Under the pieces are notes generated by a model. It searched no databases, was not told where the DNA came from, and saw only the letters and a program-made list of their open reading frames with translations. A stretch of DNA of 64,000 nt from Lachnospiraceae bacterium (GTDB lineage: Bacteria > Bacillota > Clostridia > Lachnospirales > Lachnospiraceae). The stretch covers positions 1 through 64,000 of the forward strand of contig JAKSRM010000009.1 in NCBI GenBank assembly GCA_024403615.1. The letters run 5' to 3'. Made by a program: the position numbers and the translations under genes. Shown piece by piece: positions 1 to 64,000 of this stretch. Every line of letters begins with the position of its first letter. Position 1 is the first letter of the stretch.

Positions 1-58
1 CAAAAAATAAAAAGATTTTTATTTTTCTTCACTTGACATCACACCACTGGACTTTTTC

Positions 59-559
59 TTAAAATGCATTCACAAGCCATGGTATTCCGTAAGTAATGAA
101 ACTCATGATTGCTGCCGCTAAAATAATACCAATTCCGATGGCTGGAGCAGATTTTTTGATTGGCATTCTTAATAGGGAAGCAAGTAAAGCGCCTGTCCAT
201 CCTCCCGTTCCCGGAAGAGGAATGCCTACGAACAGGACCAATCCCCAGAACCCCCATTTGTCAATCTGTGCTCTTTTTTTAAGAGTTTTTGTTTCCAGCC
301 AATTCACAAAACGTCCTGTCGTTTTAAACCGTTTTAATAATTTAAATATTTTTTCAATCAATAACAAAATGAATGGAATCGGAATAATATTTCCTATCAT
401 ACAGATGATGATTGCTTTCCAATATGGAACCTGAAGGAGCGCAGCTGCAATAAGCCCTCCCCTTAATTCCAATATTGGGAAAAGCGAAATAATAAATATA
501 ACTAATTCATGATTCCAGGAAGCAAAAGTTACTGCAATCCAATCAATCAATTTATTCAT
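59..559 (-). CDS. Small multidrug-export family membrane protein (COG2426-like)
   Basis: A 166-residue integral membrane protein with about four hydrophobic segments (roughly residues 17-37, 45-66, 103-123 and 138-160). The early motif FPILELRGG and the later GIPLPGTGGWTGA loop are characteristic of the COG2426/Sm_multidrug_ex family. Family members are annotated as putative small-molecule exporters, but substrate and mechanism are not established, so the transport role is inference. The length matches the family. The stop codon of thrC lies only 13 bases upstream of this start, so it is probably the last gene of a thrC transcript. An A/T-only inverted repeat at about 1-30 could terminate the transcript but is weak. 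Confidence 0.8.
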   Translation of the reverse strand: MNKLIDWIAVTFASWNHELVIFIISLFPILELRGGLIAAALLQVPYWKAIIICMIGNIIPIPFILLLIEKIFKLLKRFKTTGRFVNWLETKTLKKRAQIDKWGFWGLVLFVGIPLPGTGGWTGALLASLLRMPIKKSAPAIGIGIILAAAIMSFITYGIPWLVNAF

Positions 560-572
560 AAAACCTTACCTA

Positions 573-2060
573 TCAAATATTCAGGAAGCCTTTTACCGCA
601 TCTTCCATTTTGTCGATATCGCTGATGTGATTATGAACGATTTCCGCATCCATAATTTCCTGAATTGCCTTTGGAATCGCTACCTTAGAAAGCTGATTTA
701 AGTCTGCAATCAATTCAAAATCATCTTTACGGTCATACTGTTCATCAATTGCTGTCATAACGCTTCTTGCAAATTTATAAGGACTAGCAGTGGAAACAAT
801 CACCGTTGGTGTCTTATCACCAGTTTCCTCCAGATACTTTTTATATACGCAATTGGCAACGCCCGTATGAGTATCTGTTACATAATCCCAGTCTTCATAG
901 GTCTTTTTAATGCATGCTGCGTTCTCTTTTTCATCTGCATATCCACCAAAGAAATCGGCCAGAAGAGCTTTTTCCTCCTCGGTAATCGTATACTCACCTT
1001 CTTGCGTCAGCTGATTCATAAACTGAATGTTTTCTTCTTCTTTTTCTCCCGTAATATGGTAAATCAATCTCTCTAAGTTGCTGGAAATCAGAATATCCAT
1101 GGAAGGAGAACTTGTCAGAATAAATTCCCGGTTTCTGTTGTAATTTCCAGTTTGGAAGAAATCAAACAATACTTTATTGTCATTGGAAGCACAAATAAGT
1201 TTATTCACCGGAAGGCCCATTAATTTTGAATAATAGCCTGCCAGAATATTTCCAAAATTACCTGTCGGAACAACAAAATTAATCTTTTCTCCAGCTTTAA
1301 TAGTACCGTCTTTTACCAATCTGGAGTAAGCCCAAACATAATAAGCTACCTGAGGAACCAGACGTCCAATATTTATAGAGTTGGCAGATGAGAACTGATA
1401 ATTTGCCTGATCCAGCAATTCTTTCAAAGCAACATCATTAAACATCTTCTTGACACCCGTCTGGGCATCATCAAAGTTGCCATTTACGCCAACAACAAAG
1501 GTATTATCACCCTTTTGAGTTATCATTTGAAGTTCCTGAATCTTGCTTACGCCGCCCTTTGGATAAAATACAATGATTTTTGTTCCCGGAACGTTGGCAA
1601 ATCCTGCAAGAGCAGCTTTTCCAGTGTCGCCAGAGGTTGCTGTCAGAATAACAATCTCATTTTCCAGATTATTTTTCTTTGCAGCTTTTGTTAATAAATA
1701 TGGCAGAATTGATAAGGCCATATCTTTAAATGCAATCGTTGAGCCATGGAATAATTCCATGAAGTGAACATCTCCTACCTTCTTTACAGGAGCAACTTCT
1801 TCATCATCGAATTTCGAATCATAGGCATGGTCAATACAATCCTTTAATTCTTCCTCTGTATAATCCGTTAAGAACTTGCTGATTACTGCATATGCAATCT
1901 CCCGATAATTCATATCCGCCAGTTTTTCCAGGGCAATATCCAGCTTCGGTATCTGATTTGGAACATAAAGTCCACCATCATCTGCCAAACCTTTTAAAAC
2001 CGCCTGGGAACCAGTAATTAAAGTGCCATCGCCTCTTGTGCTCTTGTATAAAACGTCCAT
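573..2060 (-). CDS. thrC: Threonine synthase
   Basis: A PLP-dependent enzyme that converts O-phosphohomoserine to threonine and phosphate in the cytoplasm. The PLP-lysine motif HGSTIAFKDMA, the LTATSGDTGKAAL phosphate loop and the VPTGNFGNILAGYYSKLMGLP segment identify a long, fungal/E. coli-like threonine synthase (about 495 residues). The frame can be opened four codons earlier at a GTG, but that codon lies inside the ribosome binding site (GTGAGGAAACAC before ATG), so ATG at 2060 is preferred. It sits 20 bases downstream of the acidic lipoprotein gene and just before a small exporter gene. No T-box or other threonine leader is visible in the short upstream gap. Confidence 0.95.
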   Translation of the reverse strand: MDVLYKSTRGDGTLITGSQAVLKGLADDGGLYVPNQIPKLDIALEKLADMNYREIAYAVISKFLTDYTEEELKDCIDHAYDSKFDDEEVAPVKKVGDVHFMELFHGSTIAFKDMALSILPYLLTKAAKKNNLENEIVILTATSGDTGKAALAGFANVPGTKIIVFYPKGGVSKIQELQMITQKGDNTFVVGVNGNFDDAQTGVKKMFNDVALKELLDQANYQFSSANSINIGRLVPQVAYYVWAYSRLVKDGTIKAGEKINFVVPTGNFGNILAGYYSKLMGLPVNKLICASNDNKVLFDFFQTGNYNRNREFILTSSPSMDILISSNLERLIYHITGEKEEENIQFMNQLTQEGEYTITEEEKALLADFFGGYADEKENAACIKKTYEDWDYVTDTHTGVANCVYKKYLEETGDKTPTVIVSTASPYKFARSVMTAIDEQYDRKDDFELIADLNQLSKVAIPKAIQEIMDAEIVHNHISDIDKMEDAVKGFLNI

Positions 2061-2080
2061 GTGTTTCCTCACTTTATTGT

Positions 2081-3052
2081 TTAGTTAAAATTAAAATCGC
2101 TAAAAAACCGTTTTGCAACATCGCCCTGAATGAAATTCATAAACAAGGCGGCATCTTCTTTATGCATACAACCGATAATCGGAGCAGCAGAATACTCAAT
2201 TACCCGGCCAGTAAGACGCGATTTCGGCTGAATATCCATGGACTCCTCAAAAGAGGTTTCCAGGCAAATGCCAGCTTGGGCCTTTCCTGAAGTTACCGCT
2301 TCGATGACTTCTTCGTCGTTGTTGCAATATAATATCAACTCATAAGTATCAATAGGTTCTCTATCAACAAAATATGCATCAATCAGTTCTTTTGATTTAG
2401 CCCCTTCCATACATTGAGGACCGCAGATTGCGATTTTCGATACATTTTCATTGATCAGCAAAGGCGGAAGTTCTTCTTCCCATTCCTCATAATCTTCCTC
2501 GTAATACTCTTCTTCGTCCCAATCATCTTCGTAATATTCTTCTTCCCAATACTCATCCCAGTATTCCTCTGGAAGAAGATCATCAATATCAAAGAATCCT
2601 TCTATCTCTTCGTAATCGCCATATTCTTCGTCATATTCCGGAATACGGAAAATATCATCGAAATTCTTAATATTTAAACTTGAAATAAAAGCTAACCGAT
2701 TTCCAGTAACACTTTGACATTTTTCCGGATTAATCTTCTCACTGGCTGCCAATTCCTTCAAAACATCCGAGGAATCCGTAATTAAAACATCGCATAATTT
2801 TCCGGATGATATATCATTTTTTATTTCCTCTGCGGATTCAAAAACGTACTCTAACTTATAGTTCTTTCCGTTCAGAACATTAAATTTTTCTCCAGATAAA
2901 GGTAATACGGTCTCGAGAGCAGAATCCGCATAAATATAGAGAACTTTTTCTTCTTTTACTGCTCCACAGGCGCTGAAAAGAAGCCCTGCCATTCCAATAG
3001 CAAGACAAAGAAGCAAGGTAATAGATTTTCGGAGGATTTTATTCGTTTTCAA
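2081..3052 (-). CDS. ModA-like substrate-binding lipoprotein with acidic/aromatic insertion
   Basis: A 323-residue exported protein with an N-terminal hydrophobic helix ending in a lipobox-like FSAC (Cys about residue 29), so probably a lipoprotein. The body looks like a type-2 periplasmic-binding fold of the molybdate/tungstate (ModA) kind: 'LYIYADSALETVLP' near the start, 'CDVLITDSSDVLKELA' and 'TSGKAQAGICLETS' later. Between the two lobes (residues about 129-186) lies a 58-residue block made almost entirely of E, D, Y and W, not expected in ModA. I chose the TTG at 3052, preceded by GGAG at a good distance; the longer ATG frame starts inside icd and has no signal-like start. No ABC permease or ATPase gene is adjacent, so ligand and partners are unknown. 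Confidence 0.7.
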   Translation of the reverse strand: MKTNKILRKSITLLLCLAIGMAGLLFSACGAVKEEKVLYIYADSALETVLPLSGEKFNVLNGKNYKLEYVFESAEEIKNDISSGKLCDVLITDSSDVLKELAASEKINPEKCQSVTGNRLAFISSLNIKNFDDIFRIPEYDEEYGDYEEIEGFFDIDDLLPEEYWDEYWEEEYYEDDWDEEEYYEEDYEEWEEELPPLLINENVSKIAICGPQCMEGAKSKELIDAYFVDREPIDTYELILYCNNDEEVIEAVTSGKAQAGICLETSFEESMDIQPKSRLTGRVIEYSAAPIIGCMHKEDAALFMNFIQGDVAKRFFSDFNFN

Positions 3053-3080
3053 TAATTCTCCATTAGTAATTGGATGATAA

Positions 3081-4295
3081 TTACAGGTTTTCTTTAATTG
3101 CAAGAATGAATTCTTCCGTATTCAATACTGTTGGATTTGGGAAGGTGGTAATTGCAGCCAAATCTTTTGTCATTTTACCAGATTCAATGGTTTTAACCGT
3201 AGCGGCAATAAGTTTCTCGCCAAATTCTACCAGCGCATCATTTCCATCTAACTGTCCACGCTTTTTAAAAGCTCCAGCCCATGCAAAAATGGTTGCTACA
3301 GAGTTTGTAGAAGTTTTTTCACCTTCTCTATAACGATAATAATGTCTCTGTACAGTTCCATGAGCTGCTTCATATTCAAAGCAACCGTCTGGAGATACCA
3401 GTACAGAAGTCATCATAGCTAATGCGCCAAAAGCAGAAGCTACCATATCACTCATTACGTCGCCATCATAGTTCTTGCAAGCCCAAATAAAACCGCCTTC
3501 ACTATGCATAACTCTGGATACCGCATCATCAATTAAGGTATAGAAATATTTAATTCCCAGCTCGTCAAATTTCTCTTTATACTCATTTTCAAAAATAGAA
3601 TCAAAGGTTTCTTTAAACAGCTGGTCATATACTTTCGAAATCGTATCTTTTGCAGAAAACCATAAGTCCTGTTTCATATCCACTGCATAGTTAAAACAGG
3701 ATTTTGCAAATTTCGTAATGGATTCTTCGGTGTTGTACTGGCATTGAATCACACCACCGCCTTCAAAAGTGAAGACTTTTTTCTTTTCTTCTTTTCCAGA
3801 TTTATCTGTAAAAATAACCTCTACGGTTCCTTCACGGTCAATTTTAGACTCGGTAGCGCTGTAAAGATCACCATAAGCATGACGAGCAATGGTAATCGGT
3901 TTTACCCAATTAGAAACACAAGGTTTTACGCAATTCACCGTTATCGGAGTACGGAAAACGGTTCCGTCAAGAATCTCGCGTAAGGTTCCATTTGGACTTT
4001 TGTACATTCTTTTTAATTTATATTCTTCCATACGGAAAGCATTCGGTGTAATAGTTGCACATTTTACACCAACTCTATATTTTTTAATGGCATTTGCCGC
4101 ATCAATCGTTACCTGATCATCAGTCTTGTCTCTATTTTCAAGTCCCAGGTCATAATAAACTGTATTTAAATCAACATACGGTAGGATAAGCTCTTTTTTT
4201 ACAATATCCCATATAATCCGAGTCATTTCATCGCCGTCAAGTTCAACAATAGGATTTGCCATATTAATCTTTTTTGCACTATTTAATTCTGACAT
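3081..4295 (-). CDS. icd: NADP-dependent isocitrate dehydrogenase
   Basis: A 404-residue enzyme of the eukaryote-like homodimeric NADP-IDH subfamily: it begins with NPIVELDGDEMTRIIWDIVKK and carries the substrate-binding KSPNGTLR motif, the metal-binding segment with YDGDVMSDMVA and the coenzyme region EAAHGTVQRHY. It oxidises isocitrate to 2-oxoglutarate, supplying precursor for glutamate and so for the arginine pathway also encoded in this window. The start is supported by AGAGG seven bases upstream. A promoter-like TTTACA-16-TATAAA lies 54-80 bases upstream. The lipoprotein frame begins 28 bases after the stop, so the two may share a transcript. No citrate synthase or aconitase gene is nearby. 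Confidence 0.95.
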   Translation of the reverse strand: MSELNSAKKINMANPIVELDGDEMTRIIWDIVKKELILPYVDLNTVYYDLGLENRDKTDDQVTIDAANAIKKYRVGVKCATITPNAFRMEEYKLKRMYKSPNGTLREILDGTVFRTPITVNCVKPCVSNWVKPITIARHAYGDLYSATESKIDREGTVEVIFTDKSGKEEKKKVFTFEGGGVIQCQYNTEESITKFAKSCFNYAVDMKQDLWFSAKDTISKVYDQLFKETFDSIFENEYKEKFDELGIKYFYTLIDDAVSRVMHSEGGFIWACKNYDGDVMSDMVASAFGALAMMTSVLVSPDGCFEYEAAHGTVQRHYYRYREGEKTSTNSVATIFAWAGAFKKRGQLDGNDALVEFGEKLIAATVKTIESGKMTKDLAAITTFPNPTVLNTEEFILAIKENL

Positions 4296-4348
4296 TTCAT
4301 TGCCTCTTTTTTCGTTATTTTTTACCGGAATGGCTCCAATAAATTTAT

Positions 4349-4376
4349 TTTATATGATACCACTTTAATGTGTAAA
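4349..4376 (-). promoter_or_regulatory. Putative sigma-A promoter of icd
   Basis: Reading the minus strand, a -35 hexamer TTTACA (4376-4371) is separated by 16 bases from a -10 hexamer TATAAA (4354-4349). It lies in the gap between rnpB and icd, about 55 bases before the icd start. Called by eye from hexamer match only. Confidence 0.5.
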
Positions 4377-4393
4377 AGGCTAATGCTTTATAT

Positions 4394-4420
4394 AAAAAAA
4401 GGAATCCGAAGACTCCTTTT
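4394..4420 (-). terminator. Terminator of rnpB
   Basis: On the minus strand, immediately after the RNase P RNA, an 8-bp stem (AAGGAGTC / GATTCCTT, one G-U pair) closes on a UUCG tetraloop and is followed by a run of T residues. This is a textbook intrinsic terminator. Confidence 0.85.
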
Positions 4421-4421
4421 A

Positions 4422-4762
4422 AGTAGTGAACCTATAAGCCGGGTTCTGTCGAAAATGGTCATCTATCTTGTTTTATTGTCGCCAATAAACTCTACGCGAC
4501 CTACCTGAAAGCTCAGCGGGCCACCTATTAACGCTCTCTGTTTGGTCTTGCTTCGGGTGGAGTTTACATGTGCCCTTCCTGTTACCAGCAAGGCGGTAGT
4601 CTCTTACACTGCCATTTCACCCTTACCTGCATCGCAGGCGGTATATTTCTGTTGCACTGGTCCTAGAATCACTTCCGCCAGACGTTATCTGGCACCCTGC
4701 CCTATGAAGCCCGGACTTTCCTCACCTGCACGAGACAGGCGCGACCATTCAGCTCACTACTG
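4422..4762 (-). ncRNA. rnpB: RNase P RNA
   Basis: Catalytic RNA of RNase P, which removes 5' leaders from tRNA precursors. On the minus strand the conserved 5' P4 element GAGGAAAGUCCGGGC (about 4711-4725) and the matching 3' element ACAGAACCCGGCUUA (about 4435-4449) are both present, and the termini AGTAGTGA / TTCACTACT pair to form P1. The length of about 340 nt is normal. The interior contains an UAGGACC-like stretch and a GGTAAGGGTGAAA segment typical of bacterial RNase P RNA. A -10-like GATAAT sits a few bases upstream of the 5' end, just downstream of the trmK stop. Ends are estimated from P1 and may be off by several bases. Confidence 0.95.
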
Positions 4763-4784
4763 TATTATCTTATCATTTTTACGT

Positions 4785-5273
4785 TTATTTGCAATTATTG
4801 TTTACTTTTAGCTTCACAATATTGTAATACTTTTTCTTATCCAGAATGGTATTGTCATAAACAATTTCCATTCCGTACTCCTCTGCAAACTGATGCATCA
4901 ACTGGATATCCCGATGGGGAGCTAGAATTAATTCTTTGGAAGAAAGAACCACGTCAATGCCTCTCCGCAGGATTTTATCCATGAGAATGCCTCCCATACC
5001 GGCGATGATGATGGAATCTGTCTCTCCCGGAGAAATACCGTCTAATCCGTCGGACAACCTGCAATCAATTTTTTCTTCCAACCCAGCTCTGGATACATTA
5101 AATATCGCCTTATCCAAAGACCCTTTACTGATATCCACCGCAATGGCACTTGGACTTAAGTTCTGTCGCAGCAAATATATAGGCACATACCCATGGTCTG
5201 TGCCTATATCGCTTACCCGGTATCCCGGTGTAACTAAGTTTGCTATTAATTCCAATCGTTTTGAAATACTCAT
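4785..5273 (-). CDS. trmK: tRNA (adenine-22-N1)-methyltransferase TrmK, short form
   Basis: A SAM-dependent methyltransferase of the COG2384/TrmK family, which methylates A22 of tRNA. Visible motifs are the start RLELIANLV, the SAM-binding DIGTDHGYVPIYL, and IIIAGMGG. At 162 residues it is clearly shorter than the usual 230 or so: the protein stops soon after the KKYYNIVKLK strand that closes the Rossmann domain, so the C-terminal helical (coiled-coil) domain is missing. The ATG overlaps the rpoD stop (TAATG), giving translational coupling. The stop lies about 23 bases before rnpB, so the truncation abuts the RNA gene. Whether it still methylates tRNA is unknown. Confidence 0.85.
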   Translation of the reverse strand: MSISKRLELIANLVTPGYRVSDIGTDHGYVPIYLLRQNLSPSAIAVDISKGSLDKAIFNVSRAGLEEKIDCRLSDGLDGISPGETDSIIIAGMGGILMDKILRRGIDVVLSSKELILAPHRDIQLMHQFAEEYGMEIVYDNTILDKKKYYNIVKLKVNNNCK

Positions 5274-7288
5274 TAGTCAAGGAAATCCTTTAATTTACGG
5301 CTTCTGCTTGGATGACGAAGTTTTCTTAAAGCTTTGGCTTCAATCTGACGGATTCGCTCACGGGTTACGTTGAATTCTTTTCCAACTTCTTCCAGAGTTC
5401 TGGCTCTTCCATCTTCTAAACCAAATCTTAATTTCAGAACTTCCTGCTCACGTTCCGTTAAGGTAAACAGTACTTCGTTGAGCTGTTCCTTCAGAAGCAC
5501 AAATGCTGCTGCATCTGCAGGAGCTGTGATATTTTCATCTTTGATGAAGTCTCCTAAGTGAGAATCTTCCTCTTCACCAATAGGCGTTTCCAGAGAAACT
5601 GGATCCTGGGAAATCTTTAAGATTTCTCTTACTCTAGCTACTGGAATATCCATCTTCTCGGCAATTTCTTCGTTGGTCGGCTCTCTGCCTAATTCCTGAA
5701 GGAGCTGTCTGGAAACTCTTAAAAGTTTATTAATAGTTTCAACCATATGTACTGGAATACGAATCGTACGAGCCTGGTCTGCGATAGCTCTGGTAATCGC
5801 CTGGCGAATCCACCATGTAGCATAAGTTGAGAATTTATAACCTTTCTTATAATCAAATTTCTCAACAGCCTTCATCAGACCCAGATTGCCTTCCTGAATC
5901 AGATCCAGTAACTGCATTCCACGTCCAACATATCTTTTTGCAATACTTACAACCAGTCTCAGGTTGGCTTCTGCCAGTTTCTGTTTCGCTGCAGTATCGC
6001 CTTTTTCCATCTTTTTCGCCAGATCCACTTCTTCATCGGAATTTAAAAGAGGGACTTTACCGATTTCTTTTAAATACATACGAACATGGTCTTCAATGTT
6101 TACATTGTTTTCCAGGTCGCTCATGTCTAAATCGGCTTCCGTTACTTCTTCATCCAGCACGTCGATTTCAAGATCATCATCCATATCCAGAATCAGATCG
6201 TCATCGTTGATATCTGTACGTAAAACGTCGATTTCTTTGCTTTCCAAATATTCTACGATACGCTCAAGAGCAGCTTTACTAAGGTCGATATCTGGGAAGA
6301 ATTTTGAAATTTCGGAATACTCAATGAAATTTTTCTTCTTTTCTGCAGCCTTAACTAATTTTGTAAGACATTCTTCGTAATTATTTCCAGATTTTGAAGA
6401 AGAATCTTCTTCTTTCTCTTCCGGCTCTGCATCAATTACGTCAATTAATTCTTCGGACTGATCAATAATTATTTCTTTTTCTTCTGCTTTTTCAGCTTTT
6501 GCTTTTTTGGTTGTTTTCTTTACAGGTTCTGCTGGTTCTTCTTCTGCCTCAACTTTGTTTGCTTTTGCTTTTCTAGTAGTCTTCTTTGCTGGAGCTACTA
6601 CTTCTGCTTCAACTTCTACCTTTTCTGCCTTTGCTTTCTTCGTAGTTTTCTTTGCTGGAGCTGCTGCTTCTACTTCTACTTTTTCTGCTTTTGCTTTCTT
6701 AGTTGTCTTCTTTGCCGGAGCCGCTTCTGCTTCAACTTCTACCTTTTCTGCCTTTGCTTTCTTCGTAGTTTTCTTTGTCGGAGCTACTACTTCTGCTTCA
6801 ACTTCTACTTTTTCTGCTTTTGCTTTCTTAGTTGTCTTCTTTGCCGGAGCTACTACTTCTGCTTCGATTTCTACTTTTTCTGCTTTTACTTTCTTGGCAG
6901 TCTTCTTTGCCGGAGCTACTACTTCTGCTTCGACTTCTACTTTTTCAGCTTTCGCTTTCTTAGTTGTCTTCTTTACAGGTTCTACTGCTTCTTCTACCTT
7001 TTCTGCTTTTGCTTTCTTAATAGCTTTCTTTGCAGGTTCTGCCTTTTCTTCTACTGCCTTCTTTGCTGTTTTCTTAGCAGGAGCTTCTTTTTCTGCTTCT
7101 GCTTTCTTTGTTGTCTTTTTAGTAGGCTCTGCCTTTACAGCTTCTTTTTTCGCTGGTGCTTTTTTTGCTGGTTCTGCTTTTGCTGCTGCTTTCTTAGGAG
7201 CTTCTTTCACTGCTTCCTCAACCTTTTTTGTGGTTGTCTTCTTAGCTGCTACTTTTTTCTCTTCTTTTACTTCTTTTTTCGCTGCCAT
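5273..7288 (-). CDS. rpoD: Primary sigma factor RpoD (SigA) with long Lys/Ala/Glu repeat N-terminus
   Basis: The housekeeping sigma-70 factor. Residues about 303-671 form a normal primary sigma: region 1.1-like ([18 protein letters not shown]), region 1.2 ([14 protein letters not shown]), region 2 with [15 protein letters not shown] and the -10-recognition stretch [14 protein letters not shown], region 3, and region 4 with the helix-turn-helix [28 protein letters not shown]. In front lies an unusual tail of about 270 residues made of repeats around '[19 protein letters not shown]', very basic and acidic in alternation, followed by an acidic linker. The frame is continuous, and GGGAGGAATAATTA precedes the ATG, so the tail is part of the gene. 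ATG overlaps the dnaG stop (TAATG), as in the classical macromolecular-synthesis operon. Confidence 0.97.
6493..7130. repeat. Tandem coding repeats in the rpoD N-terminus
   Basis: Imperfect in-frame tandem repeats of about 45-57 bases (15-19 codons), best conserved at 6493-6976 and looser towards 7130. Each encodes a variant of [17 protein letters not shown], with insert lengths varying between copies (AEVVAPA, AEAAPA, AAAPA). Variation in unit length suggests expansion and contraction by slippage or recombination. Confidence 0.9.
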
Positions 7289-9057
7289 TAATTATTCCTC
7301 CCGAAAACATTAAATTTTTGCAGTCTCTCTTGCTCTCTCTTAAGAGCGATAATCCGGGACAAATCCGTCTCCGAACTCAGTTGATATTCTATGCTATTCC
7401 TTTTGATGCGGATAACACAGTCATTCACGGTCCTCTCCAGGTCACTTTCTTCCATACGGTCGAAAAGTCCATAATTAAATATTTCTGCGACCAATTCCTG
7501 TGATTCCGGTTCTTCCAAGGCGTTAATAATATTGCCCGGCTGAAGCCTGCCTTCCCTTAACTGCTCAAAAAGGATTCTACTGATAATGTCGTATGGCGAA
7601 AGGAGAAAATCGCTTTCACTAATAATTTTGCTCACATTGTCATAAAATGACGGTTCCTTAGCCATGTACGCCAAAAGCATTTTCATGCACATACTCAGGG
7701 CATCCGATTTTTCTGCAGTTTTTTTTGGCATTTGTTCTCGCGGAACAATAGGTTTTATATTATTATTGCCTAAAGTAAGTCTTCTTGCCTTTTCTCTAAG
7801 CATAGAATAATCGATGTTAAACTCTTTCGAAACAGCCTGGATGTAGTTGTCCTGCTCCATACTGTCCGTAAAATAACTTAATTTGTTTGCCACTTCGTTA
7901 TAAAACTTGGTCTTTTCATCTGGATCATCCAGATGGAAGCCCTCCGCAAGGCAATATATTTCAAATATCAAACTATTTTGTGCGTTTTTCAGACATTCTC
8001 TGTAATAATCCGCACCTTTCGCTTTTATCAATTCATCTGGGTCTTTGTAAGGTTTCATATTAACAACCTTAACAGAAAGTCCCGCTGCTCTCAATTTTGG
8101 AATCGCCCGTAAAGCAGCATCCTTACCTGCAGTATCTGAATCATAAGAAATAACCACATTACTGGTATAACGCTTCAGAATAGCTGCATGCCCATCGGTT
8201 AAAGCCGTTCCCAAAGACGCAACCGCGTTAGTAAAGCCAGCCTGATGAAGGGATACTACATCCATGTAGCCTTCACAGAGAATTAACTCTCCGCCTTTAT
8301 TTTTCTTAGCCACATGAAGGCCATATAACGTATTTCTCTTATTAAAACAAATCGATTCCGGAGAATTCAGGTATTTCGGTTCTCCGGTGCCCATTACTCG
8401 TCCGCCAAAAGCAATTACTTTATTTCTGGTGTCCATAATCGGAAACATGACACGATTCCAAAAATAGTCCTGAGCATCTGTTTCCCGAATCCGGAATAAT
8501 CCAGATTCTCTTAATACTTCATCATCAAAGCCCTTTGCTTTCAGGTATTTGTATAAATCATCCCGGTATTTATCCGAATAGCCCAGTCCAAAACTGGTAA
8601 TGGTTTCATCGGAAAGACCTCTATTTTTCAAATAAGCATAAGCGGTTTTTCCACGATCACTTTTTAACAGATGATAGAAATACTTCGCAGCTTCTTTATT
8701 CACTTCGAGAACGGCTTCTCTTTTTTTTGCCTTAATGGATTCTTCCCTGGAAAAATCTGGCTGTGGAAGGGAGATACCAGCCCGGTCTGCCAACGTTTTT
8801 AAAGCATCAATGTAAGAGCAGTTTTCGTACTGCATCACGAAGGTCAGTACATTTCCACCTTTATGACAGCCAAAACAATAATACATCTGTCGGTCGCCAT
8901 TATCCGTTACGGAGAAGGAGCCTGTTTTTTCGTTATGAAAAGGACACAATCCAAAATAAGTGGAACCTTTTTTTGTAAGATTTACATACGTTCCAATTAC
9001 TTCAACAATGTTATTCGATTCGATGACCTGATCAATAACTTCTTGTGGATAAAACAT
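7288..9057 (-). CDS. dnaG: DNA primase DnaG
   Basis: Synthesises RNA primers at the replication fork. The 589-residue protein has the N-terminal CHC2 zinc finger ([13 protein letters not shown] ... [10 protein letters not shown]), the RNA-polymerase core with the FGGR motif ([10 protein letters not shown]) and a TOPRIM centre ([18 protein letters not shown] and the downstream [11 protein letters not shown]). The frame could be read 28 codons further upstream, but that extension lies inside dgt and has no primase character. ATG at 9057 has GGGAGAAG immediately upstream, overlaps the dgt stop codon (TAATG) and gives the family N-terminus [11 protein letters not shown]. Its own stop overlaps the rpoD start. 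The C-terminal helicase-binding region is present but diverged. Confidence 0.97.
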
Positions 9058-10058
9058 TACTTCTCCCAGAATCCCGGAATGAATAAAGAACGGAACGTAT
9101 TTACGGAATAGAAATCGGTCATTCCGGAAATATAATCGCAAACAGCCCTCTCTGGTTCTACTTGCTTTTCTACCATTAGTTTCTTAATATCATCCGGTAA
9201 TTTTTCTTGATTCTCCATGTAATAGTCAAATAAGGTCTTTATCATGGAAATCGCTTTGGTTTCTTCAGATTTACAGGTTGGATTAAAATACAGATTATCA
9301 AACATGAACTGCCGTAAGTCCACCATTGCCTGAAAGGCTTCCTCCGACATTACTATATCCCCTGTATCTTTTGAAGATTCAATTATATTTTTGATTAAAA
9401 AGTCCAAACGGTCCTTTCTGGAAGAACCCAGAACTTTTGATATTTCTTTTGGAATATCTTCTTCACATAAAATTCCTGCCCGCATCGCATCATCCATATC
9501 ATGATTGATGTAAGCGATTTTATCGGCAAGCCTTACGATTCGCCCCTCTAAAGTAGAGGCCATCCCACTCATGCCGTGATTTAAAATTCCGTCTCTTACT
9601 TCCCAGGAAAGATTCAGACCTTCTCCATCTTTTTCCAGAAGATCCACTACGCGAAGGCTCTGTTCGTTATGTTTAAAATGATACTTCGCATTCAGAGCTC
9701 TCTCGCCGGCGTGGCCAAATGGCGTATGGCCTAAGTCATGACCTAAAGCAATGGCTTCCGTTAAGTCCTCATTCAACCAAAGACAAGTAGCTATGGAACG
9801 AGCAATCTGGGAAACTTCTAAGGTATGGGTTAGACGGGTACGATAATGGTCCCCGGTAGGCGCCAAAAATACCTGGGTTTTATGTTTCAGACGGCGGAAA
9901 GATTTGCAGTGGATGATTCGATCCCGGTCTCTCTGAAAGCAGGTACGAATATCACATTGCTCGATTTCCTTCTCGCGGCCCTTCGACTCCACGCTTTTTG
10001 CCGCATACGGGCTTAATTTTTCTAATTCAAATCGTTCTTTTTCTTCTCGAATCGTCAT
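9057..10058 (-). CDS. dgt: dGTPase-like HD-domain triphosphohydrolase
   Basis: A 333-residue HD-superfamily phosphohydrolase of the deoxyguanosinetriphosphate triphosphohydrolase-like family. The metal-binding HD signature is visible as RLTHTLEVSQIARSIA ... ALGHDLGHTPFGHAGE, followed by GILNHG and YINHDMDDA. Members hydrolyse dNTPs to deoxynucleoside and triphosphate; the exact substrate of this one is unknown. It directly precedes dnaG with a one-base overlap, a common arrangement in Clostridia that links dNTP control with priming. Upstream it is separated by two bases from the stop of the PGRRT-motif membrane protein, so all five genes are likely co-transcribed. Confidence 0.93.
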   Translation of the reverse strand: MTIREEKERFELEKLSPYAAKSVESKGREKEIEQCDIRTCFQRDRDRIIHCKSFRRLKHKTQVFLAPTGDHYRTRLTHTLEVSQIARSIATCLWLNEDLTEAIALGHDLGHTPFGHAGERALNAKYHFKHNEQSLRVVDLLEKDGEGLNLSWEVRDGILNHGMSGMASTLEGRIVRLADKIAYINHDMDDAMRAGILCEEDIPKEISKVLGSSRKDRLDFLIKNIIESSKDTGDIVMSEEAFQAMVDLRQFMFDNLYFNPTCKSEETKAISMIKTLFDYYMENQEKLPDDIKKLMVEKQVEPERAVCDYISGMTDFYSVNTFRSLFIPGFWEK

Positions 10059-10060
10059 TT

Positions 10061-11149
10061 TTATTGCTCTACAGCTTCATTGCTTAATACTGCATCTGTC
10101 ATGGACTGCATAACAATATAAAGATTTTTCAGTTCTTTATCACTGTTCAGAGCCTTGGTCAGAGCCTTGTCGGTTTCTTTCAGTTTCGAACGCATAGGTT
10201 CCATATAAGAAGCTAAGGTAACAAATCGGATAATTTCCGGATTCGTATACATATCCGATTTAATCTTTACAGAACCATCTTCTTCGGAATAGGTAATGTA
10301 AAAGCAATCAATGGATGGTGCCTGAGTTTTAATATTGTTAAACTTCACATTATTGCAAACAAATACTGCATATTCTTTTTCTTCAATTCCCTCAGTAAGA
10401 TAAATTTCAAGATCCGAATATTGCTCCACAATGGTAGAAACACCAGCTGATACATTTGCTCTCTCCGGATCATCAAACATCTTCTCCAGATCTGTCGTAT
10501 TTCCTGCACTGAGAGAGGTGTAATAATCTGTAAAGAACTGGTTTACCGGTTCAAGTTCACTTTGAACAATTTCCTGAGTTCTTAACTGGTCCATAAAGTT
10601 TTTACTACTTTTCTTTTCTTTTCCTGCCAGAAAAATAATACCAAAAACAATCGCTGCTATGATTACTACGATGGCAACAAGAATCGCAATAGCCTTTCCA
10701 CCCAGTCCGGAAGATTTTTTCTTTGGAGCTTTTTCTTTCTTTTCCGGAGTCTTTTCTGGTTCAACCGAAATTTCTGCCTGTTCTGTAGCAGCAGTTTCCG
10801 GTTCGTTCGCAGGAATTACAGGAGCAACTTCTACTTCCTGAATCATAGGCTCTTCCGTTGCTTTCTGTTCCTCACGATTGTTAACGATAGTTTCTTTCTC
10901 GGATACTCTATTATCTCTTCTACGAACGGAAGTCGGTCTCGTATTAGAAGAAGAGTCCTCACTGGATCTTCTCTCCACTCTTCTTGCCGTTCTGCGTCCC
11001 GGCATGGAACGAAGGGTCTGTTCGGATTCGCCTGTTTCAGCGGTCTTCGTTTCTTCCGTTTCTGAATTTCTTACAATATTTCTTTCTATTCTTCTACTAG
11101 TTCTGCGCCCTGGCATAGCCTGCGCAACATCTTTTTCTTCGATTTTCAC
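10061..11149 (-). CDS. Unknown single-pass membrane protein with duplicated PGRRTxRRxER motif
   Basis: A 362-residue protein I do not recognise. The first 150 residues are low-complexity and charged. A motif MPGRRT(S/A)RR(I/V)ER occurs twice, at residues 12-22 and 49-59, and an RRR cluster follows near residue 76, then a Pro/Glu/Lys-rich stretch. One membrane helix (about 153-176) separates this presumably cytoplasmic tail from an outside domain of about 185 residues beginning PVNQFFTDYYTSLSAGNTTDLEKMF, which resembles NTF2-like folds in length and pattern (inference). It is the first gene of the dgt-dnaG-rpoD-trmK operon. The overall plan (Arg-repeat tail, one helix, outside domain) matches the protein at 51061-52809, although the motifs differ. 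Confidence 0.75.
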   Translation of the reverse strand: MKIEEKDVAQAMPGRRTSRRIERNIVRNSETEETKTAETGESEQTLRSMPGRRTARRVERRSSEDSSSNTRPTSVRRRDNRVSEKETIVNNREEQKATEEPMIQEVEVAPVIPANEPETAATEQAEISVEPEKTPEKKEKAPKKKSSGLGGKAIAILVAIVVIIAAIVFGIIFLAGKEKKSSKNFMDQLRTQEIVQSELEPVNQFFTDYYTSLSAGNTTDLEKMFDDPERANVSAGVSTIVEQYSDLEIYLTEGIEEKEYAVFVCNNVKFNNIKTQAPSIDCFYITYSEEDGSVKIKSDMYTNPEIIRFVTLASYMEPMRSKLKETDKALTKALNSDKELKNLYIVMQSMTDAVLSNEAVEQ

Positions 11150-11232
11150 TTACAATCCTCCAATTTAGCACGTTATAGTTTATCAAAGTAACTTGCAAAA
11201 ATCAAATAAAATAAGGGGGTTTCAGGGATTGT

Positions 11233-11276
11233 TAACAAAAAAAACACAGGTTACAGCGTTCCGCCGCAACCTGTGT
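11233..11276 (-). terminator. Terminator of upp
   Basis: On the minus strand, about 20 bases past the upp stop, a 9-bp stem ACACAGGTT / AACCTGTGT with a GC-rich apical part is followed by eight T residues. It separates upp from the next operon. Confidence 0.9.
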
Positions 11277-11296
11277 CATAAAAAACTAAATTTTTA

Positions 11297-11917
11297 TCAG
11301 TCTGTACCGAATAATCTGTCGCCTGCATCTCCAAGACCAGGAACAATATATCCTCTTTCATTTAAGCGCTCATCCAAAGCTGCTAAAGTAATATCAACAT
11401 CCGGATGATCTCTTTCAATTCTTTCAACGCCTTCTGGAACACCTACTAAGCAAACCAGAAGAATTTTCTTTGCTCCACGTTTTTTAATGTTGGTAATCGC
11501 TGCAGAAGCACTTCCACCAGTAGCCAGCATAGGGTCAGTAACGATAACAATAGAATTTTCCATTCCCTTTGGAAATCTTGCATAATACTCATGAGGTTCC
11601 AAAGTTTCCTCATCTCTGTACATTCCGATATGGCCGATTTTCGCGGTTGGAATAATATCACGGAAGCCATCTACTAATCCGATTCCTGCTCTTAAGATAG
11701 GAACAAGAACAATTTGCTCTGCCATCTCGTATCCAACGGTCTCACAGATTGGAGTCTTGATAGGTTTTTCTTTAATTGGAACATTTCTGGTTACTTCATA
11801 AGCCATTAATTTTGCGATTTCATCCAGGTTCTGTTTGAAAATATAAGTAGAAGTATCTTCTTCTCTCATAATGCTGAGTTTATGTTTAATCAAAGAATGA
11901 TTTAATACTGTTAACAT
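11297..11917 (-). CDS. upp: Uracil phosphoribosyltransferase
   Basis: Pyrimidine salvage enzyme that makes UMP from uracil and PRPP. At 206 residues it is full length; the PRPP-binding loop [16 protein letters not shown], the [13 protein letters not shown] segment and the C-terminal uracil-binding [14 protein letters not shown] are intact. AGGAGG stands just before the ATG. It is a single-gene unit: its own promoter (TTGCAA-17-TAAACT) lies upstream and a strong terminator follows. The promoter's -10 is covered by a perfect inverted repeat, suggesting repression. Confidence 0.97.
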
Positions 11918-11948
11918 TTTTTCCTCCTAAAATTTAGCTGAACTATAT

Positions 11949-11984
11949 TGCTAAAAGTTTAGCACCTTGGCTATCGTATTGCAA
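11949..11984 (-). promoter_or_regulatory. upp promoter with palindromic operator candidate
   Basis: Minus strand: -35 TTGCAA (11984-11979), 17-base spacer, -10 TAAACT (11961-11956). A perfect 7-bp inverted repeat TGCTAAA-AG-TTTAGCA (11949-11964) covers the -10 box. A repressor bound there would block the polymerase. No regulator is assigned. Confidence 0.6.
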
Positions 11985-11988
11985 CAAT

Positions 11989-12021
11989 AAAGAACAGCCG
12001 TCAAAATAACAGCTGTTCTTT
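11989..12021 (-). terminator. Hairpin between the RHH gene and upp, probable terminator
   Basis: A 10-bp perfect stem (AAAGAACAGC / GCTGTTCTTT) with a 13-base loop, 70 bases after the ribbon-helix-helix gene stop. The following bases on the minus strand are only moderately T-rich, so efficiency is uncertain. Confidence 0.5.
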
Positions 12022-12092
12022 CTTGTCGTATTCATGTTCTCAATTTTTATTTTTATTATTGGGGGAAAAGGTATCACTTTATTCTTCCGATT

Positions 12093-12260
12093 TTATTTTT
12101 CTTTCATCGCCTCTACTTTCTGCAAGGTTTCTTTGTAATCCATTTCAATCTGGTCCAGAATCATTTCCCGGATAAAGGAAGAAACGGTCTTGCCTTTTCT
12201 GTTCGCACACTGCTTTACTAATTCGCCGTCGGTTTCCGACAGTCTTAATGAAATAACCAT
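12093..12260 (-). CDS. Ribbon-helix-helix DNA-binding protein (orphan antitoxin-like)
   Basis: A 55-residue protein starting MVISLRLSETDGELVKQCANRKGKTVSSFIREMILDQIE, the typical beta-strand plus helix-turn-helix order of MetJ/Arc (RHH) proteins related to RelB/DUF6290 antitoxins. Two ATG codons lie behind AGGAGG (AGGAGGTAATGATAATGG); the second, at 12260, has the normal 8-base spacing and gives the canonical N-terminus. No toxin gene is adjacent: the gene is flanked by upp and, divergently, by the LCP gene. It may be a free-standing regulator. A direct repeat ATGAATGG spaced 21 bp in the shared upstream region is a possible binding site. Confidence 0.8.
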   Translation of the reverse strand: MVISLRLSETDGELVKQCANRKGKTVSSFIREMILDQIEMDYKETLQKVEAMKEK

Positions 12261-12331
12261 TATCATTACCTCCTGTGTTTTTGGTAGAACGGAATGTAAC
12301 ACACCTTATACAGAAATAGGGAAAAAATGAT

Positions 12332-12406
12332 ATGAATGGCGAAAAAAATGTAATGAATGGACAATCTACAATAAACTTGCCTTTCTCCCAGAGAATCCCC
12401 TATAAT
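12332..12406 (+). promoter_or_regulatory. Intergenic control region: ATGAATGG direct repeats and LCP promoter
   Basis: Two copies of ATGAATGG (12332-12339 and 12353-12360) are spaced 21 bp, two helical turns, as RHH proteins often require. Downstream lies a plus-strand promoter-like pair TTGCCT (12377-12382) and TATAAT (12401-12406), spacer 18, about 80 bases before the LCP start. The region lies between the divergent RHH and LCP genes. Confidence 0.45.
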
Positions 12407-12487
12407 AATAAGTTGATAAATTAACTAAATAATCACATTTAAAATATATACTTTTAATCTATTTATTGAATTAGCTAGGGGTTTTAT

Positions 12488-14827
12488 ATGACTGATAGAA
12501 ATAGTAAAAGCAGAAGTAAGGGACTGAATGTTCTCGGTGGTGATGAATTAAGAGGTGGTCGTTCCACCTATCGTGCAAGAGCAAAATCTTCCAAGAGCGA
12601 CTTAAGCGTTCCTTTATCAACCCGTCAAAAGAAATACAGTAGCCTTCATCAGGGTCTTGCAGATAGTTATGATTATTATGCAGACTCTAAAACCTCGCAT
12701 TCCCGTAAAGTTGAAAAAGCGGATCTGGACGCCTTCTTGTATGAAAACGAATATTTTGATGAACCAGAATATGAAGAGCCAGAAGCTTTTGACGATGAAT
12801 ATGATTATTCGGACTATGAGGACTTCGATGAGGACTATTACGAAGATGATTATGAGGACTTCGACGATTATGACGAAGACTCCGAATACTCTGATAAAAA
12901 AAGAAAAAAGAGTTCCGTAAAAAAGACAACAAAAAAAGCTGAGAAAAAGGGGAAACAGAAAACCGATATTTTTGCCATTATCGTTCTTGCCCTTCAGGCC
13001 ATCTTGTCCATCGGTTTCATTATCGTTTTAGCAAAACTTAATGTACTTCCTGCTGGATGGTTTATCGCTGTAATTGCAGTTTTAGTAATTTTATGGGGAG
13101 TTGTTTTCCTGACTCAGTTCAAGGGTCGAAAAAAGCTGCCTCTGATTGGCAAAATATTCAGCATTCTCCTTTGCATTATTCTAGCAATTGGAAACTATTA
13201 TGTAATTATTACGAATAAGGCGATTGATATCGTTACCGACGAAACCGTCTACAACTATACTTATCTGGATGTTGTTGTATTAAAAGATGACCCTGCACAG
13301 GATATTAAAGACGCGAAGGATTATACCTTTGGTACCCAGGCTACTTATCAGCCTTTAAATCTCAACCAGACGATTACAGAAATTGAAAATGACATTGGGT
13401 CATCTATTGAAACAAAAGATTATGACACCGTATTAGAGCAGGCCGACGCCCTTTATTCCAAAGAAGTTCCGGCGATTATCTACAACCGCAACTTTAAGGG
13501 AACCATTATTGAGAAGCACGAAAACTTTGAAGAAGACGTCCGAATCATCAAAACGGTTACCATAAAAGAAGAACTGAACATTAAATCAAACAGTAATGTC
13601 GATGTTACAACTCAGCCATTCCTCTTCTATATCAGTGGAAATGATGAATATGGAGAACTGACGATTGAAGGACGTAGCGATGTAAATATGCTGGTTGCAG
13701 TTAATCCAAATTCTCGTCAGGTTCTTATGATTACCACTCCACGTGATTATTATGTAGAACTTCCAGGCGTATCCAACGGAACAAGAGACAAACTTACTCA
13801 TGCCGGTGTATATGGAACCCAGTGTCAGTTAGACACTTTAGAAGAATTGTATGGCTACCCAATCGACTATTATTGCAAGGTCAACTTCTCTTCCCTTATC
13901 GATATCGTTGACGCAATTGGCGGTGTCGACGTTTATAACGAGCAGGAATTTGAATTTGATAATAGTGATGGTTTGATTTTTGAAGAAGGTTGGCTGCATT
14001 TAGGTGGTTACCGGGCCCTTTGCTTCTGCCGTGAGAGAAACAGCTTTGCGGATGGTGATTTTGCCCGCGCCAGACATCAGCAAGCAGTAATCGAAGCTAT
14101 CATCAATAAGCTTCTTTCCACAACTGGTTTTTCCGCATATTCCCAGTTGATAAAAACGTTGGAAAGCTGCTGCGTAACGAATATGCCAAAAGACAGTATT
14201 TCCGCCCTTGTAAAGAAACAGCTGGCAGAAGGAGGAAGTTGGACCATTTCCAAAGCCTCCGCAGAAGGCGAAGGTTATTCCCAGACGACCTGGTCTATGG
14301 GTGATATGGCATTGGATGTAGTCATTCCTTATGCACAGTCTCTTCGCAATATTACTTCTATGTTAGACCAGCTTTATAATGGGGAAGCAGTTACAGTTCT
14401 TCAATTAGGCGACAATGATGACTACTCTCTGATCGTCCAGCCTGGTCCAGTACCAGAACAACCAGAACGGGATGAAGATGGAAATACCATTAAGCGTATC
14501 AAATTAGTGGATGGAAACGGTGTAGAATTCGGTGAAAGAATTCAGCATATTGACCCAGATACGGAAAAAGTAGTTCGGGAAGAACTGGTAGATTCCGACG
14601 GAAATCCTCTCTCGGAAGAAGAAGTGGAAGAACGTATGAATGCCGACATTACCGAAGACAATCCAGATATTGACAATCCTGACGACGATGGCGATACCGA
14701 TGATCCAGACGCTGACGACAGTGGTGACGGTGATGAAGGCGACGAAGGTGGCGAAGGTGGCGATGAAGCCGGCAACGACGAAGGTGGCGACGAAGGCGAT
14801 GAAGGCGGCGAAGAAACCGACGAATAA
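12488..14827 (+). CDS. LytR-CpsA-Psr (LCP) family cell-wall glycopolymer transferase
   Basis: A 779-residue LCP protein; the family attaches anionic polymers from undecaprenyl phosphate carriers to peptidoglycan on the outer membrane face. The cytoplasmic tail (1-160) contains a D/E/Y-rich block (about residues 78-137) followed by a Lys-rich patch. Three hydrophobic segments follow (about 160-250). The LCP domain (about 395-560) shows MLVAVNPNSRQVLMITTPRDYYV, GTRDKLTHAGVYG, IDIVDAIGGVDV, and the Arg-rich catalytic stretch CFCRERNSFADGDFARARHQQ. The last 60-90 residues are almost only D, E and G. It is longer than the usual 300-500 residues because of both acidic ends. No wall-polymer genes are adjacent. 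Confidence 0.93.
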   Translation: MTDRNSKSRSKGLNVLGGDELRGGRSTYRARAKSSKSDLSVPLSTRQKKYSSLHQGLADSYDYYADSKTSHSRKVEKADLDAFLYENEYFDEPEYEEPEAFDDEYDYSDYEDFDEDYYEDDYEDFDDYDEDSEYSDKKRKKSSVKKTTKKAEKKGKQKTDIFAIIVLALQAILSIGFIIVLAKLNVLPAGWFIAVIAVLVILWGVVFLTQFKGRKKLPLIGKIFSILLCIILAIGNYYVIITNKAIDIVTDETVYNYTYLDVVVLKDDPAQDIKDAKDYTFGTQATYQPLNLNQTITEIENDIGSSIETKDYDTVLEQADALYSKEVPAIIYNRNFKGTIIEKHENFEEDVRIIKTVTIKEELNIKSNSNVDVTTQPFLFYISGNDEYGELTIEGRSDVNMLVAVNPNSRQVLMITTPRDYYVELPGVSNGTRDKLTHAGVYGTQCQLDTLEELYGYPIDYYCKVNFSSLIDIVDAIGGVDVYNEQEFEFDNSDGLIFEEGWLHLGGYRALCFCRERNSFADGDFARARHQQAVIEAIINKLLSTTGFSAYSQLIKTLESCCVTNMPKDSISALVKKQLAEGGSWTISKASAEGEGYSQTTWSMGDMALDVVIPYAQSLRNITSMLDQLYNGEAVTVLQLGDNDDYSLIVQPGPVPEQPERDEDGNTIKRIKLVDGNGVEFGERIQHIDPDTEKVVREELVDSDGNPLSEEEVEERMNADITEDNPDIDNPDDDGDTDDPDADDSGDGDEGDEGGEGGDEAGNDEGGDEGDEGGEETDE

Positions 14828-14844
14828 GATGTAAGGGTGTTGAT

Positions 14845-14961
14845 ATGAAAAAGAAAAAAATAAAACAAATTAAAAATATTACGGCTCTTAGCATTTCACT
14901 GCTTTTTATGGCCGGCCTCGTAGTTTTAAATATTATTGAAGAGAAAAAAGAATCAAAATAA
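14845..14961 (+). CDS. Small single-helix membrane protein (38 residues)
   Basis: An open frame of 38 codons begins 17 bases after the LCP stop with AGGGTG upstream of ATG. It encodes a Lys-rich start (MKKKKIKQIKN), one hydrophobic helix (about 12-30, ITALSISLLFMAGLVVLNII) and a charged end EEKKESK. This positive-inside layout and its placement before the shared terminator suggest a real small protein co-transcribed with the LCP gene. No family recognised. Confidence 0.5.
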   Translation: MKKKKIKQIKNITALSISLLFMAGLVVLNIIEEKKESK

Positions 14962-14981
14962 TACTCAAGTATCTTAATAAG

Positions 14982-15013
14982 AAAGGCATGCTTTTGAAGC
15001 ATGCCTTTTCTTT
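14982..15013. terminator. Bidirectional terminator between the LCP unit and the GGGtGRT operon
   Basis: A perfect 10-bp stem AAAGGCATGC / GCATGCCTTT with a 7-base loop, T-rich on the plus side (TTTTCTTTT) and A-rich on the other, between convergent genes. Confidence 0.85.
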
Positions 15014-15036
15014 TACCTTTTCTTTTGAAAATCAAT

Positions 15037-16035
15037 TTATTTCATGGCTTCCGCTACGGCTACCGCTACCGCTACCGTTGCTCCAACCATTGGGTTATTT
15101 CCCATTCCGATCAGGCCCATCATTTCTACATGAGCAGGTACAGAAGATGATCCTGCGAACTGCGCATCACTATGCATACGGCCCATCGTATCCGTCATAC
15201 CATAAGAAGCAGGTCCTGCTGCCATATTGTCCGGATGAAGAGTCCTTCCAGTTCCACCACCAGAAGCTACGGAAAAGTACTTCTTTCCCATTTCAATACA
15301 TTCTTTTTTGTAAGTTCCTGCAACTGGATGCTGGAAACGGGTTGGATTTGTGGAGTTTCCGGTAATAGAAACGTCTACTCCCTCTTTATGCATAATGGCT
15401 ACGCCTTCTACAACATCGTTTGCACCATAGCAATTTACCTGTCCACGAACGCCATCGGAATAAGAGGTTCTGGAGATTTCCTTCAGAGTTCCCGTCTTGT
15501 AATCCATTTCAGTCTGAACATAGGTAAATCCATTAATACGAGAAATAATTTTCGCCGCATCTTTTCCTAAGCCGTTTAAAATAATACGGAGAGGTTTTGT
15601 TCTAACACGGTTTGCCTTTTCTGCTATACCGATAGCACCTTCTGCTGCCGCAAAGCTTTCATGGCCAGCTAAAAATGCAAAGCATTCGGTTTCTTCTTCC
15701 AAAAGCATTTTTCCTAAATTACCATGACCTAAACCTACTTTACGCTGATCTGCAACACTTCCAGGAATACAGAATGCCTGAAGGCCTTCTCCTAAAGTTG
15801 CTGCAATATCTGCTGCTCGAGTCTGTCCTTTTTTGATTGCTAATGCAGCGCCTACGGTATAAGCCCAGCATGCATTTTCAAAACAGATTGGCTGAATTGC
15901 TTTTACCTGGTCATAAATGTTCAAACCTTTGTCTTTGGTAATCTGCTCTGCCTCTTCCAGAGAAGAGATTCCATACTGCTCTAAAACTTTATTTATCTGA
16001 TCAATACGTCTTTCATAAGACTCAAATAATGCCAT
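15037..16035 (-). CDS. GGGtGRT protein (function unknown)
   Basis: A 332-residue protein of the family named for its GGGtGRT motif, seen here as GGGTGRT at residues 259-265 within FSVASGGGTGRTLHPD. The family is widespread in Clostridia and has no established activity. Other features are several scattered Cys residues (51, 56, 89, 118, 202, 246), a glycine-rich KVGLGHGNLGKMLLEEETECFAFLAGHESFAAAEGA segment, and a C-terminal PMVGATVAVAVAVAEAMK. No signal peptide is seen, so it is probably cytoplasmic. It begins 15 bases after the stop of a NifU/IscU-like scaffold gene, its usual neighbour, suggesting a joint role involving an iron-sulfur cluster or a cysteine-bound intermediate (inference). Confidence 0.9.
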   Translation of the reverse strand: MALFESYERRIDQINKVLEQYGISSLEEAEQITKDKGLNIYDQVKAIQPICFENACWAYTVGAALAIKKGQTRAADIAATLGEGLQAFCIPGSVADQRKVGLGHGNLGKMLLEEETECFAFLAGHESFAAAEGAIGIAEKANRVRTKPLRIILNGLGKDAAKIISRINGFTYVQTEMDYKTGTLKEISRTSYSDGVRGQVNCYGANDVVEGVAIMHKEGVDVSITGNSTNPTRFQHPVAGTYKKECIEMGKKYFSVASGGGTGRTLHPDNMAAGPASYGMTDTMGRMHSDAQFAGSSSVPAHVEMMGLIGMGNNPMVGATVAVAVAVAEAMK

Positions 16036-16050
16036 AATCTCTCCTCCTTC

Positions 16051-16743
16051 CTATTCCATTCTCGGGTCAATTAATTTCACTGCATCATCTACGCGGCCAT
16101 ATTGACCTTTCGCCTTTTCCCATGCCGTATTTGGATCATCGCCTTTTTTAATAAAATCTGTCATCTTTCCAAGGTTTACAAACTGATAACCGATAATTTC
16201 ATCATGCTCATCTAACGCTATTTTCGTTACATAGCCTTCGGTCATTTCCAGATATCTAGGACCTTTTGCCTTTGTACCATACATCGTACCAATCTGGCTT
16301 CTTAAACCTTTGCCTAAATCCTCAAGACCCGCGCCGATTGGAAGTCCTCCTTCTGAGAATGCCGTCTGGCTTCTACCATAAACGATTTGGAGGAATAACT
16401 CTCTCATAGCAGTATTGATAGCGTCACATACTAAATCGGTATTTAAAGCTTCTAAAATCGTCTTTCCCGGAAGGATTTCTGCTGCCATGGCTGCAGAATG
16501 CGTCATTCCAGAACAGCCTAAGGTCTCAACTAAGGCTTCTTCAATAATTCCGTTTTTTACATTTAAGGTAAGTTTACAGGTTCCCTGCTGAGGAGCACAC
16601 CAACCAACGCCATGGGTAAGACCGCTGATATCGGTAACTTCCTTCGCTTTTGTCCATTCTCCTTCCTGTGGAATCGGAGCCGGACCATGATTTGCACCGC
16701 TTGCTACGGGACACATCAGTTCAACTTCTTTTGAGTAAATCAT
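16051..16743 (-). CDS. NifU/IscU-like iron-sulfur scaffold-type protein paired with the GGGtGRT protein
   Basis: A 230-residue protein annotated in related genomes as an Fe-S cluster assembly scaffold. The visible IscU-like element is LVETLGCSGMTHSAAMAAEIL, with Cys 77 in the place of the second scaffold Cys; further Cys at 11, 49, 56 and 106 could be ligands. It is larger than IscU (about 130 residues): the N-terminal VELMCPVASGANHGPAP and the C-terminal 90 residues are specific to this family. AGGAGGATAAATA precedes the ATG. It lies 43 bases downstream of dut and directly upstream of the GGGtGRT gene. No IscS/SufS-type desulfurase is nearby, so a role in general cluster assembly is not demonstrated. 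Confidence 0.85.
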   Translation of the reverse strand: MIYSKEVELMCPVASGANHGPAPIPQEGEWTKAKEVTDISGLTHGVGWCAPQQGTCKLTLNVKNGIIEEALVETLGCSGMTHSAAMAAEILPGKTILEALNTDLVCDAINTAMRELFLQIVYGRSQTAFSEGGLPIGAGLEDLGKGLRSQIGTMYGTKAKGPRYLEMTEGYVTKIALDEHDEIIGYQFVNLGKMTDFIKKGDDPNTAWEKAKGQYGRVDDAVKLIDPRME

Positions 16744-16767
16744 TATTTATCCTCCTAAACAAATGCC

Positions 16768-16783
16768 ATAACAGCATTGTTAT
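16768..16783. repeat. Short palindrome between dut and the scaffold gene
   Basis: ATAACA-GCAT-TGTTAT, 6-bp perfect arms, in the 43-base gap upstream of the scaffold gene. No T-run follows, so it may be an operator or mRNA hairpin rather than a terminator. Confidence 0.35.
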
Positions 16784-16786
16784 TTT

Positions 16787-17230
16787 TTATTTCGAGCCAG
16801 TACTTCCAAAACCGCCTTCGCCTCGAGCTGTTTCGTTTAATTCCTCTACTTCATTCCATTCTGCAGTAATAAATGGAGCGATTACTAATTGAGCAACTCT
16901 TTCGCCATGCTCAACAACTCTGGCTTCTTTGGAATGATTAAATAAAGAAACCATAATCTCACCACGATAGTCTGCATCTACGACACCTACTTTGTTGGAA
17001 GGAGCTAAGCCTTTTTTCGTTGCTAAACCACTTCTGGCATAAATCAGTCCAGCATAACCAACTGGTATTTCCATCGCAATTCCCGTATGAATTAAAACTG
17101 CTTCTCCTGGTTCAATGGTTACGGCATTCTCCAGACATGCATAAAGGTCTGCTCCCGCAGAAAATTCACTTCCGTAAGTAGGAAGAATTGCTCTTTCATC
17201 CAGTTTTTTTATGTTCATTTTCGTGCTCAT
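16787..17230 (-). CDS. dut: dUTP diphosphatase
   Basis: A trimeric all-beta dUTPase of 147 residues that hydrolyses dUTP to dUMP and keeps uracil out of DNA. The five family motifs are visible, including SAGADLYA, GLIYARSGLATKKGL, GVVDADYRGEIMVSLFN and the C-terminal arm RGEGGFGSTG. GGAGAG stands before the ATG. Its promoter appears to lie inside the carB terminator hairpin just upstream. The GGGtGRT pair follows without an obvious terminator, so dut may head that transcript. Confidence 0.97.
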   Translation of the reverse strand: MSTKMNIKKLDERAILPTYGSEFSAGADLYACLENAVTIEPGEAVLIHTGIAMEIPVGYAGLIYARSGLATKKGLAPSNKVGVVDADYRGEIMVSLFNHSKEARVVEHGERVAQLVIAPFITAEWNEVEELNETARGEGGFGSTGSK

Positions 17231-17251
17231 GTTTTCTCTCCATAAATAAAA

Positions 17252-17295
17252 ATACTTGCGTCTGATATTATACCATCAAACGCAAGTATACTCAA
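17252..17295 (-). terminator. carB terminator overlapping the dut promoter
   Basis: Minus strand, just past the carB stop: a 10-bp stem ATACTTGCGT / ACGCAAGTAT (17289-17280 with 17261-17252) followed by TTTTTATTTAT. The same stretch carries TTGAGT (17295-17290), a 17-base spacer and TATAAT (17272-17267), the latter inside the loop: a good promoter for dut, which starts about 25 bases further on. Confidence 0.7.
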
Positions 17296-17309
17296 ACATG
17301 GAATCAATG

Positions 17310-20300
17310 TCACATATTGTTAATATCTACCAGTCCCGTGTTTCCGGTGGTAAAACGGCTAGCCATAACATCTGCCAAAGCATTCGCTGTATCCAAAGAA
17401 GTGATACATGGAATACCTAACTGCATGGCCTTTCTATGAAGCACCGTATAATCGCCTACGGTTGCATCCTTAACAGCGCCGGTATAGATAATGTAATTCA
17501 GTTTTCCTTGTGCCATTAAATCTGTTATTTCGTTGCTTTCCGTTGCATTGGCAACCGAAACAACAGGAATACCCATTTTCTGAATGGTTGCAGCTGTTCC
17601 GCTAGTTGCATAGATGGAAATCTGTAGATCGTAGAAACGTCCTGCCAAGAAGGCAATCTCTCCATAGTCGTTTTCATCCACGCTAATCAACGCTCCGATT
17701 TTATCTGTGCTATGAATGGATGGAACGGTAAATCCAGCTGCCGTCAGACCTTTAAATAAAGCTTCCGCTCTGGTACGACCAATTCCTAATACTTCACCAG
17801 TTGATTTCATTTCTGGTCCTAAAATCGAGTTGGCATCATTCAGCTTCTCAAAGGAGAATACAGGGACTTTTACTGCAAAGTATGCAGGAGGTTTCACTAA
17901 ACCAGTTTCATAGCCTAAATCCGTCAGTTTTGCGCCTAACATGACCTTAGAAGCAATATCAACCATCGGTACATCGGTTACTTTGCTGATGTAAGGAACC
18001 GTTCTAGAAGCTCTTGGGTTTACTTCAATAACATAAAGTTCTCCTTCGAAAATCAAATACTGGATGTTTACCAAGCCTTTGGTTCCTAGAGCCAATGCTA
18101 ATTTTTCAGAGACGTTGCAGATTTTCTCCTGAGACTCTTCATCCAGATTGTATGGAGGATAAACGGCAATGGAGTCACCACTATGAACGCCTGCACGCTC
18201 GATATGTTCCATAATTCCCGGAATCAGGACATCTTTTCCGTCCGAAATAACATCTACTTCCAATTCGATTCCTGGCATATATTTGTCCACCAATACTGGA
18301 TTCTCAATACCACCAGACAGAATCTTCTTCATATAGCTTTCGGTCTGTTCCTTGGAACGGGAAATAGTCATGTTTTGTCCGCCAATGACATAAGATGGTC
18401 TTAATAGAACCGGATAGCCTAATTCTTCAGCTGCGTTAATGGCTTCTTCCAGAGAATTTACGCCCATACCCTTCGGCCGGGAAATACCGAAATTTTCAAG
18501 GAGGGCATCGAAACGGCTTCTGTCTTCTGCAATATCAATACTTTCTGCAGATGTTCCTAGAATTTGAATTCCTGCATTATCCAAAAATTGGGTAAGCTTA
18601 ATTGCAGTCTGTCCACCAAAAGCTACAACAACGCCAATTGGCTTTTCAATCCGGATAATATTCATAACGGACTCTGGAGTCAAAGGCTCAAAATACAGAC
18701 GGTCCGCTGTATCAAAGTCTGTGGAAACCGTTTCTGGGTTATTATTTACAATGACAACGTCATAACCTAACTTTCTTAAGGTCCATACACAATGAACGGA
18801 ACTATAGTCAAATTCAATTCCCTGGCCAATACGGATTGGACCCGAGCCTAATACCATAATGACTTCTTTTCCGGAACGTGGGAAGGACGTAGCCTCACAC
18901 TCTCCTTCTGCCTGAGAATAGAAGTATGGATTATCCGTTCCAAAAACGGATTCGCAGGTACGAACAATCTGGTAGGAGTAATTCCATCCAGGAAGATTCT
19001 TTTCCCCACTGATTCTGGTAATTGCAGCATCGCAATAACCTAAAAGTTTTCCTTTCCGGTACAACTCCTCTGAATAATTAGCAGCAAGTTCCGCTTCATA
19101 ATCTGCCAGAATTTTAATTTTGTTCAGGAAATACGGATCAATCATGGTAATCCGATAGATTTCCTCAATACTAACGCCTGCTTTGATTGCTTCAAATACA
19201 GTGAATAGACGTTGATCGTCCTGATCTGCCAATCTTTCAATGACACTTCTTCCATCAATTGGCTGAGCATTTAAGGTATCAAATCCAATTTCTGCTCCGC
19301 TGACAGCTTTCATTAAAGCTGCTTCAAAGGTATCCCCGATGGACATTACTTCGCCGGTTGCTTTCATCTGGGTTCCCAGTTTCCGGCTAGCACCTGCAAA
19401 TTTATCAAACGGGAATTTTGGATATTTTACAACAATATAATCCACATCCGGCTCAAATCCCTTAAGGGACACTCCGTTTTTTTCATTCTTTATTTCATCC
19501 AGATTATATCCTAACGCTAATTTCGCTGTGATTTTAGCAATTGGATATCCCGTTGCTTTGGAAGCCAAAGCGGAAGATCTGGAAACACGAGGGTTTACCT
19601 CAATAACCGCATACTCGCTGCCATCTGGTTTTAAAGCAAACTGGCAGTTACATCCACCAATAATTCCAATTGTTGCAACGATATCCAGAGCAGCCTGACG
19701 CAGCATACCAAACTCCCGGTCTGTTAACGTAAGAGCTGGTGCTGCAACAATGGAGTCTCCGGTATGAACACCAACTGGGTCGATATTTTCCATGGAGCAT
19801 ACAGAAACGACATTTCCTACCGCATCTCGCATGGTTTCAAATTCGATTTCTTTCCATCCGGAAATACATTTTTCTACCAAAATCTGGGTAATTGGAGACA
19901 TATCCAGTCCTGCTTGGGCGATAATCTTTAATTCTGCTTCATTTGCCGCAATTCCGCCTCCGGTTCCGCCTAAGGTAAACGCCGGTCGAATAATTACCGG
20001 ATAGCCAATTTCTTCTGCAATTTTCAAAGCAGTATCTAAATCTTCTGCAATATCAGAAGGAACACAAGGCTGACCAATCCGCTCCATGGTATCGCGGAAC
20101 TGCTCCCGGTCTTCTGCCATGTTAATACCGGAAACCGGAGTTCCTAATAACTTCACTCCATATTTTTCCAGAATACCAGCCTTCTCCAGCTGCATGGCAA
20201 TGGTAAGACCCGTTTGGCCACCTAATCCAGCCATTAACCCGTCCGGTCTTTCTTTCTCGATAATTCTGGTAACCGTTTCCATATTCAACGGCTCCAGATA

Positions 20301-20492
20301 AATCTCGTCCGCCAAATTCTTATCGGTCATAATGGTAGCTGGATTGGAATTAACAAGAACTGTATTTATTTTTTCATCCTGTAATACTCTGCAAGCCTGA
20401 GCACCTGCATAATCAAATTCCGCCGCCTGACCAATGACGATTGGGCCGGAACCAATTACAAGAACTTTTTTAATCGTTAAATCTTTTGGCAT
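17310..20492 (-). CDS. carB: Carbamoyl-phosphate synthase large subunit
   Basis: A 1060-residue ATP-grasp enzyme that makes carbamoyl phosphate from bicarbonate, ammonia (supplied by CarA) and two ATP. The two homologous halves both begin with the typical signature: KKVLVIGSGPIVIGQAAEFDYAG near residue 8 and EVIMVLGSGPIRIGQGIEFDYS near 548; ATP-grasp motifs PAFTLGGTGGG and RPSYVIGGQNM follow, and the C-terminal MGS-like allosteric domain is present. It is the last gene of the arginine operon, 12 bases after argF, so it probably serves arginine synthesis. The glutaminase subunit gene carA is not beside it or anywhere in the window. Confidence 0.97.
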   Translation of the reverse strand: MPKDLTIKKVLVIGSGPIVIGQAAEFDYAGAQACRVLQDEKINTVLVNSNPATIMTDKNLADEIYLEPLNMETVTRIIEKERPDGLMAGLGGQTGLTIAMQLEKAGILEKYGVKLLGTPVSGINMAEDREQFRDTMERIGQPCVPSDIAEDLDTALKIAEEIGYPVIIRPAFTLGGTGGGIAANEAELKIIAQAGLDMSPITQILVEKCISGWKEIEFETMRDAVGNVVSVCSMENIDPVGVHTGDSIVAAPALTLTDREFGMLRQAALDIVATIGIIGGCNCQFALKPDGSEYAVIEVNPRVSRSSALASKATGYPIAKITAKLALGYNLDEIKNEKNGVSLKGFEPDVDYIVVKYPKFPFDKFAGASRKLGTQMKATGEVMSIGDTFEAALMKAVSGAEIGFDTLNAQPIDGRSVIERLADQDDQRLFTVFEAIKAGVSIEEIYRITMIDPYFLNKIKILADYEAELAANYSEELYRKGKLLGYCDAAITRISGEKNLPGWNYSYQIVRTCESVFGTDNPYFYSQAEGECEATSFPRSGKEVIMVLGSGPIRIGQGIEFDYSSVHCVWTLRKLGYDVVIVNNNPETVSTDFDTADRLYFEPLTPESVMNIIRIEKPIGVVVAFGGQTAIKLTQFLDNAGIQILGTSAESIDIAEDRSRFDALLENFGISRPKGMGVNSLEEAINAAEELGYPVLLRPSYVIGGQNMTISRSKEQTESYMKKILSGGIENPVLVDKYMPGIELEVDVISDGKDVLIPGIMEHIERAGVHSGDSIAVYPPYNLDEESQEKICNVSEKLALALGTKGLVNIQYLIFEGELYVIEVNPRASRTVPYISKVTDVPMVDIASKVMLGAKLTDLGYETGLVKPPAYFAVKVPVFSFEKLNDANSILGPEMKSTGEVLGIGRTRAEALFKGLTAAGFTVPSIHSTDKIGALISVDENDYGEIAFLAGRFYDLQISIYATSGTAATIQKMGIPVVSVANATESNEITDLMAQGKLNYIIYTGAVKDATVGDYTVLHRKAMQLGIPCITSLDTANALADVMASRFTTGNTGLVDINNM

Positions 20493-20504
20493 CTTTTTCT
20501 CCCG

Positions 20505-21488
20505 TCAGATTGTGGCAGCCATAACTGCTTTGATGGTATGCATACGGTTCTCTGCTTCATCAAAAACAATAGAACGGTCGCTTTCAAATACTTCGTCCGT
20601 TACTTCCATACAATCCAAGCCGAATTTATCTTTTATTTTTAATCCAATGGTGGTTCCCAAATCATGGAATGCTGGCAGACAATGCATAAATCTGCACTGT
20701 TCTCCTGCGTTGTCCATTAATTCTATGGTTACCCGGTAAGGGGTCAGATCATTGATACGCTCTTCCCATACTTCATCTGGTTCGCCCATGGATACCCATA
20801 CATCGGTATAAATAACGTCTGCACCTTTCGTTGCTACCATTGGATCCGATTCCAGAGTAATCGTAGCACCAGTTTCAGCCGCAATTGCCTTACATTCATC
20901 AACCAACTCTTTATTTGGAAAATACTTTTCTGGTGCACAAGCGGTGAAATTCATACCCATTTTTGCGCAGCCAACCATCAAGGAATTTCCCATGTTATAA
21001 CGGGCATCTCCCATATAAACTAATTTTTTGCCTTTTAAGGAACCAAAATGTTCAATGATAGTCATAAAATCTGCCAGAATCTGAGTTGGATGGAATTCGT
21101 TGGTTAGTCCATTCCATACCGGAACTCCTGCATATTTCGCCAAGGTTTCTACGATTTCCTGTCCATAGCCACGGTACTCGATACCATCAAACATCCTTCC
21201 TAATACTCTAGCAGTATCCGCGATGCTCTCTTTCTTACCAATCTGAGAACCTGTAGGATCCAGATAAACCGGATGCATGCCCAAATCTGCAGCTGCTACT
21301 TCAAAAGAGCAACGAGTTCTGGTGCTGGTCTTTTCAAAAATCAAAGCTACATTCTTTCCCTCAAAGTTTTTATGAAGAACGCCGGCTTTCTTTTTCTCCT
21401 TAAAGTCTGCTGCCAGATTTAAAAGATACTCGATTTCTTCCGGTGTAAAATCCAATAATTTTAAAAAGCTTCTTCCTTTCAGATCCAT
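20505..21488 (-). CDS. argF: Ornithine carbamoyltransferase
   Basis: Joins ornithine and carbamoyl phosphate to citrulline. The 327-residue protein has the carbamoyl-phosphate loop [15 protein letters not shown], the ornithine-side [12 protein letters not shown], and the catalytic [10 protein letters not shown] longer reading frame begins at 21509 inside argD, but ATG at 21488 has AAGGAG at the right distance and gives the usual start [14 protein letters not shown]. It lies 10 bases after argD and 12 before carB, which makes its second substrate. Confidence 0.96.
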
Positions 21489-21498
21489 ATCTTCTCCT

Positions 21499-22662
21499 TT
21501 ATTCTGCACAAACTTCTTTGATGACGGCTACTGCTTTTTTCAAAACATCCATTGGAATGTTTAATGCAGGAAGCAGTCTTACTTTATCTTTTGCGGAAAG
21601 GCAGATAACTCCTTTTTCCATACATTTGCTTAATACTTCAGAAACAGGCTTTTCGGTCTTAATTCCGATCATCAGGCCCAAACCAGTAACGGATTCTATG
21701 CCTTTTGCGCCTTCCATCTCTGCAAAGACATAAGCACTTTTTTCTTTTACTTCTGCCATAAGAGCATCATCCAAACGATTTACAATACTTAAGGCCCCCG
21801 CACTGGCCACCGGATTTCCTCCAAAAGTAGAGCCATGATCACTTGGGCCCAAAACGTTCTGAACCTTTTCGCTCATTAAGCAAGCGCCAATCGGGAGACC
21901 ACCGCCTAAACCTTTTGCAGTAGATACAACATCTGGTTTCAGGCCGAAATTCATATAAGAATACAAAGCACCTGTTCTTCCATTTCCTGTCTGTACTTCG
22001 TCTACCATCATGATGATATTCTTTTCTTCACAGATATCAGCAATGGTTTGGATGAATTCTGCGGTCAGAGGCACAACGCCGCCTTCTCCCTGAATACATT
22101 CAAAAAGAATGCCTGCCACTTTTTCTTCTTCGCATACCTTTTTCAGCATTTCCACATTTCCAGCTTCTACATACGCAAAGCCTGGTGTTAACGGCTGAAA
22201 ATACTTATGGAACACTTCCTGACCCGTTGCAGCCAGGGTGGTTAAGGTTCTTCCATGAAAACTATTTACTAAGGTAACGATTACGTTATATTCTTCACCT
22301 TTATTTTCTGCTGCCCATTTTCTGGCAACCTTAATGGCACATTCATTTGCTTCCGCGCCGGAGTTTCCAAAGAATACTTTTTTCATACCGGTCTTTTCAC
22401 AAAGAGCTTCGGCCAGACGTGCACAAGGCTCTGTATAATACAGGTTGGAAGTATGCTGAACTTTATCCAGCTGATCCTTTACTGCATCGGTCCACGTATC
22501 ATCATTAATACCAAAAGCCGTAACGCCAATTCCTGAACCCAAATCAATATATTCTTTTCCGTTTACGTCCTTTAATACGCTTCCTTTACCAGATACCAGT
22601 TCCAGTGGGAAACGGCTGTAAGTACCAGCAACGTATTTATCGTCTAAATCTTTAATGTACAT
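21499..22662 (-). CDS. argD: Acetylornithine aminotransferase
   Basis: A class-III PLP aminotransferase of 387 residues converting N-acetylglutamate semialdehyde to N-acetylornithine. Motifs: [18 protein letters not shown] (phosphate-binding), [14 protein letters not shown] (cofactor Asp) and [14 protein letters not shown] with the PLP Lys. Its start directly abuts the argB stop, indicating tight operon coupling. Confidence 0.96.
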
Positions 22663-23526
22663 TTACTTTTCCCCCTTTACCATGGTTCCAGCGCCTTCAT
22701 TAGTCAGCAGTTCCATCAGAATAGAATGAGGAACTCGTCCGTCCATAATAATGACATTTTTAACGCCGGCATCAATGGCATCGATGCAACAGTTGATTTT
22801 TGGAATCATGCCTCCAGAGATTGTTCCATCTGCTAAGAGAGCTTTCGCATCATCTGTGGTGATTTCCGGAATCAGGGAATCTGGATCGTTCATGTCTTTT
22901 AACAGACCTGCCACATCGGTCATCATAATCAGTCGTTCTGCCTCTAAGGCTCCGGCAATGCAAGCGGCTGCGGTGTCTCCGTTAATGTTGTAAGCATTAC
23001 CTTCTTTATCACATCCTAAGGTAGAAATAACCGGAATATAGCCTTTCTCCAAAAGACCGGTTACCGCGTCAATATTAATGTTGGTAATATCGCCAACAAA
23101 GCCCAGTTTTTCATTCTTTGGAGCGGCTTCAATTAAACGGTCATCCATACCGGAAAGTCCAATGGCTCTTCCACCATTCATTTCCAGAAGATTCACCAGA
23201 GTTTTGTTGATTTTTCCAGCCAATACCATCTGGACAATATCTACGGTTTCTTTATCCGTTACACGAAGGCCGTCCACAAATTCCGCTTTCTTTCCCAGTT
23301 TTTCCATTAATTCGGTAATCTCCGGTCCGCCGCCATGGATTAAAACGACTTTAACGCCAATAAGCCACAGAAGAACGATGTCTTCCATGACTTGTTGTTT
23401 AATCTGCTCGTTGATCATGGCATTTCCGCCATATTTAATAACTACGGTTTTGCCATTATATTTCTTAATGTGCGGAAGGGCCTGAGTCAGCACTTCTGCT
23501 CGTTCTGCATTGGAAAAATTACTCAT
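22663..23526 (-). CDS. argB: Acetylglutamate kinase
   Basis: An amino-acid-kinase-fold enzyme (287 residues) phosphorylating N-acetylglutamate. Motifs are VVIKYGGNAM near the start, VLIHGGGPEI, and the C-terminal ISGGMIPKINCCIDAIDAGV. It has the N-terminal helix (SNFSNAERAEVLTQALPHIKKY) that in many family members mediates hexamer formation and arginine feedback inhibition. An upstream in-frame ATG at 23541 overlaps the argJ stop and coincides with the ribosome binding site; ATG at 23526, eight bases after GGAGG, is preferred. Confidence 0.96.
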   Translation of the reverse strand: MSNFSNAERAEVLTQALPHIKKYNGKTVVIKYGGNAMINEQIKQQVMEDIVLLWLIGVKVVLIHGGGPEITELMEKLGKKAEFVDGLRVTDKETVDIVQMVLAGKINKTLVNLLEMNGGRAIGLSGMDDRLIEAAPKNEKLGFVGDITNINIDAVTGLLEKGYIPVISTLGCDKEGNAYNINGDTAAACIAGALEAERLIMMTDVAGLLKDMNDPDSLIPEITTDDAKALLADGTISGGMIPKINCCIDAIDAGVKNVIIMDGRVPHSILMELLTNEGAGTMVKGEK

Positions 23527-23540
23527 GTTTTTATCCTCCA

Positions 23541-24755
23541 TCAGGTTCGGTAATCGCCATTGATCTTTACATAATCATAGGTAAGGTCACATCCCCAAGC
23601 CTTCGCCTCACACTCTCCGTCATTCAAACCAATTATGATATCTATTTCTTTTTCTGATAAAATCTCTTTTGCTTTTTCTTCTGAGAAATCAACACCTGCT
23701 CCATTCTTGCAGACTAAAATTTCTCCTGCATTGCTTTGAAACGCTACGTCAATTTTATTGACATCCACATCGGCTCCGCTGTAACCGATGGCACATAATA
23801 CACGGCCCCAGTTTGCATCCTCTCCAAACATTGCTGCCTTCAGAAGACTGGAAGAAATAACGCTCTTTGCAACAGTTTTTGCCGTATCCAGATCTTTCGA
23901 GCCACTTACCTGACACTCTAAAAGCTTGGTCGCACCTTCTCCGTCACCTGCAATCATTCTGCACAGATAAACGTTAACGGTGTTCAACGCTTCCATAAAT
24001 ACTGCGAAGTCGTCACCTTCCGAATCAATGATTGGATTTTCTGCCAAGCCATTTGCCAGAACTACAACCATATCGTTGGTAGAAGTATCACCATCGACGC
24101 TAATCATATTAAAGGTATTACGGATATCGTTTTTCAAGGCTTTATTCAGCAGTTCCGGAGAAACTGCAGCATCGGTAGTAATAAATACCAGCATGGTAGC
24201 CATGTTTGGATTGATCATACCGCTGCCCTTTGCCATACCGCCCATACGGCAGGTTTTTCCGCCAATTTCAAATTCTACCGCTACTTGTTTCGGTACTGTG
24301 TCAGTGGTCATAATACCTTCTTCTGCGAAAAGTCCACCTTCTACAGAAAGGCCGCTAACTAACTCGTCAATGCCAGCCGCGATTGGATCCAGGCTTAATT
24401 TCTGTCCAATAACGCCAGTAGAACCTACTACTACGTCCTCTGGTTTGATTCCAAGTTTATCGGCTGCTAACTGGCACATTCCCTCTGCGATTTCAATACC
24501 GTTGTCATTGCAGGTATTGGCATTTCCACTGTTTACAATAACAGCCTGGGCGTAGCCATTGGCAATATGCTCTTTTGTAACCTGAAGAGGAGCACCTTTT
24601 ACTAAGTTGGTCGTATAAACTGCAGCAGCTGCTGCTGGAACCTGACTGTAAACTAAAGACAGATCTCTTTTACTTTTATTTTTCCGGATACCGCAATTGA
24701 TTCCATTGGCGGTAAATCCTTTTGCGCTACAAACATCGCCTTCAATTATTTTCAT
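23541..24755 (-). CDS. argJ: Bifunctional glutamate N-acetyltransferase / ornithine acetyltransferase
   Basis: A 404-residue ArgJ, which recycles the acetyl group from acetylornithine to glutamate and so makes the pathway cyclic. The self-cleavage site is visible in KGSGMINPNMATMLVFITTD, where the precursor splits before the Thr into two chains. No argA or argE is present, consistent with the cyclic route. Whether it also uses acetyl-CoA (bifunctional) cannot be told from sequence alone. It lies between argC and argB with short gaps of about 14 bases. Confidence 0.96.
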   Translation of the reverse strand: MKIIEGDVCSAKGFTANGINCGIRKNKSKRDLSLVYSQVPAAAAAVYTTNLVKGAPLQVTKEHIANGYAQAVIVNSGNANTCNDNGIEIAEGMCQLAADKLGIKPEDVVVGSTGVIGQKLSLDPIAAGIDELVSGLSVEGGLFAEEGIMTTDTVPKQVAVEFEIGGKTCRMGGMAKGSGMINPNMATMLVFITTDAAVSPELLNKALKNDIRNTFNMISVDGDTSTNDMVVVLANGLAENPIIDSEGDDFAVFMEALNTVNVYLCRMIAGDGEGATKLLECQVSGSKDLDTAKTVAKSVISSSLLKAAMFGEDANWGRVLCAIGYSGADVDVNKIDVAFQSNAGEILVCKNGAGVDFSEEKAKEILSEKEIDIIIGLNDGECEAKAWGCDLTYDYVKINGDYRT

Positions 24756-24769
24756 TCTATGATTCTCCG

Positions 24770-25693
24770 TTATTTCATAATAGTAAGGCCTGTGCCTTCA
24801 TCGATTCCCAGGACAATATTCATATTCTGAATTGCTGCTCCGGAAGCACCTTTTCCAAGGTTGTCAAATCTGGAAACTAACAATACTCGGTCATTATTTC
24901 CCTGAACCGAAATTTCCATATCGTCTCTTCCCGCAAAAGCTGCGGCGGACATATAACCGTTTTCATCTGCGTTCTCGTTAAAAAATACATTTCCCTGGCT
25001 ATAATACTCTTTATATACGGCCTTAATGGCGTCTATATCGCAATGAAAGAGCGGGACCGTAACTTCCATACCTGCATAAAAGTCAGCGACGATTGGGCAG
25101 AATACGGGGCTATTCTCCAGTCCACAGATTTTCTTCATTTCCGGAAGATGCTTATGACTCTGGCTAATTCCATATTGTCTAGGACCATCCAAAAGCGGAT
25201 TTCTTCCCTCGGATTCATACTCTGCAATCATTTTCTTTCCGCCGCCAGAATATCCCGTCAAAGAGAAGCAGGAAAGATAAGCTTCTTTTGGAATAATCTT
25301 AGCCTCTACTAAAGGAGCTACCAGAGAAATAAAACCGCTGGCATGACATCCTGGGTTCGCAATCAGTTGGGAATTTTTGATTTTTTTCCTTAAGCCCGTC
25401 AGCTCTGGAAAACCATAAGCCCAGGCATCATTTACCCGATGGGCTGTGGAAGTATCAATGATTACAGTATGATCGTTATCTTTATTTACAAAAGATGCAG
25501 CCTCTATGGCCGCATCGTCCGGCAGACAAAGGAAAACCATGTCTGCCGCGTTAATCATATCCTTTCTTGCTCCATTGTCTTTCCGGAGTTCCTCGGATAT
25601 TTTTAACAGTTCAATGTCTTCCCTGTCTGACAATCTTTCATTAATACGGAGGCCGGTAGTACCGGCACTTCCGTCAATAAATACTTTTACCAT
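24770..25693 (-). CDS. argC: N-acetyl-gamma-glutamyl-phosphate reductase, short (type 2) form
   Basis: An NADPH-dependent reductase of 307 residues, the shorter type-2 ArgC. The N-terminal Rossmann motif is FIDGSAGTTGLRI, and the catalytic Cys lies in LIANPGCHASGFI; SLTGYSGGGKKMI is the substrate loop. Low-GC Gram-positives often carry the longer type 1 (about 345 residues), so the short form is worth noting. It lies 8 bases after argG and 14 before argJ. Confidence 0.95.
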   Translation of the reverse strand: MVKVFIDGSAGTTGLRINERLSDREDIELLKISEELRKDNGARKDMINAADMVFLCLPDDAAIEAASFVNKDNDHTVIIDTSTAHRVNDAWAYGFPELTGLRKKIKNSQLIANPGCHASGFISLVAPLVEAKIIPKEAYLSCFSLTGYSGGGKKMIAEYESEGRNPLLDGPRQYGISQSHKHLPEMKKICGLENSPVFCPIVADFYAGMEVTVPLFHCDIDAIKAVYKEYYSQGNVFFNENADENGYMSAAAFAGRDDMEISVQGNNDRVLLVSRFDNLGKGASGAAIQNMNIVLGIDEGTGLTIMK

Positions 25694-25701
25694 TTTTATC
25701 C

Positions 25702-26928
25702 TTACTTGTTGTTCTTTGCTTCTACTTTTGCCTGAACGGAAATTGGAAGTCCGAAGAGGTTGATAAATCCTGCAGAGTCTGCCTGATTATATACGTTGTC
25801 TTCACCAAAGGTTGCTAATTCTTCGGAGTACAGAGCCCAATCCGACCATACGCCGGCTTTAATGATGTTGCCTTTGTATAATTTCAGTTTTACTTTACCT
25901 GTTACATGCTGCTGTGTAGATTCTACAAATGCAGAAAGGGCTTCTCTTAATGGTGTGAACCACTGTCCGTTGTAAACCAGATCAGCAAAGGTTAAAGCCA
26001 GTTCCTGTTTTTTATGAGCAGTCATCTTATCCAGAGTCAGAGTCTCTAAGTAGTTATGTGCGAAGTAAAGAATAGCTCCGCCAGGAGTTTCATATACGCC
26101 TCTGCACTTCATACCAACCAGACGGTTCTCAATAATATCCAGAAGACCGATACCATTCTTTCCACCTAAATCATTCAGGGCAAGAATAATGTCTTTTGCA
26201 CTCATCTTCTGATCGTTTAAAGCTACTGGAACACCTTTTTCAAAGTCCATAGTAATGTAGGTAGGCTCATCTGGAGCATCCATAGGAGAAACACCCATCT
26301 CTAGGAAGCCTGGTTTTTCATATAATGGCTCGTTTCCTGCATCTTCCAGGTCTAAACCTTCATGAGAAAGATGCCACATGTTTTTATCTTTGGAATAGTT
26401 TGTTTCACGGGTTATTTTAAGAGGAATATTATGGGCTTCTGCATAGTCGATTTCTTCTTCACGAGATTTAATGTTCCACTCACGCCATGGAGCGATGATT
26501 GGCATATCTGGTGCAAAACGTTTAATTGCAAGTTCAAAACGAACCTGATCATTTCCTTTACCTGTGCAGCCATGAGCAATGGCATCTGCACCTTCTTTCA
26601 GGGCGATTTCTGCAAGTCTCTTACCAATTACAGGACGTGCGAAGGATGTACCTAACATGTACTCTTCATATAAAGCGCCAGCCTGAACGGTTGGAATAAT
26701 GAAATCATCTACAAATTCATCAGTCAGATCTTCAATATAAAGTTTGGAAGCACCAGTCTTTAATGCTTTTTCTTCCAGACCTTCCAGCTCGTCTGCCTGG
26801 CCAACATTTCCAGAAACAGCGATTACTTCACAGTTATTGTAGTTTTCTTTTAACCAAGGGATAATGATCGATGTATCAAGACCTCCTGAATATGCTAAAA
26901 CGACTTTTTTGATTTTACTTTTATCCAT
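25702..26928 (-). CDS. argG: Argininosuccinate synthase
   Basis: Ligates citrulline and aspartate with ATP. At 408 residues it is full length; the ATP-pyrophosphatase P-loop [27 protein letters not shown], and the C-terminal [14 protein letters not shown] are visible. An upstream GTG/ATG-type start is possible at 26952, but ATG at 26928 follows GGAGG with normal spacing and gives the usual N-terminus. It is the first gene of the operon, behind a strong promoter with three repeated TTATGCA boxes. Argininosuccinate lyase (argH), its usual partner, is not in the window. Confidence 0.97.
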
Positions 26929-26970
26929 TGCTATTCCTCCATTTTTTCGCAATTAATCTGTTGTTGTGCA

Positions 26971-27072
26971 TTATTACCCTTTTTACCCCGTTTGTCAACC
27001 ATTTTATGCATCATATTCGCATTTTAGTCATATTTTATGCAAAATATTCATTCAGAACTAACAAATTATGCA
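26971..27072 (-). promoter_or_regulatory. arg operon promoter with three 31-bp-phased TTATGCA boxes
   Basis: Minus strand: -35 TTGACA (26998-26993), 16-base spacer, -10 TAATAA (26976-26971). Upstream, TTATGCA occurs three times on the plus strand at 27004-27010, 27035-27041 and 27066-27072, start-to-start exactly 31 bp; each is followed by an ATA-rich half-site (TCATATTCGCA, AAATATTCA, AAATAACG). These half-sites resemble ArgR boxes (TGMATAWWWATKCA) with a one-base shift. Regulator assignment is inference. Confidence 0.6.
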
Positions 27073-27091
27073 AAATAACGATGTTTGAAAC

Positions 27092-27121
27092 AAAAAAGCC
27101 ATTGGGAGAACCCAATGGCTT
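27092..27121 (-). terminator. Terminator of the RsbU-like gene
   Basis: Minus strand, 30 bases after the stop: AAGCCATTGGG-TTCT-CCCAATGGCTT, an 11-bp perfect stem, followed by TTTTTTG. It insulates the arg promoter just downstream. Confidence 0.92.
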
Positions 27122-27150
27122 CATAATATATGCGATTTTTCAAAAAAATT

Positions 27151-28608
27151 TTAACCGTCAATTCGCATACAAAGCATGGTAATATCGTCAAACTGCTCCG
27201 TATCTCCAACGAATCCATTGACAGCTTCCAAAACTTTTTCGACTTGTTCCTCTGCGCTGGCGGACGTGTTCTGGCTTAATACTTCCAAAAGTCTTTCCTC
27301 TCCGAAAAGCTTCTGCTCGCTATTAATTGCCTCGGTTACACCATCGGTATAAAGGAAAAGAACATCTCCTGAATTCAAAGTTATGGTACTTTCCTTATAA
27401 CGGGTGGTTTCCATTCCTGCCAGAACCAATCCATGCCGATTCTTAAGATAACTGCAGCCCTCATCCTTCCGGTATAAAACTGGTGGATTATGTCCTGCAT
27501 TGGTAAAGTTTAGTTCTTTTGTAGAAATGTCATAAATTCCTACCCAGGTGGTAACGAACAGTCCTGCATTATTATTCTCACAAAGCAGACGGTTGGCAAA
27601 GGTCATCGCCTGAGCCGTCGTCAATCCGGACTGCAACTGATTCTTAATCACAATTTTTGCAATTGTCATAAACAGAGCTGCTCCTACTCCTTTTCCGGAA
27701 ACGTCTGCCATAACAACAGCAATATGTTCATCATCTATTGCAAAATAATCGTAGAAATCTCCACCAACTTCTTTTGCTGTGATATTTTTTGCAAAAAGCT
27801 GAATCTGATCGTGATTTGGAAATGCAGGAAAAGTACAAGGCAGCATACTGGTCTGAATATCTCTTGCCAGATTTAATTCTGTCTCAATACGGGAATTCTC
27901 CATAGTAACTTTATTCTGCAGTTCTACCATCTCCCTGCCACGTTTTGCGATTTTTACACAACAGAAAGCGATTACAAAAAATACAATGTAACGTGGAATA
28001 TAATCATTAATAATTACACTCTTCAAATACTGCAGCTGATCATAACCAGCATCGATAACCGCATCTCTCAGGCTCGTTACAACGTGAAGCTCGTTGGAAC
28101 CCAGAACTTTTACAACATTTAAATTTAAAATACCGACGTAAGAATAAAGAACCGCGCTAGCAGTAAAAAATACGGTTGTCAGCATGGTTGCGAATTTGCA
28201 GAATTTATCTTCACAATAACGTACGCTTAATACAACCGGAATCGCCATTACCAACGTAACGTTGTGTCCCAAAATGGCAGAAAGAACAGCGCAAAGAATA
28301 ACGATGGTTCCCATCAACATGAATTTTAGCCATCGTTTTGCCCCGGCAAACTTTTTGTTCAAAATAATCGCAGGGATTTCCAGTACTAATGCAATAATGA
28401 CTGCAATTCGCATATCGACTTTATCTGCGGTAAATATTCCAATTTCATTCGCTATCAGACATAAAATCATCAAAATAACGATAAGAATATTTATAAGACC
28501 CAGCATCATATTTGCAGCAATTTCATTTACTGCATAAACATTGCCCAAACCGATTGCATGAGTAATTTTATCAAATAATATATCTTTAAATTTTTTAGCT
28601 TTTGCCAT
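27151..28608 (-). CDS. Membrane-bound PP2C-type (RsbU/SpoIIE-like) serine phosphatase
   Basis: A 485-residue protein with an N-terminal membrane domain of about six hydrophobic helices (about residues 35-230), a short coiled-coil linker, and a C-terminal SpoIIE/RsbU phosphatase domain: ARDIQTSMLP, KEVGGDFYDYF, VVMADVSGKGVGAALFM, TNAGHNPPVLYR, LFLYTDGVTEA and FDDITMLCMR carry the metal-binding Asp residues. Such proteins dephosphorylate anti-anti-sigma factors. The neighbouring genes include no RsbV- or RsbW-like partner, so its target is unknown. ATG at 28608 is preferred over a GTG seven codons earlier because AGGAGAGCAAAG directly precedes it. It has its own terminator. Confidence 0.92.
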   Translation of the reverse strand: MAKAKKFKDILFDKITHAIGLGNVYAVNEIAANMMLGLINILIVILMILCLIANEIGIFTADKVDMRIAVIIALVLEIPAIILNKKFAGAKRWLKFMLMGTIVILCAVLSAILGHNVTLVMAIPVVLSVRYCEDKFCKFATMLTTVFFTASAVLYSYVGILNLNVVKVLGSNELHVVTSLRDAVIDAGYDQLQYLKSVIINDYIPRYIVFFVIAFCCVKIAKRGREMVELQNKVTMENSRIETELNLARDIQTSMLPCTFPAFPNHDQIQLFAKNITAKEVGGDFYDYFAIDDEHIAVVMADVSGKGVGAALFMTIAKIVIKNQLQSGLTTAQAMTFANRLLCENNNAGLFVTTWVGIYDISTKELNFTNAGHNPPVLYRKDEGCSYLKNRHGLVLAGMETTRYKESTITLNSGDVLFLYTDGVTEAINSEQKLFGEERLLEVLSQNTSASAEEQVEKVLEAVNGFVGDTEQFDDITMLCMRIDG

Positions 28609-28674
28609 CTTTGCTCTCCTGCTGTTCACAATATGTTATCGCACTAATAAAATATTTTAACACATCCTGCCTAC

Positions 28675-30519
28675 TTAATGCACTATCTGAAAATCAACTG
28701 GATATTCTCCGGTTCCTTCTTTTACTGCCAAAATCATGTTTTCTTTCACTTCGACCGTTGGAGAAATCCGAGAAACAGCATCTTTGATTTCATCATCTGG
28801 TTCTACGATCAATACATATTCATAACTATTCGCAGCTAAACTGTTCGCCCAGATTTCTGTCATTTCTCCAATATCGGTAATTTCTCCCCAGTCTGCTTCG
28901 TTAAATAACTTATCACACCAGATATTTTGTATATTGATTTCGGTTCCCACTGCTACCTGATAATAGGTTTCATGTTTCTGGGAAGTCTTCCAAATGTCTC
29001 CACCCAAAGCCAGATAACATTTGGCAGGTTCTTGAGTCTCTTTGTCTGCTTCTATCTTCTGGCTGAAATTCTGAATCTGATTCTCAATTTCACTATAGGC
29101 CTTATTGGAATACTGGTTCGTTTTATAGCCGTTCATTACTATGACAGCAACAATGCAAAGAATCAGTTCTACGATTCCCATGATAAGGATTCCGGATTTC
29201 TTTTTTATCTCCCCATGCGCTCCTACATAGACCAATAATCGCATGAACAAATAGATAAACATGGCAAAGGTCAAGGTCTGAGTATAACGGTGAATGGAGG
29301 AAATCATGGTTCCGTAATGACTGGTATAGCCATAGAAGAAGCATAAAGCTCCAGCTAAGATTCCCAATCCAGCGGTTCCTGCTGCTTTTTTACTGATATC
29401 TTTTAGGCAAAGGGTCATGAGAATTCCCACTGCCAGGAAGAACAATACAATCCAAAGAAACGGAAGTTTTCCCCAAGAAGTAATCCCGGAAAAAACGTTT
29501 GATATTTTCTGTAAGGAGATTCCCGATACATTAAAATCAATAAATTCTCCGGTACCTTTCGTATGTATAATCAGCTGCCAGGAAAAGTAAGAAGCAGCCA
29601 GTACAAGGATGGTTGGAAGCCCTTGTAAGCATTCTTTTTTTCTCTTTTCCAACAACGAAATAACGATTGCAACGAAAAATACAACCGCCCCATACATTGC
29701 TCCGGTATTCTTCAATGCAGGAAGCATAAACAGAACTAACGAAAACTCTATGTTGGAAAATTTCGTGTAAAACGGCCGATTGACTGCCAGATAGATGCCA
29801 AATCCAAATAAAAATCCTAAAACCGGGTCAATAAACAAGCTCAAATAATAATATGCCCAATCCCCACTGGCTCCACTGCCATTAATTGTCAGTAATACCG
29901 GCATCAGTAAAAAAACAATTAGTGCCGGAACAACTAATATCCATTTTTTCCAGTTAATGGTTTTAAAGGCAGGCAAAACCAATGCCAACCCGAAAACAGC
30001 AGTTCCAAAAAATGGGGAGAACTCATAATAAGTTTTCTGAAAAGCCGTAAGGAAATAGGTCAGCAATGCCATTCCTGGTGGATAAGATTGCATGGTTGAA
30101 TAAAGGAGCGAGCCTTCTCCTACTTGAAGATACGGTAAAAAATGGATTGCCTTTGGCATAGCGGACCAGAGACGCAACTCGTCCCATACCGCTGGTTTTA
30201 AATTGAAGGAATATATGTAGAAGAAGATGGATAACAGCAGAAACGCCGCTACCGCTGGCGTGAAAATACTCGTTTTCCAATCTTCTTGTTTCTTTTCTTT
30301 TATTAATTTTCGGACTGCAAATACCACCAATGTGGCCATTAATAAATAGACGATAATTCTTCCAACTGCAAGAATATTCAGACAATAAAAAACATACAGA
30401 CAAAAACAGGTTCCCAGGAACGCAAAAGGAACGCATTCCTCTGTTCTTCTGTTCGTAAGAATTCCTATAGCTGCTGCAGTCAAAAGCAGCAAAATTGTTG
30501 AAAGAATTATTGAAATCAT
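28675..30519 (-). CDS. Polytopic membrane protein, GT-C glycosyltransferase-like
   Basis: About 614 residues with around twelve hydrophobic helices followed by a soluble C-terminal domain of about 140 residues. The first large outside loop holds WDELRLWSAMPKAIHF with acidic residues, and a little later SYPPGMALLTYFLTAF, a pattern reminiscent of GT-C enzymes that take sugars from polyprenyl phosphates. No donor or acceptor can be inferred, and assignment rests on topology and these two segments. The start is uncertain: ATG at 30519 has no strong ribosome site, and the GTG at 30564 lies inside the glnS terminator hairpin. Possible role: glycan modification of the cell wall or lipoteichoic acid. 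Confidence 0.6.
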   Translation of the reverse strand: MISIILSTILLLLTAAAIGILTNRRTEECVPFAFLGTCFCLYVFYCLNILAVGRIIVYLLMATLVVFAVRKLIKEKKQEDWKTSIFTPAVAAFLLLSIFFYIYSFNLKPAVWDELRLWSAMPKAIHFLPYLQVGEGSLLYSTMQSYPPGMALLTYFLTAFQKTYYEFSPFFGTAVFGLALVLPAFKTINWKKWILVVPALIVFLLMPVLLTINGSGASGDWAYYYLSLFIDPVLGFLFGFGIYLAVNRPFYTKFSNIEFSLVLFMLPALKNTGAMYGAVVFFVAIVISLLEKRKKECLQGLPTILVLAASYFSWQLIIHTKGTGEFIDFNVSGISLQKISNVFSGITSWGKLPFLWIVLFFLAVGILMTLCLKDISKKAAGTAGLGILAGALCFFYGYTSHYGTMISSIHRYTQTLTFAMFIYLFMRLLVYVGAHGEIKKKSGILIMGIVELILCIVAVIVMNGYKTNQYSNKAYSEIENQIQNFSQKIEADKETQEPAKCYLALGGDIWKTSQKHETYYQVAVGTEINIQNIWCDKLFNEADWGEITDIGEMTEIWANSLAANSYEYVLIVEPDDEIKDAVSRISPTVEVKENMILAVKEGTGEYPVDFQIVH

Positions 30520-30521
30520 AG

Positions 30522-30567
30522 AAAAATTTAAAGGCGTGAAACCCTGAAACTTCAGTAATCCCACGCC
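30522..30567 (-). terminator. Terminator of glnS
   Basis: Minus strand, beginning 13 bases past the glnS stop: GGCGTG / CACGCC outer stem (30567-30562 with 30538-30533) around an inner CTGAA/TTCAG helix, followed by TTTAAATTTTTC. It overlaps the extended reading frame of the next gene, which argues for the shorter start there. Confidence 0.75.
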
Positions 30568-30579
30568 CTAAAAACTTGT

Positions 30580-32217
30580 TTAGTTCGGTAATTTGAACGA
30601 ACTCTTGAGAGAAACGATACGGTTGAATACTAATTTATCTGGAGTTGTATCTTTTGAATCAACACCAAAGTATCCATGACGTACAAACTGGAATCTGTCG
30701 CCTGGTTTTGCTTCTGCTAATGCAGGTTCTACGTAGCATTCCTCCATAACAGTTAAGGAATTTGGATTAATATTTCTTTCTTCATCCACTAACTGTTCAT
30801 AAAGACGAGCTTCGCATTTTGTAGCATGAGTTGCACTTACCCAATGAATCGTTCCTTTAACTTTTCTTCCTTCGAAGCCAGAACCACTCTTGGTTTCCGG
30901 ATCGTAAGTAACATGAACTTCTGTTACTTTTCCGTTTTCGTCCTTCTTGTAATCAACACATTTAACGAAATATGCATTCATCAGACGAACTTCATTGCCA
31001 GGGAATAAACGGAAATATTTCTTTGGAGGCTCTTCCATAAAATCATCACGGTCAATGTAAAGTTCTTTTCCAAATGGAATCTTTCTGGTTCCCATTTCTT
31101 CGTTTTCCGGATTGTTTGTGGCATCCATCCATTCAACCTGTCCTTCTGGATAGTTGTCGATAATCAGTTTGATTGGATCTAAAACTGCCATGTAACGAGG
31201 AGCCTTTGGTTTCAGGTCTTCTCTTACACAGTACTCTAACATTGCGTAATCCGAAGAACTCTGAGCTTTTGCAACGCCAGAAAGGTTAATGAACATCCGA
31301 ATAGATTCTGGTGTAAATCCTCTTCTTCTCAAAGCAGCGATGGTAACCAGTCTAGGATCATCCCATCCATCTACAACGCCATCAGCAACAAGCTGTTTGA
31401 TATATCTCTTACCAGTAATAACACCGGTCAGATACATCTTTGCAAACTCGATCTGTCTTGGAGGCTGTTCAAATCCAACATTCTGCACAACCCAATCATA
31501 CAATGGTCGATGGTCTTCAAATTCCATAGTACAAATAGAATGAGTAATTCCTTCTACTGCATCCTCGATTGGATGAGCAAAGTCATACATTGGATAGATA
31601 CACCATTTATCTCCGGTCCTGTGGTGGCTGACGTGAGCTACTCTATAAATTACAGGGTCTCTCATATTCATATTTGGAGAAGCCATATCGATTTTTGCCC
31701 TTAATACCCTTTTTCCATCTTCAATGGCTCCGCTCTTCATCTCTTCAAAAAGAGCAAGATTCTCTTCTACGCTTCTGTCTCTGTAAGGACTGTTCTTACC
31801 AGGAGTCTCATAAGAGCCTCTGTATTCCTTAATTTCATCTGCAGACAGGTCGCAAACATAAGCCTTGCCTTCTTTGATTAATTTAATTGCAGCCTCATAC
31901 ATCTTATCGAAATAATCGGATGCAAAATAAAGCCGGTCTTCAAAATCAGCTCCCAACCACTCCACGTCAGCTTTGATGGATTCTACGAATTCCACATCTT
32001 CTTTCGTTGGGTTGGTATCATCAAAACGCAAATTAAAAGTTCCATTGTATTCTTCTGCTAATCCATAGTTTAAAAGGATGGATTTCGCATGACCGATATG
32101 AAGGTATCCATTCGGTTCCGGAGGAAATCTGGTTTCTACATGATCATATCTGCCTTCTGCCAGGTCTTTATCAATTTCGTTTTCGATGAAATTCTTTGAT
32201 ACTCTGTTTTCTTCCAT
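30580..32217 (-). CDS. glnS: Glutamine--tRNA ligase
   Basis: A class-I aminoacyl-tRNA synthetase of 545 residues. The N-terminus has the HIGH motif ([18 protein letters not shown], residues 40-43) and the glutamine-type signatures [12 protein letters not shown] and [35 protein letters not shown]; the C-terminal two beta-barrel anticodon domains are present. Where E. coli GlnRS has the KMSKS-type VMSKRK, this protein reads GVITGKRYI (residues 265-273), losing the Ser. Many Firmicutes use only the GatCAB route, so a GlnRS is itself informative for the lineage. It is a single-gene unit with a hairpin terminator on each side. No T-box is visible in the 68-base upstream gap. Confidence 0.95.
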
Positions 32218-32242
32218 TTTTGTATCCTCTAATACAATTTAA

Positions 32243-32265
32243 GCCGGACGAAAAATTCGCCCGGC
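32243..32265 (-). terminator. Probable terminator of the infC-rpmI-rplT operon
   Basis: Minus strand: GCCGGGCGAA / TTCGTCCGGC with a 3-base loop and one internal mismatch, 21 bases after the rplT stop. The T-run behind it is short (TTAAATT). Confidence 0.65.
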
Positions 32266-32285
32266 CTATTTGTCATTTCGCAATA

Positions 32286-32642
32286 TTATTTAAGATTTGC
32301 TTTTGCTGTTTCTGCTAATGCTGCAAATCCGTTTGCATCGTTAACTGCCAGTTCTGCTAACATCTTTCTGTTCATTTCAACGCCTGCATTCTTAAGGCCA
32401 TACATGAATTTGCTGTATGATAAGCCGTTCATTCTAGCTGCTGCATTAATACGAGCAATCCATAACTGTCTGAACTGACGTTTTTTCTGCTTTCTGCCTG
32501 CATAAGAGCTTGTAAGAGCTCTCATAACTGACTGTTTAGCGATTCTATACTGTTTTGATCTGGCTCCTCTATAACCTTTAGCCAGTTTTAATGTTCTGTT
32601 GTGTTTTTTCTTAGCGTTAAGTCCGCCTTTAATTCTTGCCAT
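32286..32642 (-). CDS. rplT: 50S ribosomal protein L20
   Basis: A 118-residue early-assembly protein that binds 23S rRNA. The basic N-terminal tail [26 protein letters not shown] and the globular [23 protein letters not shown] identify it clearly. In Bacilli, L20 represses its own operon by binding the infC leader; a leader of the right kind lies upstream of infC here. It follows rpmI by 32 bases. Confidence 0.98.
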
Positions 32643-32674
32643 TTCTTAATTCCTCCTTTAAACCTTTCAGATTC

Positions 32675-32872
32675 TTACAGATATGGTAAGATCTTCTTCA
32701 TGTTCTTTACGTTTGTGGCATCAGTCATAGTTGCCTTTCTCAGGTTACGTTTTCTCTTGGTGGTTTTCTTTGTTAAGATATGGCTCTTATAAGCTTTATT
32801 TCTCTTCAAATTTCCATTAGCTGTTTTTTTGAAACGCTTAGCCGCAGCTCTTTTTGTCTTAATCTTTGGCAT
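32675..32872 (-). CDS. rpmI: 50S ribosomal protein L35
   Basis: A 65-residue basic ribosomal protein with the family pattern [33 protein letters not shown]. It sits between infC and rplT as in most bacteria, with an AGGAGG-type site upstream of the ATG. Confidence 0.98.
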
Positions 32873-32931
32873 TTCTATTCCTCCTAAAATAAATTGTTAT
32901 CGTTGTACTACTAAAAACATTTTCTAAAGTT

Positions 32932-33438
32932 CTACTTCTTCTGAACTAAAAACATAACCATGTTTCTGCCCTCAACCTTCGGAGCCTTGTCCACATTCGC
33001 AATATCTACGAGCAGTTCTGCAAAATCATCTAATACATGCTTGCTGTCCTGCATATGTGACATTTCTCTACCCCGGAATCTAAGGGAGACTTTAACTTTA
33101 TCGCCTTTTTCAATGAACTTACGGGCCATATTAGCCTTAGTTTTAATATCATTTAAATCAATGTTCGGGGAAAGACGGATTTCTTTGATTTCAATCGTCT
33201 TCTGTTTTTTCTTAGCTTCTTTTTCTTTTCTCAGCTGTTCATAACGGAATTTTCCGTAATCAATAATCCTGCATACCGGTGGCTCTGCCTTCGGTGCAAT
33301 CAAAACTAAATCAACTCCAGCTTCTTCAGCTTTCGCTCTTGCTTCCTCGATGGAAACAACGCCAATCTGTTCACCGGACTGGCCGATTAATCTGACTTCT
33401 TTCTCCTTGATTTGTTCATTAATTAAATTGTCGATAAT
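32932..33438 (-). CDS. infC: Translation initiation factor IF-3, non-AUG start
   Basis: A protein of about 168 residues that keeps 30S subunits free and checks start codons. The N-domain (NEQIKEKEVRLIGQSGEQIGV) and the C-domain (MARKFIEKGDKVKVSLRFRGREMSH) are both intact. No ATG, GTG or TTG in frame lies early enough to include the N-domain. GGAGGT is followed by TGT-ATT-ATC-GAC-AAT, so translation starts at AUU (33438) or AUC (33435). IF-3 genes in E. coli and Bacillus use AUU, which lets the factor repress its own synthesis by rejecting non-standard starts. The spacing to GGAGG (3 versus 6 bases) slightly favours AUC. Confidence 0.95.
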   Translation of the reverse strand: MIDNLINEQIKEKEVRLIGQSGEQIGVVSIEEARAKAEEAGVDLVLIAPKAEPPVCRIIDYGKFRYEQLRKEKEAKKKQKTIEIKEIRLSPNIDLNDIKTKANMARKFIEKGDKVKVSLRFRGREMSHMQDSKHVLDDFAELLVDIANVDKAPKVEGRNMVMFLVQKK

Positions 33439-33624
33439 ACACCTCCAAAGTGTTCCATGTTTGTTTTTTTAGAAAACGCTGACGCTTTACATAAAGAAAA
33501 AGGACAGCCCGAGAGCTATCCACCTTAAATTCAAACTCCGGATTCCGGAGTTCGAAAATATTAACCAACGTGCGCCCATTTGCGACGAGGTGAGAGTGGA
33601 AACTCTTCTTTGTTTTCAAACGAC
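33439..33624 (-). promoter_or_regulatory. infC leader (L20-leader-like attenuator)
   Basis: About 185 bases of untranslated RNA precede infC and contain several helices, including ACTCCGG/CCGGAGT (about 33535-33554). It ends in a terminator stem GGATAGCTC / GGGCTGTCC (33521-33502) followed by TTTTTCTTTAT (to 33491), all before the infC ribosome site. In Bacilli this leader is bound by L20, causing premature termination. The assignment here is by position and layout; base-level homology was not tested. Confidence 0.7.
33491..33521 (-). terminator. Attenuator terminator in the infC leader
   Basis: A 9-bp stem with G-U pairs and a T-rich tract (TTTTTCTTT), placed inside the infC leader rather than after a gene. 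Confidence 0.75.
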
Positions 33625-33630
33625 CATGTT

Positions 33631-33659
33631 ATATTAACACTATCTATATATGATGTCAA
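33631..33659 (-). promoter_or_regulatory. infC operon promoter
   Basis: Minus strand: consensus -35 TTGACA (33659-33654), exactly 17 bases, then -10 TAATAT (33636-33631). This is the strongest promoter match in the window and fits a ribosomal operon. Confidence 0.85.
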
Positions 33660-33672
33660 TAGAGGAAATCCC

Positions 33673-34305
33673 CTAAAATACGTAATTTGGCGAAATTACT
33701 AAGTCCATTTTTTCATCATGAACTTCTACTGGAAGATGATCATAAATTTGGAAATCAAAACATAAGGCAACCTTTACAAATTCCGTCTCTTTTTTATTAT
33801 CTAAATACTTATCGTAAAAGCCTCCACCGTATCCAATCCGGTTTCTGGTTTTATCAAAAGCAAGACCCGGCATCAGAATCAGGACCTTTTTTTCTTCTGC
33901 GACTCTCGCCTTGGAAAGGTCTAAATGGCCGTCTTCATCAATACCACAAATAGAATCCTTTGGTTCCGGAATGGACATATAACCAGGAACACAATCCTCC
34001 ATGGAATCAATATAAATAAATTCCATAAAATCCGGAATCACTACGCCTTTAGAATTCGTTTTAGCACCGGAAGCATAGGTTTTTGGAACTGCAACTCTTT
34101 TTCCATCTGCTAAAGCCTGCATAATAATCGGCAAGGTTCTTACTTCTTCGTTGTAAGACATATAAGCATAAACGCATTCTGTTTCTTTATAGGCATCCAA
34201 TTGACAGAACCGATTCTTCAACTGTTCGGATAAAGCTTCTACAGTATCCATCGATAACTGTTGTTTCTTTTTTGTTACTTCTGCACGAATTTCTTTTTTA
34301 TCCAT
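33673..34305 (-). CDS. 5-formyltetrahydrofolate cyclo-ligase
   Basis: A 210-residue enzyme that uses ATP to return 5-formyl-THF (folinic acid) to 5,10-methenyl-THF. Motifs: YMSYNEEVRTLPII, the active-site region VLILMPGLAFDKTRNRIGYGGGFYDKYL, and DLVISP near the end. It follows holA by 12 bases and probably ends the comEA-comEC transcript. Functionally it joins the one-carbon set in this window (folD, fchA, fhs, folC). Known in other bacteria as ygfA/fau or yqgN. Confidence 0.95.
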   Translation of the reverse strand: MDKKEIRAEVTKKKQQLSMDTVEALSEQLKNRFCQLDAYKETECVYAYMSYNEEVRTLPIIMQALADGKRVAVPKTYASGAKTNSKGVVIPDFMEFIYIDSMEDCVPGYMSIPEPKDSICGIDEDGHLDLSKARVAEEKKVLILMPGLAFDKTRNRIGYGGGFYDKYLDNKKETEFVKVALCFDFQIYDHLPVEVHDEKMDLVISPNYVF

Positions 34306-34317
34306 TTTTTCCTCTTA

Positions 34318-35358
34318 TCACATAGAGAATTTGATTAGTAGCATTTCCACTCCGGTCTGCTCTCCCATTTCTCCATTTTTCATCTTTTTATCTGTTTCCG
34401 AAATTTCTTCCAGAATATTCCGGACATCTTTCATTTTAAAATACCCTTTCAGATATTTTTCTGCATTGGCGATTACAAAATCTCGTTTTTTCAGCATTCG
34501 GGCAACTTCCGAAGTGGTATATCCTTTATTGCGTAATTCCGCCGTCTGAAGGAAGGTACGGAACTGAATTCGGATCATAGCCAAAATATATAACGGATGT
34601 TCATGATTGGACAAAAGGTCATAATACTTTTCCAATACTTTTTTCACATCCTTCTGCCCCATAGCACTCAGCATATCAAAAATTTTAGATTCAATATCTG
34701 CCATGGTAACAGCCAGAACATCATCGTCACAGATTTCAGACCGATCTCCGGAATAGCTAACTATTTTTTCGTATTCCTGACGAAGACGGTCATAATCTAA
34801 ACCAACACGGTCTATTAACAGCTGAATCGTACTTTGACGGACTTTTTTTCCGGCTTGGGCAAAGCCTTTTGCCAGCCATTTGATAACTTCTGCTTCCGTA
34901 TCCGGATTACATTCGATAACCGAACCTTTCGCTGTAAGCATCTTATAAACACGTTTATTCTTTGCTGCACTGTTCTCCAAAAAGACTAAGCAAGTGGTTT
35001 CCGGAAGTTCTGTTAAAATTTTCTCCAGAAGCTGATCGTTTTTTCCACCAGATTCTACGGAGGAGCTTTCTTCCGCAGAAACTTCTTCCGAGTCTCCACC
35101 CTTCTTTTTTGCAGCAAAGGCTCCGGAATTCTCAACTACAACCATTCGCTTTTCTGAGAAAAACGGTAGAGTTACAACGCTATCGTAAACCTTGCCGAAA
35201 TCAATGCCTTTTCCTTCAAAATAGGAATAGTTCATATCATTTCCGGCCGTAATGATCTTACGCAGCTGCTCTCGGTATAATCTCTTTTTGTAGTTTTCTT
35301 CTCCTACAAACAAGTATACGTTTGCAATATTCTCTTTGCTAAATAATCCGGTAGCCAT
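34318..35358 (-). CDS. holA: DNA polymerase III delta subunit
   Basis: The clamp-loader subunit that opens the sliding clamp. The 346-residue protein has the family start (SKENIANVYLFVGEENYKKRLYREQL), the segment TTCLVFLENSAAKNKRVYKML and a C-terminal helical collar domain ending in EISETDKKMKNGEMGEQTGVEMLL. A short acidic/Ser insertion (GGDSEEVSAEESSSVESGG) interrupts domain 1. The order comEC-holA is common in Firmicutes. Confidence 0.94.
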   Translation of the reverse strand: MATGLFSKENIANVYLFVGEENYKKRLYREQLRKIITAGNDMNYSYFEGKGIDFGKVYDSVVTLPFFSEKRMVVVENSGAFAAKKKGGDSEEVSAEESSSVESGGKNDQLLEKILTELPETTCLVFLENSAAKNKRVYKMLTAKGSVIECNPDTEAEVIKWLAKGFAQAGKKVRQSTIQLLIDRVGLDYDRLRQEYEKIVSYSGDRSEICDDDVLAVTMADIESKIFDMLSAMGQKDVKKVLEKYYDLLSNHEHPLYILAMIRIQFRTFLQTAELRNKGYTTSEVARMLKKRDFVIANAEKYLKGYFKMKDVRNILEEISETDKKMKNGEMGEQTGVEMLLIKFSM

Positions 35359-35381
35359 GCTGTAATGTTATATGGCTTTTC

Positions 35382-37631
35382 TTAAAAATTCAATAAATAT
35401 TTTTTTGTTGTCATGGTTCCTGTTTCATCAATAGAAACCGTAATTTCTCCCGTTGCTGCGGTACAGAATATTTCTGCATCCAGATTTCGTAGCCGTTGTA
35501 AGGTTTCTTTATTAGGGTGCCCATAAGAATTATTTACGCCAGCCGATATGATTGCTACTTTCGGTAAGGAACCAGAAAAAGCCTCCTGTAAAAAAGGTTC
35601 GGAAGAGGATGTTCTGCTGCCATGATGAGCAACTTTTAATAGACGAACGTTTTCTAGGTCCTCTTCTAACAGTCTCTGCTCTTCTTCCATTCCAATATCC
35701 CCTGTCAGCAAAGCGCGGAACTTGTTGTATTCCAGCAGAAATACCAAAGATTCTCCATTCGTATCTTTGGCCTTATAATTTTCCTCTGGATGTAGACAGG
35801 TTAGCCTAATGGCTCCATCACTTAAAACATCTCCTGCCTGCATGGTAATAACCGGAATATTTCGTGTCTGAGCCAGTTCCTTTAAATCTTTCATTTTTTC
35901 GTTTCCCGGAAGGTCCGCAACCACTAGGTTCTTTATCAGAATATGTCCTGCGCTGTCATCTTGTATCAAATCCATCACACCAGAAATATGATCCGTATCC
36001 GGATGGGTAATAATAGAATAATCGACAGTGGATACTCCTAAATATTTGATTGCGCTTTCCAGACGGTACTCCTTTAGATTGTTTACGGAAGTCGATCCTC
36101 CATCCATCAGGAAGTTCGTCCCCGATGGAGACTGAATCAAATAGCCTTCTCCCTGGCCTACATCAAAAAACGTCAGTTGTAATTTCTCAGATGGTTCTTT
36201 AAAAAGGAAAATGGAAAAAAGAACGATTCCCCACAGCAAAAGAAAAACGATTCTTTTTATCGTTACTTTCCGCTCTGTTTTTTCCTGCAGAAGTCTTTTC
36301 CCCTTCTTTGCTTTCTGTTTCATAAAAACCAGTCCGGAGACTAACAACAGATAAAACAAACCGACTTTCCACAGCGCCGGTTTCCCAGTAACGACGATAC
36401 TATAGGGAATCCAGTCAATGATTTTACATAAGATTTCTACAAAAGACAGAAGATATACTCCCATTCCAATGATAAAACGGCCTAAAACGATACTAAGAGA
36501 ACCCGCAATCCCGCATAGAATTCCACTGCCTAATACAAAACTCATTAAAGGAATGATTAACAGATTCAAAAACACGGAGTATAAGGGAATTTCGTAATAG
36601 ATACTGGTAATTATCGGCAAAGTTGCCAAAGAAACCGAAAGGCTGACAGAAAAAGCCTTTAACAGGCGACTTTCGGACGAGCAATAATCTACTAGGATTA
36701 TATTGATAACGCCCACTCCCAATATGGCACCAAAGGAAAGAAGAAAGGCTCCGTTAGTAAGAATCAAGGGATTTTCCGCAAGAATTAAAATCGCCGCGAA
36801 AGCCAAGGCGGAAAGTAAGTCAAATGTTTTTCCAAACAATTCTGCCAACATTCGAACTAAAAACATGATGGTTGCACGGATAGCGGATACGCTACCTCCA
36901 CTCATAACGCAAAAACCAACCATAACCAGGGAAGATATCAGACAGGAAAATTTGTAACTATGCCTTTTTCGCAAGATAGAAAAAACGCTCATCCCAATAA
37001 GAGAAATATGTAGGCCGGAAATTGCCAGAATATGAGCGATTCCATTGGTCTGATACAGTTCCTTTACATTTTGATCTAATCCAGACTTTTCTCCGGCAAC
37101 AATGGCAGAAAAAATACCTATGGGCTTATAAAAGCCGGTCATTACCGATTCAAAGGTATCCACAATACTTGTTTTCACTTCATAGAGCCATTGTTTGAGA
37201 TAATTCCAACCCTTTCCTGTTTTTTTCAGATCTTCTGGATTCTCTAGCTGAAACTTCCCGGAGATTCCCAAAGAATGGTAATAATTGTTTTCGTCGAAAT
37301 TCCCGGCATTCCGGGCCACATGAAATCCAGTGTACTTACCGTAGACTTTTACTCGTTCCCCGAGCTTTAGGTCTAGTTTTTCAAATATCCCATCCGCAAC
37401 CGTAAGAATGATTTTTCCATAGGTTTCTCCGCTATTCGAATTTTGTGCTCTTTTTAGATAAACATACTTGCTGTCCGTCTTACTTTCTATTTGGTCAATA
37501 ATTCCTGTCAGCACTACCTTTCGGTTTTCCTCTGGCATTTCATGAAGAAACCGAATCGTTCCTGTTTTTTGTAGACCAAAACAAAGCAATGCAAAAAGCA
37601 ATGCTGCGAAAAAAAGTTTTCTCTTTATCAT
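35382..37631 (-). CDS. comEC: ComEC/Rec2 DNA-uptake channel
   Basis: A polytopic membrane protein of 749 residues that forms the channel for single-stranded DNA in natural transformation. In order: an N-terminal helix, an OB-like DUF4131 domain (about 35-150), the Competence domain with many helices (about 165-480, NGIAHILAISGLHISLIG being the hallmark), and a C-terminal metallo-beta-lactamase domain with ITHPDTDHISG and KVAHHGS. Full length and intact. It lies between a GerMN lipoprotein and holA on one transcript, with comEA a few genes upstream. Confidence 0.96.
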   Translation of the reverse strand: MIKRKLFFAALLFALLCFGLQKTGTIRFLHEMPEENRKVVLTGIIDQIESKTDSKYVYLKRAQNSNSGETYGKIILTVADGIFEKLDLKLGERVKVYGKYTGFHVARNAGNFDENNYYHSLGISGKFQLENPEDLKKTGKGWNYLKQWLYEVKTSIVDTFESVMTGFYKPIGIFSAIVAGEKSGLDQNVKELYQTNGIAHILAISGLHISLIGMSVFSILRKRHSYKFSCLISSLVMVGFCVMSGGSVSAIRATIMFLVRMLAELFGKTFDLLSALAFAAILILAENPLILTNGAFLLSFGAILGVGVINIILVDYCSSESRLLKAFSVSLSVSLATLPIITSIYYEIPLYSVFLNLLIIPLMSFVLGSGILCGIAGSLSIVLGRFIIGMGVYLLSFVEILCKIIDWIPYSIVVTGKPALWKVGLFYLLLVSGLVFMKQKAKKGKRLLQEKTERKVTIKRIVFLLLWGIVLFSIFLFKEPSEKLQLTFFDVGQGEGYLIQSPSGTNFLMDGGSTSVNNLKEYRLESAIKYLGVSTVDYSIITHPDTDHISGVMDLIQDDSAGHILIKNLVVADLPGNEKMKDLKELAQTRNIPVITMQAGDVLSDGAIRLTCLHPEENYKAKDTNGESLVFLLEYNKFRALLTGDIGMEEEQRLLEEDLENVRLLKVAHHGSRTSSSEPFLQEAFSGSLPKVAIISAGVNNSYGHPNKETLQRLRNLDAEIFCTAATGEITVSIDETGTMTTKKYLLNF

Positions 37632-37642
37632 TTTTTAAGGGA

Positions 37643-38593
37643 TTATTTGTAAATCAGATCTGTCTTTCTTCTTAAAGGTTGAGAAAGGTCAAAGGTCTTA
37701 TGAAGCATAACATCCGATTCACTTTCCACCATGAACTGGACTGCATTAACATAAGGCAGCTGGCAAAGAGAATTTACAATGGAATATACCATCAGTTCAT
37801 CACTGACCGTTTGATTTTGTGATAAGAAACTGCTGCTAAAGTTTACATAGCAGATTTTATCCGAAGTCGTTATGCTGAGGACTTTTACATCCTTGCTCAT
37901 GGTTGCGTAGGCATCTTTGGTTTTCGGTCCTGCAATCAGCTGGCTGACAATATATTCCTCCATAGAAGAGCTGCTATTATCAATGGTAAAACCATAAACA
38001 ACAGGAACCAGGCTTTCCCCTGTTTCATTTGCAAAATAAATTGTCAGATCCGATTCCTGTTTCAACATGCCTTCATCATTCAAAAGAACATCTACGAATC
38101 TCTCCTTGGTCATCATACCAATCAGAGTACCGTTATTATCTGTCAGAGGTTCTCCGTCAATCGTAAAAGATACGCCTGTAATACCATTTACCTGGATCAG
38201 GGTCAATACAATCGATGCTCTCATAATGATTTCACGCACATTGGACATTTTAAGGTAGTCCGAACTGAAATCAATGGTTACTTCACCATCTTTAACAATC
38301 ATTCCATTCACTGTTACTCCCGAAGGTTTCACAGAATAATAAGAAGTTTCTTCCGGATCTACGTTAAACAATTTATCCAAAAGCAACTGAATTAAATCTA
38401 CCTGCTCAAAAGATGCAGAATCTTCAATCACCTGTTCTTTATATATGATGTCGTCTGCTTCCTTATTTGCGTAATAAACCATGAAGCGGTCTTCGTCCTC
38501 AACCGTTTTACCGCAGCCAGAAAAGCCCAGTACAGACACTGCACTGATTAGAAGAATCAATATGAAACTAAGAAATGTTTTAAATTTTTTCAT
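37643..38593 (-). CDS. GerMN-domain lipoprotein
   Basis: A 316-residue exported protein with a lipobox (LGFSGCGK, Cys about residue 27). Two GerMN domains are visible: the first around residues 75-185 (GVTVNGMIVKDGEVTIDFSSDYL ... GITGVSFTIDGEPL) and the second around 190-305 (VLSITTSDKICYVNFSSSFL ... VNAVQFMVESES). GerMN domains occur in the sporulation protein GerM and in actinobacterial LpqB, a partner of the MtrAB two-component system. It lies 8 bases after the sensor kinase and directly before comEC. A role as accessory to the kinase is inference. Confidence 0.9.
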   Translation of the reverse strand: MKKFKTFLSFILILLISAVSVLGFSGCGKTVEDEDRFMVYYANKEADDIIYKEQVIEDSASFEQVDLIQLLLDKLFNVDPEETSYYSVKPSGVTVNGMIVKDGEVTIDFSSDYLKMSNVREIIMRASIVLTLIQVNGITGVSFTIDGEPLTDNNGTLIGMMTKERFVDVLLNDEGMLKQESDLTIYFANETGESLVPVVYGFTIDNSSSSMEEYIVSQLIAGPKTKDAYATMSKDVKVLSITTSDKICYVNFSSSFLSQNQTVSDELMVYSIVNSLCQLPYVNAVQFMVESESDVMLHKTFDLSQPLRRKTDLIYK

Positions 38594-38600
38594 TCTGCTC

Positions 38601-40025
38601 TCAAGATATATGGGTTAAAGGAATCTGCATTATAAACGTACTTCCTACGTCTACTTCACTGTGTAATTTAATGTCTCCGTTATGGGCAACAACGATACTC
38701 TTCGTTATTGCAAGTCCCAGTCCGGTTCCGCCAGTAGCGCGATCTCTAGCCTTATCTACCCGGTAGAAACGGTCAAAGATATGCTCCACACTCTTCTCCG
38801 GAATGCCGAAACCGTTATCCTGTACTTTCACATAAAAATATGTTGCATCTGCGTTTAAGGATACATGAACCCAACCTTCGTTGTTATTGTACTTAATCGC
38901 ATTTACTACCAGATTGGAAATACACATAGAGAATTTGGTTTCATCAATTTCTGCTAGAATTGGACGGAAGCTTTCAAAAACCAATTCAATATTTTTCTGA
39001 GCTGCTAATGGACGAATCAGTTTTAACTGTGCCTCAATCAATTCATTAATATTGACCTGAGTAAAGTTCATCTCAAGACCAGTCCGATCCATCTTAACCA
39101 AGGTCAGCAGATCATTGATGATATTATTTTCTCTATCTAATTCTCCAACAATATCCCCTAAAAATTCCTGATAAAGTTCCTCCGGAACTCCTTCTTGTCC
39201 AACTAAGGACTCAGCAAGAACCTTCATCGAAGTAATTGGAGTTTTCAGTTCGTGGGAAACATTGGATACAAATTCCTGACGAGAATCTTCCAGCTGATTA
39301 ATACGATCCATCATGGTATTAAAAGAATTTGAAATCGTGATAATCTCACTACTACCTTTCAGATTAATCGCTTCGACCGTACCTCCACGTCCAATATGCT
39401 CAATGGTATCTTCAATCTTGCGGAACGGTTTTACCATCTTGTAAGCAGAGAAAATTGCTGCTGTTAAAAGCACAATAGTCAAGATAATAACAACTGCAGC
39501 AACAATAAGACGGATGGAATCCATTGCATCATAAATATCTGCTATCGAAGAGGTAGCAAACATAACGTATTCAACTTCACCATCGGAATTTTTAATAGAT
39601 TGGGTTAAAACCAGGCATTTATGTTGTTTATCCGTGTAGGCCTGGTTCGTACCGTTAAAACACCGGTTAACATCCGGAGAAATACAAAGTTTTCCTTTGT
39701 TAATCTGATAAGTATCGCTGACAATCGTAAAGTTTTCGTCAATAACTTGAATACGATTCAGGAAAACACCTGCAACATCTTCTGCTAATTTATCAAATTT
39801 ACGTTCGGAATCTAATGGGTTCTGATTGTCCTGAGCGAAGTAAGTAGAAAGTATAGAAAACTGAGCACTGACATTCCGCGTTCTGGTGGCAATAACAGTG
39901 TTCTCTGCAGCGTTCAGGCATACACCCTCCAAAATAAAGAGAGGGATAATGCCGGCAGCTAAAATGATGATAAATATTCTGAATCTCAGACTTCCGAAGA
40001 AATCTTGGCTACGCCTTAAAATAAT
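38601..40025 (-). CDS. Sensor histidine kinase, apparent non-AUG start
   Basis: A membrane sensor kinase: first helix (FRIFIIILAAGIIPLFILEGV), an outside sensor domain of about 130 residues (ending near YVMFATSSIADI), a second helix, HAMP, a HisKA domain with FVSNVSHELKTPITSMK, and HATPase_c motifs (NLVVNAIKYN, DNGFGIP, GTGLGLAI). The first canonical start in frame (TTG 39932) would remove the first membrane helix. The frame is open further upstream to a TAA just beyond 40025 and contains no ATG, GTG or TTG. An ATT at 40025 follows GGGGAG by six bases and would overlap the response-regulator stop, so I give that start. Alternatives are CTG in the same frame, or a frameshift. Function and operon membership are not in doubt. 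Confidence 0.85.
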   Translation of the reverse strand: MILRRSQDFFGSLRFRIFIIILAAGIIPLFILEGVCLNAAENTVIATRTRNVSAQFSILSTYFAQDNQNPLDSERKFDKLAEDVAGVFLNRIQVIDENFTIVSDTYQINKGKLCISPDVNRCFNGTNQAYTDKQHKCLVLTQSIKNSDGEVEYVMFATSSIADIYDAMDSIRLIVAAVVIILTIVLLTAAIFSAYKMVKPFRKIEDTIEHIGRGGTVEAINLKGSSEIITISNSFNTMMDRINQLEDSRQEFVSNVSHELKTPITSMKVLAESLVGQEGVPEELYQEFLGDIVGELDRENNIINDLLTLVKMDRTGLEMNFTQVNINELIEAQLKLIRPLAAQKNIELVFESFRPILAEIDETKFSMCISNLVVNAIKYNNNEGWVHVSLNADATYFYVKVQDNGFGIPEKSVEHIFDRFYRVDKARDRATGGTGLGLAITKSIVVAHNGDIKLHSEVDVGSTFIMQIPLTHIS

Positions 40026-40689
40026 ATCCCACTCCCCACTTAGTATTTACATATTTAGGCTCTTTCGGGTTATCCTCTATCTTTTCACGCAGCCTTCTTA
40101 CGTGTACATCAACTGTTCTTACATCACCTGGATACTCATAGCCCCATACGATACTGAGCAATTGTTCTCTGCTATAAACTTTATTTGGGTTGTTTACAAG
40201 AAGTTCTAACAAGTCAAATTCTTTTGCTGTAAGATTAACTTCTTTGTCCTGAATAAATACTCTTCTTGCGTCAAGATCCATGCGAAGTTCATTTTTAACA
40301 ATTTCGCCTGGAGCTTCTGCTACCGCACGTTTGCTTCTGCGGAACATTGCCTTAATTCTAGCTTTTACTTCAAGAATATTAAATGGCTTGGTAATATAGT
40401 CGTCGGCTCCATACTCGAGGCCAAGAATCTTATCCATATCTCCGCCCTTTGCAGTAAGCATGATAATCGGCATATTGGAGAATTCACGAATTGCCTTACA
40501 TACTTCAAAACCATCCATCTTTGGAAGCATGATATCCAGCAATACCACGTCGTATTCTGTTTTCTGTGCCATGGCAAGAGCTTCTTCGCCATCATATGCA
40601 CATTCCACATCCATACCATCCTGCTCTAAAGAGAACTTAATGCCTTTAACGATCAATTTTTCATCATCAACAACTAATACCTTGCTCAT
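40009..40689 (-). CDS. OmpR-family response regulator
   Basis: A 226-residue DNA-binding regulator. The receiver domain (1-120) has the acidic pocket VVDDE, phosphorylated Asp 52 in LLDIMLPKMDGF and Lys in YITKPF. The C-terminal winged helix (130-226) has the RTVDVHVRRLREKIE recognition helix and ends in TKWGVGYYFKA. It is similar in layout to WalR/PhoB. It is followed by its kinase, whose start probably overlaps its stop, then by the GerMN lipoprotein. It is 9 bases downstream of comEA. Confidence 0.96.
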   Translation of the reverse strand: MSKVLVVDDEKLIVKGIKFSLEQDGMDVECAYDGEEALAMAQKTEYDVVLLDIMLPKMDGFEVCKAIREFSNMPIIMLTAKGGDMDKILGLEYGADDYITKPFNILEVKARIKAMFRRSKRAVAEAPGEIVKNELRMDLDARRVFIQDKEVNLTAKEFDLLELLVNNPNKVYSREQLLSIVWGYEYPGDVRTVDVHVRRLREKIEDNPKEPKYVNTKWGVGYYFKA

Positions 40690-40698
40690 AAAAAACCT

Positions 40699-41268
40699 CT
40701 ACACCTTTATATAGTCTTTGATTTTCTCATAGGAGCTGTCTTTTATGCCTTCCACATTCGTTATTTCCTGAATATTGGAAAAGCCCCCATTGCTTTCCCT
40801 GTAAGAAATAATTGCCTCAGCTTTAATGTCTCCTATGCCCGGCAGCGTTTTTAACTCATCAACTTCTGCAGTGTTAATGTTGACCAAACCGTCTGTTGGC
40901 GTTTCGTAACCGTTTTTCATTTCCTCCAGTGATGGAATATAAATTTGTTCTCCATCTTTCACGGGCTCTGCCAGATTAATCGATTGACCAGCTGCCTCTT
41001 CGGTCAAACCTCCTGCCAGTTCTACTGCCTCATGTATTCTTGAACCTTCTTCAAGATAATACACCCCTGGAGTGGCTACGCTACCACAAACATGGACACA
41101 AACCAGTCTTTCCGTCATGCTTTCTGTCGTCTCTTCTTCAGACACTTCTTCCAGAACGACGTTTTCCTCTGGCCCCCTCTGTTTTTTCACTGCACAGCTG
41201 AAAACCACACCTGCCGCAACGAAACACACTGCAACTAATAATATTTTTATTACTTTTCTATTTTTCAT
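40699..41268 (-). CDS. comEA: ComEA-like DNA receptor (SLBB + helix-hairpin-helix)
   Basis: A 189-residue membrane-anchored DNA-binding protein that delivers outside DNA to ComEC. One N-terminal helix (about 8-26), an acidic linker, an SLBB domain (LVCVHVCGSVATPGVYYL ... INLAEPVKDGEQIYIPS), and a C-terminal pair of helix-hairpin-helix motifs (LVNINTAEVDELKTLPGIGDIKAEAIISYRE). It heads the transcript comEA-RR-kinase-GerMN-comEC-holA, with a good promoter upstream. Confidence 0.94.
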   Translation of the reverse strand: MKNRKVIKILLVAVCFVAAGVVFSCAVKKQRGPEENVVLEEVSEEETTESMTERLVCVHVCGSVATPGVYYLEEGSRIHEAVELAGGLTEEAAGQSINLAEPVKDGEQIYIPSLEEMKNGYETPTDGLVNINTAEVDELKTLPGIGDIKAEAIISYRESNGGFSNIQEITNVEGIKDSSYEKIKDYIKV

Positions 41269-41309
41269 GTTCTACTCCATCAAATGACGGAAAAGAACCT
41301 CTGACCGAT

Positions 41310-41338
41310 ATTTTACAAAATATTAACGCTTCTTGCAA
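41310..41338 (-). promoter_or_regulatory. Promoter of the comEA transcript
   Basis: Minus strand: -35 TTGCAA (41338-41333), 17-base spacer, -10 TAAAAT (41315-41310), about 45 bases upstream of the comEA ATG. Confidence 0.65.
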
Positions 41339-41372
41339 TATTTCTGTAATAATTTTGTTATTTTATTGAAAA

Positions 41373-42632
41373 TTATTTTTGGATTCCATTTACGGAAGAA
41401 AGACTATTGTTTACTTTCGTCTGAAAACTATCCAGTTTGGATGCAACATCTGCACCAGTCCAGATATCATTCAGCATAACTTTTAAGTCTTTCCAAAGAC
41501 TATCTGTTTCAATTAACTTTGGAAGGCTGGCAGAAATCTCATATTGCTTGTAGACAGATTTAAATCCTTTTCCGGTATTGGCACTGCGAAGGCAGCTCAT
41601 ATAACCAGTATTGCCGTAAACAGCATCTGCCTCATCATAGGTCATAAACTTCGCCAGATTCTCAGCGTCTTCCACATGTTCGGACATAGGATTCACGCAT
41701 ACGCACCAGGTATCGGATAAGCCTTTTGTGCCTAATGCATCCGTCAATTTTGGAAATTCCGCTACAACATATGGAGCGTTCAGCTCGTTCAGTAAGGACA
41801 AAGAACTGCAGTTTAACAATGCCATCTTACATCTACCAAATGCAAAACTGTTTTCTACCAAATCATAAGTTGTTGTTGAAAGATCTATTTTTAGATTGGA
41901 GCCTAATTCCTGATAACGGAAAGCGGCCTCAATAAGATTCTCATTATAAACGTCAAAGGACATACGGTCATCGCCATTATCTCCACCTAAATCAAGATAA
42001 TTTCCGATGAATAAATAATTATCCAGAAGGTTGGATACGTCAAAAAGCATAATCATATCCACATCCGAATCCGTATCTTTAATAAAAGAAGTTGACATTT
42101 CTTCAATTTCCTTAAAGGTCTTCGGCGCTTTTTCGACCATATCTGGATTATAAACAAAGAACGCAGTATTAAAGCATAATGGATAGCCTACCATCTTTCC
42201 ATCATACATAACACTGGATAAGGAATTTCGGGAATAATTCCTTAAAGAATATGTATCTGTATCCGCATTAACTTTCGCAGTACTTCCTAAAAAAGCCTGC
42301 TCCAGTTTCGTGGTTTCTGTAATATAAAGGTCCGGTGCTTCATCGCCGGTAATATTGAAACGGTTAATGTTATCAAAGAACGATACTGCCGAAACTTTTT
42401 TACATTCCACTCTTAGTCCTGCGGTCTTAAAATAGTCCGCCTTTACCTGCTCAGCAAAATCTTCCATGCTATCATCGTAATACCATAAAATCAGATCATG
42501 TCCTTCTACAATTTCTTTTTCCGTCGGTTCTGCATTTTTCGGACGAAAAGCAAACCCTATCAGCACAACTGCTGCTGATAGAATAAGCATGATAATGATT
42601 CGGATGATTATATTTCTGACTGATTTATTCAT
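41373..42632 (-). CDS. Membrane-anchored family-1 solute-binding protein (orphan)
   Basis: A 419-residue extracytoplasmic binding protein of the sugar-type family: ILWYYDDSMEDFAEQVKADYFKTAGLRVECKKV at the first lobe, APDLYITETTKLEQAFLGS, and the hinge MVGYPLCFNTAFFVYNPDMVEKAPKTFKEIEEM. It lacks a lipobox Cys; the N-terminal helix (about 7-28) probably anchors it. The ATG overlaps the topA stop (TAATG), with no clear ribosome site of its own, so translation looks coupled. A longer in-frame reading lies inside topA and is rejected. No permease or ATPase genes are nearby, so it may be a sensor accessory rather than a transporter part. Confidence 0.85.
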   Translation of the reverse strand: MNKSVRNIIIRIIIMLILSAAVVLIGFAFRPKNAEPTEKEIVEGHDLILWYYDDSMEDFAEQVKADYFKTAGLRVECKKVSAVSFFDNINRFNITGDEAPDLYITETTKLEQAFLGSTAKVNADTDTYSLRNYSRNSLSSVMYDGKMVGYPLCFNTAFFVYNPDMVEKAPKTFKEIEEMSTSFIKDTDSDVDMIMLFDVSNLLDNYLFIGNYLDLGGDNGDDRMSFDVYNENLIEAAFRYQELGSNLKIDLSTTTYDLVENSFAFGRCKMALLNCSSLSLLNELNAPYVVAEFPKLTDALGTKGLSDTWCVCVNPMSEHVEDAENLAKFMTYDEADAVYGNTGYMSCLRSANTGKGFKSVYKQYEISASLPKLIETDSLWKDLKVMLNDIWTGADVASKLDSFQTKVNNSLSSVNGIQK

Positions 42633-44626
42633 TACTGATTGATGATTTCTTCCATTGGTTCTTGTTTTCCGTCTGGAGCAGCTTCTCCCGGCTTGTTCCA
42701 GGACATATATTCGCACTCCGGATAGCCTTCGCAGCCGTAGTATCTTCTGCCTTTTTTCGTCTTACGTACTACCAAGTCTTTTCCGCAAAGAGGACATTTT
42801 ACTCCGGCTTTTTCAATAATGGACATGGTATTTCTGCATTCTGGGAATCCCGGACATGCAAGGAATTTACCATGAGGTCCAAACTTGATAACCATATGTC
42901 GTCCGCATTTATCGCAGATAACATCAGATTCTTCGTCTTTTACTTTGATTTTTGTCAGTTTGGAACGTGCTACATCAATGGAATCTTTTAATCCTGGATA
43001 AAACTCTCTCAGGATTTCTTTCCATTCCATTTCACCTTCTTCTATTTTATCCAGTTTTTCTTCTATTTTTGCAGTGAACTGGATATCCACAATATCCGGA
43101 AAAGCCGTAACCATAATGTCGTTAACGACTTTACCTAACTCTGTTACCAAAAGATTTTTCTTATCTTTCTTAACATAATGTCTTGCTAAAATCGTCGTAA
43201 TTGTTGGGGAGTAGGTACTTGGACGGCCGATTCCCTTTTCCTCCATTACTTTTACCAAGGATGCTTCTGTAAAATGTGCCGGTGGCTGTGTATAATGCTG
43301 AGATTCTTCATACCGAACGCTATCAATAACAGCATCTGGAGTCAAATTCGAAACAACATTGTTCTTTTCCTCTTTTTCATCATCAGCAGAGGTATAAACA
43401 CACATAAATCCGTCAAATAACTGCTTGGAAGCATTTGCTTTAAAGATATATTTATCTACGCCAAAGCTGATTGCCGTTACTTCGTATTTCGCATTGGTCA
43501 TACGGCTGGCAACAAATCGTTTCCAAATCAACTGGTATAAGCGGAAATTATCACGATCCAGTTTTGTCTTTAAGCTGTCTGGAGTTACCGTTACATTAGA
43601 TGGACGGATTGCTTCGTGAGCATCCTGAACTTTACTATTGGATTTTCCTGCTGCGCTGGTATGGCTTATATACTGAGCACCAAAGTTTTCATCAATATAA
43701 GCCTTTGCTGCTGCCACAGCTTCATCCGAAATACGAACGGAGTCCGTACGCAGATAAGTAATGTAACCACTTTCGTAAAGCTGCTGAGCAATACGCATAG
43801 TTTTCTGGGTGGAAAAGTTCAAAGCCTTCGAAGCTTCCTGCTGAAGGGTGGAAGTAACAAATGGAAGTGGAGCTTTCTTAATTCTTTCCGAATGTTTGAT
43901 GTCATCGATGGTCATTTCTTTTCCGGAAATATCACTTAAGATTTTGTCCAGTTCTTCTTTGTTATGGATATCGATTTTATTCTTTTTGTCTCCATAAAAT
44001 CTGGCAAGAATCGACTTTTTCTCACCATGAATGGAAACAGAAGCATCTAAAAGCCAAAATTCTTCTGGAATAAAAGCATCAATTTCCTCATCTCGGTCGC
44101 AGATCATACGAAGAGCAACGGACTGAACACGTCCTGCAGACAATCCTCTCTTTACTTTTTCCCATAAAATCGGGCTAATACCGTAACCAACCAGACGGTC
44201 CAGGGCTCTTCTTCCCTGCTGTGCATCTACCAGGTTCATATCAATGTCACGGGAATTCTTTAAAGAATTGGAAACTGCAGATTTTGTTATTTCATTAAAC
44301 GTAATTCTGGCTTTCTTCTTATCTTCCAGATTTAAAGCTGCTGCCAAATGCCAGCTAATAGCCTCTCCTTCTCGGTCAGGGTCAGTAGCCAGATATACTT
44401 TATTTGCTTCTTTTGCAAGGCGCTTCAACTCTGCAAGAGTTTCTCCCTTGCCACGAATGGTTATATATTTTGGTTCATAGTCGTTATTAACGTCTATACC
44501 TAATGTGCTTTTTGGTAAATCCCTGACATGGCCTTTCGAAGCGACTACCTCATAGTTGCTTCCCAAGTATTTTTTTACTGTTTTAACCTTCGCAGGAGAC
44601 TCTACGATTACCAGATTTTTTGCCAT
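42632..44626 (-). CDS. topA: DNA topoisomerase I
   Basis: A type IA topoisomerase of 664 residues that relaxes negative supercoils. TOPRIM start (NLVIVESPAKVKTVKKYLG, with the DPDREGEAISWH acidic triad), the active-site Tyr in SGYITYLRTDSVRIS, and VMEEKGIGRPSTYSPTI are visible. Two C-terminal zinc-finger units remain: CDKCGRHMVIKFGPHGKFLAC and CPLCGKDLVVRKTKKGRRYYGC. The order yifB-dprA-topA is widespread in Firmicutes. Its stop overlaps the start of the orphan binding protein. Confidence 0.96.
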   Translation of the reverse strand: MAKNLVIVESPAKVKTVKKYLGSNYEVVASKGHVRDLPKSTLGIDVNNDYEPKYITIRGKGETLAELKRLAKEANKVYLATDPDREGEAISWHLAAALNLEDKKKARITFNEITKSAVSNSLKNSRDIDMNLVDAQQGRRALDRLVGYGISPILWEKVKRGLSAGRVQSVALRMICDRDEEIDAFIPEEFWLLDASVSIHGEKKSILARFYGDKKNKIDIHNKEELDKILSDISGKEMTIDDIKHSERIKKAPLPFVTSTLQQEASKALNFSTQKTMRIAQQLYESGYITYLRTDSVRISDEAVAAAKAYIDENFGAQYISHTSAAGKSNSKVQDAHEAIRPSNVTVTPDSLKTKLDRDNFRLYQLIWKRFVASRMTNAKYEVTAISFGVDKYIFKANASKQLFDGFMCVYTSADDEKEEKNNVVSNLTPDAVIDSVRYEESQHYTQPPAHFTEASLVKVMEEKGIGRPSTYSPTITTILARHYVKKDKKNLLVTELGKVVNDIMVTAFPDIVDIQFTAKIEEKLDKIEEGEMEWKEILREFYPGLKDSIDVARSKLTKIKVKDEESDVICDKCGRHMVIKFGPHGKFLACPGFPECRNTMSIIEKAGVKCPLCGKDLVVRKTKKGRRYYGCEGYPECEYMSWNKPGEAAPDGKQEPMEEIINQ

Positions 44627-44709
44627 TTATTCTGTCCTCTCAAACAACTTAAGTCTTTCAAGAATAATTAAATAACATCATTGTGTCGATTCTGTCAACT
44701 TTATTTTTC

Positions 44710-45834
44710 TCAGTCTTCTCTCACATAATAGTCTTTTCCTACCTCTTTTATCAGTCCGGAAAGCTCTAATTCCATCAGTATTTCTGCTGTTTCTTCTGGT
44801 TCCAGGTGGGTTTCTTCCATAACCTGCTGAACGATTTTAGGTTCAAAATTTAGTACAGAATAAACAAGCCGAACTTTTTGATCCGTATTCAGGATTGGGG
44901 ACTGCGGATTTAGTTCTGGCGCCCGGTTCTGCTTCTGTTTTCCCAGAATATATTGGATAAAATGCTCCGGGGTGCTCAGCATTCCTGCGCCTTCCGATAT
45001 TAGCGTATTACAGCTTTCGCTTAAAGAATCTGTTACTCTTCCCGGAAGCGCGAAAATATCTTTTCCCTGCCGCAAGGCATGTTCTGCTGTAGTTAATGTC
45101 CCACTTTGCTTCCTTGCTTCCATAATAAGAAGATAATCACTAAACGCACTAATCAGACGGTTTCGATGTGGAAACTGCCAACCGATTGGTTTACTACCAA
45201 AAGGATATTCAGAAATGATTCCGCCACCATGAAAAATAATATCGTAATATAGCTCGATATTTTCTCTTGGATAGATATAATCAATCCCACTTCCTAATAC
45301 GACAAAGGTCTTTCCGCCAACAATGATTGCACTTCTGGAACTAACGGTGTCAATTCCAACCGCCATTCCGCTGATAATCTGGACATCGTTGACTGCCAAA
45401 GCCTTTGCAAATTTTCCGGCCATGGTTTTCCCATATCCAGAGCAGTTTCTTGCCCCTACCATACCAACACTGATTTTATTATCTTCTGGTAGTTTGCCTT
45501 TTACGTATATGGCGTAAGGCTTATCCGTCAGAACATCAAAATGCTTCGGATACTCTGGAGAATCGATACTTACAAAGGATACTCCCTCGTTTTTTCTTTT
45601 CTCTAGATTTCTTTTGATTTCATCTTCCCCTCTGGTATTCAGCAAAGATGCCAACTGTTTTCGGTTTAAAGAAGGATCCGGTCCATTTATTTTCAATAAT
45701 TCCTTTGCAATCACCTTACTGTCTGCTTTAAATAATTCTTCCGGACTATCAAAAACTTTTAACAGACGCTGAATATCCTGCTGATAAATATCTGGACAAT
45801 TACATAACCAAAACCAATATTCTTCTCTTGTCAC
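44710..45834 (-). CDS. dprA: DNA-processing protein DprA
   Basis: A 374-residue protein that loads RecA onto incoming single-stranded DNA during transformation. The N-terminal helical/SAM-like domain (1-90) is followed by the Rossmann-like DprA domain: GMVGARNCSGYGK, IISGMAVGIDTVSSRSAI, GSGIDYIYPRENIELY, PFGSKPIGWQFPHRNRLISAFSD and ARKQSGTLTTAEHALRQGK. A C-terminal winged-helix (DprA_WH, about 310-374) is present. It lies between yifB and topA. Confidence 0.95.
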   Translation of the reverse strand: MTREEYWFWLCNCPDIYQQDIQRLLKVFDSPEELFKADSKVIAKELLKINGPDPSLNRKQLASLLNTRGEDEIKRNLEKRKNEGVSFVSIDSPEYPKHFDVLTDKPYAIYVKGKLPEDNKISVGMVGARNCSGYGKTMAGKFAKALAVNDVQIISGMAVGIDTVSSRSAIIVGGKTFVVLGSGIDYIYPRENIELYYDIIFHGGGIISEYPFGSKPIGWQFPHRNRLISAFSDYLLIMEARKQSGTLTTAEHALRQGKDIFALPGRVTDSLSESCNTLISEGAGMLSTPEHFIQYILGKQKQNRAPELNPQSPILNTDQKVRLVYSVLNFEPKIVQQVMEETHLEPEETAEILMELELSGLIKEVGKDYYVRED

Positions 45835-45844
45835 AATTCCTCTC

Positions 45845-47368
45845 CTATCTGTTTACAAATGCGTTTCGGTAAGATAATGCTTCCATAATATGCATCTTCC
45901 CGATAGTTTCCTCTCCCGCTAAATCTGCAATAGTCCGTGCAACTTTCAAAACCTTGTAGTACCCACGGGCAGTCATATTGTATTTCTCATATGCCTTGTT
46001 CAGAATTTCCTGGGTTTTCAGATCTAGGCAACAATAGGTTTCAATTTCTTTTCTTCCCATCTGAGAATTAAAGGATATTCCAGTATTTTTAAACCGTTCC
46101 AGCTGAATCTTTTGGGCCTCATTCACATGTGTTCGCATTTCTTCTGAGCTCATCGTCAATTTTTCCGTCTTAAAATCCTCGGAATCCAGTTTTTTTGTTC
46201 CGACGCAAATATCCACCCGGTCCAGAATTGGTCCCCTTATTTTGCCAAAATAGCGGGATACATCCGCTTCGGAACAATTACAGAGATTCTTATCCGGATA
46301 AAAACCACACTTACATGGATTCATTGCCATAACTAACATGAAATCTGCAGGAAAAACCACCCGATAAGCTGCCCGGTTAATCACAATCTGTTTTTCCTCC
46401 AAAGGTTGTCGTAAATTTTCTATGGTTTCTTTCTTAAATTCCGCCACTTCATCTAAAAACAGAACTCCCTTATGAGCCAAAGTAATTTCTCCCGGTCTTG
46501 GGTAATTGTTTCCACCAATCAGTGCTGCATTGGTAATAGAATGATGAGGGGCTCGAAACGGCCGTTCCATCATTAACGAATCATTTCCCAAAAGTCCTGC
46601 AACAGAATAAATCTGGGAGATTTCCAAACACTCCTTGACTGTAATCCGATTCAATATAGAAGGGATTCTTTGAGCCATCATGCTTTTGCCAGAACCCGGA
46701 GGACCGATAAACAGCAGATTATGAAATCCAGCAACCGATACCAACACTGCCCTTTTGGCTTTTTCCTGACCTTTCACATCGATAAAGTCTAAAGAATTAT
46801 TCAAAAACCGGTGATTTAAGGTCTCTTCAATATCCACATGCTCTGCATATTCCAACTGTTTCCGGTTCAGCTGATGAATCAGATCTTTTAAAGAACTCAC
46901 ATGGGCAACATTTAAATCCGTAATAGCTGATCCTTCCATTGCATTCTTTTCTGGAACCACTAGAGTTTGAAACCCTTCTTCTCTCGCTTTGATTGCAATG
47001 GGCAAAATCCCTCGAATTGGATTAATGCTTCCATCCAGGCCTAATTCTCCAACAATCATAATATCTTTCAGCATTTCGGTATTTAAGAACCCAGAAGCGG
47101 CCAATATGGCACATGCAATAGGAAGGTCGAACCCCGAACCGCTTTTTCGAAGACTAGCTGGCGCCAGATTTATGGTGATTTTTCTTGGAGGAAGATCAAT
47201 ACCTGAATTACTAATGGCCCTTAATACTCGCTCTCTGGATTCTTTTACCTCGGAGGACGGTAATCCCACCATGGTAAAAGCCGGTAGTCCCCCACTGACA
47301 TCTGCTTCCACGCAAATTTTCTGCGCATCAATACCACAAATGTCTGCACAATAAACTTTGCAAAACAT
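45845..47368 (-). CDS. YifB/ComM-type Mg-chelatase-like AAA+ protein
   Basis: A 507-residue AAA+ ATPase with an N-terminal Lon-protease-like fold (FTMVGLPSSEVKESRERVLRAI), Walker A GPPGSGKSMMAQRI, Walker B GVLFLDEVAEF, and the zinc-finger-like Cys cluster MNPCKCGFYPDKNLCNCSE. The C-terminal Mg-chelatase domain ends with the YRNAF segment. ComM of Gram-negatives is a branch-migration helicase in transformation; the Firmicute homologue is less studied. It heads the yifB-dprA-topA transcript. Confidence 0.94.
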   Translation of the reverse strand: MFCKVYCADICGIDAQKICVEADVSGGLPAFTMVGLPSSEVKESRERVLRAISNSGIDLPPRKITINLAPASLRKSGSGFDLPIACAILAASGFLNTEMLKDIMIVGELGLDGSINPIRGILPIAIKAREEGFQTLVVPEKNAMEGSAITDLNVAHVSSLKDLIHQLNRKQLEYAEHVDIEETLNHRFLNNSLDFIDVKGQEKAKRAVLVSVAGFHNLLFIGPPGSGKSMMAQRIPSILNRITVKECLEISQIYSVAGLLGNDSLMMERPFRAPHHSITNAALIGGNNYPRPGEITLAHKGVLFLDEVAEFKKETIENLRQPLEEKQIVINRAAYRVVFPADFMLVMAMNPCKCGFYPDKNLCNCSEADVSRYFGKIRGPILDRVDICVGTKKLDSEDFKTEKLTMSSEEMRTHVNEAQKIQLERFKNTGISFNSQMGRKEIETYCCLDLKTQEILNKAYEKYNMTARGYYKVLKVARTIADLAGEETIGKMHIMEALSYRNAFVNR

Positions 47369-47454
47369 CCTTTTGCTCCTTTTTCAATTACTAATTTTTA
47401 TTAGGGAAAATCCTGCGAATGCAGGGAAAAGAATTTCCGTGATTTGAAACTAAC

Positions 47455-47519
47455 ACAGCCGGTAAGCAAAAGCAACGTTTACTTTTTCTAAGCAGCGTTT
47501 ACTTTTGTTTACCGGCTGT
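47455..47519. repeat. Long inverted repeat in the intergenic gap upstream of yifB
   Basis: Arms ACAGCCGGTAAGCAAAAG (47455-47472) and CTTTTGTTTACCGGCTGT (47502-47519) pair over 18 bp with a single G-U. The 29-base loop plus right arm contains CGTTTACTTTT twice. The whole intergenic space is 47369-47544 (176 bases). It also holds a small TCCTGC/GCAGGG hairpin at 47411-47426, with no T-run after either. No gene is seen. Confidence 0.8.
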
Positions 47520-47544
47520 ATACCGCAATTTCTATTAATTTTAC

Positions 47545-48684
47545 TTATTTTTCAAAGTGTTCTGCTACAACTTTCAGATGGTCCATAATCGGCAGATGCT
47601 GCGGACAGATGCCTTCACATTGACCACAGGAAATACATTCGCTTGCCTTTCCAAAGACAAGGCTTAAACGGTCATAATAGGACTGCTGTGGACGCCATCC
47701 GGTCTGTCCCTTTTCCAATTCGTCTGCATTATACAAAGCAAAATATCTTGGAATCGCAATGTTCATTGGGCAGCCTTCGGTACAATAAGAACAACCCGTA
47801 CACGGAATTCCTACGCTCTCTTGGATGATTTTTGATGCCTTGTTGACGATATCCATTTCTTCATCATTTAAAGGCTCAAAATCCTTCATATAGCCAGTAT
47901 TATCCAGCATCTGTTCCATATTACTCATGCCACTTAAAACGATTTTTACGTTGTCATGAGAAGCTGCAAAACGGATTGCCCAAGACGGAATGGAATCTTC
48001 TGGATGATATTCCTTAAACATTTTCTCTACTTCGTCTGGAACCTTTGCCAAAGTGCCGCCTCTTACTGGTTCCATAACGATTACTGGCTTTCCATGTTTT
48101 TCACAAACTTCGTAGCATTTCCGAGATTGAACGCCTTCGCTTTCCCAATCCAGATAGTTAATCTGTAGCTGAACAAATTCCATTTCCGGATGATCGGTAA
48201 GAACCCGATCAATAAATTCTGCGCTGTCATGAGAAGAAAATCCAATATGACGTACCAGACCCTGTTCTTTCTTTTCCTGTAACCAACGGAAACAATCCAG
48301 TTCTTCGTATTTTGGATATCGTTCCACACCAATATCATGAATTAGGTAATAGTCAAAGTATGTTACGCCCATTCGTTCCAGCTGATCATTAAAAATCTCA
48401 TCCCTGCCTTCTAAGGTATTGAAAAAATCTGCATGTAGCTTTGTCGCCAGCGTATAGCTTTCCCTCGGATACCTTGAAGTTAACGCCTCCTTCACCGCAT
48501 CCTGACTCTTCATACCACAATACATAATGGCCGTATCAAAATAGGTATAGCCCATTTCCAGAAAATGGTCTGTCATCTTTTTCATTTGCTCAATGTCGAT
48601 ACTTCCTTCATCATTTTCATCTAAAAGAGGAAGCCGCATCAGACCAAAACCTAATTTTTTCGCATTATTAAAAATATCTCCCAT
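47545..48684 (-). CDS. Aldo/keto reductase with C-terminal [4Fe-4S] domain
   Basis: A 379-residue oxidoreductase. The N-terminal TIM-barrel (1-290) has the catalytic pattern YTYFDTAIMYCG ... TLATKLHADFF ... YFDYYLIHDI of aldo/keto reductases. The C-terminal 90 residues carry two ferredoxin-like clusters, CTGCSYCTEGCPMNIAI and CISCGQCEGICPQHLPI. Such fused proteins are common in strict anaerobes and are thought to pass electrons to or from ferredoxin; substrate unknown. It is a single gene with no close partner. Confidence 0.92.
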   Translation of the reverse strand: MGDIFNNAKKLGFGLMRLPLLDENDEGSIDIEQMKKMTDHFLEMGYTYFDTAIMYCGMKSQDAVKEALTSRYPRESYTLATKLHADFFNTLEGRDEIFNDQLERMGVTYFDYYLIHDIGVERYPKYEELDCFRWLQEKKEQGLVRHIGFSSHDSAEFIDRVLTDHPEMEFVQLQINYLDWESEGVQSRKCYEVCEKHGKPVIVMEPVRGGTLAKVPDEVEKMFKEYHPEDSIPSWAIRFAASHDNVKIVLSGMSNMEQMLDNTGYMKDFEPLNDEEMDIVNKASKIIQESVGIPCTGCSYCTEGCPMNIAIPRYFALYNADELEKGQTGWRPQQSYYDRLSLVFGKASECISCGQCEGICPQHLPIMDHLKVVAEHFEK

Positions 48685-48745
48685 ACAGAACAGCCTTTCC
48701 TTTTTATATTCTTTTTTGATTATAGCGAACTTTAAGGCAAATAAA

Positions 48746-48769
48746 AAGGGCTGTCTTACGACAACCCTT
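48746..48769 (-). terminator. Terminator of folD
   Basis: Minus strand, 25 bases after the folD stop: AAGGGTTGTC / GACAGCCCTT with a 4-base GTAA loop and TTTTTATTTG behind it. Confidence 0.85.
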
Positions 48770-48793
48770 CTTTATCTTATTTGTAATAATAAA

Positions 48794-49768
48794 TTACAGA
48801 CCGTTCTGTACTCTGCAAGCTTTGATTAAGTTCTTAGCTAACATAGCTGAAGTGATGCTTCCAACGCCAGGAACTGGTGTCTTCCAGCTAGCTTTTTCTT
48901 CAACGTCTTTAGCGCAGCATCCCAGAGTGATAGTTTTCTGTTTGCCAGTCTTTTCGTTGATAACAGGATTTCCGTTCTCATCGAAAGCTTTCTCACGGAT
49001 AACAGATGCATCGATAACGATAGCGCCTTCTTTGATCATGTCAGCTGTAACAGAATCTTTGAAAGGAACTGCACAGATAACAACGTCAGCCTGAGTTGTG
49101 TAATCGTTCTTGATTTCACCGTGTGTTAAGTGATGAACGATAGAAACTGTAGCGAAACGGTTTGTAAGAAGCATTGAAGCTGGTTTACCAATAACGTTGG
49201 AGTTGTTGATGATACATACATCAAGTCCGCAAGCAACGTCTGCAGCCTGCTCTGGTTTAGCCAGTGCAAGAGGAGCGTATTTAGGTCCAACTACAGCTTT
49301 GATTTCGTCTGCATAGTAGTTGATAACTTCGATAATAGCTGCTGCTGTACATGGATAAAGACCTGTTGGATCGCCAACAACTAATTTGCCCATGTTTGCT
49401 GCTGTACAAGCATCAACGTCTTTCAGAGGGTTAAGGATTTCACCGATAGCTGCGTTCTCATCAATGTTATCCAGAGGACGGAAAGCAAGAATTCCGTGGA
49501 TAGTAGGATCATCGTTAAGTTTCTTCATGTTAGCGATATAATCTTCCTGAGAAATATCTGCTGGTAATGCGAAAACTTCTACTTCGATACCTGCTTCGTT
49601 CATTGTCTTTGTTGCGCCTTTTTCATAAGAAAGGTCTGGTCCTTTTTCGCCAACACGAACGATACCAAGCTTTGGTGTGATGCCCTTAGCTTTAAGTTCA
49701 TCAGCTGCAGCTTTACATTCATCTGAGATAGCCTGAGCTACTACTTTACAATCTAAAACTTGTGCCAT
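48794..49768 (-). CDS. folD: FolD-family methylene-THF dehydrogenase, cyclohydrolase site lost
   Basis: A 324-residue FolD-family protein acting on 5,10-methylene-THF. The C-terminal Rossmann domain (INNSNVIGKPASMLL, and TPVPGVGSITSAML) is intact, as is the Asp of KDVD (119). In the family's bifunctional members a Lys (YxxxK) and a Gln (VQLPL) are needed for the cyclohydrolase step. Here Tyr 48 is kept, but the aligned Lys position is Ala 52, and the Gln position is Phe 96 (GILAFRPLD). Yeast Mtd1, a dehydrogenase-only, NAD-linked member, lost the same residues. ATG at 49768 is chosen: the upstream ATG overlaps the GGAG site. Probably a monofunctional dehydrogenase, with FchA doing the hydrolysis. 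Confidence 0.88.
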   Translation of the reverse strand: MAQVLDCKVVAQAISDECKAAADELKAKGITPKLGIVRVGEKGPDLSYEKGATKTMNEAGIEVEVFALPADISQEDYIANMKKLNDDPTIHGILAFRPLDNIDENAAIGEILNPLKDVDACTAANMGKLVVGDPTGLYPCTAAAIIEVINYYADEIKAVVGPKYAPLALAKPEQAADVACGLDVCIINNSNVIGKPASMLLTNRFATVSIVHHLTHGEIKNDYTTQADVVICAVPFKDSVTADMIKEGAIVIDASVIREKAFDENGNPVINEKTGKQKTITLGCCAKDVEEKASWKTPVPGVGSITSAMLAKNLIKACRVQNGL

Positions 49769-49931
49769 AATTTTGTTCTCCATTCATAAAAAAATTTTTT
49801 TACAAAGTAGATTTTAACACATATCAATCTATTATGGGTAAAAAACTTTTCGGTTTTATCTATTTTTTTCTTAAAAGGAATAAATTTTGTAACCAATCCT
49901 TCACAACTTTGTCACAGATTAAAACATAGAC

Positions 49932-49960
49932 TTTTCACACCTTCTAGGTTAAAATATAAG
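49932..49960 (+). promoter_or_regulatory. Possible promoter of the NagPA-domain operon
   Basis: TTTTCA (49932-49937), 17-base spacer, TATAAG (49955-49960), 30 bases before the start codon. Moderate hexamer matches only. Confidence 0.4.
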
Positions 49961-49990
49961 GGACTATTTATACAAAAAGGAGACAGAAAA

Positions 49991-51040
49991 TTGAGTCCGA
50001 ACCGCAATAGCAAAAAGAACAGTGGCAAATCATCTTCTCCTCTGAAGACGATTCTTCACGTTATTGTCACTATACTTATAACCCTGGCGTTTCTTCTCAT
50101 CGCTGTACTTGGCGTAATATTTATTCTTGAAAAAGGACCTTCGGAAACAGCAAAGGTTCTTTTCGTCAAATCCTGTGATGAAACCAGCCGCATGAAATGG
50201 GTACCACACATCTTCCTAAAAGATGAAGAAGTTAAAAAAATATTGAGCAGTTCCGATATGGCAGAAGTTGATAACGATGTTGTATCCGATTCCGATAAAA
50301 TTAATGTTACCGAAACTTCCCAGGACATTGAAATTCTTGATGTTGTAGGAAGTTCCTATAAAGGAAAGCTCATGATTGTCCATGATCCATCCAGAGTTTT
50401 CTGCGGAACCGTTGAAAGCTTCGGTGAATTTCAGGGACTCGTTGTACAGGATATTGCTGCACGCTATGACGGTGTCGTAGGCGGCGTTAACGGCGGTGAC
50501 TTCATAGATATGGGAAATTATTCCTACACTGCCCTGCCTTTAGGCTGCGTTATTTCTAACGGCGAAGTGGTATTCAATGAATATGGTTACGATGAGTATT
50601 ACCATATTGCCGGTTTCACAAAAGATAATAAATTCTTTATGGGTAACGTTACATTAAACGATGCCATCGAAACCTATGGCATCCGTGATGCTGTTTATAC
50701 CGTACATAACACTGGTCCGTTCCTGGTAATGGACGGTGAAGCTTTAATCAACGAAGTTCCGGATTCCGCTACTTACGGCGGTGGTAAAAACCCTCGTACC
50801 GCCATTGGTCAAAGAGCAGATGGTGCAATTCTTCTGTTAGTAGTCGATGGACGACAAGCAGACTCTTTAGGTGCAACCTTTAAAGACCTGGCTTACTGCA
50901 TGCTGGAATACGGTGCTGTAAACGCCTGCGCTATGGATGGTGGTACTTCCTCCCAGATGGTATATGAAGGCGAAGTCCTGAACCACCCATACTCTCCTAC
51001 CGGCCCTCGTAAATGTCCAACCGCTTGGTTAGTTAAATAA
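49991..51040 (+). CDS. Phosphodiester glycosidase (NagPA-domain) membrane protein
   Basis: A 349-residue protein with a short basic tail, one membrane helix (about 19-45) and an outside NagPA domain (about 110-349). Motifs: GVVGGVNGGDFIDMG, KNPRTAIGQRADGAILLLVVDGRQADSLGATF and CAMDGGTSSQMVYEG. The family splits sugar-phosphodiester bonds (in animals it uncovers mannose-6-phosphate); bacterial members are thought to act on wall polymers, which is inference. Start is TTG at 49991 behind GGAG. It is followed 20 bases later by an Arg-Pro-repeat membrane protein, so the two form an operon. Confidence 0.88.
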   Translation: MSPNRNSKKNSGKSSSPLKTILHVIVTILITLAFLLIAVLGVIFILEKGPSETAKVLFVKSCDETSRMKWVPHIFLKDEEVKKILSSSDMAEVDNDVVSDSDKINVTETSQDIEILDVVGSSYKGKLMIVHDPSRVFCGTVESFGEFQGLVVQDIAARYDGVVGGVNGGDFIDMGNYSYTALPLGCVISNGEVVFNEYGYDEYYHIAGFTKDNKFFMGNVTLNDAIETYGIRDAVYTVHNTGPFLVMDGEALINEVPDSATYGGGKNPRTAIGQRADGAILLLVVDGRQADSLGATFKDLAYCMLEYGAVNACAMDGGTSSQMVYEGEVLNHPYSPTGPRKCPTAWLVK

Positions 51041-51060
51041 GAATAGATTAGGAAATTATT

Positions 51061-52809
51061 ATGGATAGAGAACAAGATATTTTTGAACAACCTGCAAAGG
51101 TCCAGAATATGAATCATGTATTCGATGAATCTTCCCAGAAAAGAAGTTCTTCGACTACTGGACAGCAAAGAAGAGTCCGCCCAACACAGACCCGTGAAAG
51201 TGCTCGTCGGTCTTCTTCTGATGCTCCTGCACAGTCCCGGAACATCCGTCAGTTAGATGGCACGAAGAGAACCAAACCAGCAGCAGATGGTGCTCCTGTA
51301 CGCAGAACCAGACCTGCAACCGAAGGCGAACCGGTACGTCGTGTACGCCCGGCAGATGCTAGCCAAACGGAAAGAAAAGTTCGTCCGGCTTCTGAACAGC
51401 AGCCGGTTAAGAAAGTACGCCCGACAGAAGAACAAACAAAGAGAATTCGTCCGGCAAATCCTAGCCAGCCTACTAAGGCTCGTCCAGTGAATGCGGAAAC
51501 GACTGCAAAAAAAGTACGCACAGTAGAAACAGAAACTTCCGTTTCTACAAAGACTCCTGTTCCAGCTTCTGTAAATGAAGCTGCTCCTCAGAAAGTTAAT
51601 CCACGCCAGGCGACTCCTCGCCGTATGGCTAGTGATACTCCAGAAGAAAACCGCTCCCGTCAATCAGTTCGTACGACCAGCGAGGCTCCATCTTCTGTAC
51701 GCAGTAAAAAAACTGGTAAAAAGAAAGGCGGTTTCAAAAAGTTTATATTAATCTACTCTGCAATTCTTCTTGTAGTTTTGGTTGTAGGTTTGATTGTATT
51801 CTCCTCTTTCATTGGAAAATATGAAAAGAACCAGCCTTCCAATATGGTGGCTTCCATTACAAAAGAATTATCCGGTGGAAAGGCAAAATCTTTCCTTAAA
51901 GCCAATTCCGATCAGATTAATTGTCTGGAGAATGTAGATAATATCATCGATAAATGCGCAGAAAACTTAGATGGAAAGCAAATTTCCTATATTGAAAACA
52001 GCGATTACCGTGCAGACGCTCCTTCCTATAACCTGACAGCAGATAATCAGGTTGTTGCAAAGGTTACTTTGGAGAAATCTGAAAAAGGTGCTTTTGGACT
52101 GTATTCCTGGAAAATTGCTTCCTTGGATGTAACCAGTTATCTTGCAGATACTCTGACTTATAAGATTATGGCTCCGGAAGGTTCTGACATTACCGTAAAC
52201 GGAACGGAACTTACCGATAAGTATATGACAGCAAAGGCCGGAATTCCTGCAAATCTGGAAACTGCTTCTAAATATGTAGATGTTCCAAGTTTTGAAACTT
52301 ATACAGTTTCTGGATTCACTTCTGTTCCTACCGTAACAGCAACCTCTGCTGATGGAGCTACTTTAGATGTTTCTCAGACCAGTGATACGTTCCTTTGTGG
52401 TTCTGCAACATCCCAGTCCTTTATTGATTCCGTTAGTCCTTTAGTTGAAAAGGCCATTGATGCTTGGGGAAGACATTTCATTAACTACGGTGGAAACTTA
52501 AGTGCTTACATTATGGAAGACAGTGACTGGTACGGATACATTTTCGGAAGCGATACGATGGATCCGATTTATACTTCCTTCTACGAATTCGAAAGCATTG
52601 CCGATGCGTACTTCACCGAACAGTCTGCTACAAATTATATCCAGTACACACCTGACTGCTTTACGGTAGATGTTAAGTATCAGATGCAGATTGACTTCAC
52701 TACCGATGCCATGAGTGATAATAACCAGAAGTTAGATGCTACCTGGGTATTTGTAACCCAGAATGGTGGCGAAGACTGGTACATTGTTGACTGCATTTAT
52801 AAAAGCTGA
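51061..52809 (+). CDS. Unknown membrane protein with RxVRP repeats and outside domain
   Basis: A 582-residue protein I do not recognise. Residues about 35-165 form a basic, disordered tail with about seven copies of R(R/K)(V/T/I)RP-like units (RRVRP, RRTRP, RKVRP, KKVRP, KRIRP) spaced 11-14 residues. A Lys-rich patch is followed by one membrane helix (about 228-250, ILIYSAILLVVLVVGLIVF) and an outside region of about 330 residues. The outside part has repeated Ser/Thr-rich segments and ends in an NTF2-like pattern (VSPLVEKAIDAWGRHFINYGG ... WVFVTQNGGEDWYIVDCIY). Its architecture parallels 10061-11149. It ends the NagPA operon before a strong terminator. Confidence 0.75.
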   Translation: MDREQDIFEQPAKVQNMNHVFDESSQKRSSSTTGQQRRVRPTQTRESARRSSSDAPAQSRNIRQLDGTKRTKPAADGAPVRRTRPATEGEPVRRVRPADASQTERKVRPASEQQPVKKVRPTEEQTKRIRPANPSQPTKARPVNAETTAKKVRTVETETSVSTKTPVPASVNEAAPQKVNPRQATPRRMASDTPEENRSRQSVRTTSEAPSSVRSKKTGKKKGGFKKFILIYSAILLVVLVVGLIVFSSFIGKYEKNQPSNMVASITKELSGGKAKSFLKANSDQINCLENVDNIIDKCAENLDGKQISYIENSDYRADAPSYNLTADNQVVAKVTLEKSEKGAFGLYSWKIASLDVTSYLADTLTYKIMAPEGSDITVNGTELTDKYMTAKAGIPANLETASKYVDVPSFETYTVSGFTSVPTVTATSADGATLDVSQTSDTFLCGSATSQSFIDSVSPLVEKAIDAWGRHFINYGGNLSAYIMEDSDWYGYIFGSDTMDPIYTSFYEFESIADAYFTEQSATNYIQYTPDCFTVDVKYQMQIDFTTDAMSDNNQKLDATWVFVTQNGGEDWYIVDCIYKS

Positions 52810-52841
52810 TAAACAGCAAGACTGATTAATAAAAGTTGAAA

Positions 52842-52868
52842 AGCCACGCATCAGCGTGGTTTTTCTTT
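52842..52868 (+). terminator. Terminator of the NagPA operon
   Basis: CCACGC-ATCA-GCGTGG followed by TTTTTCTTT, about 35 bases after the stop. Confidence 0.9.
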
Positions 52869-52876
52869 GCATAACA

Positions 52877-52901
52877 AAAGGACCCTTTTTAAGGGTCCTT
52901 T
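52877..52901. terminator. Bidirectional terminator, mainly for the UroD-like gene
   Basis: AAAGGACCCTT-TTT-AAGGGTCCTTT, an 11-bp perfect stem, between convergent transcripts. T-rich sequence lies on the plus side and TTTTG on the minus side. Confidence 0.85.
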
Positions 52902-52922
52902 CATTTTTTATTTCATTTTATC

Positions 52923-53912
52923 TTATTTGAAATATTCTTTTGAGTAGTTATCAATTTCTTCAGATACAACCTGGTAAACACCTGGATATACAGAATCTGG
53001 ACCACCCTGAGAAGTACATGGAATGTAGTATTTTGAACCAAATTCATCACAAGATCTTCTAACTTCACGAATAATTTCTTCTCTGCTCCATCCGTCATGG
53101 TCAACAGAAGCACTGTCAATTCCTCCCATGAAGGAAATCTTTCCGCCGTATTTGTCGATAAGATCCTTGATGTTGTTTGTTCTCATAACGCCCTGCCATA
53201 CATCAATACCCATATCGATCATATCTGGTACTAAAGTAGCTGCATAGGAGTCGGAATGATGAACAATAAGTTCTACGCCATGCTGTTTATAATAACCGTA
53301 AACTTTCTCATAGCAAGGTTTGATAAATTCACGGAACATATCTGGAGAAATGAATGTAGACTGCTGGCTGCCCCAGTCATCATGATGGAAAACAGCATCT
53401 GGATGAAGGTGAGAACAAATCTCTTCTGCCATTGCATACTCGTAATCCGTAATCATTTCATAGACTTCTTTCAGCTCGTCTGGGTTGGTGTAGAAATACA
53501 TTAAAGTATTCTGGATTTCGCAAAGATAATGGCTCTGCTCAAAGATTCCAGGAGCTTCCATAACTGCTACGAATTTTTCGTTTTTGTCTACTTTGTTTGC
53601 CATTTCAATGAAAGGTCCCCATGCATCATCATCAAATTTTACGCTAGGAACTTTTACATAATCACGCCAATTTTCAATGTCTTTAATAACGATTTTTTCC
53701 GGTGTATGTACTGGGAATGGTCCCGGAACATTCTCTGGGAAAGATCTTGTTACGCCCCAAGCATCCATAACAGGTTCTCCACCTTTTTTCGGACGAGGCT
53801 GGTTTGCAGAAATAGGAGTTCCTACTAACTGTAAATATTCATACTGATTTACGAAACGATCTGGATTTCCTCCATGAATTGTCTCTAAAAAGTTTTGTTT
53901 TGTTGTAAGCAT
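52923..53912 (-). CDS. Uroporphyrinogen-decarboxylase (URO-D) superfamily protein, methyltransferase-like
   Basis: A 329-residue TIM-barrel protein of the URO-D/MtaA superfamily. It lacks the HemE signature for porphyrin decarboxylation near its N-terminus. In MtaA-type methyltransferases zinc is held by His-x-Cys and a distant Cys; here the corresponding strand reads VHHSDS (residues 217-222), with Asp 221 where Cys is expected, while Cys 299 remains (YYIPCTSQGG). It may therefore have a different metal site. Members of this subgroup in anaerobes sit near corrinoid-protein methyl-transfer systems, but no corrinoid protein or MtaB gene is adjacent, so the substrate is open. A palindrome overlaps its leader. 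Confidence 0.75.
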   Translation of the reverse strand: MLTTKQNFLETIHGGNPDRFVNQYEYLQLVGTPISANQPRPKKGGEPVMDAWGVTRSFPENVPGPFPVHTPEKIVIKDIENWRDYVKVPSVKFDDDAWGPFIEMANKVDKNEKFVAVMEAPGIFEQSHYLCEIQNTLMYFYTNPDELKEVYEMITDYEYAMAEEICSHLHPDAVFHHDDWGSQQSTFISPDMFREFIKPCYEKVYGYYKQHGVELIVHHSDSYAATLVPDMIDMGIDVWQGVMRTNNIKDLIDKYGGKISFMGGIDSASVDHDGWSREEIIREVRRSCDEFGSKYYIPCTSQGGPDSVYPGVYQVVSEEIDNYSKEYFK

Positions 53913-53939
53913 AATGCACCTCTTAATTATTAGTTTTAT

Positions 53940-53998
53940 GGTCTGTTACGTAGACCTTATTTTGCTCTAATTTTAGTATAAAAAGTAGTACTTGTCTA
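53940..53998 (-). promoter_or_regulatory. Promoter and palindrome of the URO-D-like gene
   Basis: Minus strand: TAGACA (53998-53993), 17 bases, TAAAAT (53975-53970). Downstream, GGTCT-N7-AGACC (53940-53956, GGTCTGTTACGTAGACC on the plus strand) lies in the leader between promoter and ribosome site and could be an operator. Confidence 0.55.
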
Positions 53999-54009
53999 TT
54001 TGAAAACCG

Positions 54010-54050
54010 AAAAAAGCCAAAAATAAAAAGGCTTTTTTGCCTCTTTATTT
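54010..54050 (-). terminator. Terminator of the ATP synthase/flavoprotein transcript
   Basis: Two overlapping alternative hairpins: AAATAAAGAGGC / GCCTTTTTATTT (54050-54021) and AAAAAAGCC / GGCTTTTTT (54010-54038), both ending in T-rich sequence on the minus strand, past the flavoprotein stop. Confidence 0.75.
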
Positions 54051-54080
54051 TTAATATATTTCAAATTCTATTTCTATCAA

Positions 54081-54713
54081 TTAGTCTGTCAGGTCTTTTC
54101 TTACAAAGTTCGTAATTGCGAAAGGCTCTTTCTCCGGAAGGCCATATTTTTCTTTGCCTAATTCAATGCTTCTGCAAAGGAAAACGATGTTTTTCGCCAG
54201 AGTACGAATGGTAGCTAAACCTTCTGCATCACTTGCAGCTTCTCCCGGGAGCTGGCCATGAACGCTGTTCCAATACCTACTGGAAGCTACTGGCATGCTG
54301 CTGATGGTAAAATATTTGTTTAACTCATCGAAAGTAGCGGAAAGGCCGCCTCTTCTTGCTACACATACACTAGCGCCAACCTTTCCAGTTTTATCAAAAC
54401 CAGAAGCAAAGAATAAACGGTCAAGGAAGGAAATTAAGGTGCCATTTGCAGATGCATAATATACAGGGCTTGCAATAACTACTGCATCTGCTGCTTCAAA
54501 TTTTGGCAGACATTCGTTTACAATATCATCGGTAACGCATTTATGATCCATATGACAGCTTCCACATCCGATACATCCACGGATGGTCTTATCACCAATC
54601 ATAATCGTTTCATATTCAAAGCCCTCTGCTTCAAATATCTTTTCCATTTCCGCCAAAGCAACGGCTGTATTGCCATTTTTATTAGGGGAACCATTAAACA
54701 TTAAAACCTTCAT
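54081..54713 (-). CDS. Iron-sulfur flavoprotein / NADPH-dependent FMN reductase family
   Basis: A 210-residue flavodoxin-fold protein. The FMN phosphate loop is MFNGSPNKNGNTAVAL, followed by a Cys cluster CIGCGSCHMDHKC (residues about 49-61) that in iron-sulfur flavoproteins binds a [4Fe-4S] cluster, and SPVYYASANGTLISFLDRLF. It carries electrons in anaerobes, often for detoxifying oxygen species. It begins 11 bases after atpC and may be read through from the ATP synthase operon, although function there is not implied. Confidence 0.88.
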   Translation of the reverse strand: MKVLMFNGSPNKNGNTAVALAEMEKIFEAEGFEYETIMIGDKTIRGCIGCGSCHMDHKCVTDDIVNECLPKFEAADAVVIASPVYYASANGTLISFLDRLFFASGFDKTGKVGASVCVARRGGLSATFDELNKYFTISSMPVASSRYWNSVHGQLPGEAASDAEGLATIRTLAKNIVFLCRSIELGKEKYGLPEKEPFAITNFVRKDLTD

Positions 54714-54724
54714 AACATCCTCCT

Positions 54725-55153
54725 TTATTTTGCTTTGTGATTCTTGTACTTCAGTCTAGCCATAGCGCGTGAAAGCTCATTTTGAGCCAACTTATATTCA
54801 AGAGCGCTCTGTTTCTGGAGCAGTTCCTCTTTCGCTCTCTCTGCGGCCCTACGGGCTCTATTTTCGTCAATTTCTTCCGGTAATTCTACGGAATCAACTA
54901 AAACCAGAACGGAACCATTTTCTACTTTCAATAAGCCGGACGTAACAACTGCCTGAATCTCCGTTTGTCCGTTAAAAGCCTCTGAAGAAGGAATTCTCAT
55001 AGAGATTTCTCCCGGAACGATGGCGCAGATCATGTCTGCACGACCTGCCAAAATGCCAATAAGTCCATCAGCTAAAGGAACCTGAATGCTTTCGCAAGGT
55101 CCCTCGTAGAAATCTCTATCTGCAGCTAATAGTCTTAAATCAAAAGTTTTCAT
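54725..55153 (-). CDS. atpC: ATP synthase epsilon subunit
   Basis: A 142-residue central-stalk subunit that couples rotation and inhibits ATPase activity. The N-terminal beta-sandwich (FDLRLLAADRDFYEGPCESIQVPLADGLIGILAGRADMICAI) and the C-terminal helical hairpin (ENRARRAAERAKEELLQKQ) are both present. It is the last subunit gene of the operon, three bases after atpD. Confidence 0.96.
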   Translation of the reverse strand: MKTFDLRLLAADRDFYEGPCESIQVPLADGLIGILAGRADMICAIVPGEISMRIPSSEAFNGQTEIQAVVTSGLLKVENGSVLVLVDSVELPEEIDENRARRAAERAKEELLQKQSALEYKLAQNELSRAMARLKYKNHKAK

Positions 55154-55156
55154 TTA

Positions 55157-56566
<1,410 letters not shown>

Positions 56567-57478
56567 CTAATTGCGGTTTTTGGCTTTCGCCAGTTTCAGG
56601 CTTTTCGCGCCTGCGGATACTTCAATAATTTCTTGAGTGATGGCTCCCTGACGGACATGGTTATATTCCAGACTCAGTCGGTCCAGAATATCCTGTGCAT
56701 TCTGGGTTGCTCGATCCATAGCCATCATTCTTGCGTTTTGCTCACTGCAATAACTATCAACTAATGCTGAATAAATATATCCAGTAATATAATTTGGAAT
56801 TAAATTTTCTAAAACTTCTTTTTTGGAAGGGAAATACTCAAAATCATCGCCTTTATCTACAACATCTGTCTCAAAATGAGAACGATGCAGTGGAAGTAAA
56901 CGGGATAATTGAGCCGTTGGATTTAAGCCATTTCCAAAGTCCGTATAAACCAAATACACCTTCTTGAAATAGCGGCTTAAATACGTTTCCACTAATAAGT
57001 TGGAAATTTCCCTTGCCCGATCCATATTCGGATTCTGAGCAGTATATAAGAAACTCTTTGAAATCGGATAGCCGTGGCTTTCAAAGTAATTCCGTCCATA
57101 TTCTCCAACCACAAAAAGCTCACAATCCTGATGCCGTTCTAATAATTTCAGAGTTTCTTTAATTACACTCTGGTTATAGGAACCAGCCAGTCCTTTATCT
57201 GCTGTAATTACAAGAATTGCATATTTTCCCGGTTTTGAAAAATTCTCACGAGAATCATCCAATCCCTCCGGTAAGAAGAAGTCGCTGTCAATATGGTCAA
57301 TTGAGCGGAAAATACGCTCTATTTCGCCTTTTAAGGTCTCAAAATAAGGACTGGTATTCGTCATATCAGTTCTTGCTTTTCTCAGCTTTGTAGACGCAAT
57401 CAGATACATAGCGTTGGTAATTTTCTGTGTATCTGTTACAGACCCTATTCTGTTTTTTATTTCCTTAGCATTAGACAT
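56567..57478 (-). CDS. atpG: ATP synthase gamma subunit
   Basis: The rotating central shaft, 303 residues. Long N-terminal (KEIKNRIGSVTDTQKITNAMYLIASTKLRKA) and C-terminal (ENARMMAMDRATQNAQDILDRLSLEYNHVRQGAITQEIIEVSAGA) coiled-coil helices flank a Rossmann-like middle with VITADKGLAGSYN. It is slightly longer than the typical 285-290. Its start overlaps the atpA stop by 8 bases. Confidence 0.97.
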   Translation of the reverse strand: MSNAKEIKNRIGSVTDTQKITNAMYLIASTKLRKARTDMTNTSPYFETLKGEIERIFRSIDHIDSDFFLPEGLDDSRENFSKPGKYAILVITADKGLAGSYNQSVIKETLKLLERHQDCELFVVGEYGRNYFESHGYPISKSFLYTAQNPNMDRAREISNLLVETYLSRYFKKVYLVYTDFGNGLNPTAQLSRLLPLHRSHFETDVVDKGDDFEYFPSKKEVLENLIPNYITGYIYSALVDSYCSEQNARMMAMDRATQNAQDILDRLSLEYNHVRQGAITQEIIEVSAGAKSLKLAKAKNRN

Positions 57479-59201
57479 AGAACTTTTCTGCGAAATCCTT
57501 TGCGTATTTTACGATTGTATCTTTTTCTTCTTCTGTGAATATACCATTGCTATCAATAGAATCACAGATGGATGCATGCTCTCTTTCAAATCCAGCTAAC
57601 AGTTCCTGATTAAAACGATAAACGTCATCCATCTCAATATTCTGCATGGAATGAGCCAGAGAAGAAAGAAGAATGATTACCTGCTGATGAAGGCTGTATG
57701 GCTTGTACTGTGGCTGAACCAACATTTTCATCAGACCCTGACCGTAAGTCAGCTGATTCTTCGTCGCATCATCCAAGTCACTGGAGAACTGGGTAAATAC
57801 TTCCATCTCACGGAACTGAGCCAAATCCAGACGAAGAGTACCTACTGCCTTCTTCATAGCTTTAGTCTGAGCATCTCCACCAACACGGGAAACAGAAAGG
57901 CCGACGTTTACTGCAGGTCTTTGTCCGGAGAAGAATAAATTACTCTCCAGATAAATCTGTCCATCGGTGATGGAAATAATGTTTGTAGGAATATAAGCAG
58001 AAACATCGTTATCCTGAGTTTCTACAATAGGCAGAGCGGTAATGCTGCCGCCACCTTTTTCATCACTTAATCTTGCAGATCTTTCCAGCAGTCTTGAATG
58101 GAGATAGAAGACATCGCCTGGATAAGCCTCACGGCCTGGAGACCGGTCTAACAGAAGACTTATGGAACGGTAAGCAACTGCATGCTTGGATAAATCATCA
58201 TAAATAATCAGAACATCCTTGCCCTTTTCCATAAAATATTCTGCCATGGCACATCCGGAATATGGAGCAATATACTGAAGCGGATCTGCATCCGAAGCAT
58301 TTGCTGCAACAATAATGGTATATTCCATTGCACCATGCTTTCTAAGGTTTTCTGCTAACTGCGCTACGCTGCTGGCCTTCTGTCCAATGGCAACGTAAAT
58401 ACATATACAATCTTTTCCCTGCTGGTTAATGATTGCATCAATAGCGATCGCTGTTTTTCCGGTCTGACGGTCGCCGATAATAAGCTCTCTTTGGCCTCTT
58501 CCAATTGGGAACATGGAATCAATAGAAAGAATTCCTGTTTCCAGTGGATGATTTACCGACTGACGATCAACGATACCAGGGGCTTTATTTTCAATCGGAC
58601 GGTAAGCTTCTGCTTTAATTTCGCCTTTTCCATCGATTGGAGTTCCTAAAGAATCTACAACTCTTCCCAGATATCCTTCACCGATTGGAACACTAGCGGT
58701 TCCGTTGGTTCTTCTTACAGAACTACCAGCTAATATTTCCTCGTCATCACCAAAAATAACGCAGCCAACGGTAGTCTCTGCTAAGTCAAGGACCATTCCT
58801 CTCAAGCCGCAATCAAAGACCAGAATTTCTCCGTATTCGGCATTTTCCAAACCAGAAATACGAGCAATACCATCTCCTACGGTAACTACGGTACCTCTTT
58901 CTGCTGGAAGGGCTTTTACCTCCCAATCCTGTAAGGCACCCTTAATAAGAGGAATTAATTCCTTGCCTGAAAATTTCTCTTTACTGAAGGAACGGACAAA
59001 CTGGTCATAAAGACCTTCTTTGCTCCAGTCGTATTCTTCGGATCCAACAATTAATTTGAACCCATTCTCTAAAGACTGGTCGCTGATCCACTCCAGTTCC
59101 GTTTCTTCGCCATATTTCTTTTTGAGAAAGCTAATAAATCTCTGTTTCTGCTCAGCAGAAGGAGCCTGTGCAGAATACAAAAAAGCTTTGTTATCTGTCA
59201 T
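57471..59201 (-). CDS. atpA: ATP synthase alpha subunit with N-terminal delta-subunit C-terminal-domain fusion
   Basis: A 576-residue alpha subunit; the usual length is about 500. From residue about 76 it is an ordinary alpha: SGKELIPLIKGALQDWEVK (N-terminal helix), GTVVTVGDGIARISGLENA, Walker A GDRQTGKT (243-250), and the C-terminal helical domain. The first about 72 residues, LYSAQAPSAEQKQRFISFLKKKY ... DQSLENGFKLIVGSEEYDWS, align without gaps to the C-terminal domain of the delta subunit: SA...S..Q....K, then D.S..G, a G and D.S..G, as I recall them from E. coli delta. The ATG abuts the atpF stop, so no separate atpH gene fits. Fusion or a shared ancestry is inference from this pattern, though the length and position fit well. 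Confidence 0.93.
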   Translation of the reverse strand: MTDNKAFLYSAQAPSAEQKQRFISFLKKKYGEETELEWISDQSLENGFKLIVGSEEYDWSKEGLYDQFVRSFSKEKFSGKELIPLIKGALQDWEVKALPAERGTVVTVGDGIARISGLENAEYGEILVFDCGLRGMVLDLAETTVGCVIFGDDEEILAGSSVRRTNGTASVPIGEGYLGRVVDSLGTPIDGKGEIKAEAYRPIENKAPGIVDRQSVNHPLETGILSIDSMFPIGRGQRELIIGDRQTGKTAIAIDAIINQQGKDCICIYVAIGQKASSVAQLAENLRKHGAMEYTIIVAANASDADPLQYIAPYSGCAMAEYFMEKGKDVLIIYDDLSKHAVAYRSISLLLDRSPGREAYPGDVFYLHSRLLERSARLSDEKGGGSITALPIVETQDNDVSAYIPTNIISITDGQIYLESNLFFSGQRPAVNVGLSVSRVGGDAQTKAMKKAVGTLRLDLAQFREMEVFTQFSSDLDDATKNQLTYGQGLMKMLVQPQYKPYSLHQQVIILLSSLAHSMQNIEMDDVYRFNQELLAGFEREHASICDSIDSNGIFTEEEKDTIVKYAKDFAEKFYV

Positions 59202-59684
59202 TTACTTTTCCTCTGCAGAATCTAAGAAACTATCAAAAGCATCCGATGTGCTGTCAAAAATAGCCTTCTTGGCAGCTTCTTTTGCTAACTCTTCAATCTG
59301 ATCGCCTGCTTCTGCAACGATTCTGTCTTTCTCTTCTTCCGCCTGTTTACGGGCTTTTTCCAGAATAAGTTCTGCTTCTGCTTTGGCTTCATCTGTTCTA
59401 GTTTTCGCCATAGCATTGGCCTCATCCATAGCTTTATTCTTAATATCAGCAGCTTCTGAGTCTGCTTCCTGAAGTTTTGACTCGTATTCTTCCTTTAAAG
59501 CATTTGCTTTATCCAGATTTTCCTTGGTCTGATCATCCAGTTCCTGATATCCGGCTTTTCTTTTGTCAATAAAGTTTTTGACCGGTTTGTAAAGGGCCAG
59601 ATAAAGAACAAAGAACAGAATAGCAAAGTTCAATAAATGAAGCAAAATCTGCTGAAAATCTATGTTCAGTGGTACTCCTGTCAT
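59202..59684 (-). CDS. atpF: ATP synthase b subunit
   Basis: The peripheral-stalk subunit, 160 residues: one N-terminal membrane helix (about 13-32, LLHLLNFAILFFVLYLALYKP) and a long charged coiled coil (about 35-150) with 11-residue-like repeats of Ala/Glu/Lys. There is no delta-like extension at the C-terminus, so this is not a b-delta fusion. It directly abuts atpA. Confidence 0.95.
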   Translation of the reverse strand: MTGVPLNIDFQQILLHLLNFAILFFVLYLALYKPVKNFIDKRKAGYQELDDQTKENLDKANALKEEYESKLQEADSEAADIKNKAMDEANAMAKTRTDEAKAEAELILEKARKQAEEEKDRIVAEAGDQIEELAKEAAKKAIFDSTSDAFDSFLDSAEEK

Positions 59685-59711
59685 TTTTTTTAACCGCCTT
59701 TACAATTAGAA

Positions 59712-60086
59712 TTACAATACGAAAATAATCAGAATAGCAACGATCAATGCGTAAATAATAGCAGTCTCGATAAATACCAGACCTAACATTAAAGAGGTAC
59801 GGATCTTTCCTTCTGCTTCTGGCTGTCTCGCAATACCATCAATAGATTTTGTAATAGCCCATGCCATACCGATTGCACCAACTGCTGCAACAACACCAAT
59901 AACAGCTGCGGCTGCAATAGCTTTTACGTTCTTAAGATTATCAACTACTGGAGCGATAGCTTCGCCTGCTGCTACTGCTGCAACTTCATCAGCTTTTGTT
60001 GTGATAGCAAGAACTACCATGCAAAGAGCCAGAGCTGCTGCGATAATACCTAAAATTGTTATTGTTCTTTTACCAACCTTTGTCAT
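59712..60086 (-). CDS. atpE: ATP synthase c subunit with extra N-terminal membrane segment
   Basis: The rotor-ring proteolipid. At 124 residues it is much longer than the usual 70-90. Residues about 55-124 are a normal c hairpin: helix 1 (AIAAAAVIGVVAAVGAIGMAWAI), the polar loop ARQPEA, and helix 2 with the ion-binding Glu 107 in VFIETAIIYALIVAIL. In front lies an extra hydrophobic segment (about 8-29) and a linker, which may be a signal peptide or a third helix. Ion-site residues are mixed: Glu 107-Thr 108 and Tyr 112 fit a sodium-type site, but the Gln of helix 1 is replaced by Met 74. Confidence 0.95.
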   Translation of the reverse strand: MTKVGKRTITILGIIAAALALCMVVLAITTKADEVAAVAAGEAIAPVVDNLKNVKAIAAAAVIGVVAAVGAIGMAWAITKSIDGIARQPEAEGKIRTSLMLGLVFIETAIIYALIVAILIIFVL

Positions 60087-60134
60087 TTTTATTTCCTCCT
60101 AAGTGAAAACACTTTAATTACTAAATATTTATAT

Positions 60135-60995
60135 TTAAGCTCTTTCGGCTTTTATTTTCTTTTTCTTCTCTTTTGGAACTTTCACTTTTTTCTCTGATTT
60201 TTCTGTTACCTCACCGAAATAGGTAGAAGCCAATGTGGTCAAAACGTAGGCCTGAATCAAAGCATGAAGCAGGGTGAAGATAACACCTACGAAAACAGGA
60301 ATTACGTAACTTGTTAAAGTATAGTGGTAAACCAGATCCGTTACTAAGGCACCAGAAAGTAATGCACCAAAAAGACGGAAGCTCATAGAAATCGGAAGGG
60401 AGAATTCCTTTAACGCTTTTCCAAGACCCTTCAGGCCATTCCGTGCAATACCTCCACCCATAATAACCAGGAACGTAAGGCAACCCATCGTAATAGCTCC
60501 ATTAATGTCTGCCAAAGGAGCAGGCAAAGCAATACTGGTTCCCGCGGTAGTGGAAGCCTGTAAACCTAATAACTCAAACAAGGTTCCAATACAGATGTAA
60601 GCACCGGCAACAAAAATATATCCTCCAATAAAACCATGACAATGAGGAGAATTCTCTTTCGCCATATTGGCAAATAATTCCACGCCCTGCTCTAACAACA
60701 TCTGGAACTTACCTGGAATAATCGTGAATTTTGGAATAACAAAAATACGGATAATAATAGCAGCAACAATCAAAATTCCTGAAACAATAAATGCGGAAAT
60801 TACTGCTGGGTTAACCTGTAATCCAAAAAGATTAATCTTAAACGTTTCATGCAGAACTGCATCCTTCATCGCAACGCTAATTTCTTCATGAGGAGATTCC
60901 GGAAGTAAATTTCCGGTAATAATAATACCTGCAATTAGAATTGCAAAAATGAAGGCGAAGATAATAATAAATCTAGTTTTCTTCTTCTTTTCCAT
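60135..60995 (-). CDS. atpB: ATP synthase a subunit
   Basis: The stator part of the ion channel, 286 residues with about six helices. The essential Arg lies in SMSFRLFGALLSGALVTDLVYHY; a conserved HALIQAYVLTTLASTYFG follows in the last helix. The N-terminus has an additional Lys-rich leader and helix (about 8-27), and the C-terminus ends in a long Lys-rich tail. It is the first gene of the operon; no atpI precedes it. Confidence 0.95.
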   Translation of the reverse strand: MEKKKKTRFIIIFAFIFAILIAGIIITGNLLPESPHEEISVAMKDAVLHETFKINLFGLQVNPAVISAFIVSGILIVAAIIIRIFVIPKFTIIPGKFQMLLEQGVELFANMAKENSPHCHGFIGGYIFVAGAYICIGTLFELLGLQASTTAGTSIALPAPLADINGAITMGCLTFLVIMGGGIARNGLKGLGKALKEFSLPISMSFRLFGALLSGALVTDLVYHYTLTSYVIPVFVGVIFTLLHALIQAYVLTTLASTYFGEVTEKSEKKVKVPKEKKKKIKAERA

Positions 60996-61035
60996 TTTTT
61001 ATTTCCTTAGTTAATAAAAAATTATTGGGACAACC

Positions 61036-61105
61036 AAAAATATCTTGCAAGGGATCCTGCAAGATATTTTTACTCGTATATTTCCCTTACAACCTATGAA
61101 TTATA
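61036..61105 (-). promoter_or_regulatory. atp operon leader: -10 box and long hairpin
   Basis: Minus strand: a -10 box TATAAT (61105-61100) without a clear -35, then a 14-bp perfect stem AAAAATATCTTGCA / TGCAAGATATTTTT (61036-61071) followed by TTTTTGG. It lies 40 bases before atpB. It can act as the terminator of fchA or as an attenuator of the atp transcript. The gap 60996-61185 holds no gene. Confidence 0.6.
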
Positions 61106-61185
61106 CTCTTTTTACCAAAAAAGTACACTTTAATTATTCACGAAAATAATAGTAGGTCGATGGGGCCTTTTTGGTTGTTTTTTTA

Positions 61186-61824
61186 TTATTTTGCAGGCTG
61201 TAATTTCTGGTAAACTGTACCAAAAATTTCATCTGCTTTATTACCGGATTCATGAAGCATATTTAAAGCTTTCTGATTCAGGTTTTCAGCATATTCTCTG
61301 TCAGCCATGCCCTTTGTATTAATGAAAATATTTAAGCTAGCTGCAAACATTGCGCTCTTGCAGATTGTAGCACCACATCCAGCATCACTAACTGCCAGTG
61401 CGGATCCTTTTGCTGCAAATTCAGCAATGATGTCGATGGCCTGAGCACAGCATTCCATAATTTCCATAGGAACCTGGCAAGCGTCCTTTGAGCACTGCTC
61501 AAGAACTTCTGCTTTATGAGCTTTTTCTTCCTCTGTTGTAGCTGGAAGGCCATAAGCTTTTGATAATGGCTCGAATCCTGCAGCATCTTCATCAATAAGA
61601 CTTAAGAACTTCTTCTGAAGATCATCAGATTTTTCTTTCAGGGCAATGATTTCTTCTTCAACATCTGCATATTTCTTTTTGCCAACGGTTAAAGAACCTA
61701 CCATGTTTCCAAGAGCAGTTCCGATAGCACCGCAAAGAGCAGCCGCACCGCCACCACCAGGAACAGCTTCTTTTGAAGCTAATACTTCGATAAAATCAGG
61801 GAGAGTTTTCTCGCTAATGTTCAT
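61186..61824 (-). CDS. fchA: Methenyltetrahydrofolate cyclohydrolase (FchA, cyclodeaminase family)
   Basis: A 212-residue protein of the formiminotransferase-cyclodeaminase family. The glycine-rich folate-binding start SKEAVPGGGGAAALCGAIGTALGNMV and the later SDAGCGATICKSAMFAASLNIFINTK are typical. The family either deaminates formimino-THF or hydrolyses methenyl-THF; the neighbour fhs, and the FolD that lacks cyclohydrolase residues, favour the latter. It follows fhs by about 140 bases containing a terminator and a second hairpin, so it may be expressed partly on its own. The next gene is atpB. Confidence 0.9.
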   Translation of the reverse strand: MNISEKTLPDFIEVLASKEAVPGGGGAAALCGAIGTALGNMVGSLTVGKKKYADVEEEIIALKEKSDDLQKKFLSLIDEDAAGFEPLSKAYGLPATTEEEKAHKAEVLEQCSKDACQVPMEIMECCAQAIDIIAEFAAKGSALAVSDAGCGATICKSAMFAASLNIFINTKGMADREYAENLNQKALNMLHESGNKADEIFGTVYQKLQPAK

Positions 61825-61849
61825 TGTAATCCTCCAAATATTTCGTCAA

Positions 61850-61882
61850 ACCGAGTAGGAAGAATAAATCTGCCTACTCGGT
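61850..61882 (-). repeat. Hairpin in the fchA leader
   Basis: ACCGAGTAGG / CCTACTCGGT, a 10-bp perfect stem with a 13-base loop, between the fhs terminator and the fchA ribosome binding site. It may control fchA translation or stabilise its mRNA. Confidence 0.5.
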
Positions 61883-61904
61883 ACACGTTTTTATTCAAAA
61901 ACAA

Positions 61905-61944
61905 TCAGCGAGGACTTGCCGATTGCATAACAAATCCTCGCTGA
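61905..61944 (-). terminator. Terminator of fhs
   Basis: Minus strand: TCAGCGAGGA / TCCTCGCTGA, a 10-bp perfect stem with a 20-base loop, followed by TTGTTTTTG. Confidence 0.85.
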
Positions 61945-61961
61945 CAAAATCAAAAGATAGA

Positions 61962-63644
61962 TTAGAATAATCCGGAAATCTTTCCAGTGTTATCAACGTC
62001 GATCTTTTCAGCTGATGGAACTTTTGGAAGTCCAGGCATCTTCATGATTTCGCCTGTAAGAGCTACTACGAAGCCTGCACCTGCGGAAACGTTAACCTGA
62101 CGGATTGTGATTCTGAATCCTGTAGGACGTCCAAGTTTTGTCTGATCATCAGTAAGTGAGTACTGAGTCTTAGCCATACATACTGGCATTTCGCCATAAC
62201 CGAATTTCTCGAGTTCTTCGATTTCTTTAGCTGCCTTAGGAGCAAAGTCAACACCATCAGCACCGTAAACTTTAGTTGCGATAGCTGTGATCTTTTCTTT
62301 GATGGAAGCTTTCTCATCGTATGCAAACTGGAAGTTGTTAGGTTCTTCGCAAAGACGAATAACTTCTTCAGCTACTTCGATACCGCCTTCGCCGCCTTTT
62401 GCCCAAACTTCACTCATCTTAACGTTAACACCGAGTTCAGCACATTTCTTTGTAACTAATTCGATTTCAGCGTCAGTATCGTTAACGAATCTGTTAAGAG
62501 CAACAACTGCTGGAAGACCAAATACCTTAGTAACGTTTTCAACGTGTTTAAGAAGGTTTGGAAGACCTTTTTCAAGAGCTTCAAGGTTTTCTTTACCAAC
62601 GTCTGCCTTTGGAACGCCACCGTTGTATTTAAGAGCTTTGATTGTAGCAACGATGATAACTGCATCTGGCTGAAGTCCAGCAAGACGGCATTTGATATCG
62701 ATGAATTTCTCTGCGCCGAGGTCAGCACCGAAACCAGCTTCTGTTACTACATAATCACCAAAGTGCATAGCCATCTTTGTAGCCATAACTGAGTTACATC
62801 CATGAGCGATGTTAGCGAATGGTCCACCATGAACGAATGCTGGTGTTCCTTCAAGAGTCTGAACCAGGTTTGGTTTCAGAGCATCTTTTAATAATGCTGT
62901 CATAGCGCCCTGAGCATTGATCTGGCCTGCTGTTACAGGTTCGCCTGCTCTGTTATATCCGATAACGATTCTTGCGAAACGTGCTTTAAGATCATCAAGA
63001 CCTGAAGCTAAGCAGAATGCTGCCATAACTTCTGATGCAACAGTGATATCGAATCCATCTTCTCTTGTGTAGCCGTTAGCTTTTCCGCCTAAACCATCTA
63101 CTACGTTACGAAGCTGTCTGTCGTTCATATCTACACAACGTCTCCAAGTGATTCTTCTTGGGTCGATGTCAAGAGCGTTGCCCTGGTAAATATGGTTGTC
63201 GATCATAGCTGCTAATAAGTTGTTAGCTGCGCCGATTGCGTGGAAGTCACCTGTGAAATGAAGGTTAATATCTTCCATAGGAACAACCTGTGCATAGCCG
63301 CCGCCTGCTGCTCCACCTTTAACACCGAATACAGGTCCTAAGGATGGCTCACGAAGAGCGATAACTGTCTTTTTGCCAAGTTTAGAAAGAGCATCACCAA
63401 CACCTACTGTTGTAGTTGTTTTGCCTTCTCCTGCTGGAGTTGGGTTGATAGCTGTGCAAAGGATTAATTTAGCTTTCTTTCCGTCTGGACGAGGAGTTGC
63501 TAATAAATTGTAATCAACTTTTGCTTTGTACTTTCCGTAATACTCAATGTCGTCTTCTGTAAGACCAACTTTTGCAGCGATCTCTCTGATGTGCTGAGGT
63601 GTAGCTTCCTGAGCGATCTCAATGTCTGATTTGAATTCTGCCAT
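61962..63644 (-). CDS. fhs: Formate--tetrahydrofolate ligase
   Basis: A 560-residue ATP-dependent enzyme that makes 10-formyl-THF from formate. Signatures are the P-loop-like [45 protein letters not shown] and [20 protein letters not shown]. It opens the methyl branch of one-carbon assimilation used by acetogens and also feeds purine synthesis. Codon use is more uniform than in the neighbours, with preferred codons, suggesting high expression; the same is seen in the divergent folD. It follows folC by 27 bases with AAAGGAG before the ATG. Confidence 0.98.
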
Positions 63645-63671
63645 TTTTTTTCTCCTTTAATTTTTATGTAA

Positions 63672-64000
63672 TTAATAATTTTTTTTCTTATATCTCTTAA
63701 TGTCACCTATCTGATAGAGTGACCCAAGGGCACAAATAATACCATCTTTTCCGGCTTTTTCAAAAGCCATGTCAACGGCTTCACCAATAGATGCGCATGG
63801 AGTAGCTGGAATTCCCATGCCTTCATAAATCTTAGCAAGTTCTGCAGCTTCCAATGCTCTTGGATTATCTGGAGTAACACAAAGTACTTCTTTTGCTAAA
63901 GGAGCTACCTGGTTTACCATATCCATATAATCCTTATCTGCCATAACGCCGAAGATAAAAGTTAATTTTTCATCCTTAAAGATATCCTTTAAGCTTGATG
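63672..64000 (-). CDS. folC: Folylpolyglutamate/dihydrofolate synthase, C-terminal part (5' end outside the window)
   Basis: The frame continues to the window edge. The visible C-terminal part reads LKDIFKDEKLTFIFGVMADKDY, then VTPDNPRALEAAELAKIYEGMG and DGIICALGSLYQIGDIKRY, the standard ending of FolC, a Mur-ligase-like enzyme that adds glutamate to folates. Its placement just upstream of fhs keeps folate retention next to folate use. The upstream two-thirds of the protein is beyond the window. Confidence 0.9.
   Translation of the reverse strand, partial: SSLKDIFKDEKLTFIFGVMADKDYMDMVNQVAPLAKEVLCVTPDNPRALEAAELAKIYEGMGIPATPCASIGEAVDMAFEKAGKDGIICALGSLYQIGDIKRYKKKNY

What the first reader, a model, noticed from the sequence alone, without database searches (positions are those of the whole stretch)
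48794..49768. FolD lacking the cyclohydrolase Lys and Gln, paired with a separate FchA
In this FolD the Lys of YxxxK is Ala 52 and the Gln of VQLPL is Phe 96, while the Asp of KDVD is kept. Loss of the same pair marks the dehydrogenase-only yeast Mtd1. The window also encodes FchA beside fhs, so hydrolysis of methenyl-THF is likely delegated. The GRS-like cofactor motif is also changed (INNSNVIGKP), hinting at NAD rather than NADP.
Basis: partly seen in the sequence, partly recalled or inferred. Interest (0 to 1): 0.6.

Follow-up and report, generated by a model that had tools for sequence, protein, structure and literature searches.

The report
Dehydrogenase-only FolD paired with FchA
This acetate-making bacterium carries a folate enzyme that has lost the two residues needed for one of its usual two reactions, and a separate enzyme almost certainly does that step instead; the arrangement is already known biochemically from other acetogens, but here it can be read from sequence across many genomes.

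Summary
FolD at 48794-49768 (-) has Ala52 for the YxxxK Lys, Phe96 for the VQLPL Gln, the KDVD Asp kept, and INNSNVIGKP in place of the GRS motif. All close relatives that can be read share the loss, and the protein sits in a large clostridial clade of K/Q-lacking FolDs. In the family survey all 82 genomes with the K/Q-lacking form carry FchA, against 1 of 47 with the intact form; class-wide it is 56 of 58, the exceptions being 76-80% complete drafts. Published E. coli mutants at either site lose nearly all cyclohydrolase but keep some dehydrogenase. The host carries acetyl-CoA synthase, so it is probably a Wood-Ljungdahl acetogen. The sister clade includes a genome matching Acetobacterium woodii, whose enzyme is NAD-specific, which supports the NAD reading. 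Monofunctional dehydrogenases of acetogens are long known, so this is a new member of a known kind, with an extra insert. No activity was measured.

The parts
48794..49768 (-). folD, 324 aa: predicted dehydrogenase-only 5,10-methylene-THF dehydrogenase
   Evidence: PF00763 93.9 bits and PF02882 110.5 bits; only PF02882 match above cut-off in the host genome; AlphaFold2 pLDDT 88.3
49613..49615 (-). Ala52 codon (E. coli Lys54 of YxxxK)
   Evidence: alignment with E. coli FolD
49481..49483 (-). Phe96 codon (E. coli Gln98 of VQLPL)
   Evidence: alignment with E. coli FolD
49412..49414 (-). retained Asp119 (E. coli Asp121 of KDVD)
49181..49210 (-). INNSNVIGKP cofactor loop (GRSxxVGxP in the common form)
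   Evidence: N, N, S and N invariant in the 36-sequence alignment A1
49124..49135 (-). HHLT at the end of the second Rossmann strand (H[ST][RK]T in GRS-type relatives)
   Evidence: H, H and L invariant in A1; contrasts
49238..49306 (-). insert of about 20 residues before the Rossmann domain, absent from E. coli, A. woodii-type and GRS-type FolD (approximate limits)
   Evidence: alignment; shorter in L034 and L035
48923..48994 (-). longer C-terminal segment EKAFDENGNPVINEKTGKQK... (approximate limits)
   Evidence: alignments
48743..48772 (-). intrinsic terminator just after folD
   Evidence: 13-pair stem plus T run; 2 terminator-like sites found against 0.7 expected
61186..61824 (-). fchA, 212 aa: separate methenyl-THF cyclohydrolase
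   Evidence: PF04961 219 bits over 2-180 of 182; single copy in the genome
61962..63644 (-). fhs, formate-THF ligase, directly upstream of fchA
   Evidence: ORF; homologues next to fchA-folD in relatives

Best explanation
The gene encodes a methylene-THF dehydrogenase without useful cyclohydrolase activity. [quoted passage not shown] Shown here: residue states, FchA co-occurrence, single origin of the loss, acetyl-CoA synthase in the host, kinship with the A. woodii-type enzyme. Inferred: absence of cyclohydrolase, NAD preference, direction of flux.
For: Residues. FchA: family, lost form 82/82 versus intact 1/47; class, lost 56/58 versus intact 0/9; own subclade 34/35. fhs-fchA-folD adjacent in most relatives with enough flanking DNA. 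E. coli K54N: no detectable cyclohydrolase, about 19% dehydrogenase; Q98H: about 1% and 8% (PMC5688156). Host genome has two acsB copies, with neighbours read by eye as CODH/ACS genes. Tree: all lost forms one clade (SH-aLRT 100 with the two sites removed; 100/100); window clade plus the INNSN A. woodii-type clade 97/92 even with cofactor columns removed. A. woodii NAD-specific (PMC7793690), E. callanderi NADH (PMC8760232), Blautia luti NADPH (PMC12773636).
Against: No activity has been measured for this subclade. E. coli K54N and Q98H also lose most dehydrogenase activity, so compensating changes must be assumed. The host genome is only 87% complete, so a second FolD could be missing. The window clade and the A. 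woodii-type clade both sit on long branches. The G-to-N change in the loop also occurs with Arg kept (INRS) in other clades, so the loop alone does not prove NAD use.
Confidence: 0.87

Rival explanations
1. A bifunctional FolD that performs the cyclohydrolase step with other residues, FchA being an additional copy of the activity.
For: Some FchA-positive genomes keep an intact or partly intact FolD (3 of 30 intact, 11 of 30 with Lys to Gln and Gln98 kept), so FchA and a possibly bifunctional FolD can coexist.
Against: All readable members of this subclade lack both residues; E. coli mutants at either site lose about 99% or more of cyclohydrolase (PMC5688156); the loss goes with FchA almost without exception.
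Confidence: 0.07
2. Dehydrogenase-only, but NADP-dependent like the Blautia and Peptostreptococcus productus enzymes.
For: Those enzymes are reported NADP(H)-dependent and belong to gut acetogens; the window protein has no acidic residue at the end of the second Rossmann strand.
Against: The Arg of GRS and the S/T-R/K of H[ST][RK]T are replaced and fixed as N and H-L; the nearest outside clade is the INNSN type of A. woodii and relatives, reported NAD-dependent.
Confidence: 0.2
3. A decaying or repurposed FolD with no folate dehydrogenase role.
For: Long branch; no NCBIfam FolD model reaches its cut-off.
Against: Conserved Tyr and Asp, 83% mean column identity in 36 relatives, only FolD in the genome, confident FolD fold, next to fhs-fchA in relatives.
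Confidence: 0.03

Closest known systems
NAD-dependent methylene-THF dehydrogenase of Acetobacterium woodii (Ragsdale and Ljungdahl 1984)
   Same: Lys and Gln lost, INNSN loop, FchA partner in the genome matching A. woodii, acetogen
   Different: The A. woodii type has Ile at the Lys site and HVFT instead of HHLT, lacks the 20-residue insert, and lies in one cluster fhs-fchA-folD-rnfC2-metVF; in the window folD is apart from fhs-fchA
Monofunctional NADP-dependent methylene-THF dehydrogenase of Peptostreptococcus productus (Wohlfarth 1991, cited in PMC6443876)
   Same: Reported as monofunctional, from an acetogen
Yeast Mtd1 (PDB 1edz)
   Same: Lys to Thr, Gln to Tyr, INRS loop, NAD-dependent
   Different: Far apart in sequence (phmmer E 8.7e-5, C-terminal half only), KDVE in place of KDVD; structural Z 28.1 against 35.5 for the best bacterial FolD
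Bifunctional FolD of E. coli (1b0a, 5o28)
   Same: Fold, Tyr50, Asp121
   Different: Lys54 and Gln98 intact; no FTCD_C/FchA match in E. coli (control)

Membership tests
FolD/MTHFD fold family | both Pfam domains and the two-domain fold | tested here: met
   PF00763 93.9 bits, PF02882 110.5 bits; VIA-align Z 35.5 to 3l07 over 281 residues, rmsd 2.1
Bifunctional FolD (dehydrogenase plus cyclohydrolase) | Lys of YxxxK and Gln of VQLPL | tested here: not met
   Ala and Phe
Bifunctional FolD (NCBIfam equivalog models) | score above a curated cut-off | tested here: not met
   best 164.8 bits against a cut-off of 411
Monofunctional acetogen methylene-THF dehydrogenase paired with FchA | Lys and Gln absent, Asp kept | tested here: met
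Monofunctional acetogen methylene-THF dehydrogenase paired with FchA | FchA encoded in the genome | tested here: met
   61186-61824, single copy
Monofunctional acetogen methylene-THF dehydrogenase paired with FchA | host has the Wood-Ljungdahl pathway | tested here: met
   two acsB matches above cut-off; neighbouring ORFs read by eye as CODH/ACS genes
Monofunctional acetogen methylene-THF dehydrogenase paired with FchA | no cyclohydrolase activity in the purified enzyme | not testable with these tools
   needs an assay
NAD-specific branch (A. woodii type) | common clade with the A. woodii-type enzyme | tested here: met
   support 97/92 with cofactor columns removed; both stems long
NAD-specific branch (A. 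woodii type) | NAD preferred over NADP | not testable with these tools
   inferred from motif and kinship only
Mtd1 (yeast) | orthology with Mtd1 | tested here: inconclusive
   weak C-terminal match by sequence (E 8.7e-5), Z 28.1 by structure; Mtd1 was not put on the tree

The most novel reading that the evidence does not exclude
In Clostridia the cyclohydrolase step was handed to FchA in stages: Lys54 can go first (Gln54 with Gln98 kept in one family), Gln98 after it, and one sub-branch (A. woodii type plus these gut and rumen acetogens) then switched from NADP to NAD. Activity and cofactor of FolD, and so part of an acetogen's energy budget, could then be predicted from two short motifs in uncultured genomes.
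Probability: 0.4. Interest if true: 0.5.

Novelty: new member of a known kind. Interest (0 to 1): 0.36.

Why it matters
It links decades-old enzyme purifications (monofunctional dehydrogenases of acetogens) to a sequence rule: loss of Lys54 and Gln98 predicts a separate FchA. The cofactor loop may tell NADH from NADPH use, which matters for the ATP balance of uncultured gut acetogens. [quoted passage not shown] diverged FolDs that fail standard models, as this one fails NCBIfam's, would produce that. That last link is my inference.

Tried and rejected
A degenerate DNA pattern meant to classify all 200 family genomes failed to hit even the window, most likely a spacing error of mine; sequences were read instead. 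The paper on the P. productus enzyme is not held, so its properties are taken from PMC6443876. I first thought the Lys/Gln states were never mixed; the class sample showed a third state, Gln54 with Gln98 kept, in 11 of 30 FchA-positive genomes. Direct kinship with Mtd1 was considered; nothing found favours it over convergence, but it was not tested on the tree. Text searches found no paper stating the residue-FchA rule, but the library is incomplete.

Full report
OBSERVATION. Against E. coli K-12 FolD fetched from NC_000913, Lys54 is Ala52, Gln98 is Phe96 and Asp121 is kept; the cofactor loop is INNSNVIGKP. FchA (61186-61824) and fhs (61962-63644) are adjacent to each other, but folD lies 11.4 kb away beyond the ATP synthase operon and ends in an intrinsic terminator. 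The host genome (1.67 Mb, 87% complete) has one PF02882 match above cut-off and one PF04961 match.

CLOSE RELATIVES. One scan of named genomes gave 35 relatives of 65-90% identity, from Lachnospiraceae and other Clostridia, many of them ruminant or gut metagenome assemblies, and including Bilifractor porci. At the Lys site 31 have Ala and 3 Ile (one locus is cut before it); at the Gln site all 35 have Phe; the residues NNSN and HHL of the cofactor region are invariant. FchA is found in 34 of these 35 genomes. In relatives with enough flanking DNA, fhs, fchA and folD are usually neighbours, so the window's split arrangement is the exception.

FAMILY SURVEY. In 200 genomes of the same family, one per genus, the best matches were fetched and read. 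In this sample FolD was either intact (Lys and Gln) or lacked both. Genomes with the lacking form: 81 of 81 have FchA; genomes with only the intact form: 0 of 46 (Fisher p about 1e-35, which ignores shared ancestry). Two further FchA-positive genomes read later add one to each side, G075 (lacking) and G165 (intact), so 82/82 and 1/47. In G016 (87% complete) FchA was found but no FolD. About 70 FchA-negative genomes had their FolD unread, so the sample is not random.

CLASS SURVEY. In 391 genomes of the class, the 67 FolDs read comprised 58 lacking forms, 56 with FchA, and 9 intact forms, none with FchA; the two exceptions are drafts of 76% and 80% completeness. The reverse direction was then tested on 30 FchA-positive genomes whose FolD had not been read: 16 lack both residues, 11 have Gln at the Lys site with Gln98 kept (all in one family, f43), and 3 have an intact FolD, one of these with a second, unread copy close to fchA. 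So loss of both implies FchA, but FchA does not imply loss of both.

TREE. With the two diagnostic columns removed, all lacking forms make one clade inside the intact forms (SH-aLRT 100, 100/100 with the cofactor columns also removed). The window clade and five sequences of another family (f56) with INNSN are sisters (97/92 with cofactor columns removed); both stems are long, so long-branch attraction is not excluded. One of the five comes from a single-contig genome of 4,044,777 bp with fhs-fchA-folD followed by ORFs that fit rnfC2, metV and metF, the cluster reported for A. woodii (PMC3315566); the length equals the A. woodii genome as I remember it.

FUNCTION. Published E. coli mutants: K54N has no detectable cyclohydrolase and about 19% dehydrogenase; Q98H has about 1% and 8% (PMC5688156). 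A. woodii's dehydrogenase is NAD-specific (PMC7793690), E. callanderi's NADH-dependent (PMC8760232), Blautia luti's NADPH-dependent (PMC12773636), and the P. productus enzyme is described as monofunctional and NADP-dependent (PMC6443876). The GRS loop with H[ST][RK]T is usual in the lacking forms of the family. That the GRS Arg and the HSKT-type residues contact the 2'-phosphate of NADP is from my own knowledge of the human enzyme. The window protein has lost both, which favours NAD; I put this at about 0.75.

HOST. Acetyl-CoA synthase is present twice, in neighbourhoods whose ORFs read by eye as CODH, AcsC, AcsD, AcsE and accessory genes. The host is therefore very probably an acetogen. [quoted passage not shown] the second closest locus here is from isolate RGIG5612. 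The window's FolD passes none of the NCBIfam FolD cut-offs listed, which may explain such gaps.

STRUCTURE. AlphaFold2 with 36 sequences gives pLDDT 88.3; nearest solved structures are bifunctional FolDs (Z up to 35.5), with Mtd1 at Z 28.1. The role of the 20-residue insert and of the longer C-terminal segment is unknown.

VERDICT. A real gene for a predicted dehydrogenase-only FolD with a delegated cyclohydrolase, most likely NAD-dependent. The kind is known from biochemistry; the sequence-level rule and the membership of these uncultured acetogens are what this adds.

Noticed in passing
window 57471-59201 (-): AtpA is 576 aa with an N-terminal stretch resembling the C-terminal part of the delta/OSCP subunit (PF00213 positions 105-160, 21.3 bits, just under the 22.3 cut-off); no separate atpH ORF lies between atpF and atpA.
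   Followed up: partly
L257-L263, L265, L269, L271, L274: FolDs of one family (f43) have Gln at the Lys54 site with Gln98 kept, in FchA-positive genomes: a possible intermediate state of unknown cyclohydrolase activity.
   Followed up: partly
window 54725-63644 (-): fhs-fchA lies directly upstream of the F1Fo ATP synthase operon, with folD 11.4 kb further on, whereas relatives usually have fhs-fchA-folD together.
   Followed up: partly
window 52923-53912 (-): A uroporphyrinogen decarboxylase family protein (PF01208), possibly a corrinoid-linked methyltransferase in this acetogen.
   Followed up: no
window 47545-48684 (-): Aldo-keto reductase fused to a 4Fe-4S ferredoxin domain, directly downstream of folD.
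   Followed up: no
L266, L267, L272, L275, L276, L278, L280, L282: Other K/Q-lacking FolDs carry INRS, VNRS or INHS loops resembling the INRS of Mtd1, several with HS[KR]T kept; cofactor use there is unclear.
   Followed up: no
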